From Xiphophorus maculatus (Eukaryota; Chordata; Actinopteri; Cyprinodontiformes; Poeciliidae), in the NCBI RefSeq assembly GCF_002775205.1, contig NC_036456.1:19861976-19925975 (forward strand): a stretch of DNA of 64,000 nt. The letters run 5' to 3'. The notes below the pieces were generated by a model, which saw only the letters and a program-made list of their open reading frames with translations, was not told where the DNA came from and made no database searches. Below are positions 1-64,000 of the stretch, piece by piece; the stretch's first letter is position 1; every line of letters begins with the position of its first letter. The position numbers and the translations under genes were made by a program.

Positions 1-240
1 GCTGCCGCAGGGTGGAGGCTTGTTACTGGGAGGCGATGCGAGCTGAGGGACGGGGTGGAGGAGGAGACGAGGGGAACGCTGCCAGGAGCTTGACCCCGGC
101 TCGTTATCTCGGCCCCCGAAGGTCCTGCCGCCGTTTCTGAGGAGGAAGCCTGGGTGTTGCTGCTGGCGCTGAACCCCACACGCGGTGATGTCACAATTAC
201 GAGAAGAGGAAGATGAAAACGGGATCCTCATCTCACCATA
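1..240 (-). other. G+C- and CpG-rich open stretch of unknown identity
   Basis: The first 180 bases are much richer in G+C and CpG than the DNA to the right. On the minus strand one frame is open from about 170 to the window edge and would read as a Ser/Ala/Pro-rich segment (FSASSNTQASSSETAAG and onward), preceded by a TTCAG acceptor-like site. It does not resemble the WRAP53 residues expected after exon 5 (the HIWD/AFTGE region). It may be part of another exon, a CpG island, or chance. The window edge cuts it, so I cannot decide. Confidence 0.2.
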
Positions 241-1157
241 AGGTGTCATGCGGGCTCAGGAGTGCTTTCTCAAGAGCCGGACCGCATTTAAAACTCGTCA
301 CCAGCCTCTAAGGAGGCAGGAAGAGGGCCGACACTTTACTGGTAATGAGCGACATCAGAACGCTTTCGCAGCTTTTATTTCCCCGACATCACAAGCGGTT
401 CCCATAACGAGCGCAAACATCCTGAAGATCAAAGAGGATCTTTCAGAAAATGAGCCGTCGTTTAGTTTAACTATAGACCGCTGAAACACACTCGATGTTA
501 ATCCCAATTTGCAAAGCGCTAGCTTCTGTTTCTCTTTTCTCTTCCTTCACTATTAAATGTTTCCAACAAAACTATTTTAATGTCGAAGATAACTTGAGTA
601 AATACAAAAATCTGTTTTAAAAGCTTATATAATCCCAATCACTGCCCTGATGGCAGCAGCTAATTGTGATAACCAGGGATGAGTTGTTTTTATCCAACAT
701 TTCATTAAATGTTCCAATCCAGCCACATTGGTCTGTTTAAGATCAAGCCACAGCGTCTCAATCAGATCCAAGTCCTACTTTGACTATTTTACTAAAGGTT
801 TTGGGCACCATCAAGATCTTATATATTATATTTGACAAATCGGTAACAAACCTTTGAGTTCTTTCAGATTAGCAGTGATTTTGCCAATGGAGCCAATTAT
901 TGATGCCATTTCAGCCCAGTCTCTCTTTTTCATTGTTGAAAAATGAACACTGACCTTAACTGAAGTAATTTAAGTTTTTTATGTTATTCTGGATCCTTAA
1001 TCTGGCATGTTAGTCATTAATACGCCAGATTTACTGTGGTTAAGTTGGAGAAAAATTGGAGTTATGGATTTGGTTAAATATGTGTTCATATGTTTTATAT
1101 CCAACTCCTGGGAGAGTCTAGTTCAAGTTAGGCAGGAAAATATCAGCTTCGACTCAC

Positions 1158-4100
1158 AAACATGTGTCTGGCTCCAACGAGCTCATCTTCGGGAACCAGC
1201 AGTAGTCGTAGACGGTGTCTCCTTCAGCCATCCTGAGCACAGGACTCTGGGTCAGGAAGAACAGGACACAAATAATGATGAATCTGTGTCTAGCATACTG
1301 CACGCCACGCCATGCTGCACATCTGTGTTCAACGTTTATATACAACGTCTATTTCAGTAAATAAAACAAACAAAAAAAAAACATTACAAAATTTAAACTT
1401 TGGCATTTTAAATTAAGGAAAAGTATCAAAACTAAGACATGATTATCACAGCACATGCTCTTGTATAATAGAAGGTTAATTTGAAGTTAAATGTGAAGTC
1501 AGGAGTGTTAAATTAATGACAGTCAGGTGTAAGACGAACAGCAACATATCAGATTCTGGTCCTTCCCAGTAAAGTGTATCAAGGCATGAAATGAGATTTC
1601 CAAGGACTTCAGTAAAAGAGCTACAATAAATTTCTCTTCTGAGTTTAAAAGGCTGTTTAATGGCCTGCAAAGAGAGGACTGTCTGTAAGCTGGAGGAACT
1701 GGGGAACACGAGAGGATAAAGCATCAGATGAATGTTTACCAGAACATGGAGTAACTGAAAATGGACGTGCAGTAAACAATGGCGTGTGTTTCTCCTTTTC
1801 TCTTCAAGAAAGAAAGTTTCAAAACAGCTTTACAAGAGGAAATGCTGAGTGAAGTAATACAATTCCCAGAATCCTCCCTTTAATATAACGGGGAAGATGG
1901 TTTTATGTGACGTTATTCTGATCAAGCCACAACTCGTAAATATTTAGAGAGAAAAAAAATACTCCACCATCCACAAACAGATAAAAGTTGCTCCAAAAAT
2001 CAATTATTGTAAAACTGATTTCAAAGATGAAATGCATTAACCATTTCATGGCTCCACCAATATAGTTAAATCTTAAAAACATCAAAATTTGAGGTTTTAT
2101 AATAATGGAAATGATATGCAGAGCTTACGGGGAATGCTGAGAGCATTCCAGAGCTTTAAACTGGGTTTTATGAAATAATGAGCCTTGCAGCTTTTCCTCA
2201 GATAATCACAAGCTGAGACGTTTTTTCTCATTTGTTGGGCTGGAAAATCTGATGCTTTTACATCACCTCTTTGCAAGACAATAAAATTGTAAAAAAGTAA
2301 AAAAATAAATAAATCTCAATCGTTCATAAATTTGCAAGTACCACTGTATGGGATTAGAGGCAATAAAACAGGCTATAACTCGCAGTAAAATTCAAAGGCC
2401 GACGGCTGCCTTTGAGAAATAAAAAAATCAAGCTCAATTTTCTGCTCTCATGAAAAAAGGCTGGCAGATCTTTGTGGAGGAAAATGGATTACATTTCAAT
2501 TATTTTTGTTCAGTGATCCCGATCTGCCAGCCCATAATAGAAAACGAGAGATTGGCTCTGCGCTCGATATTTTCTCAAATCTAAAAAAGACACGACAGCC
2601 ATTTTCTTCTACCCGTTAATTCCTCAGAAATACATTTTGTGCGACTCAAAATGTGGGTGGATGGATGGATTGGTGCGCCTGAGGAAGAGGGAGACGGTCG
2701 GCTGGACAGGTGGAGAGGACGAATGAACGGGTGAGCAGGCAGATATATTTGGACGATTAGTTTGGGTAAAAAGTTGGGTGGATGAATGGCTTTGGGTTTG
2801 ATGGAGTGACCACAAGGATGTGTTTAGTGAGAGACATTTATACTCTCTTAACCTCAAAAGGTGGCATAGACACAAATATTCAAATATTTGTAGTTAGTAT
2901 AATAATTAGGAAAAAATAAAGTCAATAGACACCTGCAAGTATTACTGAAATTCTTATTCTAACTATTTTCTCCTCTGTTTGTTCCACAAGAGCATCAATA
3001 AATATCAGTAAATTTGGAAATATAATTAAATGTAGTTACTGTGTGCAGTTTTGGTGATATAAATCAGACTTCTACTTCAAATGGAAATGTTTTTCAAGAC
3101 AATTCGTGTTTGTGGCACTTTGAATGCTGTGCCATGCAGTCACAGCCGTACAGTTATCTAAAAAAGGAATAGTACATACTTTTTCATCATCATCACAATA
3201 GCACCATGATAAAATTCTAAATCCATATTGCCCATCCCTACACCTAATTCAGAAGGCCCAATAGTTGTGATCCAACAGGTTTTATACCAGACCAAAGCAG
3301 GTCAATATTGATAATATTACCAGGACTGACTTAACCCTTCACCATGAGCACCAACTCTTTCTCTAAAAGTCACTTCATTTTTGTTTTCAGTAACATGAAA
3401 GTAAAAAATAAGTTGACAAACATAAACTGATGCTGCAAAGAAATATTTAAATACGCAAAATGTTACTTCTTTAAAATCTGAATTGTCAATAATGGTTCCA
3501 ACTATTAATTTCGAAACAGAAAAACATTTGCCGATTTCCAACTCACCATCTCAGGGATGGAGTCCCAGCTGTAGCTGTAAATCTCTGGAGGGAGGTTGTA
3601 CACGCGGAGAACGTTGTCGGCACTGTTAGTGAGGATGCAGGAACCATCGGGAGCCCTAAATGGAGGAGACTCAACTTGCTTCATGTTGAATTAGCCGTTA
3701 GTAATATTGTCTCTGCTAAAAGATAAAGATCATTTGTATAATATCTAGATTGATGTAATGACAATTCTCCTTTACCTTTTGTTTTAATGGAAGGAAGACA
3801 TTTACTAAAATGACTTATTAGTGATTAGGCCAAAGATAAATAAATATACAATGAGTGGTTCAGAAAACCACCTGTTCCAGTGTGTTTTGTTCATGTTTAT
3901 TGTAAATCAAGATTACCATTTGCAGCCTTTCAGGTAATTCTCTGGAAAGCTGGAGTACTCCGTCCAGGAACCGGTCAGCATTGAGGGATTCTGGGTAAAA
4001 TCCAGGTTGAGGCTGGAAAAAAAAGAGAAATGAGACACACACCCATAACAACCGAAGTTTGATGTTGGTCAGAAAATAAAGGAAGCTTGTGGAAAAGAAA

Positions 4101-5278
4101 TAAATCTGTAATTTTGCAAATGAAATGATTTTTAAATGTTGTACTGAATTATTACAATGCTTAAAAACCAACAAACATTCATACAACATTATTTTTACTA
4201 TAAATAATTACTTTATTAAATAACTTTCCACTCAATAGGTTATTTCTTCTGTTTTTGTCCTAAACTTTCCGTCATTATAACTAATGGGGTCCCACATTTT
4301 CTCTCCATTCTTTCTTTTCAGTCATGTCTCCATCCAGTTTTAGCTAAAACCTATTGCTATTTTGAACATATAGATTAATTGACATAAGTCCAACTTGATG
4401 TTTTTTTAAAAAAAGGTTTTACTGGGGAAAAAAAAAACAAAAAGAGGGAAGATCTTGTGTTTGGCCTAATGGGGGCACTACAACTGTATACAAAACACAT
4501 GAAAGATTTTTTTAAATTTAAGATTAAACAAGAAAAAAAGAACTGTGTGCCTCAACAATCACATCAAGTTCATGACACCAAATTAAAAACAACCAAAATG
4601 TGATTAAAATATTTCCTGGAAGAAATCAAAATAATTTGAAACTCCACCGTGTGTAAAACAGTAACTTCTTGCTTTGTATTTTCTGTCTGCTGTCTTTTCT
4701 GTGCGACATTTTAAATTAAAGTCAGAATACAAAACAAAAATTTGAACAAAAATTCTTCAACTTACTGCTGTCCCGCTGCGGGGCTGTCTGCTGCTTCGAC
4801 GCCATCGCACTCCTCCTCTTGTCTTGTCTCCTCTCCTTCTGCAGCATCAGGTCCTCCATCTCCGTTCTGGTGGCATTCTGCTACATCTTTATCTCTCTGA
4901 TCTTTCACCTCAGGTTGCTGTAACTCGTGCGTTGCTATAAAAAAAATACAATTAAAATCTGTGAGTACAATATTTCGGCCACACTTCCGGTTTTTAAACA
5001 CACTCAGTTAGCAAGACGAGTGTTTTACTTTGTGCAGATATGGAGGTGTTTCCCTGTGCAGATTCAGACTCTGTTGGTGTTCCATCTCCCTGCTCCTCCT
5101 CTCTCATCCTGGAGCGCTTGGCTGATGGTGGAAGCCCGTCTTCTGGGGTCTCCTGCTCTACCTGCTCAGACTGACAGAGTAGAGGCGGGACCTGTTGAGG
5201 GGGCTCGCCGTCTGCTTCAGAGTCCTGCCCACCAGCCGCCACGCCTCCGCTCTCTCCACCTCCAGCTGAATCGGACAT
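1158..5278 (-). CDS. wrap53: WRAP53/TCAB1, 5' half (gene continues off the left edge)
   Basis: This is the N-terminal part of telomerase Cajal body protein 1, a WD40 protein that binds CAB-box scaRNAs and telomerase RNA and brings them to Cajal bodies. Five coding exons on the minus strand are seen at 5278-5029, 4934-4766, 4012-3917, 3655-3547 and 1246-1158. All joins are GT-AG and keep phase; together they give 713 nt. Exons 1-2 encode an acidic, low-complexity N-terminus starting [12 protein letters not shown]. Exon 3 ends in [19 protein letters not shown], exon 4 reads [20 protein letters not shown], and exon 5 reads [17 protein letters not shown]. These match the start of the WD40 propeller as I know it from human WRAP53. 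The remaining repeats must lie left of position 1. The start at 5278 follows a 5' UTR exon that begins near 5424. In mammals the gene overlaps TP53 antisense; no p53 sequence is visible here. Confidence 0.9.
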
Positions 5279-7005
5279 GGCTTTATCGATCCTCCTCCCG
5301 GCGTTTTGAGGCCCGCAGTCCGGCGGGTGGCTGTCAGACGTGGGTGAGGTAAGTGCTACTGGGATAGTGCTTCCTCCTGCAGTGTGGACGGCTGAGTCTG
5401 TCGGGGTTTGAGGACATCACCCACCTAGAGAAAACAGGAAGTGGGTAAAGATATAAGCCCGGTTTTCAGGGAACATTTTTGCTTGTTTCAAGAAGCATTA
5501 AAGACAGTTTTTTTCCCTCATTGTGATGTTGATGTCTTTCTAAACCTCCCCTTCATTCATACAAATTGGTAATTCATTTTTATTGCTTTTGGCACTACGT
5601 ACAAATGGAGAAACAAAGAAGACATGTTCATAAATACATAAAATTAGGTGCAAATGGAATGACATTGCATGCAGAATGATGTAATATCCCCTACATACAT
5701 TCACAAATGCCAAACCAACATTTACTCTACTGACTGAACAGATTTTATGGACAATGTTCTGTTCGCATGTTCCTCTGTTCTGCAGTCATTTCTTGAGAAA
5801 ACCGTTTAAGAAGCAAAAATATGACTTACCATTTTTAAATTTGATTTAGTCAGAAGTATGTGTCTGTGTGAATTTAAAAAATACACAGTAGATATTTATA
5901 ATAATAATGATGATGATTCTTGACCTGGAGTATTAACTTCATGCCCTCAGAGTTCCTCACCACTGATCAAGTCTTATGTGCCAAAAGGAATAGTCAAATA
6001 TCCCTCTGTCTTCTTCAACCTTATCAAACGGTAAAAAAGAAAACTAGGTGTTGTCCTATAAGCAGACAGTGCCAACAAGGGAACAAAAATGTTGATAAAT
6101 ACTAATCCCACTGAATAAATCTAATCAGAACAAAAGGTAGACTTTCCAAAGTTTTTCCAGAGTAAAACTAAGCTACAGAGTTGCATGCATTTTCAGTTTT
6201 TTTTAACATCTGTATCATGTCTGCCAACAATGAGTCCCTGTCTGTATACATGCATGTCCATGTAATGTAACGTTGCTGCTAAGTTTATGAAATTTAAAGT
6301 GGAACCGCTGAACTGAAAGGTTCCTTTCGACAAGTAATTAGAATAGAAAGTCACAGACAGGAAAGCAAGTAGATTTACACAAAGATAGAAACACGCATCA
6401 TATAAAAACATAATAAAAATACTGCACAGTACAGGCACAACTTCAACATACTGGGTAGGTTTAAGAAATAGTTGACAACGATAATTGAATCTGACAAACA
6501 TTTAGCGTTCGTGTTATAACGTATACATTTGTGCGCTTTAGCAAGCTGCCACTTAAATAAATGTTGGCATTACTAAAGGAAAAAGTACATTAAAAAAACG
6601 CCTTGAAAATGCTCCTCCAAACACCTGTGGCGAGTCGTGACAGGTCAGATACTTCAAAACGGTCGGTCGTTATTTTAAATTAACTGCATAAATATAGTCA
6701 CAGATACATTTCCCTCCAGCCCTGCTGCTTTCCCCCCACCACATTAATATTGACGATGGAGAAAGGAAATTTTATGTGTTTGGAACAAAGAAACAGCCAC
6801 CAAGCTCTGTTTAGCTTCAGTTAGCATTAGCTCGTGCTAACAGTATGCAGCTACGCACCTGCTGTAGCTCTGCTGACCGTTGACGCTGAGCTTCGTCTCC
6901 CTTTCCTTCGTTGCGGCTTCAAAAGTTTTTACACAAGCGAAAAAGACAAGAAGCCCGCAAATACAAGTCGACGTCTTTTTTGTAGGGAACTTCTGTGCTG
7001 CTTAC

Positions 7006-7070
7006 CAGCTCATCGAGAAGTTGTAAACACAAGTAGGTAGCCATGTGTTTGGAACTATCGCGAGAATTCG
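7006..7070 (-). promoter_or_regulatory. wrap53: wrap53 promoter and non-coding first exon
   Basis: On the minus strand a short exon ends in a good donor (GAGCTG|GTAAGC, last exon base 7006). Just upstream is a TCTCGCGAT element at about 7058-7066, close to the TCTCGCGAGA motif found at TATA-less housekeeping promoters. The matching acceptor (TTTTCTCTAG, exon from 5424) lies 1.6 kb downstream and leads into the exon with the wrap53 start at 5278. The transcription start itself is inferred. The exon holds an ATG at 7044 that opens a short reading frame, described as a finding. Confidence 0.5.
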
Positions 7071-10000
7071 TTTAAAGGGATTTGAGATTTGCTCCCCTCC
7101 ACTTCCGCGTTAGGTTTCCTCTCAAATACTTAAAGGATTTTGTTTAGAATAGTCTACAGATGGATCTCGGGGAAAATAAAAGTGTCAGTATGTATTTAGC
7201 TGGATTTCAGCTACTTGTCATTAAATGGAAACCTAACATTAAGCTACTCAAAATTAGATTTCATAGGACTAAGAAAGACCGCTGATTTGACAGTAGCCCA
7301 GCATCCAATCACATCTTAGAAAAACTTAGCGGAAGGAAAAACAAACGTCATGAATTGACACTTTCAAAGGATGTGAAATAAAGTCCATTCTAAACTAAAA
7401 GTAACCGTAATTGTGTCTTACCTGGACTAAGAAAAGGGGGGAAAAAAAGATTTTACTGTTCTTTGGTGGTCCAAAGTCTTTCTTTTTTTTTTTTTTTAAA
7501 TAAATTAATTTAATATTTTTAGTTAGTATGCAGTAACCGTAGTCATCAAAATTCACAGAAATGTATGCTGAAATGTAGCACTGTGGTAAATGTATACATT
7601 TTAAATTAAATTACTGGACAAAATTAACTGCAACTATATTGTATTTTCTGATGAGTTTGTAAAAGAAAAAACACAGAAGGAACAGCTAAATGCCATTTAT
7701 TTAGTATTTATTTTGTTCTTCAAACAGGAGCCAAACTATTTACACATTTTTTCACTTGTTCTTTTTCCGAAACGGTTTCATTAAATGTACAGTTTGCTGT
7801 TATTATAACAACATTCAAAAGACTCAAATCAAAGGGGAGCTGAGCTGACTGGGATACAATTACTGTGAAATCACAATCTGATTTAAATTTGCTGCAACAG
7901 AATCACATGATCAATTTAATAAGTGTGTAACCAATCATCCTTTTTTCCTTTTCTTTTTGGACAAAGTTTCTGAAGTTTATATACTATTAAAAGCCTTTTC
8001 AGTGCATTAAAACTACCAAATGTCATCTTAAAAATATGCTAAAGTTGCTTAAAGTAGATTTTGAATAATTATTTTTTTTGCAAATGCATATCTTGCTAAA
8101 TTCAAACATCTGGTCGCAATTTAACAATTCTAGCCTAAGTCTTCTGCAACTTCTCAATGATAGCTAAGGACGATAATTAGACAAGTTGGCGATAGTCATC
8201 AGCTGCTTGGATTAAAAATGACATTCTGTAGTTTGCAAAGGTACAAAAAGAATCTGATTAAAAACACTTGACGCTTCAAATCTTTTTAGATCAAGGGTGG
8301 CCAAGTCCAGGACTTGACATCTACTATCCTGCAACGTTTAGACGAATCTCTTTTCAACACAAATAGCTTCTGCCTGAAGCTGTTCGGTCAAATAGCTGTC
8401 ATTTACCGAGCTAAATTGCATGTTTATGAGAAAACCCAGGCGTGTTGGAGAAGGAAAGCTTCTAAAAGTTGCAGGATGGTAGATTTCGAGCGCCAGAGTT
8501 GACCACCCCGGACGGAAGAGGCTTCACCTTCAAATAGAAACAAAGAGGGACAAATCAATCCTCTAAAGAATCGGGCCAGTATTTTCTTTGAACGGCTCTG
8601 ATTGGTAGATCAGGGATACTTTCCATTCCTGCATATTAAATGCAGCAAAAATAAGAACTCCCACCATTTTCGACATCAACTAACAACACGTACTTTGACA
8701 ATTTAATGAAAATCAGAGAAATGTTTGAAACTCATGTTTTGATCAGTGGTATTTCTTTACCGCTCTCCACCCAGAGCGACATGCACTAGAGTGGGTTGAG
8801 AAGTAACATCTGCACGTTAAAAAATAAAAAAATAAGCTGCAACTTTGCATCGTAAGGAACTTTTTATAGCTTAATTGCATGTTCAGTCAATGACGAGCAG
8901 CGCCCCCTGGAGTTTTCCACTGTAAAAAAAAAAGTAACTCGCTGCATCCGGCTACCGACTACAGTTGGTCTCTGATCTGCAGCTGGGCTTAGGATGGAAA
9001 AAAAGGTTGCCAAGCCCAAGACTGGTATTAAACCGATAAATACTTTAGATCTTATTGAGAAATTATAAAAAGTGTTACCGAGTTTTGCTTCCAAAATAGC
9101 ACTGATGCAGGTTTTGTGTTTGGTTAAATGTGGGAACTGCCACTGGCTCTGACGCATAAATGGCGACCTTGCAATTCTGTCACATCCGTTCAAAATTATT
9201 ACCTCTACAAAGTAATCTGCTGCAAATGGGTTTTTTTTCTTCTTTACTGTAAAAGTTATTAAAGAAAAAATATAAGATGGCAGAATCAGAATTCCAGATC
9301 TTAAAAATACAGATATCAGAACTGATCATGAAAACCTTGGTCAACGGATCTCCAATTATAAAGCTTCCTTTTAGAGTAAATAAGCCTGAGATTCTCTCAC
9401 ATCTGCACAACAGTATATATATATATATTTTTTCTAAAATCATACAATTCTCCTGGAGTGTAAAAAGAGTCCAAATGCACTAACTCGTATTTGAAATTTA
9501 AGGATGACTAAATTTACCCAAACTGCATACTGATGCAGCACAGCGAGGGGCCGGTTATTGAAACGCATCCCGGTCAGCTCAGCTCCCCAGAGTATAGACC
9601 TTCAGAAAACAACAAAACAAATCAACTCCGAACAAATTCACTCTGCGTTTTCATGAAAACAAAAGAGCAACAAAAATCCAACCACCAGCGAAGTTAGATT
9701 TAGAAAAAGAAAAAAAAATTAAAGACTTGTCGCTCTACTCTGTAGTTAGCTAGTAACTTTTAAAGGTGATCGGATGTATATGTAAGGAGGTCTATACACA
9801 ACAATTCTGTTAGCCAACAGAACAAAAGCGCTGTTGAAAAACTTTGTTCAACCTGAATACAGTTAACAAGATGGTTTCCAACTAACTTTTATCATTGAGA
9901 ACATTTTCAGTTAGTCATCCAAGACTCTGCTATACAATTTAAGGCATGTTGAACAAAGAAATAAAGCAAAACCCCACAATGAGAAACAAACAAAAAAAAG

Positions 10001-10302
10001 TCATCCAAACCAACTTTTACATTATTTACAAAGCGCACCACTTGAATTGATGAGCGCTGTTGTGTTTGTGTCTCTGTGAGTTGATATTTATGGATCCTTA
10101 TTATGTGTAACTTCTGCTGGAAATGTGCATGTAGTGTATGTTTGCCGCTCCTTTGGACTTGAGAATTTTCTGCGACGTGTTTGTGTTTAGTCGTGTTTTA
10201 GAGTCTTTTTTTTGTTGTTGTTTTGTACAAGTCTATCCAGTTCCACGGCAGCAGGGATTTCAAAAAGCCGCCATCTTTCTGCGTTTTCTTGTCCGAGACC
10301 TC
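7071..10302. other. Intergenic AT-rich stretch between wrap53 and the gigyf1 3' side
   Basis: No open frame with recognisable coding character was found on either strand. The stretch is AT-rich with T- and A-runs (for example near 7480-7510) and contains one palindromic transposon at 8295-8509. TTTATT strings at about 7700-7720 could be minus-strand poly(A) signals if the gigyf1 3' UTR were very long, but nothing visible proves that. Confidence 0.5.
8295..8509. mobile_element. Non-autonomous palindromic DNA transposon (MITE)
   Basis: An element of about 215 bp with long imperfect terminal inverted repeats. The left end is GGGTGGCCAAGTCCAG followed by ACTATCCTGCAAC. The right end is GTTGCAGGATGGTAG followed by AGAGTTGACCACCC, its reverse complement with a few changes. 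I recognise the arrangement (gtggccaagtcc ... atcctgcaac / gttgcaggat ... ttgaccac) from a repeat family common in teleost genomes. The related element at 61425-61630 shares the GTTGCAGGAT block. No clear target-site duplication and no transposase are seen. Confidence 0.7.
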
Positions 10303-11843
10303 TTAGACAGGATGGGGCCGGTTATTTGAAGAACCATTTCTCCAAGGTCTCAGGTTGAGATCATCTTCCCCCCCCTTTTTTTTGTTGCCCTTATCCTCGT
10401 CAGAGAGCGTCTGATCAAACCCCGAGCCAAACGCAATGGGTGATGAACTGTCCGACTGATAATGCCGATGGCCTGCCCAGTCCGAGGACGAGACAAGTGT
10501 CTTGGGGTAAAAGTTCGAAAGAGCAGGTTTAGGCGAGCTGATTCATGGGTCGGCTGCAGATTAAATCCTCGTCACAGAGGGCAGCAAATAAAGCAAAGCC
10601 AATCGCCTGAGAAGAGGACACACAGAAAGAGAAAACAACTTCAATTCACAAATTAGACCAAGGTTGACCGTACTTCTCGGTTCTTACTTTAGAAGGGTGG
10701 AGGTTGAATTTTTCTCCACTGACTTTAGACTGCGGCATATTTCTTATCGGACAAATACTCAGAACAGCTGAAAAGTCTAAAAATCTCAGTGAAAGTCTAA
10801 CACTTGGCATGTCTCTAGGGCCTTTTTTAAATTATTTTTGTCATGTTAACCAGATGTGTCACCAATTGGTAAAGTTTGGGAGAACAACTCAACTGTCACC
10901 CTCTAAAGAAAGGAAACTGGCTTGGATGTTAGGAATATCTTAATTTTCACTCTAAAATAAACCAGACCTAGTGTCGTTTCGCCAAGATTGGACTCGCATG
11001 TAAAAACTTGGAGGATTTTGACACCAGGGAGCAGCATTTTTAACAACATGCAACTGTTCTGAGGTTTTACATACAATGAACTGGTCGATGAAACAAAATC
11101 ATGTATAATTATTTCCTGTTCAGTACGTAAAACAACAGCATTTTCTCAGATGATAAATACAGGAACAAATCAGAGACTTGAAACGTGAATTCAAAGTCAA
11201 ACTGGGATCAAAAGTTATGCCAAAGTGTTTGCTTTATCTTAGACATGCTTTTCATGGTGTAAAGAAAAATATTTCAGTTTGTCTTTATTGAAGTAAACTG
11301 AACAGCCATCCACTATTCAAATTCAGTCAAATTCAGAGATTTTGGGTGAACTGAGTTGTACAACTGAATATCATCCGCTTCATAACGATAAAAGACATCT
11401 TTAAAGGTTGACAGGATGTGGCCAAGAACAATAAAAACCAGAAGAGGAGCCAAAAGCAAACAATTTCTAAGTTTAACTCTACATGATATACGTCCAAAAA
11501 AGTTAAAGATTTTGGGTAAAACTTGTTGCTTCTGTTTGTAGACAATGAATTGAAAATGACAAATCCAATATTGGCTTCTTGATGAAGTGTCAGATGTCCA
11601 AGTGAGATATTTTAAAAGAACTTACCACGCAGCTCTCCTCCTGCAGGACTCCATCATTCTGAAGGCCGTCGTCAGGTTGGGAAAACCAAGTGGAAGCGTC
11701 CTTGGCGACGGCTCTTCAGAACGGCGTCCGGCTCTCGACTGTGCGAGTTGATCAAACTCTTGTGGCCACTCCAATCTCTGCTTTGACAAGCAGCCACCAG
11801 TAGGCATATCCAACGCCTCAGTCCGCGCTCGTTTCCCTTCCAT
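10303..11843 (-). other. Unproven two-exon open reading frame
   Basis: Two stretches on the minus strand could join. The first (11843-11636) starts with an ATG in fair context, stays open for 69 codons (MEGKRARTEALDMPTG at the start) and ends in a strong donor, TG|GTAAGT. The second (10537-10303) begins after an AATCAG acceptor-like site. It is in the matching phase, is open for about 77 codons, reads DWAGHRHYQSDSSSPIAFGS in its middle, and ends in TAA. Against it: the acceptor lacks a pyrimidine tract, the second block holds an A-run next to a G-run, and I recognise no family. It could equally be part of a long gigyf1 3' UTR. Confidence 0.2.
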
Positions 11844-12299
11844 CCCCCAATTATTTCAAGGTTAGTGGCATATAAAGGGAAACTCGCAGCGAGTCCACTT
11901 AAAACTATTGAAAACTATTGGTTTCTTTTCCATGAGGAACATTCAGTCCAACGTCTCATGAAATTTTTTCCTTCATCCATTTGCAATTTTTTTTTTTCTC
12001 TCGTTCTACTTTGAAAGGTAATACAAAAATATGCTTATATACAGGAGGTGGGAGAAGACGGGGCTTCTCGAAGTCTCTCGTTTTTAGTTTGGGAATATCT
12101 TTTTCGGCGACTTTTGTTTTTTTCCTTTTCTTGAATCAAAAGTCGTAGCAATCCTCCTGTTGTAAATTGTGCTCCCATCCCCAGAATTGTACCTCACAGC
12201 TTGAATGAACAAAAGTGCATAGGTGAGCCGGTGAGGGCAGGGTGCGAGTGCGTGGGAGGGTTGAGGTGAAGACGAGCGCGCAGATCAGGTGTCCTCCTC

Positions 12300-14868
12300 T
12301 TTTTTTATTCATTTATTTTTTTTGGCCTCTCAGTTCCCTCAAGGCTCTTTTAGCCCTGCAATCCAGAAAACAAAGTCCATCCTCGAGGTTTCTTTTTTTT
12401 TATATATGTGTATATATATATAAACAAGGCCGACTTAGAGGAGTTTGTCCATGCTGTTCAGATTCCTGCCACTCGTCCTCAAGCAAAAAAAGAAAAAAAA
12501 AAAAAAAGAAAAAACAAAACAAAAAGAAAAAAGACCCCAACACCACTCATTGTCCATATGGCAGAAGCGCACTTGCAAACCCCACCCGCCTCATGTGGGA
12601 ACAAAAACTAAAACAAAAAACTTTTAAAAATTAAAACAAAACTGCACCCACAGTTATCCATGTGGCTTGTAAACAACCAAAGCTCCAGTATGGAATAGAA
12701 AATAAGTCCTTTCTTTTTAATTCTGAGTCACTACGACCAGGATTGTTAGAGGCAGTGTGTTCAACTGTATCCATCCAGAGTTTTTATTTTCCATTTCTTC
12801 TTCTTCTTCTTCCCCACTGTGTAAATGAAAACCTCTTAGAAGCTATTTTTTCTGTTTTGTTTCCATTTTTTGAAATCTTCTGAGGAAAAACAAAATCTGT
12901 TATCAGCACGGGTTTGTAATTTTTTTTGGAATACATTCAATGTTTTAAGAAAAAAAAAAAAAAAAAGTAATACACACTTCACATGGCAAGGAAACAAAAA
13001 AAAAATTAGGGAAACAAAATAAAAAAATTAACACACAACAAAAATAGCAGCCCCAAGTGCTCATTATCTTAGTCCAAATACTTTTTAAACTTTGTATATA
13101 ATGTATATATTCCATATATATTTTTATTAAAAAAAACAACTCGTCATTATCAAATTGCAACAACGAGTAAGTAACACAATATGCTAACATTTCTCGCACC
13201 GTTTCTGTGCAGTCGCACATTAAAAGATGCTGTATTTTTTTTTCCAGAGTCAGAAACTCGACACCTTTCATTCACAAGATCGAGAGCTGACAAAAGGCAA
13301 CGTGATCACACCCCAGGAAAAAAAAATGAACTGGACTAACCTTTCTGATGGATCACCACCCCCAAAAAAACCCCGAACACCCCCACCCACCCCCAAAAGA
13401 CAACTAGAAATATTTACGATATAAACTTACAAACTTTACATACAATGTGCTGAGCACCGACACACATCACATCCGCTCTCGAAAAGAGTTAATGTCTCAA
13501 TGGCCATGCACCCTATATCAAAGTTCTTAGGCACAAATGTGCATTCATACACGTAGAAAAAAAAAAGCACATACAAAATGAGTACCTGTAGTCTTAACTC
13601 ACTTCTATGAACAGTAAATGAACACATCCTCTGAACCACACACACACACTCTCATTCATACTTAGAAAATCTCACTCAGATGCACTCGCGCCAACTCCCC
13701 CCTCATGATCCGCTGCGTCCGCCGGCCCTTTAAGGGCCGCAGAGAGGCAGAGGGAAATAAACCAGCGGTGAGCCATCATGTCATGAGAACAAAGCTAACA
13801 TTTACAAAATGTATGCATCTTTTTTTCTTTTTTTTTTGAATCTATCTGAAGATGAAGAGCTGGTGAGAGAAAGGATGTTTGTGCAGTTTGCCCTCTCTCT
13901 CTGGTTCAGTCACACTCTCGGAACAAACAGATGAAATCCCCCGTTTGGAAAAAAAAAAAAAGAAGGGGGTGTACACACTCACACTCTGAACATGAGGAGA
14001 AATTACTGAACAAAATAAGACAAAAACAAAAATGGCCTCTTTTATGTTTCATACATCTCGGTAAGCAACAGGAAAAAAAAGAACATTGTGCAGACTGGAT
14101 CACACTCGCTCGCACACATTCACAAAAATATTCACTGCTAGAAACTAACCCCATTTGTTGGATTTTTTTGTTGTTTTTTTTTGTCATTTCTTTTTTTAGG
14201 CAAGTGCAAATCTTCAAGTTTTTTATACTCCATTTTTTTTTCAATAGCTTTACTTTTCATATAAATGTAAAAAAAAATGCTCAACAAGAGAAATATCAAC
14301 AGTGTTTGTCTTTTGAGAAAGGATTTGCTTTCTGATACGGTTCAAACTAAAAAAGGTCCCCCTGACTTTTCTAAACCTAACTTCGTCCCGTCGACTCCCC
14401 CCCCCCACCCCTTCCAGTTCAGATGCGCGCCGGCGATGTGTGCGAAAACGCATCGTCGGACGCGCATCGATTTCAAACACAAATGTACACATGAAATTAA
14501 ACAACTAGTCAAATCCCATCTCAATAAAGTGCATTAGTTCAGAATAAGGTGCTTAAAACTTTTGAGTGCCAGAGGAAACCCCCTCCTCACCTCCCCCCGG
14601 CTCACCCCCCCCTCTCCCCTGCTCTAGTGATCAACTGGTGCAGCAGGGAGCCCTGTTTTTCTTTTTTTAAATAACAAGAGCGAGATAAAGGGATTAACCC
14701 TTCACCGTCTCTCATGCTTTGCTCCCTTACCTTCCAGAACCCGACCCAAACCGATTCCCCCCACCCTTCCCTACCCCGGTTCCCCAGCAGTGCACATTCG
14801 TCATCAGGTTTGTCTGATTAAAAGACAGAAAAGGCCTCAGGTAGCTATTGCTGCTGCGCTGCGTCACA
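12300..14868 (-). other. gigyf1: Probable gigyf1 3' UTR
   Basis: The sequence following the gigyf1 stop codon holds no coding frame. It is rich in A- and T-homopolymers, CA repeats and a short CpG-rich patch at 14420-14470. Two overlapping minus-strand AATAAA signals (TTTATT on the plus strand) lie at 12304-12317, which would give a 3' UTR of about 2.5 kb. The cleavage site is inferred, and a longer UTR reaching past 12 kb cannot be excluded. Confidence 0.4.
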
Positions 14869-17800
14869 TCAGTAATCCTCCACCATCTCCATCTCATTCA
14901 TGCTCAGACATTCGCCTGTGTTGTGGAATGAGTACCCTGCAGGAGGGACACACACAACGCAACGCTTAGATCACACAGTTTCTACAAAATGAACGCACAC
15001 CTGACATTTATCGTTCTACATTGCTTAATTTTGACACTTTTTTGCATTGAATTTGGGCATGGACTGATTTTATTACGCATTGGATTCATTTTCTACTCAT
15101 CATAACCAGGAAGTTAAAGTTCAGGCTTCCCTGCTCACTTTAACTGACAAAAATGTCACAATACAATGAGTAAATAATGACATTTGCACACATCACAATA
15201 AAAACAAAACTATGTATCCACAATTCTAAACAGATGTTAACTTAGTAGGTGTAAATTTCATTAAATAAAAACGTCAAGTTTCTGTATGTTCAATTCCTAA
15301 TTATTTCAGTATTTATTTTGCTAATAGCTACATTTTGTAAAAACGTGAGACCTCTAAAAAGGCTTATAACTGCCTATTTTAGTAGCTTAACACCAAATAT
15401 ACACTAAAATGCATTAACACTGAAAATCATCTTGTTTTTACTGCGGAAGCTAACATCCACAGTCTTCCTCATCTCCATCTCACACCCACACCCACTTGTG
15501 TTTTCAGCCAATCAGAGCCAAGGAAAACACATGGTGCTCCTGGATTGGCTGTTTCGCAATAGTGTGTCAAGAAGCAATGGACCTACATGTTTCAAATTCT
15601 CATGTTGCTTAACATAAAAAGTCTGCAAATACTAAACCACAAATGGGCTAATAGGGATCCAGTATAGTCAGAAATAAAAAAAAATAAAATACTTTTTGAT
15701 GAATTTTGACTGAATTGATTAGTTTTTAAAGGAGATGCAATAGTGATGTCACCCATGCACCAAAAAGAACATAAAATGAAATAAAAAAAACCTTCTGACT
15801 TCATGAGGCTAATATGCTTATATATTAACAAAGACAACATGTAGAACCGTTTCTTAGAGTAATCTTCTTTTTATCTGTTGGTTAATTCTCTATGTTTTAA
15901 TCTTTAAAGGCAGTAAAAAATCAACTGGATTTCCTGTGGTAATCATAAAGAACCACAAACCTCTCTAGGCAGATGGAAATATTACACATATTAAGATGCA
16001 AAATCTAGTCCTGTTGCACAGAGAAGGCAGAAGTGAATATAAATAGAAAAAATTGCTGCCCTTTGTGCGACATTTTCAAGCCTCTGTTTACATGTGTTAG
16101 AAAAATATGCTTGGGTTTTGTAACAGGCTGCTGGTCTTTGTGTTAATGCTCCCGGTGTTGCAGGGAGAGAAAACACAAGTGTGTGTGGGTGTGTAAAATA
16201 AACAAATCCCACTTGTGTGCAGCCTTTTGAGCAAGAATCAACTTTGAAATTATTAAATTAGCATACTATCATGTAATTCTTCATTAAAGTGATAGAATTT
16301 TTTTTTCCAACTTTACATTTATGGAAACAAAATGTTTGAGTTTATCTCAAACTGTCACTGCAGCACAATCAAACAAATTTCTCATCCAGTTAAAATTCAG
16401 CCCATGCCCAATTCAGTCTGAATCAAATCAAAGTGGCTGGTGTCGCTTACCTAAGATGCTGGGATCAGAGTGCAGCATCATGGGTGGCTTCTTCTTCATC
16501 TTTCCTCCCTGGTTGTCATAGAGACCAGCTTTGCCCATGTGGTTGGCCTGAAACATGGACTGCAGAGTGCTTGGATTCATTCCTCGCATTGAGTCCTTAA
16601 AGTGAAACAAAAAACAGACGTTACCCACATGACCTCACCTCTTATCAGTTAGAACAACTCATTTGTATCAAATAATATATATATTTATATATATTTCTAA
16701 AAGAACATTTTTGTCTTTCTAATAACCTTCATTTACTGATGTTTCTTTAAAAACTAAAGTATCTGATGTGACCTTTGTGTTTTTGTTTGTTGATGAGCGA
16801 TATCAGTTAAATATGCAGCAGCCTTGAGAAAACTCGGCAATAAAAGATTCCACCAAACCACTGAGTCATTAACATCTATTACTGTGAGCACGTAGAAATA
16901 AAGAAGGCAGGTTTAATTGTATTTACCTGCAGAGGGAAGTTCATGTTCAACCCACCCACTTCTTTTGATAGCTGGAAAACGAACAACCAGAAAGGACATA
17001 AAACATTTAATTACAAGCTTTGATAAATTCAATACAACAACATGATAAATTACTATATCCAAGAAAATAATTAGAATAGATTTTTTAACCTAGACATTAT
17101 CCTTTCATATATCACACCTTCACACCTTTGTGAAAATCATCAATTATCAAAATTAATGCAGAAGATATACATCAACAACATATTTTTACATGCAAGACTG
17201 GATATTATTAAAATATGTGTTCCTCTGTCCAGCTACTAGAAATAAAATCTAATATTTCTACCTCAACAAGCTTATTGTGAAAAAAACAAAACAAAACCAT
17301 GATATCTCCCTTTATTGTGCATCATATTTCTGAAATGCATCGTTTATAAAAGCAGTTCGGGGCCGAGGAGAGGCGTACCTGTTGCTGCTGTCTCTGTTGG
17401 TTGGCTTTCTGTTTGGCACGTCGCTCCAGAAACTGTTTGGCGAACTCTTTGGCTTCCACTGTGTCCCCAAGGTAGGACCGGATGAAATCCAGCACTGCAT
17501 AGGGAGACTCCACCTCCTTCAGGTACGCCACGATGGTGGCGACTGAACAGACACACAAGGTTACCATGGTTACTAGAGGCAGCAGAACCAGTCTATTCTG
17601 CAGTCAAACTGTTTTTGTTTCAGACATTCATAGCCATCAACTCTGACTGTATAAAACAGAGTAGAGTGCCGGATTGTTACACCTCCAAGCTACAGATTGC
17701 AGATGTCTTGATTTCCTCCTATGGATCACATTCACTAATGGAATGATGTTATTGGAGTTTAGACAATAAAATGTTTATTTTCTGATTTATAAAAGGAATT

Positions 17801-20800
17801 GGATTATGTGTTTATTTCCATCTTTTAATGTATTTCCGATTGTCAGAATAATTGAGGAATTAATAGATTACTAAAATAGTCGTTAGTTGCAGCCCTATAT
17901 GTAAAGTTATCACTTTTCTTCAGCTCAGTTTCTTTCAAACTTTTAAATGTTCACATCATTCATTTTTGGCAGATGACTCTACATCCACAAAATGTCAGAG
18001 CCGGGCTAAGAAAATAACCTGAAATGCAAGATTGCAGGGCTGCAATCAATAGCAGCAACAGTGTAGATAATAATGATGTCTTCAATGCGCTGAACTAAAT
18101 TTAGGTTGAACTCTCCCCGCCTCTTGGCAAAGCTTAATGGGTAAAATGGTGGCGTTCCTACCATCCAGAGAGGAAGAGGAGTTGTTGGCAGAGGTGTTGA
18201 GAGCGTGCAGCATCTGTTCACACCAGGTGGTGAAGCCGTCCTGAGGCTTCATGCCCTGCAGCAGCTTCAGCAGCTTCTCCTCGTCCTCCGTTCTCTTACG
18301 ACGCATCATGTACTGGTCGCTATGAGAGAAAACAAAAGGCGCATCATGTACTGATCGCAATGAGAGAAAACAAAAGGATCTGTGATGAAGAAGTGGATGA
18401 GTGGGTTTCATTTGGTGCCGAGTGGACTGTTTAGTGTGGCGTACGTCAGAGAGGGGCTGCTGCGGCTGTTCTTCAGGCCCAGGTTGTTGTTGGTGTTCCC
18501 CCGCAGGCCGGCCTGGTTCTTCACCGCCTCATCCCACATCCCCATGCTGCTGGAGGAGCTGCCGCTTCCTCCCTTTCCCTCCAGACCGCCCCACATGCCC
18601 ACGCCGTCGGCCCACTGCCCACCCATGGAGGAACTCCCCATGGACAGCCCTGGATGCTGCGAGGCGAATATTAAACAAGATGTGTCGGTGTGTGTTCTGT
18701 TTCCAACAACGTCCCACATTCATGCCAAAAAAGGTACTCACTCTCTGCTGCTGCACTCGCTGCTGCTGCTGCTTTAAGATGCGCTCAGCCTCCTGCATCT
18801 CCAGCATGGTCAGAGACTTCCCTGCCTTAGAGAGGCCAGAAGAGGGCGCACTGCTCCACCCTGAGCCCCCCATTGCAGATCCCTGCTGCTGGGGCGACTG
18901 CTGCTGCAGCAGCTTCATGAGCAGTTCCTGCTGCTGACGCTACCAGCAGAAAACACACAAAACATTTTTTTTTTACTGTTTTTAAACAGCAGAACTGCTA
19001 TTTTATTATATAATGTTTTTAAACTGAGAAATAGTTTAATTTAATCAGTGTTACTGCAAGACAAATTCAAGACTTTTAAATATGAACTAAATTTATAATC
19101 TACATAAATGATAAATAAGTTCTCTAAAATGAGAATTTATAAGCTCCAGTAAGTTGATCTGTGTGATTTTTAAAAAAAAATTTACAACTGAGGAATGCGT
19201 CAATGTTGAAGGAATTTTAAAAAGTAGCTTCCATGTAAAGCAAGGCTGTTCAAAGTAGGGACAGGAGGCCATTTGTAACCATTGGACTGATTTTATGTGA
19301 CCCACTGACTACAAAAATTAAATAAATTAGAAAAAAAAGTTTTAAATTAAAATCAAATCTACTAAAAAAATGTTAGATGCAGCAGAAAGTGACCATCCTT
19401 TCTGTTATTCTGTTGTCGTGGCAACTAGTCATTGACTCTAAAGAACACCCTGTTGTAATTGCGGTCTTTAAACTTGGCTAAACACAACAAGTGTTTCCAA
19501 ATGGAGACTGACCTAGATTCTGTTTTTACTGCTGAGAAATTACAAAATATTTTTTCAGTTTTCTTCAATCGAGCCCAAAATAATAAGCAAACTGGTTGCC
19601 TTTCATTTAACACAAAAAAAAAAAATTCTGATTACTTTGTTTTATTAAAATAGTTCTTGCTTAGTTAGTTGCTGAGCTGTAGCTATGTTACATGAGATCA
19701 GACTGTATTTCGCCACCTTTGTTATTTTTAAAGCTGTTCTTTCTCACCTGCTTGCGTCTGTAGAGCTCCTCCTCCTCCCTCCGTTTCTGCTCCTCCTGCT
19801 GCTGCCTCCTCTTCTCCTCCCTCCTCTTGCGCTGCTCCTCCTCCTCGCGCTTCGCCCTGAGTTCGGCGTCTCGCCTCTCCTGGAGCTGACGGGCAAACGT
19901 CAAAATAAAGAGAAACATTTTAACATGTCTGGACAAAAACTATGGCTGGGCGATACGACAACAGCCACTCTCTGTATGTCAACACCAACACAATCACAGC
20001 ACAGTTTGAGTGGAACTGACCTTCTGAAGCTGTTCAAGAGTTGGACCCTGAGTATTAGGATTCATTGTTAAGTCCCAAAGACTGGCTTCACCGCCTGCGT
20101 GGGAATAAAAGCAGTTATGTATATTTTTATCCGATGTTTTGTTTGCATCGTAAAGCAAAGGGTCCCAACTGTACCTGACGACTGTGAAGCTGAGGTATGC
20201 ATGTCCCACAAGGGCCCTGTATCTGGCACTGACATCGACCGGTTCATCGAAGGCATCATACCCTGCTCACTGCACCTGCAACACACAAACAGGTCCATAT
20301 GGCTCAGTAATCGGCAGCATTAAACATGCAATTCAATCAATAAAACTTGATTTATTCCAAAGGGAAACTGAGAGGAAACCTGTTAATGAGCTGGAATAGC
20401 TGCTGCTGCTGGAGCTGCTGATAGAGAGCTGCCGTCGCCAGCTCCTGTTGCTTCTTTAGCCGCTCCTGGTCCAGGTTCCCCTGAAAGATCCAACATGGAA
20501 ACTCAGCTGTCATGACGACGCATCTTCAGCTTCATCACACAAAAAATGAAACAAATGCCACCATAAAAGATCCTACAGTTTAGCATTAGGGTAAGGCTGG
20601 AAGTTTTTTTTTTCTTCACTTTCTTTTCTAAAAAAAGAAATTAATGAAAATATTTTCAAAAAGTGGCTTTTATTCAAATCTTCCCCTCTGGGAGTTGTAT
20701 GGCAGAGTTTTAGGGCCCAACTATGAGAATTTTTGTTTAATTACCAGAATATAGTCATAATATTAGCAGAAAAAAGATGCAATTTGCAAAACATCTTTAA

Positions 20801-23800
20801 ATTTTAAGAAAATTTCGATGAGAAAAAAAACATCTACAGTTATTTATCATCTGACATTTCCAGCTCAGTTTGTGCAGAGCTTTCTTCAAAACAGACTCAT
20901 TTACACAATCAGTTCAAATTACTGTTACTGATAATACCGAATACAAATACTTAATCCTTTAACACATCAGTATTAAACTATTATCAGAAAAACGTATACC
21001 AAACTTCACATGATGAATAACATTCCTCTTTTTAATGTTTTGTACTTTTTTTGTGTTGGTTTTTTTTTTTTTGTCAAAGTGAGACTTAATTCTGGTATAA
21101 TTACAACAATATTCTGATGAGTAAATAAGAAAATAAAGTAAGAAAATAAAACTTATTGCCTGTATTCTGTAGTAGAGCTGATCTGAATTCAAAGTCCAAA
21201 TAAATAGAAGCTGTAAAACGCGCTTGTTAAACAAGATGGCCGGCCTGAGTGTGCTGAAATCACTCTGAACTTTGAAAACCTAAAGAGTGCATTGGTGGGG
21301 GAAAAGATATAGATTTTCCCAGAATTTAATCTTCAAAAATAAAAAAATCAGAGAATCAAAATAATTTTACTGCCCAGCATCAGGATGACTAGCTGCAGTT
21401 AAACACGAAGCTGGTGAGAAAAACGTCCTGCTCTGTTTCTAAGCTGAAGAGGAAAGAAACCCTGCAGTCTGAGGTGGAACCCACCGTCCCAGAGGACCCC
21501 CGGCTGGTCTGCGAGCGCTGCGTTGGCGGGAGCTGCCTCACCAGCAGCGGCGGCGGCGAGGGCCCGGGGGCAAAGGGCACGCGGCCCCACATCTTGATGA
21601 CGTCCCCCAGGGGCTGGAAGCCCTCGTCGCAGCCCCGCTTCACCAGCAGCGTCATGGTGAAGTAGCCGGCCTGGAACCACTCGCACATCTCCACCGTGGT
21701 GAACGGCCCTGCAGAGCAGAGGAAACCCGCAGGTTAAGCTCCGGGTTGGTTAGTAATGTTCACAGGTCGCAGTGATGAAACCATACCCTGGATCTCTCCC
21801 TGCGGGTCTTTGTAGAACCACTTCATGGCGGCTTCGTGAGACAGCGGCAGAGCAGCCGCTGTGTTCCGGCTCTCCTGCTGCTGCAGAGAATGCGTGAAGC
21901 ATTCCTCCTCCATGGACGTGTCCTGCAGCGACGCCACCATCTTCTCTGCCTCCTGCACAAAGGTCAGAACATGGCCAGTACTTAATATTCGCTTCCACCG
22001 GGCAACCCTCAAACCAATCTTCCAGACCTTTCTATTTCCAACAGCTCTGTGTAATTAGGTACAAAAATCACTCTTTATGAAAATGGCATATACTACTGCT
22101 GAAATGTTGCAGCTTTTTAACCTGCTTTTAATATTCTAGCTGAATAGAGGAAATCTTTTATAACAAACCACTTTTAGACTTTATGAGGCAGCAGTAATCT
22201 CAGGAGGATGATTGCTGCCCACCGAAGTATTGTCCAGAACAAACTAAAAGAAAATAATCTAAGATTGCTTCATGGTGGTTAAAATTTAAAAGCATAGTAA
22301 AGTCACCTCAAAATTCAAACAACTGTGGAGCTAAAATTAATTTTAAACAAAGTGTATCCATTAAGATATCTTGTTGTCTTGGCAGGGGCGCCGTATAGGG
22401 GGAAATGTTAGGACAATTCCAAAGACTCTTGACTGACAGAAATAGTCAGTCAAGACTATTTCTGACTGAAACAGTCCGAAATAATTTTATTTTTCTTATA
22501 AAAATAGAACAAAAATGGGGGCCCTGTCAATTAGAAAATTAATTGTAGTGTTTTTAAAATAGTTTTATCAGTAAAAGTTAAATGTTACCCAATCATTAAC
22601 AAAACCATAACCAATAACTTTGTCAGTAATTCCACTAACTAAATTAAAACCTTGCGAATTTAAAACAGGTTAATCAACCACAATTCTGACATAAAATCTG
22701 AAGTTGATAAATATCAGGAGCAACATGCTGCACAGAGATGGATTAAATATGACAACATTACTGTGGGATGTAAAGGTGGATGGACATAAGGAGGGCGCGA
22801 GAAAGGAAGTAGGACTCAAGGAAGGAACAGAAAGGAAGTAAAGACAAAGCTTGAGTAGATAAAAATAAATAAATGGAAGGAAACAAACAATGACAAAGAG
22901 AACGGAAGGAAGAAAGGAAATAAGGAAGGATGGACAGAAAAGCAAAGGTGCAAGGAAGAAAGGAACATAAGACAAGGAAGAAGAAAAAAGAAAGAAGGAT
23001 ACAAAGCCAGGGTAGACAAAAATAAAGACATGAGAGGACACAAGGACAAAGGAAGAAAAGAAGGAAGAACAAAAAATTTAAGAAAAACAAAGCCAGGATA
23101 GAAAAGGACAGAAAAAAGGAATGATTAGAGGAACTACATGACAGATCAAGTCAGAAAGAAACAGTCTTGCTTCTTCTTATTTGCATTTTCTATACTTTTT
23201 ACTTTAAATAGATGATCTACACATTTCTAGAAGCTTTGAGACGACTGGGCTCTTAAACCAAAACAGCTTCCAAACAGTCTGGGAATGGAGCCGGGTTGTT
23301 TTCATTTCACTCTTTTTAAACGCATTCCTGACGCTGCCGATGTGTGGGACTGTGTGTTCCTTCTGAAGCTGGAAGCAACAACAAGGACCCTCCTGTTTAC
23401 ACAAACAGCCCGGCTCTCAGTGCCCACAGTCAAACTGCACACACCTGTCAGGCTGGCTGCAACGTCAATGCTGGAAATACTCAAATTATTTATTTTAGTA
23501 TCCAAACCTGTTGCAAGTGTTTCAGGCCTTCATCGTCCTCGGGGTCTCCTCCAGAAGGAGGGAGGAGCGGAGCAGCAGAGGAGGAGGGTGGGGGAGGTAG
23601 GTTGGAGGAGGTGGAGGCATTGCCGATGGCGACGCTGGGGCTGAGCTGGGACTTGGAGCCCCCCACCGAGGCCAGGTCTGACACAGAAAAACAACAAGCA
23701 GTTCAACAATGGCGGCTATTTTTAGCTTGTCTGATGAGCAGCAGAGCCGCCTGCCGGCTCCGGGGCCCATCCAGCAAAAACAATAAACAGTTAGATGACC

Positions 23801-23945
23801 GGGGATAAAAATATACCAAATCCTCGACGACAAAAATATGTTGGACCAGAGACACAAATCAGAACCTGTCCTTTGTTTGGAAACTTAATAAAAACATCTG
23901 GTTTCAGATTAAATTCAAGTAGAAGTTACTTCAGATTAAACAAAC

Positions 23946-23978
<33 letters not shown>

Positions 23979-26900
23979 TAAAAAACATCTAGAAGTTTCT
24001 GTCTTTGGAAACCCACCATCAGCAGAGGCGCTGCCGGCCTTGACAGAGTGGCTGTTGTTCATCTGAGAGTTCTCCATCAACTGACCAGCACTTCCTGGTT
24101 GGAGCTCCAGTGATGGCGGGGCACAGTGGGCTGGGGGGGAGGAGGAGGAAGAGGAGGGTGGTGCTGGCTTCATCTTTTCTTCCCCTGCAGCAGGAAGGAG
24201 GTCTTTAATCTCTAAATGAGCAAAAAGAAAAGAGTTTGAATAAGGATTCCTGTTTTTTTTTTCTCTCTCTGGGTTATGAGGCATTCTGTTTTATTTTTGC
24301 TCACCCTTGTCTTTATCTCCGTCTCCATTGTTCCTCTCTGCATCAAGGAAGCCGTCGTCCTCATCCTCGTCCTCGATGCCCTTAAAGTCCAAATCTTCCT
24401 CCAGGATTGTCTCCTTACCACCCTTCTAATGGAATAAGAGAAAAAAATACTAAGTAGGTCACAAACTTTAACAACAAATCTCAGCCTCACAGATCTAAAT
24501 ATTGGAGACGGCCCAATCAGTGTCTTTAACAAAAACCGTTTTGCAAAATATTCCGACTTCAATACATTAAAATGACAGCATAACAGCGTTAAAGTACACT
24601 AAAATCACTGAACTCACTTCAGAGAACAAACAGCTTTTCAAATGTTACGGTTTTTCTGGACAGAACCAATAAACTCGTGTCTTGGTTCTGCTGCCTTTAT
24701 GATTGGTTAAGGCTAGCATGTTTACTCTTCATGTTGATGCAACTTGTTCATATTTACGTATTTGCAATCTGTGAAAACAGAAAAAGTTGTTTGTTTCAAA
24801 AATTCAAAAGGTTAAATTTAACTCAGGGTGCGACGATAAATTGGTGCAGATTTTCTTAATTTTGGGAGATCAGTGATCAACTGATGCTTAAATGTGAAGC
24901 CGATCTCATCCGCCTCTGCAAAAGTTACTGTCCTCTTTTGCTTTGCTGTGAGAAGGTTTTTACTGACAGTTAACAATAGTCACTCCTCTGTTGCCAACTC
25001 AGAAACTTTAAGAAAAAAAAAAAAAAGATCCACATCAACCAAAATCGGAATTGGCAGGTCAGGATGCAATTGGTGCACCCATAATTTGAACGTCATAAAA
25101 TTTTACGACTTGTGTTTCGGCTGCTCTCTGTCTGGGCACAGCACACGTCACGTGATACGGGAAGGAGGTTAGTGTTGTAAAAAGTAAAAAATGTCAAGGA
25201 GAAAACCCAGATTTATTGGATTAATAAAAAAATGTGCACAGAGTGTTGTAGCTTTGCAAGGAAAATAAAAACAGGCTGAGATTTTTTTAAAACTGGCTTC
25301 GGAAATTGCAGTCGCATGATTCACTAGGGGAACATTTGCACAGCAACAGCACAATCAATCAAAACCTCCTCCTACCAAAAGAATTAGAAATACTTGAGGA
25401 GAGGACCTGTATTATTACAGATCTGAAGTAGGTTTGTTTTAAATGAAGAGACACTTCTATCTGAAGATTTGTCCCTGTAGAAGACTCTCTGAATGAATCA
25501 TGAAATGTCACAAGAAGCTTTTCATTCTCATTTCATAATTTCATCCCGAGTGGGTGGCATTAAAAGCAGCACTGCCGACCTTTACAAATTACCTTGTAAA
25601 GGCCAGCAAAGCATTGATTCAACATCACTGAAAAAAAACTTCCAGGTTTGAAAAACTTGAGTAGTTGAATCAAGAAAGTCTTTTTTCTCCCCCCTACACG
25701 TACCTTTAAGGGCATGAACGCTCCGGAGGAGTCGAACGTCCCCATCTCTCCGTCCTCCTCATCCGTGCACCACTCCGGCAGGCCGTCCCGGTCGTCCTCC
25801 AATCCCTCGCTTCCTGCGCGACGGCGGCCAGCGCCGTGACCCTCCGAGTCCCGGAAGTCGAAATCAAACTTTCTTCGCCGACCTTCACCTGGACCGCTGT
25901 GGTCCCGCCAGCCCGCTGAGCGAGGACCACCATCTGAGAAACCACAAAACTGTACGATTAGTCTGATGCGGTAATAAGAAACGGTAGTTTAGTTCAGAAT
26001 TTAAATCTGAGACGAGTGTCTGAGATGCATTTAGCCTAGAAACGTCTACAGGTGCAGGAGTCAACTTGTCAGTACTAAAGAAGTGCCACTTCCTGAAAAT
26101 GCTGTCATGGCAACGCTCTACATGATGCAAGTAAATGTCTATGACTGTCTGTGGCTGCACAAGCAATTTCCTGCTTAAAACTCCCAACTTTTCCAAAATT
26201 TCATTTTTTAAAATAACTGAACAGAATCTTGCATGTTGACAATCCTTGACTAAACCAGATCTGGAAAATACTTAAATATATACACATTTTTAAAATATAT
26301 ATTTTTCCATCCTGGTACCAAACTGTTTTGGTTGTTCATTTGTATCTGGAAAACACTGACTTTAATTTCAATACTTGAAAACTCCTAAATGTAACGGTTT
26401 TCAACTTGTCCTGTGAAAATCTCTTTACGACCTCTAGGTGTCAGTATAGACTCCTTAATGTGCAGGCCTGCCACGCAGCAAAACAAACAAAAAATATTCA
26501 CTGTAGGCACATCAAGTTAACTTATAAATAAATAAATAAAAGCACTCACAGCGCGTATGTTTAATCAGCCTGCTCTTATCAGTTCTTATTAAAAAAAGAG
26601 TTTAAAATTTTTGTGCATTAGGTGATGATTCTAATAAATATATGCATTAAAATACATAAAAGAGTGCTTACACTTCTTAGGCTTTTGTATCAATTAACTG
26701 TACCAGAAATCAGTTACTATGGCAACACAATAATCTAAAGTTTTTTGGTCAATAAAGCTTCTTTCATTTGTGTCTGAAAGCAAAAACTGCAGTTTAATTT
26801 TTTTTCCCCTCCTAATAAAACGTTGAGGTTTCACTGAATGTCTCCCCACCGTCCCTGCGGGATCCAGACAGCCTCCAGTTGGTTCCCGGCTCGCCCTCGT

Positions 26901-29900
26901 CCTCTTCCTGCTCCTCACGGAGCGTGCGCCAGTTGTCGCTGTCAGCCCTTGTGTACTCCTTCCTCACGGGACCCACGGGACCGCTGCTTTCTTCGAAACT
27001 GGGCCGCCCCACCTCCCGCCGCAGCGGCTTCTCAAACCGTCGCTCGCCCCTGAGGAAAGGCGGGAAATGGGAGGAAAATTGCACCGGTTATGGAGCAAAC
27101 AGGAGATAAAGGCCACAACATTATTCGCTTTTTATGCCGGAGGAGAACATTTGGATCAAAGCAGCAACCTGACTCTTTTGTACTCATGAGCGAAGGAAAT
27201 ATATAATTTCAGTAAAGGTAGATGGGAAATTATCCCTGTGAATGTGAGATAACCACATGAGCCAAGACATTCCAAGGACAAAAAAAAGCTTTATTTTAAC
27301 TATTTCCAGTTTCCTCTTACCGGTCGTCCCAGCTCTGGCTGCGGTGAATCTCTCGGACGTTGCGACCAAATCCCACCTCGGTGTCCTCAATACTTCTTTG
27401 GTAGAATCCCCCTTCGCCGCGGCCTCGGCCTGCGTTTCATAACAAACAGCAGTACGGTTACCGGCCGGACGGAAACACAACAGCACACATGAAAAACAGT
27501 CGGGGTTGGAACAAAACGAAGTCGCTCTGGCTCAGATTAAAGCTCTGGATGCAAACAAGCTGTTTGGGTCAAAATGTGATAGCTTGATATTTTAAGAGCT
27601 CTGCATTTCGCTCTGGAAGCAAATGATGCCTTCCTCACAAGGTGGTAGAGACATAAAAGATGAAAATGTGGTTCATCTCTTTGTGACCACACTGAAATAC
27701 CACAGAGGGTTTCTGCAGATTTCAACAACACAAATTTAACTTTAAGATCTTTTAAGACCATTAACAAGGAAATTTAAACCCTGCAGAGCAACAGAAATGT
27801 ACAAAAGGTAACTGCACATTTTACATAGTAGTAGTGTCAGTGATAAATTTACATTAAATGGAAAAGCTAGCCAGCTAGAGAGATTTAAGACATTTGAGTA
27901 AAGTATTTAAAGGTAACTTACATTTTGTAAATCAACTTAAGACATTTTAATCTGACAAACTATACATCTATTTTTTTTAAATCTTAAATAGCTTGGCTTT
28001 CCTTTTGTGAATTTCCCAGGCTGACAGAGAAAAAAAAAACATACAGATGACTCATCTCTGTACTTAAAACTCATCTTAAGTACATGTGGGAGTTTATTTT
28101 CGATATTTTTCTGCCCAAAAATGAAGATGACATGGAATTTCTCCCTCCCTGTTCCTCAGAACCATTTAGTCTTTAAGAATGAACTTAGCTTTGTCTGTCG
28201 CTGCAAAGCCACAAATATTTCCTTATATAAACAGTGAGACTTTGTTATTTTAAATCCTTGGATCGGTTAAAGCAAACTCAATTCGGTTCGTCTGGTTAGC
28301 GTAAATAATTGGTGTTCTGAAAGCAGTTACCATACATTGTTGCTCTTTGTCTCCCCCTCAACAGATTTTAATCCTTTTGGTATGAAATAAACTCTCAAAC
28401 GGAGCCAAACCAAACATTTGACATTAGTTCGGCTTTGAGAAGGTTGTTTGTGGTTTAACCAGCAGCTCGTCTCACACGCCGCTGGAGCAGAGGCCGAGTG
28501 TTTACGCTGCGTGGAGAAGGTGAGTTCCTGAAGCTCAGAGGTTTCACGCAGGTGTGGCGAGACTAAAGGACGTTTATTTACACAGGCAGAGAGGAAGCGT
28601 GCAGCTTCAAGATGGCGGATGAAAGAGGAAACAAACACTTGAGGAGCTGCCTTAAATAACTGGTTTACTTTTCTCAAATAATGGCTATTGTAGTTTCAGC
28701 CAGGCGTTTCACACTGTTGATGTTGGAAGCTTTGGCTGATTTATCCTGAGTGCTCTGAAGCTAAGATGCTTCGTTTTTATTCCTAATCTGGTACAGGGCT
28801 TCTGCATGTTTCAGTGCGGTTATATTAAAACTAATTTAAGACAATTATTTACACTTAAAACCCAACATGTACTATGAAATAATACCTTTAATAAGATAAT
28901 TTAACAATTTTATAAATATGTCTAACTTACTGTGTCAACTGATGTGGATATTTCTTAACTCTTGCATGCGATTAGTATCATCTTTAGGCTGTATGCAGAA
29001 AGCTTTATAATAATAGAAATCAGGTTTCATATACACTGGATTTAGTTGTAGACAATGAAACAACACCACAGAAATAAAAAACACTTTCAGCAAAAACTGG
29101 ATCATTGTGAGAAAAGAAGATTTAAGCGAACAAATGTACAAATATAAAAAGCATAAAAACCGCTTCATTTTTTCTGTTATCTTCCAACTACAAACAACAT
29201 ATTTTATTGAGATGTGACAGAACCTTTACAATCACAAGAGCCATATTTGCCTTCAGTCCTGCTGAATGAGACTTGTTTAAAGCCACATATGTTAAACCTT
29301 TTTTTTTTAGTATTTTTATATACTACTTCAGGAAATTTGTTATTTTTAAAGAAACTGCTTTTAGATTTTAAAATACAGAAAAACATAAGCTTTTTCATAA
29401 AAGAAGATGGATGCAGGTTTTATTCCAGCTGCATCAATTTCCTTATCAATTCTGACCAGCTTCCCACCATGAGTTTGGTGTCTTCACTGAGTTCCTTCAT
29501 TTGTCCACTAATGTCCTCTAACAAGCCTCTAAGGCCTTTACCAAGCAGCTGCATTTACGCAGATTAAATTACACTCAGATCGAATCAGTTTACCTAATTA
29601 TGTCACTTCTAAACATGGTTTGTTGAGCTGGAAAACATTTTCTACTCCTACTTTACAACCATTTCATGTTGGTCCATCATGAAAAATGCCAGTGGGAATA
29701 ACCCCCACCCAAAGCCCAACCCTTTTAATGTCACAAAACCTGGAAAACATCTGAAATTCAGTAAGTTCAGACCTAATTTGGATAAAGTACGGAAAGCTGT
29801 GAGGCCTAAAACTTCTTAGCTTGAAGAGCCGGGCTTTAGGTTTGACCTCACCTCGCCCACCTCGAGCGGCCCCTCGTCCACGGACGACTCCGGCGGGTGC

Positions 29901-32900
29901 TGGCCCTCCAACTCCCTTTCCCATGAGCCTCAGCACTGCCGCGCTGTTCACGGACATGGAGAAGTTCCTCTGCAGACAGAGCGGAAGAAGAAAGGCGAAA
30001 GAATGTCAGAAATGTGAACTCTCTCTGTAGATTAGCGGCTCTAGTGGATAAAACAAGGTTTGGAACGTGCCAACATTAGATTATCAGTGAGCGAGAGAGA
30101 GTGTGTGTGTGTGTGTGTGTGAGGAGGCAGACCTGCTCCTCCTCGGTGAGAGGCACCAGTGCCAGAGGCTGCATGGGCTCATCTTGCAAAATAGCAGCAA
30201 ACTCCTTATCCTGCATGTCCTCTGGGACCTGCAGAGACACAAAAATAAAAATAAAAATAGAAGCAGCCTTTCTATGCTGCAGAGCAGTTTGTAGGTGTCT
30301 GGGTCTCTTGCACAGTTTTTCAAAGAAACATAGACCTGATGTACAATGTTCTGACCTTGTTGTCTTTGATATAAAGTGCTAACATCTCCTCTCGGCCGTA
30401 GCGATACTCGGCCAGCTTGTACTTTGGCATGGCGGGGGAAGGAGGGGGAGACGTCACACTCCCCCCACTGGACAGTGCACGAAGCCTGGAGAAAGAAAAA
30501 CACACACAGATCATTTTTCTAATAATAATGCGAGCCAAAGATATGAAACAAGTTGTATTCCTCTGTCGTTTATTTTAGTCTTTATTTTCCCATCCATCCA
30601 TCCTGTGCTAATTTGTCAGATTCTAGCGACACACTGGGCTCTGCTCTGAAGATATAGCGGCTTTCCAAGCTGAGGATTTCATTTTAATAAGCCATTACAA
30701 GTGGGCCGCTTTCCAAGGGCTCAACAATGGCTCCATTCACAGCCGGCACAGAGGCTGGCATTGATTAGCAGGCTCATATCAGAACCAGATGCGGCTCAGA
30801 GGTGGAGAGGAATGGAAAAGGTAAAGAGAGCTTCAGGAGAGGCTGGATGGAGGCGACCAGCATCATGAGGGGAGAGGCAGCATTCCTACACATTATTATT
30901 GAGAAAATCCAGATTTATCTGCAGCTGTTCAGGTTTATTATGAGGAAAGAGGTAATGACACAAAGAGAGGAGGAAGAAAAGGAAGGACAAAGGGCAGCAG
31001 AAGAAAGGAGGAAGGACACAAAATGAAGGACTGACACAAAAAGGTGGAAGGAAGACAGATAGACAGAAGGAAATGAAAGAAAGGAAGAAAGATAGAAGGA
31101 AAGCAGAAAAGAAATGAAAGAAAGGAAGAAAATTCTAAAAAAGAAGAACAGTAAAGAAAGGATCAGACAGAAGGAAAGAAGAAAGGAAGTGAAAGCAAGA
31201 ATAGAAATGAAAGGAAGAAGGAAGCAAGGAAAGAAGGGAGAAAATAAAAATGAAAAGAAGAAAGGAGGGAAAGAAGGCAGGAGATGAAAGAAGAAAGAAA
31301 AGAAAATGAAGAGAAGGAAGAAATGCACAAACAGGCAGAAGGAAGAGAAAAAAGAAAAGACAGAAGGTACTAATATCTTTCTATACTCTTCTTTTATTTG
31401 GAAGTAAACTAAATTCCAGGCTTTCCCAGGCTGCATGGGAATCCTGGAGCGGTTCCAAACACTTCCAGGTGACTTCAGGCTCTCCACTTGTGTTTACTCT
31501 AATGAAAGGGAAACGACTGGAATGCTTTCCACATATTTTAATCTCAACATCATCTTCTTTGTAATAGTTGCTCCAGTAAACCATAAATCCTCGCAGGCGG
31601 GTCGTTTTCACTTTGAGTTCAGCCGCAGTGACAGACATGTCGCCCGACCCGCTGCCAGGCAGCACAACCTCAAACGATGTGAATAGTTCTGGAAAGCCAA
31701 CAGGCATAAGAAGCCTTGTAAACATTCGGGCTGGGCAGCTGTTAGCGGCGAGCGCCGCGCACTGATCCGGCTCCGTCGCTGGATTAAAACGAGGAGAGCT
31801 GATGCAGATGTGTGAGGAGGGGAATATCCTGCGAGGCTGGCGGGGAGTCAGGAACGCACACAGAAGTCCCAGAGCGATGGAGATGGAGGGATAACCCCCA
31901 CCCAAACCCCAACCGACCCGCTCAGAACGGCTACACACACAGCCAGAGCAGCGACACAAAGACCTACCTCCATTTTAACTTAAATAAGATTTTAACTAAA
32001 AATCGACCGTTACTGTAAATAAACCTGTTCACTGCTGCAGAAAAAGGTTTCTACACATTTTAGTTCGTCTTTTAAACAGATTCTGTTGAACTACATTTCA
32101 AAGTCAATGTCTGATTTTCATTGATTCATTCTGAGTAAATTTTTATAATTTATTTTGTCAGTTTCAAGTTAATTCAGGGGCCAGTGTGGGTTTTTCACTC
32201 ATTAAAGAGGGGTAAAAACAATTCTGTTCATGTAAATATGGAGTCAGGAAAATACAAGAAAGAAGGAGGACTAAGAGAGGGGAGGAAATGAAGAAATGAT
32301 GAAAGGGTGAAAGGAGGAAACGAGGGAGGAAGGAAAGGAGGATGCAAGAAAGGACATAGGATGGGAAAGGAAGGACAAAGAGGGATGTAGGACAACAAAT
32401 GATGGAAAGAAGAAAAGTGGAAAAAGGGATAAAAAGAGCAGGATGGATGGATGAAGCCAGGACAGACAAAAAAAAAGAAGAAAATGAAGGAAGGAAGCGT
32501 TTTACATTACTTTACATACCGTAAATAACTAAAGTGTTATTTTGTCTTTTGAATTGTTTTTTTTTTTTTTTCAATGTTTTGGCTTAGTGATTTTTATAAC
32601 AAAATGTTATTTTTTTGGGTGGGGAGGAGGTTATATATAATTAAATGATTATGAGGGGCAGTTTGGTTCGCTTTCATGTGTAGGACTGGCATGAATATAA
32701 ACCTAATGCTTCTGCCTCAACCTTTGCAGTCAAGATGTTTAAGCTGTTGTGCTTCGAAATGTTGATGAATTGAGTAAAAACATTAAAAAATAAAGTCTTG
32801 AAGTAAACTAAAAAAAAGGAGAAACCTACAGTAATGATGTGAGAACATGGACATGAACTGTGAACCAGTAGTTACCATTCTGGGCCGAAGTTTAGAGTCT

Positions 32901-32910
32901 CAGCAGTCAT
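14869..32910 (-). CDS. gigyf1: GRB10-interacting GYF protein 1
   Basis: GIGYF1 partners the cap-binding protein 4EHP (EIF4E2) to repress translation and trigger mRNA decay. Coding exons: 32910-32876, 30485-30356, 30228-30133, 29969-29852, 27429-27321, 27049-26850, 25933-25704, 24425-24305, 24211-24017, 23677-23508, 21952-21787, 21708-21542, 20480-20380, 20275-20175, 20094-20021, 19885-19748, 18939-18742, 18656-18445, 18319-18162, 17542-17379, 16971-16927, 16595-16451, 14936-14869. They sum to 3141 nt (1046 residues; human about 1035) and every junction keeps phase. Landmarks: start MTAETLNFGPEW; 4EHP-binding motif YRYGREEML (residues 39-47); RGRG stretch after about 100; DDX6-binding-type LPEWC then GTFDSSGAF (about 281-300); GYF domain from WFYKDPQGEIQG to GCDEGFQPLGDVIKMWGRVP (about 513-565); charged coiled coil (about 672-717); poly-Q tracts; C-terminus DPSILGYSFHNTGE ending VEDY. 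The pop7-epo neighbourhood favours GIGYF1 over GIGYF2. Which teleost copy (a or b) this is cannot be told. Confidence 0.95.
22380..22525. repeat. Degenerate hairpin-forming repeat in gigyf1 intron
   Basis: The stretch begins CAGGGGCGCCGTATAGGGGG and ends near GGGGGCCCTGTCAA, reminiscent of the ends of a dispersed fish element. It contains two overlapping inverted repeats: 22427-22455 (TCTTGACTGA, 9-base loop, TCAGTCAAGA) and 22438-22463 (AGAAATAGTC, 6-base loop, GACTATTTCT). No coding capacity. Confidence 0.4.
22780..23140. repeat. Polypurine GGAA/AAGG-type simple repeat
   Basis: About 360 bases are nearly all A and G on the plus strand, built of degenerate AAGG, GAAGGA and AAAGG units, with few interruptions. 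It lies in the gigyf1 intron between the exons at 23508 and 21952, so the transcript carries the pyrimidine strand. The long minus-strand Phe/Leu/Ser frames here are low-complexity artefacts. Confidence 0.8.
23945..23978. repeat. AAT/ATA trinucleotide microsatellite
   Basis: About ten copies of an AAT unit in a gigyf1 intron, directly left of the exon ending at 24017. Confidence 0.9.
30099..30120. repeat. GT dinucleotide microsatellite
   Basis: About ten GT units on the plus strand, about a dozen bases from the donor of the gigyf1 exon ending at 30133, so they lie at the start of that intron in the transcript as an AC repeat. Confidence 0.85.
30940..31375. repeat. Second polypurine GGAA/GAAA tract
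   Basis: About 430 bases of A and G with AAGGAAGAAA-type units, in the gigyf1 intron between the exons at 32876 and 30485. Long Phe/Leu/Ser frames on the minus strand are its shadow. Confidence 0.8.
32255..32490. repeat. Third polypurine GGA/GAAA tract
   Basis: About 230 bases of purine-rich degenerate repeat in the same intron as the tract at 30940-31375, with GGATGGATGGATGAAG near its end. Confidence 0.75.
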
Positions 32911-33599
32911 ATTCCTCACGTCCACACAGAACTGAGTATCTGAGGAGGAAAATATTTACATTTTAAGACATATCTAGGACAAATAAAACCAGGAAAATGA
33001 TGAGTTGTTTAGGTTTTCTTACCCTGTCCAAATAATCGGAGCAGGCTGGACTGGGCTGGACCAGGCTAGAGCTGGCTGGATTTAGTTAGGCTTAGGTGAC
33101 TAGAAGGCTGAGTGGTGCTTAAGCTGTGGTCACAGAACAACTCCCCAAACACACAAAGACCAAGAGAATAGCTGCCAGTTTCAGGTGCTTGAGGAATACC
33201 AGGTTATCAGGTCCTAACTAAGGAAGGAAGGGCTTTTGATGATCGTTTGGAGAATGGAAGCTCCTGCTACTCACAGCTGAAAACAGTTGTAAAACATAAG
33301 AAAAAAAAACAAAAAGAACCTCGGAAATCGACAATGGAACAAAAATAAAACTCTCTTGAAGATATAATGTTTCCGTTCTTTCGTTTTACAGCAGTTGTAT
33401 CTCACATTAAAGTTAAAAATATGAACCGGTTCATCAAAAAAAGAAAGGGAAACGCAAGGTGGAGGAAAAATAGAGAAAAAAAAAACCCGAACAGCCGAAA
33501 AACAACACAAGCGGCTGCTGGAACAGCTGCCAAAAGCAGGCACGACTCGCGCTCCTCGTCGGCCTTCTCTCCTCCTCTGCGCCTCCTCTCCTCTCGCTC

Positions 33600-33671
33600 C
33601 AGCTGAAATGTGGATTGACGGAGACCTTCGAGGTAGCTCCTTAATTTCCTGTCCTCCTCCCTTTGCACGCC
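33600..33671 (-). other. gigyf1: Candidate gigyf1 5' UTR exon, purine-rich
   Basis: A TTTTTCTTTCCAG acceptor on the minus strand is followed by a GA-rich segment. One frame stays open and would read REEDRKLRSYLEGLRQS and onward. It lies upstream of the known start codon and contains no ATG that joins in frame, so a 5' UTR exon is the simplest reading. The 3' boundary is uncertain: a GAAG|GTCTCC at about 33626 is a weak donor. An unrelated coding exon is a less likely alternative. Confidence 0.3.
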
Positions 33672-36600
33672 TGGAAAGAAAAAAAGCAGAGATTCAGAGA
33701 CGGGATCGGAGAAATTTAAAAAGAAAATCCCAGGATATAAAATGCACACTTGGACGTATTCACACCAGATGAGACGAAAACTGCTATTTTTAGTTTCTTC
33801 CGAGGCAAAAAGCCTCGACATGCTATCATTACCGGCGCGGCCGGGACGCTCGGAAGCACCGACATAGCGTGATCCACCAGCAACGGCGAGATGAGCAGAG
33901 AGGAAGACACCGTGGCATTTCTCCACAGAACAAATTAAAAACTGCATTTGTCAACCGCTCGGTCAAAGCACCGTGTTTTTTCATGTGCAAAGGGAGATTT
34001 TCCATCCAGAAATGCAAGCGGCCTATTTCAGTAGCGCCGTGAGCCAGCTGCTGCTTAAGCCAGGCAGCTGGACGGGGGATAATTCCTGAGAAATGTCATG
34101 GAAACAAAAACATCTAGGCAACTTATTTTCAATAAGTCATGCCACTGGGTCCGAGCATCACATCCTCATGTTTAAGCTATTCGGTTCGTCTACTTTCCTT
34201 CATCTTGAATCCCGTTTACGTTCAGGGTAACTTAGCAGAAAAATAAACAAAACACATGTTTGGACTTTCAGCTGGACTCCAGGTTGACATTTTGGTCCCT
34301 CATTTTTACTGGCTTGTAAGAATGCGTCTCGGTATTTTCCGTTGCCAGGTTCAATGCCAGCGCTGTGGTTTTTTGACGCTTTAGCGCCCAACTTTCCAGC
34401 ATAGGTAGGACTTTATTAACACCTCTTTTTTTTTTGAAACACTAAAGCCCAGTGATTGTGGTCCAGATGACTGTATATTTACTGCTTCACACACACCAAC
34501 ACACTTCCTTATTTTATGGTGCCATTTTAAAAATTTTCTGTCCGAGCTACAATTCAATAACAGTGGTTCTGGATAACCTTTCGTTGCTTACAAACCTCAA
34601 AAAAAAATGTGTGCCATTTCCTGAAAGAGTGGTCAGCAACTCTAATTGTACAAAGAGACGATTGAAGTAGGGAAAACATTAAACTTATGAAAAACAACAA
34701 CAAAAAACTTTTTTGGATTCACTTGAATTGGCGTGTCTGCTGTCTTTAATACCAGAAAATAATATCTGACGATCAAAGACGACCAAATTAAACAACCAAG
34801 TTCATAAAATATTTAACTCTTCAAAAGGTAGTTTGTGAAACTGCACTTTAATTTGTTTTTTAAGATATACATATTCGTGCATAGAAAGCAGCAACAGAAA
34901 CTTAAAGACTGCAAATACTAGCAGTAATGTGAACACTTTGTTGGGAGCAGTGAAGGAAGGATCTGTGCTAACGCTCCTTTCTGGACCGAGGATGCAGTAG
35001 GGGCTCTCCAGTTCTGCAACAGCAAATATATAGTTGGGATTTTGCCTCTTCTGCATTTCATTCTTTCACAATTTTGGTTATTTCAAGTATGAATCATTCT
35101 TATGTTAAATATCAACAGGGTCAAGCTGTGATTAGGAAACTAATATGAAACTTACTTGTATGTCAGAGAGTTAAACACTTACGTCCTCTAACACAATTAG
35201 AATGCAAGGGCTAATTTTATAAGTGTTTAGTGATATGAAATAGAGGTTGGTTGAGACAAAATGGTGGTAAATGAGGAGAAAAATAGAGTCAGAAAATTAT
35301 AGAGAAAAAAATTACTGATTGAGATTTTACTGATTTACAGTTTTGTTTTAAGGTCTGTTTTTTTGTGATTCAAACTTTTTTTAAAAGCTGTGACATCTCA
35401 ACTCATTTGTGTAAAAAACATTTTTGATTCAATTAAACATAACCAACCTAAAACTATAAAAACAAAATTAAATAAATTGGGTCACAAGATGATGGTTTTG
35501 TACCAAACAGATAAGAGATTACAAGACTTCCCCCATTTATGCATCAAACGGAAAGTGACAACACTGAGGCTTTTCATCAGTTTTGATTCATTTCATGGTG
35601 GTTTTTTCAATGCAGATTTGACCTACTGTTCACCAGTTGAGCTCATTAAGAAAACAGAAGTGGCTTCTTCACCCCTGACTGGTGGATCACCATCTTTAAA
35701 TCCACAATCTAGTGTTTTAAATACAAAATACCCACGTTGTGACATCGGTTTGGACGGTAGTGCGCAGCAAGCAACAACAACCCATATTTAAGTAACACTG
35801 AAAAAAAATGTACAACCCACATCTGTTATCTGGGTTAATAACAGAAGGCTGACCTTCTGCAACCCTGAGAAAATAGCACCATCATTCCATCAATAATCAA
35901 TAAAGAATAAGTTTTAAAATTATCAGCGTTGCTCATATCTAAACAATAACATGGCATCAACTTACATAAAGCCAGAAACATTTAAAGTTTTTCCTTCTGA
36001 AGATATGTAAAATAAAGCAAAACCGAAGAATCAGGTAAAAAGCTGCTGTGACTAATGCTGGTAGTATTTTGTGCCTTTTCTCCCCCCCCCCTCATCTACT
36101 GCTGTTGGGTCTTGTGCAATGTGAGGCGCCTTGTTGGAATAGTTGGGTAACACTTATTTCAGGAAGTTCAGTAAAATATGATTGCAGACGTGGGTTAAGC
36201 AAACCTTTTAAGTCATAAAGAACTAATTTAGTGAACCTAAACACATCTGAGTCTGTGTTTGATGGAAAATGTTGATACGGACGACCACACATTACATTTC
36301 AGCAGATGTCTGAACTCAAAAAACATTAACTTGGAAAGTGGCTGAAAGGGGTGATTATGGGATGATTGTGCTTGTACCACATTCCCCCAGAAAAGTACAA
36401 GTAGAAGTTTCCAGAGAGCAAATAAAAGTTTTGCCTAAAGCAATAACTATAAACAAGGGCTGGATCAATAAGTGCCAGAGAAAATATATGTTCCTACTGT
36501 GACTAGTAATGTCACCAATCGGCAAGATGTACGGTTACATTAAAAACAGGCTGGAGCTTAAAGACGGTGAAAACCAACCTTTAAAATCAAACCACTGGGC

Positions 36601-36991
36601 AACAAAATGCTCTTTTTTTTTTCCTTTGGAAGCTAACCAACCAGGTATTTTAATACATCGATATAACTGTCAGTGATCAAAACAGATCAATGTTCCCTGG
36701 ATCTGCGCTAACTGATCATTAGCAGGTCAAATACAGTTAACAAATATCAGATGTTCCAATTTGATCTGACATAAGTTAGGGAATCTTGCAAGTCAAACCT
36801 GCAGTGTAGTTTTTTTATTTTCTAGTGAATGTTTAGTACATCTCAAAGTTTAAAAAATGAGGATTTGCATTTGATATAAACCTCAAAACAAAGATGGAAA
36901 GAAGTCCAAACCTAAATCGGCAGATCAGACCACAAAGACAAAAAATAGACCATTAACTAGTATAATACTAATCTGTGCGTATTTATCACTG

Positions 36992-37670
36992 TGTGTACAA
37001 TTATTAGGCAAGTCTTACTTTTGAGGGTTATTTTTATTAATCCCCAAATATAGTGCTCTCGGTTAATCCAACATATTAATAAACCTCAGGCATGAATGTT
37101 TTGGAAAGTAAAAGTGAGGTTCGTGTGTCTTAGGAGATTCTGCACAATTATTGAGCAACTATTAATGTGAAGAAATATTATGCAACTAAATGAATAACAC
37201 ACTTTGCCCATCTAAAAAAAACTCCCCACAAGTTTTCAATTGAGTTCAGGTCAGGTTTGGAAGAGGGACATGTTTTAAGTTTCTCATCTTTAATGCAAAA
37301 AGAGTATTTAGATGTATGTGATGGAGCGTCATCCAGGATAAAAATCATTATTTTATTGAAAAATCCAGACTTCTTCCTGTTCCACTGCTTGAAGAAAGCG
37401 TGTTCTACAATCTGGCAGCATGTTTGGAAGTTAATATCAACCTCAGAAGGTAAAACCACCAGCCCATACCAGGAGCCTGCCTCCACCTTGCTGGTGTCTG
37501 ACTACAGGTGGCGCTCTGTGCCTGTTACTGATCCATACATCTGGTCCAACAAGTCGCTCAATTCTTCCATAAAACTTCTGAAAAATATCCATCTTCAGAT
37601 ATCACAGTTCTACTTTAGTCAAAACTGTACAGAGATCTTAAATACACATTTCTCACATTCAGAGAAATAA
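36992..37670 (-). mobile_element. Degenerate Tc1/mariner-type transposon
   Basis: The left end carries GTACAATTATTAGGCAAGTC, a terminal sequence I know from a mariner-like family spread through fish genomes. The minus frame 37486-37178 encodes a C-terminal transposase remnant. DDAPSHTSK (the second catalytic Asp block) is followed by KPDLNSIENLWG (the third acidic residue, Glu), with a spacing slightly shorter than the usual D34E. Upstream, HQQGGGRLLVWA-like residues remain in a shifted frame. Frame breaks and lost N-terminal parts make it inactive. The right end was not found; transposon-like sequence may run on towards 38000. It lies in the first intron of gigyf1. Confidence 0.75.
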
Positions 37671-39320
37671 GGGGGTGGACTGAATGAGCTGACCTACTCC
37701 TCCAAAACAAACTGACATTGAGAGAGTTAAAAATGGAGCTAAAATGCTTTTAGACTCTTGTAATGACCTTAAATTAGGCAAACAGAACTATGATGCAACT
37801 TTAAAGTTTATCCTTTTAATATCAGAATATTTCAAATGTCTTGGGAGATTTTCCCAAAACACACATTTTTCCATTGATTTTGTGAAGAATTCCCTGGATG
37901 TTTTACTTCTCATTCCAAATAATTCCATTCCACTGATCACATTGTGCTGCATTTTAGCTTTGCTGACTTCAGTCGCGTCATTGACCTGATCCGAAATAAT
38001 GCAAGGTTGGCAATGATTTTTTTATTTTTTTGCATTTCAACAGCCTGACCTGTATTAAGATAAGGATATCTTAGCTGGCTGAAAGAATCACATAACTTTA
38101 TTCCCAAGTGTCTGATTAGAAAACCTCTTAGCTCTGGATCAGTTTGCTCCTTTCCAATTCAAACAATCTCTGCTTTCATTTGTCCCCATTATATTTTTAA
38201 AAAAGAATGTATGAAACTATTTACTGTTTTTTTGTTGTTGCTCTCCACTGCTAGTAGGTATTTTGGATGAATTTAGGACATAAATGATCATAAAAATGGT
38301 AAAACCTCACCTTTGACCATAGTATTTAAATCCCCAGTTGTACTAGTTGGCTCAATAAATATATGCAAGACTATTATCACTGCTGTTCAAATTTTAAATA
38401 TCATTGAGCAACTTTAAGACATAACCAAATTCCATAACAGCAAAATAAAGATAAACTACAGAAAAAAGTAACTCTTGTCAACATTGGAACAAAACGTTCC
38501 GGACCCGAGGAAGTCAGATGCTAAACAAACAAACAAAGAAAAAAAAACATAAAAGCACAAAATCACCAGCACCTTTCATTAAATGCATGGAAATTTGAAA
38601 CTGTGTCTAATAGTTGACTCAAAACTCAGAGATAAAGTGTGTGATTTATGCTGGTTCCAAGTTGAAGGTTGAAAAACTCATACCATGGGTGAGATTTGCT
38701 TGTTGTCACAGTGCTAACTACCAGGGTTTCCCCCAGAGTATTATAAACACGGCGGCTCGCGAGGCTCCACCTTTCCCCCCTGCAAGGTTAAGTATTGTTT
38801 ATTTACTTTAAATAGGTTTTGGATGCACCAGCAACAGTGATAGCAAAGATGAGTCAAGAGCATTTCCATAGTCTCACCGCTTGCTCAGCTCACCCGTGAT
38901 CAACGCAAACCTCTAAAAGCACAACCACAAAGCCGAGTTATAGTCACACTTTCAGAGGTTTGTGTGTCCATCTTTGTGAACAAAGAATGTGTGGCGAGTG
39001 CGTTTACGTTTTACGTATGATGGCTCAAAACGTGTTCTGGCACTCCTTTGCGTCTGCACTGCAACTTGACAAAGTTTGTGTAAATGAACGACACCATCAG
39101 TAAATCACAGACAGGTCTTTTTCATTCAGAGTATTCCTTGAAAATACTGCAGCAGCTTGAGTGAACAACCAATCAGAACCAGCAAAGCAAAACATCACTA
39201 AACAAAATGGGAGAATTCAGGAAAACACAAGAAAACTTACTATAGTAAACACTTGAATTTTGTTCATAATGTATATACACTATATACCACCAACTGTCAC
39301 ATTGTTTGATATGTGTGGCA

Positions 39321-39615
39321 GTTTCCACCAAGCGGTACAATATGGGTCGATGCAATTCAGAAGACTATTTTTTCAGTTTCCACTGTAAATCTGGCCCAAA
39401 TAACTGAGCCGTACCACACCATTCCTTCAATAATAGACCCATAGGACAATGGTAGGGTTAGGCTGGAGATACTGGTGCCACACTACAGTCCATTGATTAG
39501 CATGACGCAACATTAGGTGGGTTTAATCCCACCTGCCCATTGACAATCCAACTGATGGTCTCTCTTGAATACACTGGATGATAAAATAACATATTGAACC
39601 GCACCGCTTGGAAAC
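39321..39615. mobile_element. Palindromic MITE with GTTTCC...AAGCGGTAC ends
   Basis: The left end reads GTTTCCACCAAGCGGTAC and the right end CGCACCGCTTGGAAAC, an imperfect inverted pair. Elements with gtttccac..gcggtac / gtaccgc..gtggaaac ends and about 300 bp length are frequent in teleosts. No protein is encoded. It lies in the first gigyf1 intron. Confidence 0.6.
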
Positions 39616-40682
39616 AAAGCATTGGAGATCTCCAACCTGAGGGAACATTCTTGTTGTGTTTTCAATTAGAAACTCAGCAAACTTACTTCTATGTACAAAA
39701 AAGGCACTGCCAATCAAAATCAGTTCAAAGAATTGATCACAAATTGAACAGTTTGCATTGATATGAAAAAAAAGTGTTAAATCCTGCATAACTTTGTTTT
39801 TGTGCCAATTAAATGAAGCAGATATCATTGCTATTTTAAGTGGTACCATTCATTTAAATGTTGAATAACTTACATTATCATACGAGGCCCAGGTAACACT
39901 ATTTTCAAACATTGTCACTTCTTTTATTACCATATAAAACTAAGCAAAAGGGTATAAAACAATTATATTTGTGACTACAGTGAGGTTAGCGCGTATCTAC
40001 AGCGATAAAGTTTTTAACAATAAAGCCAAAGCAAGGTCACTGAGCCAGAGGCGTTACTGGTAGAATATGATTTGAATGTCTGAACTATGCTCTGATAACT
40101 GACTGTATAAATCTTACTAGCAAATATTACTCAATTAAGACGGCTTAAAAACAAAACAGTGGCGTAAAACGCGTCCCAACGACGGCTAGCGCCGAAATAA
40201 CTCATGTTGACATTAGCTACCGAGCTAAGTTAACGTTTACACTCAACCTATAAGAAGCTAATTACGGTGGATTCAAACAAAGCGACAGTAAAAGTAATGG
40301 TTTCAAGCAACAAACGTCCGAAAATATCCAATTTCGGCAGCACATCAGATTCAACTGGCCACCTAAACTCGCTAAGGTATGCGGTGGATCGCAAAGGCCT
40401 TGGCGTGTCGGTTCAAATGACACCAGATATGATGGCGGAGGGGGCGGACTGTTGGGAATCCGACTCCTCGGCCTGCTCCGCCGAGCTGCCCAACACCACC
40501 TTCCGCTGGCATATCGCTGTTCATTTTTGCAGTAATGCATTGCGAACCCCCAAAATAAGCAATGCTACAAGTTAAAAGCTGTAAAAGCGGCGTAGTGGAA
40601 ATGCAGGCCTCATGGCAGAGGCACCGAGAGGAGGGGTTAGCTGCTGTTAGCTGCAAAGAGGAACGAACAAGCGGCTGCTTAC

Positions 40683-41010
40683 CTTCAGACTGCTGCTCTG
40701 CACGGCGCTTCTATAGCCAATATATCGTATGCATTGGTCTTTTTAAACACTGTAAACGTATTCATTCGACAGAATAGTACTCTGAGGAAAAAAAAATCGT
40801 GCTCCGTGTTTTTATTTATTAATCTATTGTTGGGTTTTTTTGTTTTTTTTGCTTTCCCTCTCCTCCAACGGTCGCTCAGTGTGTGTGTCTGCTGGCTCCG
40901 AGTCGCTGCTGCTGCTGCTGCTTTTCTCTTGTTGTTTGTGTTTCAGAAAACATGGCCGCCTGTGTGACACCACGTGACTGCACATTGACAAGCGGGGAGC
41001 CAATGTCGGC
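40683..41010 (-). promoter_or_regulatory. gigyf1: gigyf1 promoter and first non-coding exon
   Basis: A CpG-rich patch carries, on the minus strand, an ATTGG (CCAAT) box at about 41001-41005, a CACGTG at about 40972, and GGCGGCCATGTTTTC at about 40945-40959, which resembles the YY1 element found just downstream of housekeeping start sites. Downstream, GTCTGAAG|GTAAGC gives a strong donor with last exon base 40683. A further 5' UTR exon probably follows, with an acceptor near 33671 (TTTCTTTCCAG), and then the exon with the start codon (acceptor at 32940). Promoter and UTR exons are inferred from motifs only. Confidence 0.45.
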
Positions 41011-43344
41011 GCAGCGCAAACACACCCCTGTTTACCAGCCTGGCCACTAACTGGTGTGGACGGCTCTAAACGGCTTTCTTTTTTTTAAATTTATTTTCTA
41101 ACGGGATTTGATGAATTAGCATGTAAAGCTTACAGAGAGTCCAGTTTATGCGGGTTGCGTATGAAAACAAGGCGATGAACGTCTGGTTCGCGAGGTAGAA
41201 ACGGGTTTCAACACGAGGGGAAAACAAAGATGTTCCCTTAAAGATAAGGCTAAATTATCATGTCAAAAATAATGACTTATAGGGATACTTGTAGGAATAT
41301 TTAGGCAATTAGTACAATTATAAGTTAGAGTGACTGCATGTGTGTATAGTGAACACTAGAGGGCGCCATTAAACGTTTAAGAGCAACATAAATAGATCGT
41401 AAACCACTGACACACAGGTGCATCCCAAGAAATCCCAGAAATTTCTCGCACCCCTGTTTGCAATCACCCCTGTTGTTTGCAAAAAAAAAAATGAAAAAAA
41501 TCAGGTTTTGTATGTTGTTTTTAATGCAGGGAGACCACATGCACATTTAGTCATTTCTTTGGATGTAAGCATGCCGTTTTCAGTAACTGCCCATTATGTT
41601 TTGTATTGTAAATTTGCCTTTTGCTCTACAGAATATTTGTTTTATTTTCAGTTATTTATATTTTCATTAATGTGCAAATCTACATGTTTCAACTTGAATA
41701 GCCCTGGTAAATTGTAGGAAGACTTTTCTGACATTGTTTTTGGATGGTTTCTGAAACACTGATGCCTTCTTCAGTACAGTTTTACTCTTCATCTAGGCTG
41801 TTTAAGTTGACTAGTTTAAATCTTGATTATATACAGTGAACGACCAGCTTCTTTAGCAATAACTCATTGTGGCTTACCTTGATTGTTGAGGATGTCATTG
41901 ACTCCTAGACAACTGTCAAGTCATTACACCATTATGTGTATCATTAAAAATATTTTTTATTGGCTCTGTGAAATATTCTAATATTCTAATAAATTTAATG
42001 TTTTCTTTTAGCTCCAACTCTACCATCCCCACAGTCATTGTCTCTCCTCTGAAAATGTCCAAACCATCTCAAACAGCAGTGACTGTATAAAAGGTCTGAG
42101 TTTCACCTTTTCTACTGACATACAGAAATAAATAAATTTTTCAATGCTATTCTAAATGTCTGAGCATGTGCAGGGTTCATGCTAAGGGCGCTCTTAAACT
42201 ACTAAGTGAACACAACAGAATTTTATCTTTTATTATTCTACTGGTTTTGTTGTCATTGAAGAAGATAAACGAAGATAAAAGTCCAAACATATTCACTGAT
42301 GTGCATAATGACCTTGTTATACGTTCACATCCAGAAATGGTTTAAAATGGTACAGAACATGTTTGTCTATGATTCAGTATGAATCAGAGATACAGGGACA
42401 ACCTTGAAACTGTTTACTGAAACAAACTCACAGAACTCTGACAAAGTTTTATTAGAGTAATTAATTTAAATAAAGTAGAACAGAATAACAGTTTGATACA
42501 TGCATAACAACTTAAGAGGAGAAATTTATAAAGAAAAAAAATGCTAATATATATACGGTCAATTGTCATTCATTCCTTAAAACTTTGCCTGCTAACTGAA
42601 ACAGCTCAGTCTTAAAGATGTTTCTAGCTAAAGCCATATATACCTTTCAGCCCTGTGTTGTTTGAATTGCTTAGAATATGATGCACATTTACCTGAACAA
42701 TGCAAAGAGAAAAAGAGAAACAAAATGTCATTAAAGTTTCAACAGACCAGTTTGGGTCTAAAGTCATTCAGCCATTTTGGTCTTGATGTTGTTTATCCCA
42801 TCTGCTGAAAATGTTTACATGAAAATTAAATAGTTTAATAATACGGGAATAGTTCTAACTGAAAGCTCAATTTTACTGATTTCTGCACAGTTTTACTTTT
42901 CATCTAGGCTGTAACTCTGATCAGAAACACTTTGATGTTCTTGCTTTGTAGTACATCTTTCACATGTTAAGATCACTGGTGGCAGATGGCTACTAATCTC
43001 CTTTTTCTGTGCAAACTACGATTCACTTCCAGATTGTCATCCATACAAACTGGATGACGATCTGAAATAGAGTTTGCCTCAATCGTCATGAGGTTTTGAT
43101 ATTCTTTTTAAATATTAAATTATCTTTATCCTTTTTGCCCAACTAACTTGGGCTTGACTACTGCTAAATAAGGTCACCAAGGGTTACCTACTTTCTAGCA
43201 TAAACACACTTCTAAAATGTTTAACTACCCAGAATTTTATTTCCAGTTAAAAACACTTTTACGTCTTTATGCCGTATTTTAATTTACTTGTTGACTGGAT
43301 CTCCCTTCCTCTGTGATTCATGAAGAATCACTTCCATCCATTCC
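41011..43344. other. AT-rich intergenic stretch
   Basis: No coding sequence recognised on either strand. A 25-base phrase, CAGTTTTACT then TTCATCTAGGCTGT, occurs twice (about 41777 and 42889) with one difference. A hairpin lies at 43030-43064. The segment separates the gigyf1 promoter from the perforin-like fragment. Confidence 0.5.
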
Positions 43345-44240
43345 TTATAGGTGGCTGTACTCAGAACATGTTGTTCCTCTCAGCCCTGGGGCACATTCAG
43401 CTGCATAAGAGATGTAAAAGTAACCATGATTCATCTCACACATGGAGGTAACTGACCCCGCCTGGACTGTGGTGGCGCAGGACCCCAGGAGGTCGTTCTG
43501 TCGGTCCAAAAAGTGATAGTCTTCGTCCCAAACCTCAAACTTTCTGCAACAGCTCCACTGTTCCCGAGGGGAACTCCTCGTTCCACTGTGGGCTGTCGTC
43601 GTCGGATATGACTGAGGTCTGGAACGTCTGGTTTCCCAGGAAAACTTTCATGAAGGAGTCAGTTTTTGTGAACACGTCTCCCCACAGGCCGCTGGCAGAC
43701 TTGACCGTGTCGGTGAGGTGGGCCAGCCTTCGCTGCAGTGATGTGACTGGTGGTGCACACAGATCGTAGGAGCTGGGTGTGGAACCTTGAAAGCACTTGT
43801 TAGAGCAGATTTTCTTCACGCCGTTTTGTCTCTCGCTCGCCTCTTTTACTCCAGTTTTTTTTCGCCGGTTCGGTGACCAGCTGGTAGAGAGGGACCAGGC
43901 TGTGGTTGATGATACCTGGTTTCATTTTCAAGCCTTTCTTCCACTTTTCAAAGCCGGTGAAAGAGAAGAGAGGGTCAGTTTTATTATCTGTGCTGCCTCC
44001 GACCATTTTAGTGACTCTGTGGTTGAACTTCCTTTTAAAACTTCTCAGGTTTGGGTGCTTTTTGGCAGCCTTGTGGCAGCAAGTCACTTGGGCTTTTATT
44101 TCAGGGCTGTTGACAGCTACTGGTGCAGCCGCCTCAACATTCAGACAGTTTCTCACCTCCATTTGAAGCCAGAAACCTCATGTAGCTCATCTCACTCGTG
44201 TTGTTGTACTGTGATGTTAGGCTCAAAACAGACCGGAGAA
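43345..44240 (-). pseudogene. Perforin-1-like pseudogene fragment (end of MACPF, EGF-like, C2)
   Basis: The minus strand encodes the C-terminal part of a perforin-1-like pore-forming immune effector, in three pieces. Frame 1 (to about 43855) matches the end of the MACPF region: KMVGG, an FTGFEKWKKGLKMKPG block and SLVPLYQLV. Frame 2 (about 43855-43540) holds a short Cys pair (CSNKC) and the start of the C2 domain (GLWGDVFTKTDSFMKVF, ending SPQWNEEF). Frame 3 (about 43540-43345) continues the C2 domain (FEVWDED, then NDLLGSC) and ends with a TAA. The breaks are single-base shifts, one in a run of eight A at about 43860 and one at an AAAG at about 43537. Most of the MACPF domain and the signal peptide are missing upstream. 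It is most likely a dead partial copy; sequencing errors at the A-run are possible but would not explain the missing 5' part. Confidence 0.8.
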
Positions 44241-46141
44241 ACTTTGCATTGAGTGGAGGGTTTTTTTCTCACATTGAAACTGAAGTGGAAAGAAAACAGT
44301 TTATTAGATAAATCCTTAAATGTGCTATTATATATAATATGTCTGTTAAGTTAAGATATTGGCTAGAGTTACACTGTGAATAAATTTAAAATCTTTCTTT
44401 AATCATGTAAATTCAAGATTTATTGTGCAAAATCTTCTTAGAATTAAAAAACAGCTAAAGATAGAACGTTTAGTTTTGGATTATTTTTACCCTAAAGATT
44501 AAGTTTAACCTTGTTGCAGTACAACTTAAAGTTTAAACCTACATTAAAAGATATTTCAAACGATTTTCAAATCTACTGCTTGTTTTTCACAGCAGTTTAC
44601 TCTAGTTTAAACTCACATTGGGTCCCTGACAAAACTCATCAGCCTAAACCAGTAAAAAAAAAAAAAAAGTTTCAGCTGGACACCGAGCAAGTCATGCAAC
44701 GTTTGAATGAGTCATTTTAAAAGACTTTGGCCTGTTGTTGTTTGGAGTCTGTAAGGGTTTCAATGGAAAATATCAAACAGATGTAGACCCAAAACAACTA
44801 ATTAGATGAAAAACAGATTTAAAATTCTAAAGAAAGGTATTATCAGGTAAGATCACCAGTTAAGTAAGTTACTCAACTGCTTTAATCTAGTTTAACTTTA
44901 GACATGTCTGTCTTTACTCTGAACTTTGTTATGAGGCAACTGAAAGTGTTTGTAGCTGCACATAAAGTCTCTCTGGTGAAAATCAAAGAGGAGTGAGAAA
45001 TTATAATATTCTCCCAATATGGTATTATTTCTGTTTTTTGATGTTTCCCTCATGTGCCAACTATATACACACCATATGTTTTGCTTAAAGACTAAGTTTT
45101 TCAGTATCTGGTTGGACACATAAACCAACATCTTCAGCAGAGGAACTCTGTTATCAATTTCTCTGTAAGAAGAAACCAACTGGGGAAAACATCATGGAGC
45201 TCAAGCATCACAACACAGGAACTGTCTGGTTAGGTTTTGTTTTATGCGGAAGGTGTGATCAGCTCAGGCTTTTGCAGAACTTCTTATCACAGTAAACGAT
45301 TCCTCACCCTGATAGCAAGAGGAAGTCTTTTGGTGTCTGACTGGACGTAAACAGAACCAACATCTTCAGCAGAGGAGACGTTTGATCACAGTTTTGTCTG
45401 TCAGAGGAAAGTCATGGGGAAGAACATTATGGAGCTCAGGCATCACAGCAGGGGAACCGTCTGGTTAGATTTTAAATAGTGCATGCTAAAGGTGTGATCG
45501 GCTCGTGTTTTTGCACGACTTCTTAGCAAAGCTTAGCAGATTCATTCATAGAGCATCTTAAACACCCACAAGACCAAAGTGTTGTCAACAGAACAGCCGT
45601 CACATGATGCACATAACAAAATCAGAAGGACCTAAAAATAAGTTAAAACAGCCCTGTCAAAAAATAATAATAATAATAATAAAATAAAACAGCTAGTAAG
45701 GTAAAAATACAATAATTACAAATGTTTCTTAACAGTTTCTGCTCAGAGGAGACTTCTGAAGGCAATTGGCTGAACTGAATTGTTAATCAATCACGAAAAA
45801 AACCACCAAAAAATACTTCTACATTGAATGTTAAGTTTAAAATATAAAGTTGTATAAAGGATGTCCATGAGTGCACAGTTTTATTGCCTTACAGTGAGCT
45901 CAGTGATGCTTGGCTGCACTGTTATTGTTGGACCAGATAAGTTCTAACCAGCCAATAAACCAGCTCTAAAGCTCCAGGGATTTGCATACCATGTCTGCGT
46001 CTAACTTCCATTACATTCCACTAGACTGAGAGCAGCAGTAAACGCAGGAAAAATCATTAAACTGAGCGGCGGTCATGGTGGAATTTATTAATGGAAGACA
46101 TTCCAAGCCCCGTTTGCTCCAGTTTCTACTCCGGTGTGAGG
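44241..46141. other. Intergenic stretch with a degenerate tandem duplication
   Basis: No gene recognised. It includes the two related ~200-bp units at 45107-45545, an AAT microsatellite at about 45663-45682, and probably the promoter of the first ENDOD1-like gene (CCAAT at about 45953, TTTGCATAC at about 45981). Confidence 0.5.
45107..45545. repeat. Tandem pair of ~200-bp related units
   Basis: Unit one (45107-45300) and unit two (45336-45545) share in the same order ACCAACATCTTCAGCAGAGG, a GGGGAA..AACAT.ATGGAGCTCA block, CATCACA, GGAAC.GTCTGGTTAG, GGTGTGATC.GCTC and a CTTCTTA end. Divergence is roughly a fifth of positions by eye. Neither unit has a long open frame. The function is unknown; this may be an old duplication of a repeat or of a non-coding exon. 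Confidence 0.6.
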
Positions 46142-47571
46142 ATGCGTTTGTTTTGTGCCTACATCCTGTCCTGCTCTGTTTTGATGGTGAGCTCTGCCGT
46201 GTCCAACAGCTTCAGAGACTGCAGCCATTTTTTCTACATGCAAACGCCTCCAGCAGGGATCCGAGGGACGAGCCTGAAGAAGATCTGCCAGAAGTACGCC
46301 GACAAACTGCGCTACGCCACCCTGTACGACAGCAGTCGGCGTCTCCCACTGTATTCAGCTTACATTTTTAAGAAGTCTGATGGGAAGGGGAGGGCAGACA
46401 CACCGTGGATGTACGAGCCTCAGGTAGAGTAAGCAGAACAATGTGGGATTCATTTGAAAAGTTTTGAAAAAACCTCTTAAGTCATAAAATAATGACTTCT
46501 CCCACCCTGACAGTGATCATGTTTTTGTTATTGGTGGAAATTGTTGTAAAGATTATTCAGAGTTTTTATTGCATAAGATCCAACGGATAAAGTAGTAGCT
46601 ATGATGACACGCAATCTTGACCTACACAATTCCTGTACCCAAATGATTACCTATTTGACCAATGTCAGTAACTAATTGATCAAAATTAAATCTAATTCTT
46701 GAAAATAAGAAATAATAAATTATCTTAGATAAAACTGTCTAAATTAGTGCTTTATAAAGTTGGGGAAAGGACCCTGATTGTGACTGCAAATCAACAAGTA
46801 TGATGTTTGTGTTACATAGTGTGTTTATGAAACAGTAGCATAGTATTTATTCACTCCAAAAATAATCAACTGGATTAAAATTGAGAAGAAAATAAATTTT
46901 TTAATTATGTTTCACTTGGGACTATGTTTTCTCTCTCTAACCTACAGCTGGTGTCTGAATCAGAGAGCAGCAACATGAAGGTGCTTCCTCTGACTGCAGA
47001 CATTTCTCCTCTCATTGAGGAGAGCCAGATCGTTTTGGAGGACTACGTCGATGCTGTAGAATACAGACGAGGCACGCTGAACCCTGACCAGCACCAAGCA
47101 GATCCAGACGACAAATCCTCTACCTACACCCTCACCAACGTCGTTCCTCTGATCACTGATTTCCTGGGAACCTCCTGGAGTTCTTACCTAGACACCGTCC
47201 GCCGCCGCCTAAACAACTTCTGCCATGGTAAGTCTTACATCGTGACTGGAGTAACTTTTTCAGGAGGCACCATCAAGCGTGACAACAAGGACCGTCTTTC
47301 AATACCAAAACACGTATGGATGGGATACTGCTGCCCAAAGTTTGACCGTAACTCACCCTACGAGGTGAGGTTCATGTTCCCCAGTTATGGCGGCTACGCC
47401 CTGAATGAACAGACGGGCAACAATGTGGTGGAGGTGCCATTAAAGAAACTGGAGAGTTTCCTGAAGAGCCAAACAGACTTTGAAAAAGACATGGCTATTT
47501 TCTACAAGGGCTGTGTGTCAGAAAACACCATCAAAAAGAAGCGAAGAGACCTGCAGAGGCTGAATAACTGA
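46142..47571 (+). CDS. ENDOD1-like secreted protein, copy 1
   Basis: Two exons, 46142-46423 and 46948-47571 (GT-AG intron after ...YEPQ), encode 301 residues of the DNA/RNA non-specific endonuclease fold, endonuclease domain-containing 1 type. A signal peptide (RLFCAYILSCSVLMVSSAVS) precedes the C..FF....PP and KKICQKY..KLRYATLYD blocks typical of the fish family, then FKKSDG and PWMYEPQ. In exon 2 the place of the nuclease DRGH motif reads RRGT (residues 134-137), followed by LNPDQHQ and YTLTNVVP. The catalytic histidine is therefore replaced by Thr, so nuclease activity is doubtful. ATG 46142 was chosen because it puts the hydrophobic stretch at the N-terminus; an in-frame ATG at 46091 would add 17 residues. 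Poly(A) signals lie at 47802 and 47809. This is the most divergent of the three copies, with a basic tail KKKRRDLQRLNN. Confidence 0.85.
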
Positions 47572-48534
47572 GAATGTTTCAAATATACTTGAACCAGAAC
47601 AGTGTTAAAATATAAGGCTAACGTACTTTGATTAATGTTATGGTTTTATCAATGTTAGAAAAAGAAGACTGTTTAAAAGTTAAATTCTTTCCCAACTTGG
47701 CCTTAGAGGCTGTATTTAGATTGTGTCTGCATTAAGTACTGTCTGTGGGATGTCTTGTGCTTTGTATGCAATGACTCTTAAAAAAAAACAAGAGGGAAAA
47801 GAATAAACAATAAAATCAATGTTAAAAGGATAGATTCTCCAACTTTTATTGTCACTCCCTGCAGTTTAACAAAACTGAAAGTAACAATTGTTTTTCCACT
47901 TTTCACATAGAATCCACCAGGTTCTGTGATGTGATTACAGAACCTGATCCCAATGCTTCAGATGCAACATTACTGTTAATTCCTGTATAGCTGATGTAAC
48001 ATACAACTGACATTAGGACACTTCTGTGCATTAAAGTGGAAGATTATATTCTACTTTTTTATTTTTTGGTGAGTTATGGTGGGCTAGGACTTTATCAATT
48101 AGACAATTATTTTCTACCCATGTTTTCTCCAAAAAATCCTATTATTTTATATATTACTGGATTGCGTATAACTACAGCCTATTGCTTGAAATATCAAGCT
48201 TGATTAAACTTGCGTCTTTAAAAGAAAGCTTGACTGCATCACTAGATAGACTTTAGGTCTTTCTATCGTCCTTTCCCACCAGTAGAAGATAAACGTGAAC
48301 ACTGGCTGTTGAATGTTTGACTTTAGTGGGTGGAACTGCAGCACTGCAAGTACAGCATTGCTTTGCATACTGTCTCCAGATTACACAGAAGACTTCACAC
48401 CAGGTGTGAAACCTGCGTTAGCTTTTCCACTGAACACCACAGGACACACTGAGACACATTCAGCTATTGACTGAAACACTGAACATTCAGCAGCTTTTGG
48501 ACTTGGATTAGAACCTTCGGATCACATTTGGACG
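47572..48534. other. Spacer between ENDOD1-like copies 1 and 2
   Basis: It holds the 3' UTR and poly(A) signals of copy 1 and, from about 48290, the presumed promoter and 5' UTR of copy 2. A TTTGCATAC element at about 48362 matches one before copy 1. No other gene is seen. Confidence 0.5.
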
Positions 48535-49556
48535 ATGGCGTTTTGGCTACAGATGGGTTTCCTGATGGCCAGCCTAACGTCTTCAGTGGTGAGAGGGCGA
48601 GTAGAAAATGAGCTGTCTCCAGAGTGCAGAGAATTCCTCTTCATGAGAACCCCACCGAAAGGCCTGGAGCTCCCCTCCGTCAAGTACATCTGTCAGTTTC
48701 ACAACAAGAAGCCGCGCTACGTGACTCTGTACAGCACGGAGGATCACATTCCCATCTACTCCGCCTACACCTTTAAGCACTCGGATGGGGAGACGTGTGT
48801 GGATGTTCCCTGGATGTATGAGCCACAGGTAAGAAAACTAAAACACTGAATCAAGAAGCCACTATTTTGCTTTTTGAAAATGTTTAAAACATGCCACTTG
48901 ACATGTATTCATTTTAAGCTTACTGTCTTCTTTGCTTATTCTTCTTTTTTTTTTTTTTTACACAGTTGTCCACTTCTTTTGACACAGACGAGATGCAGCC
49001 CTTTCCACGCGGTTACATGCACATGAACTTTGAAGACGCCCAAGCGATTCTGGACGACTACACCAACGCCATACACTACGAGCGAGGGACCCTGAACCCG
49101 GACGAGCATCAGAACGAACTCGACGACAAGGCCTCCACTTACACCCTCACCAACGTCGTCCCCTTGGTGCCCGACTTCAACGACAGGATCTGGAATAAAC
49201 AGGAGCACATCGTCCGCAAACGGCTTAACAACTACTGCCGCGGGAAGGCCTACATAGTGACCGGGATCACCAAGTCAGGGAAGATGATCCGCAGGGAAAA
49301 CATGAACCGTATCGCAGTCCCCAACTACCTGTGGTCGGCTTACTGCTGCGTGGACTATGACCACAACACTCCTTATACGGAGCGATACAAGTTCCCGTCT
49401 TTTGCTCACTACGCCCTCAATGAGGACGAGAACAACGAGATAGTAGAGACCTCCGTCCCAAAGCTCCAGGAGTTTCTCAAAAAGACGTTTGCGAACCAGA
49501 ACTTTCAGATTTTTGAAGGAGACTGCAATCCCCAGTCCTCCATGAAAAGTGATTAA
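48535..49556 (+). CDS. ENDOD1-like secreted protein, copy 2
   Basis: Two exons, 48535-48828 and 48966-49556, with a short 137-bp intron at the same position as in copies 1 and 3, give 294 residues. N-terminal signal peptide MAFWLQMGFLMASLTSSVV; then CREFLFMRTPPKG, VKYICQFHNKKPRYVTLYS, YSAYTFKHSDG and PWMYEPQ. The motif in the DRGH position reads ERGT (residues 137-140), followed by LNPDEHQ and DDKASTYTLTNVVP, so the general-base histidine is again missing. Further family blocks are RKRLNNYCRGKAYIVTG and VPNYLWSAYCC. Poly(A) signals lie at 49587-49596. It looks like a secreted, probably non-catalytic member. The function of such proteins is not established; human ENDOD1 has been linked to innate immunity and DNA repair. 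Confidence 0.85.
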
Positions 49557-51869
49557 GAAAAATATTTTGAAATGATTGTAAATTTGAATAAATAAAGCTC
49601 CACTGTATCCAAATCTCTTAATATACTTTGACAGCTTACCAGACTAAAATATAAGCAAATAAACAGAATTTAATCATGAACTACATCAATATGTGTGTTT
49701 GTTCTACACACATATTAATTCTTGATATAATATGTGAAAGTGGTTGCAGAACTTTCATTTTCTAATTAAAGTTCCTCAAGAAAAAACAAGGAAGAAAATG
49801 ACCGACAAGACAAGTTAGGAGTTATGTTCATGGAGTAGATCAAACCATTCTGAATCATAACTCAATAAGGTTCCTCAAATTCTCACTTAATAAAAACAGA
49901 GCATAAAAGTGAAGTATGAGATCTGTTCTACTTTTACACTTCTACAGCTCATTAATCAGCAAAATGACACCTACCAGAGAAGGATAATAAAAAGAAATAT
50001 TTAAGCATGCATCATAAAAGAAGAGCAAACCTCTCTGACCTATAAAGAAAACTTTACTAAGCATTTGTCTTACCTGTTTGAGTGTCTACCTGTTTTCAAA
50101 GGTTATTTTCTTGTCATGTTCAGAACTTAGAATTTTTTAGCATGATTTTATCTAATTAACAATATACAGTAACTGCATCGGTACGTTACGTTGTAATAAA
50201 CCGTTCAATCAGCCTGTCTGTCTTTCTTTTCAAACATGAAGTAAAACAAAACCACTGTCAGTTGTCCCTGCTGGATGTGGATTTGTGTGAATAGATGTCG
50301 GTAGCTTGTATTGGAAAAACACTTTTCCATTACAGCAGGTTTGTCGCTTTTGAAAACCAGTTTGATAAAAGCTAGTTCCGTAAACGTTTTCTACCTTTCA
50401 AGAGCAAAGGTCAACAGTTTGGTTGCGAAAGCTCAAGGAGTTCTGATTTATTGATCTCATCTCATTCATGCTGGTAATATTGAAATATTGGATCAGGAAA
50501 TAATGTTTTCAACTGCAGACAACATTGGTCAAAGACGCTGCATAGAACTCGGAGCAATATATAACTCCACGATGAGGCATATGAACAATAAACCAACAAA
50601 AATTTAATAAATAAAATAGAAAAACAGCTAGAAGCTGAGAAACCTTTTGTTTTTTCAGTGCTAATTAAATCTCTCATGAATATTAAAGTTTTTCAACCAT
50701 TATTTTAAAATTTAATTAAAATAAACCTGGTTGTAAACATGGCTTTTTCAGAATTTTGAAAAATGTCTATTTTATTTACAAAATTTATGGTTCTACATAA
50801 AGTTCCTGTTATGCCATTTAGATCATTAATCCATCATCAATACAGATGAATGAATCTTAAACACATCACAATGTTCATGTTGTAAGACTAGAAATATTGC
50901 ATAATAAGGTCTTATCAAAAAGGTTACAACTATAGATATGAGATTAAACCTGTGAAATGTTGGAAATTCAATACACTTAACCTTAAAAAAAGACATCTAC
51001 TCTAAACACAGGTATCCTTAGGTCAACATTATGACTTAGTTGTGTTGTTGCTGTTTTTATCCATTGATTTTTGTTGAACCTCTTGATAAAGTGTTATATG
51101 AAATTTGAGTGAAGGTCTTAAAAGGAGTTAATACAGATTGGAGAGTGAAAGTCATCAAGCTGCTGAACAGTAAAGTCAGAAGTATATGAAACCTATAATT
51201 TGTAAAAGCATTAGCAGAATTTCCAGCTCAGTCAAATGGCTGTTCAATTCCAGCATAAAATGGAAGAAGACGTTTGTCCATTTAGGTGAAGTCTTGCTAA
51301 TCATGTGATGTAACAAGAAATACCTATTTTGAGCAATGGTTTTATATTCTCACAACTAGCTTTCCTTCTTTTAAACAGGTCTTCATCTATAAAAACTATT
51401 CAGAAAGGTTACATATTTTTGTGCACTGGTTGCATTTTTTCCAGTTTGTCAGTATTAATTTTCTCTGAGGATGTTGTTCCATCGCTCACGTGAAGATCGA
51501 TTACACTTTAATTCCATTTAGGTTTCTAGTGAAATTCAACTCAAATGCAAATGCTGGACTGAACCCATTATTACACTTCTATGCATGCTACTATGTCATG
51601 TCAGCAATGTGGAAAAGAGGCATGATAAAACGCTCTCCGTGTCTGATAACATTCATTGCCTTTATACAGCTACACTTGTGGCAATTTGAATATATGGAAA
51701 GACTTCACAATGGGAGATCAGTTGAAAGCACAGATGAGCCAGGAAGGGAAATGTTGAGTTTGATAGAGCTGAAACCGAGGCTGTACCTTTTAGACGTAGA
51801 TGACTTGCAGCCTTTTTCACCAGGAGGATCACAAAGATCTACAGGAGCAGAGAAAAACAAGCTGCAGAG
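49557..51869. other. Spacer between ENDOD1-like copies 2 and 3
   Basis: AT-rich sequence without recognised genes or transposons. A 127-codon frame (51490-51873) ends by overlapping the start codon of copy 3 and has no family resemblance; it is most likely 5' flank or UTR. Confidence 0.5.
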
Positions 51870-53042
51870 ATGAGAGCGACATCTGCAAACCGTGCCGTTT
51901 CCCTGACAGCTGTTGTGATGGTGCTAACCTCGGTGGTGCTGCAGGGAGTCCAAGCAGGAGTAGTAAGTGACTTCAGCCATGCAGAGCGCTGCAAGGACTC
52001 CCTGTATATGGGAACCCCACCGAGAGGTTATCTCAGCAACGCCTTTAAGAAGATCTGCCAGAGGTACGAGGATAAACCTCGCTACGCCACAGTGTATGAC
52101 CCCCGCAGACACATCCCCATCTTCTCTGCGTACACGTTCAAGAAGTCAGACGGGGAGAAGAAGGTGGACTTCCCCTGGATGTTTGAGCCTCAGGTGAGTT
52201 TAATTCATTCTACAACAAACTGCTGTTTTAGTACTTAAATTTGAGATAGTTTTTAATTTAAATGTGATTGTAGATCCTTTAGCAGGGTATCGTTTGCATT
52301 TTGTAGACACTTAATGGTCATGAAGAACTATTACTTAGGCCAGCTTGAAATAAGCTGCCTTGCTGAGTACAGGATAAGTCTCAATGACAGAGTGTGACTA
52401 ATACCACATCTACAAATCTATCTTTCTGAGTTTGTGGTTTAATTTTTCTTGTGTCAACAGTTGGCATCAGAGAAGAGTAGCAGCAACATGGAGCCTTTCC
52501 CCCAGTCTACAAGTATGCACATGAACTTCGAGGACACCCAAGCTGTCCTCGAAGATTACGCCGACGTTGTTCAGTACGAACGCGGACAACTAAACCCCGA
52601 CGAGCACCAAGCAGACCCTCTGGACAAAGCCTCCACCTACAGCTTGACAAACGTGGTTCCTCAGATAAGGGAGTTCAACCTGGGCCCTTGGGCCGAACAC
52701 CAGGACATCATCCGCAAACGACTCAATAACTACTGCAGAGGAAAGGCCTACGTTATCACCGGGGTCACCACCTCTGGACACACGATCCGCCGCAACAACA
52801 TGGACCGGGTGGCCGTGCCGGAGTACATGTGGTCGGCTTACTGCTGCACGGAGTTTGACCAGAACGCACCGTACTTTGTGCGCTACAAGTTCCCTGTGTT
52901 TGGGGCATACGGGCTGAACGACCGCGTCAACAACCAGATGGTGGAGGTTCCCCTGAAGAACCTGGAGAAGTTCCTCAAAGGGAGGATGGACGTGGACAAG
53001 AACTTCCAGATATTCTATAACGACTGTGTTCCAGATAACTAA
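51870..53042 (+). CDS. ENDOD1-like secreted protein, copy 3
   Basis: Two exons, 51870-52193 and 52461-53042, encode 301 residues. The signal peptide region is AVSLTAVVMVLTSVVLQGVQAG. Conserved blocks: CKDSLYMGTPPRG, KKICQRYEDKPRYATVYD, FSAYTFKKSDG and PWMFEPQ. Exon 2 has MNFEDTQAVLEDYADVVQYE followed by RGQ (149-151) and LNPDEHQ. The DRGH histidine is replaced by Gln, unlike the Thr in the other two copies. Then come DKASTYSLTNVVPQ, RKRLNNYCRGKAYVITG and VPEYMWSAYCC. It is closest to copy 2 by eye. AATAAA lies at 53235. Three adjacent copies with the same intron position mean local tandem duplication. Confidence 0.85.
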
Positions 53043-53622
53043 GGAAGTTGATGTAATAGTAGATTTTAAGTGTATTAATTTAAAAGTTCATTTTAAGAAT
53101 AAGTCAGAGACAGATATACCTGGAATTTAACGGTTTGAGAAACTCTATCCCATATTAGAGATATTTTAATTTGATGTTTTGCCCCATTGTTTTACTTGGT
53201 AATATATATTCGGTTTATCCTAATTCTTTGATCAAATAAATGATAGAAATGTGTAAAAGTTGTCAAAGACAAGTCTTTATATTTGAGAACAGTATAAAAA
53301 CAAAGAATTGTCATACTTTTAATTCAAAAATATTTATTTCAATTCTAATAAAGATCCAATGTCTACCCAAAATGTTGGATATTATTATTGGGCCTATGAT
53401 TACAATGTGTAATGTAAATGAATTCACATGATACAGACAGTTTTGATTTTGAAGAAGGAAATTAACTTCTTAAATAATTGTCTGTAGATGGTGTGTGACA
53501 GGAACGTATTGGACTTATCAGATACTTTCACACTTCAACCACTAGATGGCACTCATGTTACAACATTCTGCCCACTGGAACAATATCAGTTTATTGGTAC
53601 AAAGGCATTTGCACTTGAGGTC
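53043..53622. other. Tail-to-tail spacer between ENDOD1-like copy 3 and ufsp1
   Basis: It holds the 3' UTR of copy 3 with AATAAA at 53235 and the 3' UTR of ufsp1 from the other side. No other gene or repeat is recognised. Confidence 0.55.
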
Positions 53623-54348
53623 TCATATTCCCTTCGTAGCAGTCTGAGGCAAGCAGAGGTTATAAAACGAGGACTGATCTAGAGATGAGACTCGTTTCCA
53701 AGCCACCCACCCTCTCTTCTGCAGCTCTGTCTTCTCCAGTTGTCTCCCATAGTAGTGAGGATCAACAACAAGCAAATAGCTCCCTTTGTCCCCAGTACAA
53801 ACTCCTAATATGCCTTTAGAGGAATTGTCCCTGTCTCCTCCCATCATGACAGGAGAACCGTGCTTCTCAAAGTGTTGATGAAGCTCCTCTGCTGCAACCT
53901 GCTCCAGCTCTGCCCCTCCACCTCTAACATGCACCACCTTACAGGGAACATCACAGAAGTAGTCCAGCACCAGGGAGGCTTCAAATGTCCCTATCCACTC
54001 CTTGGAGCCTGAGAAGGAGCCTGGCTTGTCCCCCATTGTCACCAAGGCTTGCTGGATCTGTGGTAGGCTTGGAGCGATTCTGTTCTGGTTTTGAACTGGG
54101 GACCTGTTCAGGTAAATCCACGAAGCCATGGTTTGAATGGTACGGTATCCACAGCCCCAGCCTCTGTCATCCTGTCCATCACAGCCATAATGGAAGTACA
54201 GATAGTCTCCTTTAACCAGGGAACATTTCGCAGGGTCCGTCAGTGGATCAGGGAGCTCAGTGTGTACATTCTTTAATAAAGTTTCTATCTTCTGACAAAT
54301 CTCCTCCTTTTCACAGGCACCCCAATCTATATTTTCGTCAGAAGCCAT
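53623..54348 (-). CDS. ufsp1: UFM1-specific protease 1
   Basis: A cysteine protease of peptidase family C78 that processes the UFM1 precursor and can remove UFM1 from targets. A single coding exon of 241 residues starts MASDENIDWG. The catalytic Cys lies in DDRGWGCGYRTIQ (Cys66), and the Asp/His pair in VVDPHYYG (Asp196, His198). The whole mature fold is present, unlike the N-terminally shortened human annotation. The same frame is open up to an ATG at 54453, adding 35 mostly hydrophobic residues. A donor (CCG|GTGAGTG, last exon base 54415) and an acceptor (TTTGACTCAG, exon from 54359) would remove that extension, but the intron would be only 55 nt, short for a vertebrate. I therefore prefer the start at 54348. 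The gene is tail to tail with ENDOD1-like copy 3 and head to head with pop7. Confidence 0.92.
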   Translation of the reverse strand: MASDENIDWGACEKEEICQKIETLLKNVHTELPDPLTDPAKCSLVKGDYLYFHYGCDGQDDRGWGCGYRTIQTMASWIYLNRSPVQNQNRIAPSLPQIQQALVTMGDKPGSFSGSKEWIGTFEASLVLDYFCDVPCKVVHVRGGGAELEQVAAEELHQHFEKHGSPVMMGGDRDNSSKGILGVCTGDKGSYLLVVDPHYYGRQLEKTELQKRGWVAWKRVSSLDQSSFYNLCLPQTATKGI

Positions 54349-54415
54349 TGATATTGTCTCTGAGTCAAATATAAAAAAAATGTAGTCGAAAGACAAGCAA
54401 ATAAAAACACTCACC

Positions 54416-54530
54416 GGTCCAAACAGTTTTACTTCCGGGTTAGGATGGAACACTTCCTGTTGTGTACAGGAAAAAATATGATGGCGGCCACATAAAGCAA
54501 CGTTTTAGCTTGATTCTGTTCTCTGAAGGT
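54416..54530. promoter_or_regulatory. Bidirectional ufsp1/pop7 promoter
   Basis: About 110 bases separate the ufsp1 leader from the pop7 first exon. They hold ETS-like sites (ACTTCCGGGTT, CACTTCCTG) and ATGATGGCGGCCACAT, a YY1-like initiator region on the plus strand. The pop7 non-coding exon appears to end at TCTGAAG|GTAATT (54529). The start sites are inferred. Confidence 0.55.
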
Positions 54531-55578
54531 AATTATGCTCTTACTATTGACAATTTATCGGTACGAAACTCAAAAATACAACGCTTAGGTAGTGAGTCAA
54601 TGTGGTTTAATTTAATTTGAGCCGTTAGTTCATCTCGATTGAGATATTTTGTATTTTCAGTTGGACGCTGGTTTCTTTTCTAACAGAAATTATACAATTA
54701 ACGAGATAATATAAGACCTCCATTAACTGAACATGCAACTATCAGATAGGTGAAAAACAAGCAAAACGTAGCGCTTTTGCTGCTTCTCTTCTCCTATGTA
54801 TACGGGTAAAGTGGGTACGCATTATTCTCATCCGGCCAAATTATTCTAGCTGTTTGAAATAATCTGTTCAACCTCCATAACTCACGAACAAATTAATTTT
54901 CCAGCAAGCCTTTAACTGTGTTTATGCTTCACATCAAGGATAACAGATTCTGTAGATTTGGGAACATTTGATTTTTATTTGCCAAAGTTACGTGGGGGGA
55001 ACCAAATATTTCAGCTGCTTGAGATAATCTGTTCCCCCTCCATGAACAGATTCATCTCCCAGCTAGTCTTTAACTAGGTTTATTCCTCTCCTCGGTTCCC
55101 CTTACATAGTTTATATATGTAATAAAAAATTAGGAAAAAAAAGATTTATTTTTTAGCGTTTGACATCCTGATCTAGAGGAAAATTGGATCATTTAAATTT
55201 TTGTATTTTATATTCAGTATTCACTGTTTTGTTTGCTTGTTGGTGTTTCAGTTGCTTCAATTTTATACTTTATTTTAAAATAGTTGCCTCCAAATTTTAT
55301 CAATAAGTATACTCTTACTGCAAAATCTTAAATACTAACCACAGTTTTGTGTCATTATAACAGATGTATGTGAAATTGTAGCAGATACTTTAGTTTGGCA
55401 ACTGTTACTAGTTTCCTTCTTACTCAAGGTTTATTTTTGTATTTTAAATGACACCCACTTTTCAAATAAGTTTTTTTGAACTAATTTGTTTTGATAATTG
55501 GTTTATGTTTTAATTAGCTTGCCACATGTTCTTTCCATTAGCCTTCTTCTTCTGGATCTTCACTGTTCATTCAGAAAC

Positions 55579-56034
55579 ATGACTGAACCACGCAACCCCG
55601 GGATGTCCTCCGTCCCCCAGAGTAACCCCTCCCACACGGAGTCCAGCTCCCAAGCCGTAGAGATGGATCCAGTGGAGTACACCCTGAGGAAGCGTCTCCC
55701 CCGGAAACTTCCCAAGAGGCGGAACGACGTCTACGTTAACATGAAGACCGACTTCCGGGCTCAGCTGGCGCGCTGTCAGAAGCTGCTGGACGGTGGCGGT
55801 CACAGGGAGATCTGCGTCCACGGGTTGGGCCTCGCCATCAACAGAGCCATCAACATCGCCCTGCAGCTGCAGGCCAGCAGTCAGGGCGCTCTGCAGCTGG
55901 CGGCCAACACCTCCACAGTGGAGCTCATCGACGACCTGGAGCCGGAAGATCCCGACGAGGCGGGGGAGCCCATGACACGTACACGCAATAACTCAGCCAT
56001 TCATATCAAAGTTTTCTATCCTGATCCCCAGTGA
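55579..56034 (+). CDS. pop7: Ribonuclease P/MRP protein subunit POP7 (Rpp20)
   Basis: An Alba-family subunit of RNase P and RNase MRP, which pairs with Rpp25 on the P3 domain of the RNA. One coding exon, 151 residues (human 140). Diagnostic blocks: MDPVEYTLRKRLPRKLPKRR, DVYVNMKTDFRAQLARCQKL, HGLGLAINRAINIALQLQ, LAANTSTVELIDDLEPE and RTRNNSAIHIKVF at the C-terminus. The upstream non-coding exon ends near 54529; the acceptor is near 55541 (CTTTCCATTAG) or 55573 (CATTCAG). The frame stays open upstream of 55579 to an ATG at 55498, but that lies across the acceptor and is intronic. AATAAA at 56531. The intron of about 1 kb shows no other gene. Confidence 0.95.
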   Translation: MTEPRNPGMSSVPQSNPSHTESSSQAVEMDPVEYTLRKRLPRKLPKRRNDVYVNMKTDFRAQLARCQKLLDGGGHREICVHGLGLAINRAINIALQLQASSQGALQLAANTSTVELIDDLEPEDPDEAGEPMTRTRNNSAIHIKVFYPDPQ

Positions 56035-57984
56035 CCTGAAGGTACTACCTGATGTATTTCTCTTGTTGGACATTTTTTTGTTTGGACTCATGGTTTTAAG
56101 TGCAGGAGGGCATGCATGTGTTTACAAGTGAATCATATTGAAATCCTCCTATTTTCTACTTGTTTAATGTATATTTGCCTGATGAGGAGCAGAGGAAACA
56201 CATGTAAACATGTACAGCTACTGATATATTTCATTGTCCACTGGTTTGCATGTCTTTAAAAATTCATAGAAAAAAAAATTAATCTTTCAAATGTTAAAGT
56301 GAGTGCTGTTACTGTTAATGTCCACTAGATGTCAGTGTTCAGCTCCAGTGAGTCTTTCAGCAGCTAAACGTCAATGAATCTAATTGGCAAAATGATCATT
56401 GTTTACATTATAGAGTTCAGCGAAGGGTCAGCGAGACTTGAACTGAATTTATTTGTTGCTTCTCCTTTAAAACAGATTTCTGTTGTTTCCATGATCAAAA
56501 CTGAACCACTTAAGATTCTGTATTTGGTTTAATAAAATAAAAGTTGCTTGAAACTTCTTCAAATTCTATTCCTACATCATTGGCAGAAAAGAAAAATACA
56601 GGATATATGTAAGATGTCCAATTCAAGGCAGAAGCATCATGAACTCGGTGTGTGCAATGTAAGGTGTTTGGATTTTAGCAGCAGGCCTCCACAGATAAAT
56701 GAACAGACTTCCTGTTGTCGTATTTTCATCTGCCCTCTCTTTACCCAAGAACAATATTTTGCATTTAAATAGTGGATTTTGCAGCGATGGGACAAAACAA
56801 TACAAAAAAACAGGAAAGGAAATAGACATGCATCCTCAAAAACAGCTTCCATTTGCACAGCAACATATAAAAATACAGGAAAATAAACAAGGAAGAATAC
56901 TTAATTATTGTGAAACAGCTGAGCATCCCTTCAAGAGAGAAACCTACAATTCCCAGGGTTAGAAGATTGCATGTTTGAGGACATACGACAAGAGAAAGGG
57001 GAAAAAACAAGTGTTAGCGTCAGTTTCTGGAAAAATGTTTGCAAATACAGCTCTACAGGATGTTAATTGTAAAATTTTCCAGGCAGTCTGGCTATCAGCG
57101 TATGGAGCCAGGATGAGTGTTGGGGTTAGACAGAAACTGAAACACAGATAACGGTCCACAGTTCCCATGTAACCCACCCCAGTGACCTCTGGCTCTCACT
57201 CCACAACTATCAGCTTTGCATACCTCCAACAGGCCTGTGAGAGAAAACCCTGCAGTGTGACACAGATGTTCAGATACAAACTTTAAAAAAAAAGAGGAAG
57301 AGCAGCTTTATATGGCAAATCAAGAGTAAGTCTTTGCACGTGTGCAAAATTTCCAGTGTACAAAAAGTGAGCATGACAACGCGCTTGTTTAAACCTGTAA
57401 GAACCTGTTACACAAAGACAGTAGCCTAAAAATAGAAAATCTGTATAAATAGTTTCTACACAATAAAAATATTTACTGACCAATTCCAACAGACAAGACT
57501 AATATATATCTCTGAGGCATAGTTAAATAACAGTTGAAGGCATGTTGGTGAAGTCCCAATGTTGCTTCTTTGCAACCTAACAGTCCTATCAATATTTCCA
57601 GGGTGTTTCACTCTATTTTTCCAGTATGAACAGACAAACACACCAAAAAGTTCAGTCTCAACTCACACAACATTAACATCCACTAAAAAAGTGCAAGAGC
57701 GTGCCTGTAGAACAGCGATTGGAGCAGCGCTTTCCAAAGGCGTCTTCTTGGTAAAGGTTTGCTTCAACACGTCCACGAGACACATTTACATTCCATTGCG
57801 CAGTCGTCTCCAGTCCGTCCAAACCCTTGCTGGGTCTGTCCTTTCCCTCCAGATTCCTCCTTATAGTCGAGGACCCATCCCATGCTGCATCCAGCTGCCA
57901 TTGCGCAGGTTAACACAGTCAAGTTTCTCCACTTGCCTTTGGAAACACAAAGTACTTTTGTCTTGGAGTGAGCCTGTCTCCTGA
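56035..57984. other. Convergent 3' region of pop7 and epo
   Basis: This holds the pop7 3' UTR (signal at 56531) and, from the right, the epo 3' flank. No gene is recognised in between. A CACGTG core in GCACGTGTGC at 57336-57345 lies about 640 bases past the epo stop and is a candidate hypoxia response element. Confidence 0.5.
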
Positions 57985-60845
57985 TCAGCTGGCTTCTTGC
58001 TGACAAGCCTGTGCGTCCAAAAGAAGAAGGCGTACTTTGCCTCGCAGGAAATTGAGGTGAACTTGAAGCAGTTCTGTAGCTGTGGACACCCGCCATGTTC
58101 CCTCCGGTCCCACAGTACTAGCAGGTGGGGTATATTCCTGGAAACGAATACAAAGAAACATGATGCAACCCAAATACAGACAGCTCTTTCAGCTTACTCA
58201 GGCCAAAGAGTCATTTTCAAAGGCACTATTGTTTCTGCAGCAATCTAAAAACTGGCTGGCAGAGTTTTGTACGTCATCTTTTTAAAAGATGACCTGTTGT
58301 CTCATGATGTACTTCAAGTTATCCATTGCATTTGTTTTTACTTTTGACAAAACTTTCTTCATTACATCAATTAAAATAATAGGTCATGGTGGACCATGCT
58401 TATTGGGTTCTACATCTATTTAAATCTAATTAATCTAATTAATTAATGTATTGTATGTACAACTGAACCATGAGTTAAACTTTTTTCCAAAAACTATGTT
58501 GACAGTTATGGGGGGACAAAACCCTGTTGCACAGATACACTAAGGACAAACCATCACGTGCAAACACACACACACATCCGCAACCCAGAAAGACCAACTG
58601 ACCTAACACACACTTTTTGGAACTGTGGAGAAAACTCATGCATGCACAGGAAGAAGATGCAAGCCTAAGGGCCAGGATTCAAACCCAAGACCTCCTTCAT
58701 GAAAAGCAACAACACTAACAACTGCTCCACTGTGCAGCCTCATTTTTGTTCTCATGTATGAAATATAGAAACTTTATTTTTTTCTCTGGAAGAAACTGGC
58801 ATTCCAAATATCTGCCAAGGATAAAAATGTTAAATGCAAATAAATTTTTCTCACAGTCCACTAATGTGTTAAGAACCTTAAGAATTTATATACTTAAACC
58901 TAAATAATTGCTATACCACTCAGTGCCATTTAATAGCAGACATGTACTCTGTTGACCTTCATTTGGAAAAATTACATCAAAGTACAAATGTCTGGACATG
59001 ATGTACAGCATCAGATTTGGTGAAAACCAAAGAGTGCATGTTACTGGGGGTGGATGACTGACTCACTTTGCAGCTACATGACTTGCACACCTTGCAGGCA
59101 GTGAGTCAACAAACAACTTGATCATGTACCAAAGTATTTTAACATCAAATATGAGCCCATCTGTCAGACAGCCGAAGCTTGGACCAAACTGTGTCAACAG
59201 GACAATGATCTCAAACACTGCAGCAAATCTACAACAGAATGGCTATAAATGAAAAGAGTCAAGGTGTTGCAATGGTCCAGTCAAAGTTCAAATTCTCAAA
59301 TCGACAGAAGTACTTTCCTGGGACCCATGCATTTCCTAACTCCTCAAATCTTCAGTGACAAAGATCCACTAGAGAAAAACCTTACTACTGAATCTTGGTC
59401 AGTTTTCTTTAATAAAAGTATTTCCTTTCTATCTCAACTCCCTTATATATGTTAAGGGGTTACTGCCCCCCCTTCAGGCAAAAAGTAAGCAAGAGCATTT
59501 GAGTTCTTAAACAGGGGCTTTAGCTGTTTTTTATTTTAAAAAAATGTTATTTTAAGAGCAGGGGAATTGAGGCTGTGATACTTCTTAATGTCTTTCCACT
59601 GATAATTATTAGGTCAGGCCAACAAGGGCCACAGCAGATTCATTCTGAATAGATAGTAAAGAAGATAAGTCACTATTTTTTTAATTTTAAGGATACCCCT
59701 TTAGATGTAAGATAAAAAGAACACTGCTAATTCCTAGAATGATGAATCTATTGATGTGTTTACCAGCTGGAAAAGTTTTTACTCCTTGGAAGTTCAAATC
59801 TGAGAAAACAAACATCTATGTATCCTTAGCTTTATCCGTTAAAGATGCAAACTCCTCAAAAGAAAGAGCCCAGTTGGGCTCTGAAGCCATTGCCTCTTTG
59901 CTGTAGCGTAGAGTACCACCTACACCACTCTGCAGCCCATATTTTTATTCTGTCAGTTTTTAAAAAAAGGTTTTAAGAAATGTAGGATACATTCTTGTTT
60001 AAGTTTCAATCGCATGATGACTCACTTGAAAGTTGAGGCTTCGTAGTACAGCGGTGATGCTGTGTAGGTTTCTGATGACGTTGTCTATGTGGCTATTAAG
60101 TTCTGAGTTCGTCATCGATGTCCGTAGTAAGCTGAGGGCCTGTTGTAAAAGCCACAATCCGGTCTGCACTTCCTGAGCTTGCTCCATTGCCTTCCCAAAA
60201 AACAAACAGAGCCAAGGAGTTAGAGTCGTCTTTTGGAGGCGATAAAGATCGTAGGATGTAGGAAGTAATCAGCTCTTCCGTAAGTAATTAACTGGAGTCA
60301 CGGGTCTTCCCAACCAAAAGGAAAAAAAGACACTTAAGCAATAAAATGACCTCTAGGAAGAATTATGGTATAATTCTTCCATAATAAACACTACAGGCTA
60401 CAAGGGGAAAAGTTCTGCAGTCTTTCATGACAGATTTTACTTAATCTAATCTCAATGGTTACTTACATTTTTCTTTTCCCAGTCATCAAAGTTGACCGTA
60501 GTTTGGGGAACAGAGACAGCCTCTGTCAGACCACATCCTTCTCTGCATGATTTCTAAGAAAAGAGAAAATAAAAATTTCTTTTAGAGCTGTCGTGGAAAA
60601 AAAATATCTTACTTAACTATATCTAAACTGAGTTTATACCATGAACGCAGTAGCTGTGCACCAATTCTCTTTCATTGAGTTTGCGTCTTACTGCATTTAT
60701 ACGTCTTTTCTCACCATAGTGACTTCTGCGTCTCGTGCTTCCTGAATGAAATGGTTCAGGACCCTGAGGTCACAGATTGGCCTTAGTGGGGACGGTAGGC
60801 CTGGACGGGTCCACTCCAACACTAATAGCAGCAAGGCGAACAGTC
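57985..60845 (-). CDS. epo: Erythropoietin (exons 2-5; first coding exon not located)
   Basis: The hormone that drives red-cell production, a four-helix cytokine. Exons: 60845-60715 (signal peptide end, GLFALLLLVLEWTRPG, then PICDLRVLNHFIQEARDAE), 60553-60467 (SCREGCGLTEAVSVPQTTVN), 60190-60026 (MEQAQEVQTGLWLLQQALSL and SHIDNVIRNLHSITAVLRSL) and 58137-57985 (TPPASTVGPEGTWRVSTATE, LNFLRGKVRLLLLDAQAC, stop). Phase is kept and 178 codons are visible. The four structural Cys are present: PIC, SCREGC, QAC. The protein is strikingly close to pufferfish Epo as I remember it. Exon 2 starts within a codon, so exon 1 must supply the start and one extra base; I could not find it with confidence to the right. 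A contiguous ATG at 60897 (MWSLVLKASW) reads through the acceptor and is less likely. The last intron (1.9 kb) is long for this gene. Confidence 0.93.
58553..58576. promoter_or_regulatory. Candidate hypoxia response element in the last epo intron
   Basis: ATCACGTGCAAACACACACA combines an ACGTG core with a CACA run just after it. The known mammalian EPO 3' enhancer pairs CGTG with a CACAG site. The resemblance is short and could be chance. Confidence 0.25.
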
Positions 60846-61424
60846 CTGCATACAAACAGGCAAACAGCCATGAAGCTTTCAAAACTAATGACCACATGCA
60901 AACATCAAAGATGATTTAGATTCCCTCTGAATGGCGTAAGACATATGTCCAACATAGCCAATGATGTGATTACAAAAAGACATATAAAACATTTTCTCTC
61001 TGCTCCATGTCTTAGGACTGGGGTGTACGTTGATGCTAGGTGGTCATATGCAGGCTTGTGTATAATTCACATTAACATTTCTGTGTATAATTTTTCAGTC
61101 TTGTAGGAAATAAGCTACAGCTGAGCTTAATTTTGCATTTAGATCTACATAAAGTTGAAACTAGATTTGTATATATCTATCTATATATAAAGACAGATAA
61201 CCTCTTTCCTTTAAATTTAATGAATAAGGATAAGACACACTACAGTTCAATGGCCAAATGGCCGAAAGAGATTAACCACTCAATGAATGCCTCCTGCATC
61301 AGAAACCCTATGTAAGAAAGGGAACAGCAGAAAATCATTATGGAAGGACATCAGTGGAAAAGATGATGCCTGATCACACAAAGCTATAAGGTTTGGACCA
61401 ATAGGCACTATAGGGCAGGACAGA

Positions 61425-61630
61425 GGTCTGAAACTGCATCCCTTGAGGGCCAGAGTCCTGTCTGTGTCTCTTGTCCTACACTCTTGAATTACAAAGTGAA
61501 ACTGCCTCATTAGCATACAGTCAAGCTCTACAGACCTCAGCTAATGAGTTCATATTGGAGCCAGGTGTGCTGAAGCAAATTCATATAAAAGTTGCAGGAT
61601 TCTAGTCCTGTAGGAATGCAGTTTGAGACC
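61425..61630. mobile_element. Palindromic MITE related to the one at 8295-8509
   Basis: Inverted ends: GGTCTGAAACTGCATCCCTT on the left and AGGAATGCAGTTTGAGACC on the right, about 206 bp apart. Internal blocks AGAGTCCTG and GTTGCAGGATTCTAGTCCTG resemble the 8295-8509 element. No protein is encoded. Confidence 0.6.
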
Positions 61631-61891
61631 ACTGGTATATACTGTAGGTACTAATTAAGGCAGCACAAGTACAGACACTTAAAAGTCCAATTCACATCAG
61701 AAAGGACCCAGGATGTAGGGTGTGGAAAGATGTCCAAGTGATAATCCAGCACATAAACTGAAACTGCAAAATTCAGACAAAATGTCCACAAAACTTTATA
61801 CCTAAACAAGTTACAGTGAAGTTCCGAAGCAGAAGTTGGAGGCCTATCTAGCCTGAGAGACAAAGATCTATGACCTATAATTATGTAAGTG

Positions 61892-61967
61892 ACAAACACG
61901 GTATGGGTAATTACCCATATCGTGTTTGTATGGGTAACATAACATCATTGCAACATAACATCATTGC
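61892..61967. repeat. 38-bp palindrome followed by a 16-bp direct repeat
   Basis: ACAAACACGGTATGGGTAA is followed at once by TTACCCATATCGTGTTTGT, an inverted repeat with one mismatched pair and no loop. After it, AACATAACATCATTGC occurs twice in tandem (61936-61951 and 61952-61967). Confidence 0.8.
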
Positions 61968-63418
61968 AATTGACAAAGTCAAAAAGTCGACAAGAAGGCA
62001 GAAGATGTAGACGTGGTGATCACAAGAGATGACATCAAAAAGACGGACTCCAGGAAACTTTAAAAATGCCAAGAACTCAAAGGAAATAAAGTATTTGTGG
62101 AAAGTTTTAAAGTTTTCTGTCCATCAGAAGACAGTTCAAGGAACAGCTAAGGTACTGTCTGAAGCTGTCAAGCTCCAAAGACCTGAGCTTGAAAGTGAAA
62201 CTGACCAAGTAGAAAGGGAAAGTGACAAATTGAAATATGTTATGTCACGTTATTAGTTACGGTAACTGATGACCATTAAAGAATCCCATAAAATCGGTTA
62301 TCTCATGAAACGTAACTGGCACAGATGTTAGCTCATGAGGCTAGCATTTTTAGCCTCTGGTGCCCATACTTTACAAATTATGTAACTTGTAAACCAATAG
62401 CTGCAATCTATATGTACCAAATTAGGACAAAGTTGACCCATTAAGTTTTCCATGAGTCTTTGTTTATGACTTGTACCTTTTGCAAGAGATACTTGCAGAT
62501 GTCACTCCTGTATAACTGATCATTTGTCCTACAAAGCTAAACGCTTGCATTGCCCTGCTTCAAGTCGTCCACCTCTCTAGACAATATTTCCTGTCCTTGT
62601 ATAATCTAGTTCAAATAAATTATTTTATGAACATACACAGAAAATATTAACCCATTTATTTAAGCTGTTACCCTGCTTTGATTAGTTGCTAGCTTGACTC
62701 TCCAATGAGAATCCCCCAAAACAGAGATCACTGTGACTGCTGAGTGCTCAAAGTAAGAATTGACTAAACATATCTACTACACATATCACTTAAATTTATA
62801 TAAAAGTAATATATATACTTTTACCAATACTGACAGAGCTGCTGAAGGAGCAGGCTTTCACAAACAGAAGCAAAAGGATTTTTGTAGGTGTCAGAATTTT
62901 CCCCAGAAATGCAAATACTGCATACCAGAAGGGAATTTCTAAGGCGGCAACCTGTAAAGTCAGCATGAAGGAATGACTCAGCATGATATGGCAATTCCTT
63001 AAAAAAAAAAAAACATGTGATGCCTTAGATTATGAACAGAAACATAAATACAAAGACACTGGAGGAAGAGCCTTGTTTAGGTCTCATTTCCCTCCAGACT
63101 CATTAGTCAGACTGACATGCTTCTTCAAACTAACTAAAGATAAAAGTAAATTGTAACATCCACTCATGTCTGACCACATTTTGATGAATTTATGATAAAG
63201 ACTTAAGTCTGTCCAGTGGGCTCACAGCCTTGGTCCCCTGTGCCACATCCTGAATGAACTTAGTCACAGGAGCAAGGACATATGACGCAAAAAGCATAAT
63301 AAAAAGAACAAACTATTTTTCCAAGCCATAACAAGTCAAAATAAGTTCCCAGGCTGTTGAGCATCTGACAGGAAAGAACTAAAATTTAAAGTTAGATATG
63401 TGTTATACATTGGGCTAT

Positions 63419-64000
63419 GAAAAAATGCTTCCCTACTCATATTACTCCTGTTTTTGCTTTTTTATTTTGTTGCATCTAAGTGTTTCAGACAATCAAATCC
63501 TTTTTTACCAATCAGACCATCAAGTAAATCTTATTATCAGTCAATATAACCTGACTACGCAGTTTTCAAATTAGGTTTTCATTGCCCTAAACCAACCTGA
63601 CTTTATGTGGAAAGGTAATCGTGTTCTTATTAAATTATGAATTAGCTATGATTCACCACATCCTGGTTACTGCCAGCAATGTAGAACGAAGAAATCACTA
63701 AGAAGAGAGCTTGTCTGACAATATGAATTAGTCTAAAAGAACAAATAAAGCAACAACCTAAAGAAATTCCTGAACAGATGAAAATCAAAGTCACTGACGC
63801 CTATCAGTCTGGAAAGGATAACAAAACCGTTTCTGAGGCAATCACATCACAGTGAGAGCCAATATCAGCGGTGAAGCTTTGCAGTAGTGGCTGGTTGACC
63901 AAAATTACTGCAAGAGTACTTCAGTGATTCACCAAAGTCGTTACTAAAAAGTTCACAACAACATTTAAAGCACCAAAATTCAACAACTAGAGGGTGATTT
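63419..64000 (+). mobile_element. Degenerate Tc1-like transposon, cut by the window edge
   Basis: The block begins TGAAAAAATGCTTCCCTACTC with GTTTCAGACAATCAAA and later ATTGCCCTAAACCAACCTG, matching the 5' non-coding part of a Tc1-like family abundant in fish. From about 63780 it follows the N-terminal transposase region: YQSGKDNKTVSEAI (helix-turn-helix start), then LTKIT and a TKKFTTT-like stretch. Stop codons and frame changes show that it is inactive. The rest lies past 64000. Confidence 0.7.

Follow-up and report, generated by a model that had tools for sequence, protein, structure and literature searches.

Three adjacent ENDOD1-like genes of Xiphophorus maculatus lack the general-base histidine and likely encode secreted-type pseudonucleases

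The closest described relatives of the genes considered here are ENDOD1 and the nucleases EndoG, EXOG, NucA and Serratia nuclease. Excerpts from PMC9126970 and PMC7332293 depict ENDOD1 as a signal peptide followed by one DNA/RNA non-specific endonuclease-type domain, where the former calls the protein an 'atypical nuclease' and assigns it three C-terminal transmembrane motifs. The flounder ENDOD1 domain is nuclease-active in vitro according to Lyu et al. 2016, as cited in the excerpt of PMC7332293, and the available part of PMC11659141 describes turbot endod1 as induced in head kidney and liver once fish are challenged with bacteria. For human EndoG, the available sections of PMC2653514 report that mutations of His-141 lower activity to <0.01%, that the residual activity of H141A peaked at 20 mM Mg and that the exchange of Asn-172 for Ala leaves ~0.1% activity.

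The window, a stretch of 64,000 nucleotides of Xiphophorus maculatus DNA at C14:19861976-19925975, carries three intact two-exon genes of this family as neighbours on the + strand, at 46142-47571, 48535-49556 and 51870-53042. The features of the trio and its flanks are as follows.

43535-43918, - strand: C2-domain exon on one flank of the trio, which we take to be perforin-like
46142..46423, + strand: copy 1 exon 1, with a signal-like N-terminus, the TPPxG block and a ...YEPQ end
46948..47571, + strand: copy 1 exon 2, holding the PF01223 core, with Thr at the His position and Leu at those of EndoG Asn-172 and NucA Glu-163
47074..47076, + strand: ACG codon (Thr137) of copy 1, in the place of the catalytic His
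48535..48828, + strand: copy 2 exon 1
48966..49556, + strand: copy 2 exon 2, holding the PF01223 core, with Thr at the His position and both Asn and Glu retained
49089..49091, + strand: ACC codon (Thr140) of copy 2, in the place of the catalytic His
51870..52193, + strand: copy 3 exon 1
52461..53042, + strand: copy 3 exon 2, holding the PF01223 core, with Gln at the positions of both the His and NucA Glu-163
52587..52589, + strand: CAA codon (Gln151) of copy 3, in the place of the catalytic His
53623-54501, - strand: UFSP1-type Peptidase_C78 gene on the other flank
55498-56031, + strand: POP7/Rpp20 gene, beyond the UFSP1-type gene

Each gene holds one phase 0 intron, placed after the ...EPQ codons and bordered by CAG/GT...AG in all copies, and the spliced frames are stop-free, giving proteins of 301, 294 and 301 aa for copies 1, 2 and 3, respectively. 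All three second-exon ORFs match PF01223 (E 1.2e-11, 4.1e-17 and 2.3e-18; 45.2, 63.0 and 67.1 bits versus a curated cut-off of 23). A hydrophobic, signal-like stretch opens each protein, while a scan by hydropathy only gave best 19-residue values past residue 40 of 1.02, 0.26 and 0.14 for copies 1-3 and gave no sign of three transmembrane segments at the C-terminus, past the domain. Six Cys are invariant across the trio and the other five family genes aligned with it. The AlphaFold model from the trio alignment had a mean pLDDT of 39.6 and was unusable. An initial sequence-only reading had described adjacent two-exon genes with a common intron position over 46142..53042 and a secreted scaffold that had been kept; the span is exact from the first ATG to the last stop, the intron position is indeed common, and the signal-like N-termini and the Cys agree with the scaffold.

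Inspection of the DRGH block reveals RRGT in copy 1, ERGT in copy 2 and ERGQ in copy 3, exactly as first read. To place these motifs, a profile built from eight family proteins of the same genome was searched against PDB chains, where it matched 15 sequences at E up to 3.9e-5, with chains of NucA, EndoG, EXOG and Serratia nuclease among the enzymes represented. In the five alignments listed (two NucA, fly CG8862, two EndoG), the y-e-R-G-h-L block of the profile lies over the DRGH block with small gaps adjoining it and none inside; the EndoG chains aligned read DRGA at this block and the NucA chains YARGH. This ungapped alignment identifies the Thr, Thr and Gln of the trio with the general-base His of PF01223 nucleases, so that the three proteins are members of the family by descent, with a nuclease status that is only putative.

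The remaining active-site residues are kept unevenly. For NucA we take the relevant numbers to be Asn-155, Glu-163 and Arg-167, the positions themselves coming from the alignments. The Mg-ligand Asn (equivalent to NucA Asn-155 and EndoG Asn-163) is present in the trio and throughout the eight aligned genes. The equivalents of EndoG Asn-172 and NucA Glu-163 read Leu/Leu in copy 1, Asn/Glu in copy 2 and Asn/Gln in copy 3, where the former is Asn in 7/8 aligned genes and the latter, at Trp+4, is Glu in 6/8, making the active site most altered in copy 1 and least in copy 2. An Arg at Trp+8 is kept in the trio and in the paralogs on C11 and C2, and is absent from the C10 paralog and both C23 copies. 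Further losses at the Asn-172 and Glu-163 equivalents affect 2/4 His-less versus 0/4 His-bearing aligned genes (Fisher p 0.43), so their confinement to His-less genes is a hint only. A second His, in the NPDxHQ block, is invariant in 8/8 aligned genes, including the four with the DRGH His. Its counterpart in the EndoG and CG8862 chains, once a single inserted residue is allowed for, is the His of their NHR stretch. Because it coexists with the catalytic His both in the family and in EndoG, it is a family trait and not a replacement base, and the check for another His in the catalytic place does not overturn the initial claim.

To learn how the family reads elsewhere, paralogs were surveyed across the 704-Mb genome (101 contigs), which yielded at least 13 PF01223 matches from 15 candidates and at least 11 PF01223 genes, namely the trio, two copies on C23 and one each on C11, C10, C2, C18, C12 and C14:23.52 Mb. 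His stands at the DRGH position in seven of the 11 genes found: SRGH and TRGH on C23, ERGH on C11, SCGH on C10 (without the Arg of the motif) and DRGH on C18, C12 and C14:23.52 Mb. The His-less four are the trio and the C2 copy, which lies outside the array and reads ERGQ. On C18 the DRGH exon sits ~1.8 kb ahead of the matched exon and was assigned by position and frame only. At C14:23.52 Mb the DRGH and TLTN blocks lie in different frames, 53 bases apart, an offset that looks like decay or assembly error. Tree and residue counts cover eight of twelve family genes (the trio, C11, C2, C10 and two C23 copies), with C12 (EndoG type), C18 (incomplete gene model), C14:23.52 Mb (apparent frameshift) and a relative on C3 (uncertain motif exon) set aside. 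The trio, C11 and C2 copies make up a secreted ENDOD1-like subfamily with a phase 0 intron at EPQ/L, the six Cys, the NPDxHQ block and one clade common to all. The C11 paralog (L011), 47-59% identical to the trio and 59% to copy 3, belongs to this same subfamily with its intron in the same place and differs in reading ERGH with Asn, Asn and Glu all present; from its residues it is predicted to be active. With His kept in so many of the genes found, this close paralog included, the loss of the nuclease His from all three copies, as initially claimed, goes beyond chance, and the proposed alignment with an RGH paralog supplies an intact-His contrast against which the extra losses in copies 1 and 3 stand out. 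Comparison of window ORFs of at least 30 residues with the ~70 kb surrounding the C2 copy and the ~70 kb surrounding the C11 copy (tblastn, E 1e-4) returned only ENDOD1-like genes, on both strands, and one 23-residue match, which leaves block duplication unsupported as the source of dispersal.

Phylogenetic analysis places the trio, C11 and C2 in one clade (support 100/100), where copy 2 and the C2 copy are nearest neighbours (98/97) and monophyly of the trio is rejected (p-AU 0.0146). The sequence-only reading, which had the whole array changing together, does not survive this result. A clade of copies 1 and 2, a grouping picked after the tree was seen, is marginally rejected (p-AU 0.048), so the Thr in these two copies may be independent in origin. 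A branch with support 65/95, present in 68% of 200 bootstrap trees, sets the His-less four apart. The DNA tree agrees, with C11 grouped with the outgroup (78.5/77); LG+G4 protein trees differ in that copy 1 branches first, with supports of 35-57. The distribution of His, Gln and Thr calls for three or more state changes, and one His loss followed by change fits as well as two losses, which removes the force of the earlier argument that Thr and Gln together speak against a single mutation. Since the close C11 paralog reads ERGH and the C23 and C10 outgroups have His, the His was most simply present at the origin of the subfamily, and its loss would most simply fall inside that one subfamily.

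Three other accounts of the locus have to be weighed against a retained, non-cutting role. The catalytic-site substitutions, and the copy at C14:23.52 Mb that looks frame-shifted, might be taken to mean that the trio are early pseudogenes, recently deprived of function and on their way to decay. We regard this as highly improbable given three open frames of 294-301 codons with splice sites and invariant Cys kept. Pairwise NG86 estimates within the trio give dN/dS of 0.28, 0.17 and 0.26 at dS of 1.4-2.2, so near saturation that the ratios are indicative only and say 'constrained on average' and no more; the dN/dS check proposed at the outset bears out selection to this extent. Over the eight genes, NG86 dS was computable for 14 of 28 pairs only, and ML estimates of dN/dS gave dS of 14-26. 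In a neutral simulation starting from copy 3 (2000 frames, substitutions only, no selection), 9/2000 frames were still open at 0.2 changes per site, 1/2000 at 0.3, 0/2000 at 0.5 and 0/2000 at 0.7. That is to say, neutral drift would leave many stops, and the initial use of the open frames as an argument against decay holds. Ungapped repeats of at least 30 bases linking the copies are exonic, with two bases over at one junction, a confinement fitting old duplicates under selection. Identity of copies 1-3 to C11 is 26/47, 26/47 and 32/47 near the active site (147-193) and 108/211, 110/211 and 129/212 outside it, so the active-site region as a whole has not eroded faster. The trio would thus resemble pseudoenzymes under selection, catalysis being lost while the frame and fold residues are preserved and dN/dS stays low, within the limit set by near-saturated dS. 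A further account has the trio still acting as nucleases through another base, either the family-wide NPDxHQ His or a metal-bound water with Gln or Thr, so that without the DRGH His their cutting would only be slower or differently directed. It draws on the cited flounder activity, on the Mg-ligand Asn shared by all aligned genes, on the Glu of copy 2 and on the trace activity of EndoG H141A at high Mg. However, the second His also stands beside a catalytic His in four aligned genes and in EndoG chains and, if present in human EndoG as the chains suggest, would not rescue H141A, to judge by the activities given in PMC2653514, while Glu is gone from copies 1 and 3 and the second Asn from copy 1. 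Continued cutting is accordingly an improbable account. The flounder activity is the main counter-evidence, in the form in which PMC7332293 cites it, and that protein could itself be RGQ or RGT. Weak activity of copy 2 is possible because all checked catalytic residues except His are kept.

The account with the best standing among the three, possible though short of an even chance, holds that loss of the His is an old trait of vertebrate ENDOD1, that membrane-type ENDOD1 is likewise without a working site and that the trio represents ordinary ENDOD1 biology in which only the label 'endonuclease' is wrong. Human ENDOD1 probably reads QRGQ at the motif, and the His loss would then be wider than this array. 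A relative on C3, found by query with a putative human ENDOD1 sequence and the best scorer against it in a nine-sequence comparison, gave no match to PF01223 in either readable exon and no recognisable TLTN block in the stretch where one is expected. Its C-terminal part is linked to the family by profile comparison (hhalign probability 68, E 4.8e-5), and a downstream ORF contains a moderately hydrophobic stretch (best 19-mer 1.58). The ERGQ of the C2 copy outside the array and the term 'atypical nuclease' in PMC9126970, as excerpted, point the same way. Against this account, the His-bearing C11 copy lies within the trio's own subfamily and the C23 and C10 outgroups keep His; the DRGH-equivalent exon of the C3 relative is also uncertain, and that gene enters no count.

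We therefore return to the reading that we consider likely, in which the trio, from the ENDOD1-like branch of the DNA/RNA non-specific endonuclease family, encode secreted-type pseudonucleases, their cutting lost and each copy kept for binding. The core of the initial pseudonuclease proposal persists here in the His loss and in the kept frames and Cys, and its view of an array altered as one does not. Without the general-base His the attacking water would not be activated, so that the trio would cut nucleic acid at negligible rates; judged by their residues, the proteins probably no longer cut, and this loss of normal catalysis is firmer than any specific ligand. Each copy would then be retained for binding something instead of cutting it. 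Net charge without the first 25 residues is ~+6 for copy 1, which has a basic C-terminal tail, ~-10 for copy 2 and ~-2 for copy 3, compared with +10 and +12 for the two C23 copies and -3 for the C11 ERGH copy. Copy 1 might have retained binding to nucleic acid or some other polyanion, and for copies 2 and 3 protein binding or competition with an active paralog would be more likely; any specific ligand is a guess and somewhat unlikely to be the right one. Because charges within the trio differ widely and copy 3 is at least as basic as C11, charge lends no support to a shared ligand, nor, with C11 at -3, does it separate dead from live copies. Diverged ligands are favoured over a single shared role. 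A broader scenario, which we consider unlikely, is that a fish secreted nuclease family turned more than once into non-cutting binding proteins, where the trio, in the gigyf1-ufsp1 interval, and C2 lost the His, membrane ENDOD1 separately lost most of the site and the dead copies would act in immunity as decoys or regulators, on ligands or on active paralogs (C11, C23).

Wider searches added little to the family. Pattern matches in viral contigs (39) and prokaryote genomes (99) included 0 confirmed relatives, three phage records match weakly, and NCBIfam matched 0/8 family proteins. Among the papers searched, none combined ENDOD1 and DRGH, and a putative human ENDOD1 peptide was absent from their main texts. 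ENDOD1-like genes of fish carry endonuclease annotations and feature in immune expression studies, readings that would change if several are dead. The genome also offers a natural comparison within one scaffold, ERGH (C11) versus ERGQ (copy 3 and C2) versus RRGT and ERGT (copies 1 and 2), which makes cutting by ENDOD1-type proteins directly testable.

The trio shares with EndoG, EXOG, NucA and Serratia nuclease the PF01223 profile and the Mg-ligand Asn in all three copies, and with EndoG chains the second His. In contrast to these enzymes, it lacks the general-base His in every copy, the Glu in copies 1 and 3 and the second Asn in copy 1. ENDOD1, as excerpted above, resembles the trio in its signal peptide and single domain but is anchored in the membrane through its C-terminal motifs, whereas the trio proteins end soon after the domain. 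Retained dead nucleases are already known from another family, the fungal inactive RNase II-like pseudonucleases, which the available part of PMC8097288 describes as RNA-binding proteins and which are nuclease paralogs kept after catalysis was lost.

Inspection of the paralog on contig C10 reveals SCGH at the DRGH block, where Cys replaces Arg and the His is retained, along with a second Cys that follows later in that loop. The paralog also carries four N-glycosylation sequons. The SCGH motif is an independent active-site change. Loci of note outside the window include:

C10:12023500-12033000, minus strand, paralog with SCGH (L012)
C14:23515500-23525400, family copy with DRGH present, blocks at nt 4851-4904 (L015)
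C3:2204600-2210300, membrane-type ENDOD1 relative (L049/L050)
C11, ORFs on either side of the His-bearing ERGH copy (L045, L047-L048)

The DRGH-bearing copy shares contig C14 with the window. At nt 4851-4904 of L015, its DRGH block lies in a different frame from its TLTN block, and this copy looks frame-shifted or may reflect an assembly error.

The ORFs beside the C11 ERGH copy, of the same subfamily as the trio of ENDOD1-like genes, are presumably neuroligin-2-like and KDM6B-like, and comparison of these flanks with the window found no common neighbours. The surroundings of the trio within the window include:

37178-37501, minus strand, ORF
43345-43921, minus strand, exon with a tested C2 domain, upstream of the trio

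We take the former to resemble the end of a Tc1/mariner-type transposase and the C-terminal part of the latter to be perforin-1-like. Upstream of copy 1, the first trio gene, a 49-base direct repeat occupies 45244-45531 (two copies, 80% identity, spacing 239 bases).

In the two exons read of the C3 relative, no PF01223 match was found, and degeneration of the nuclease domain appears to be much more advanced in this relative than in the trio.
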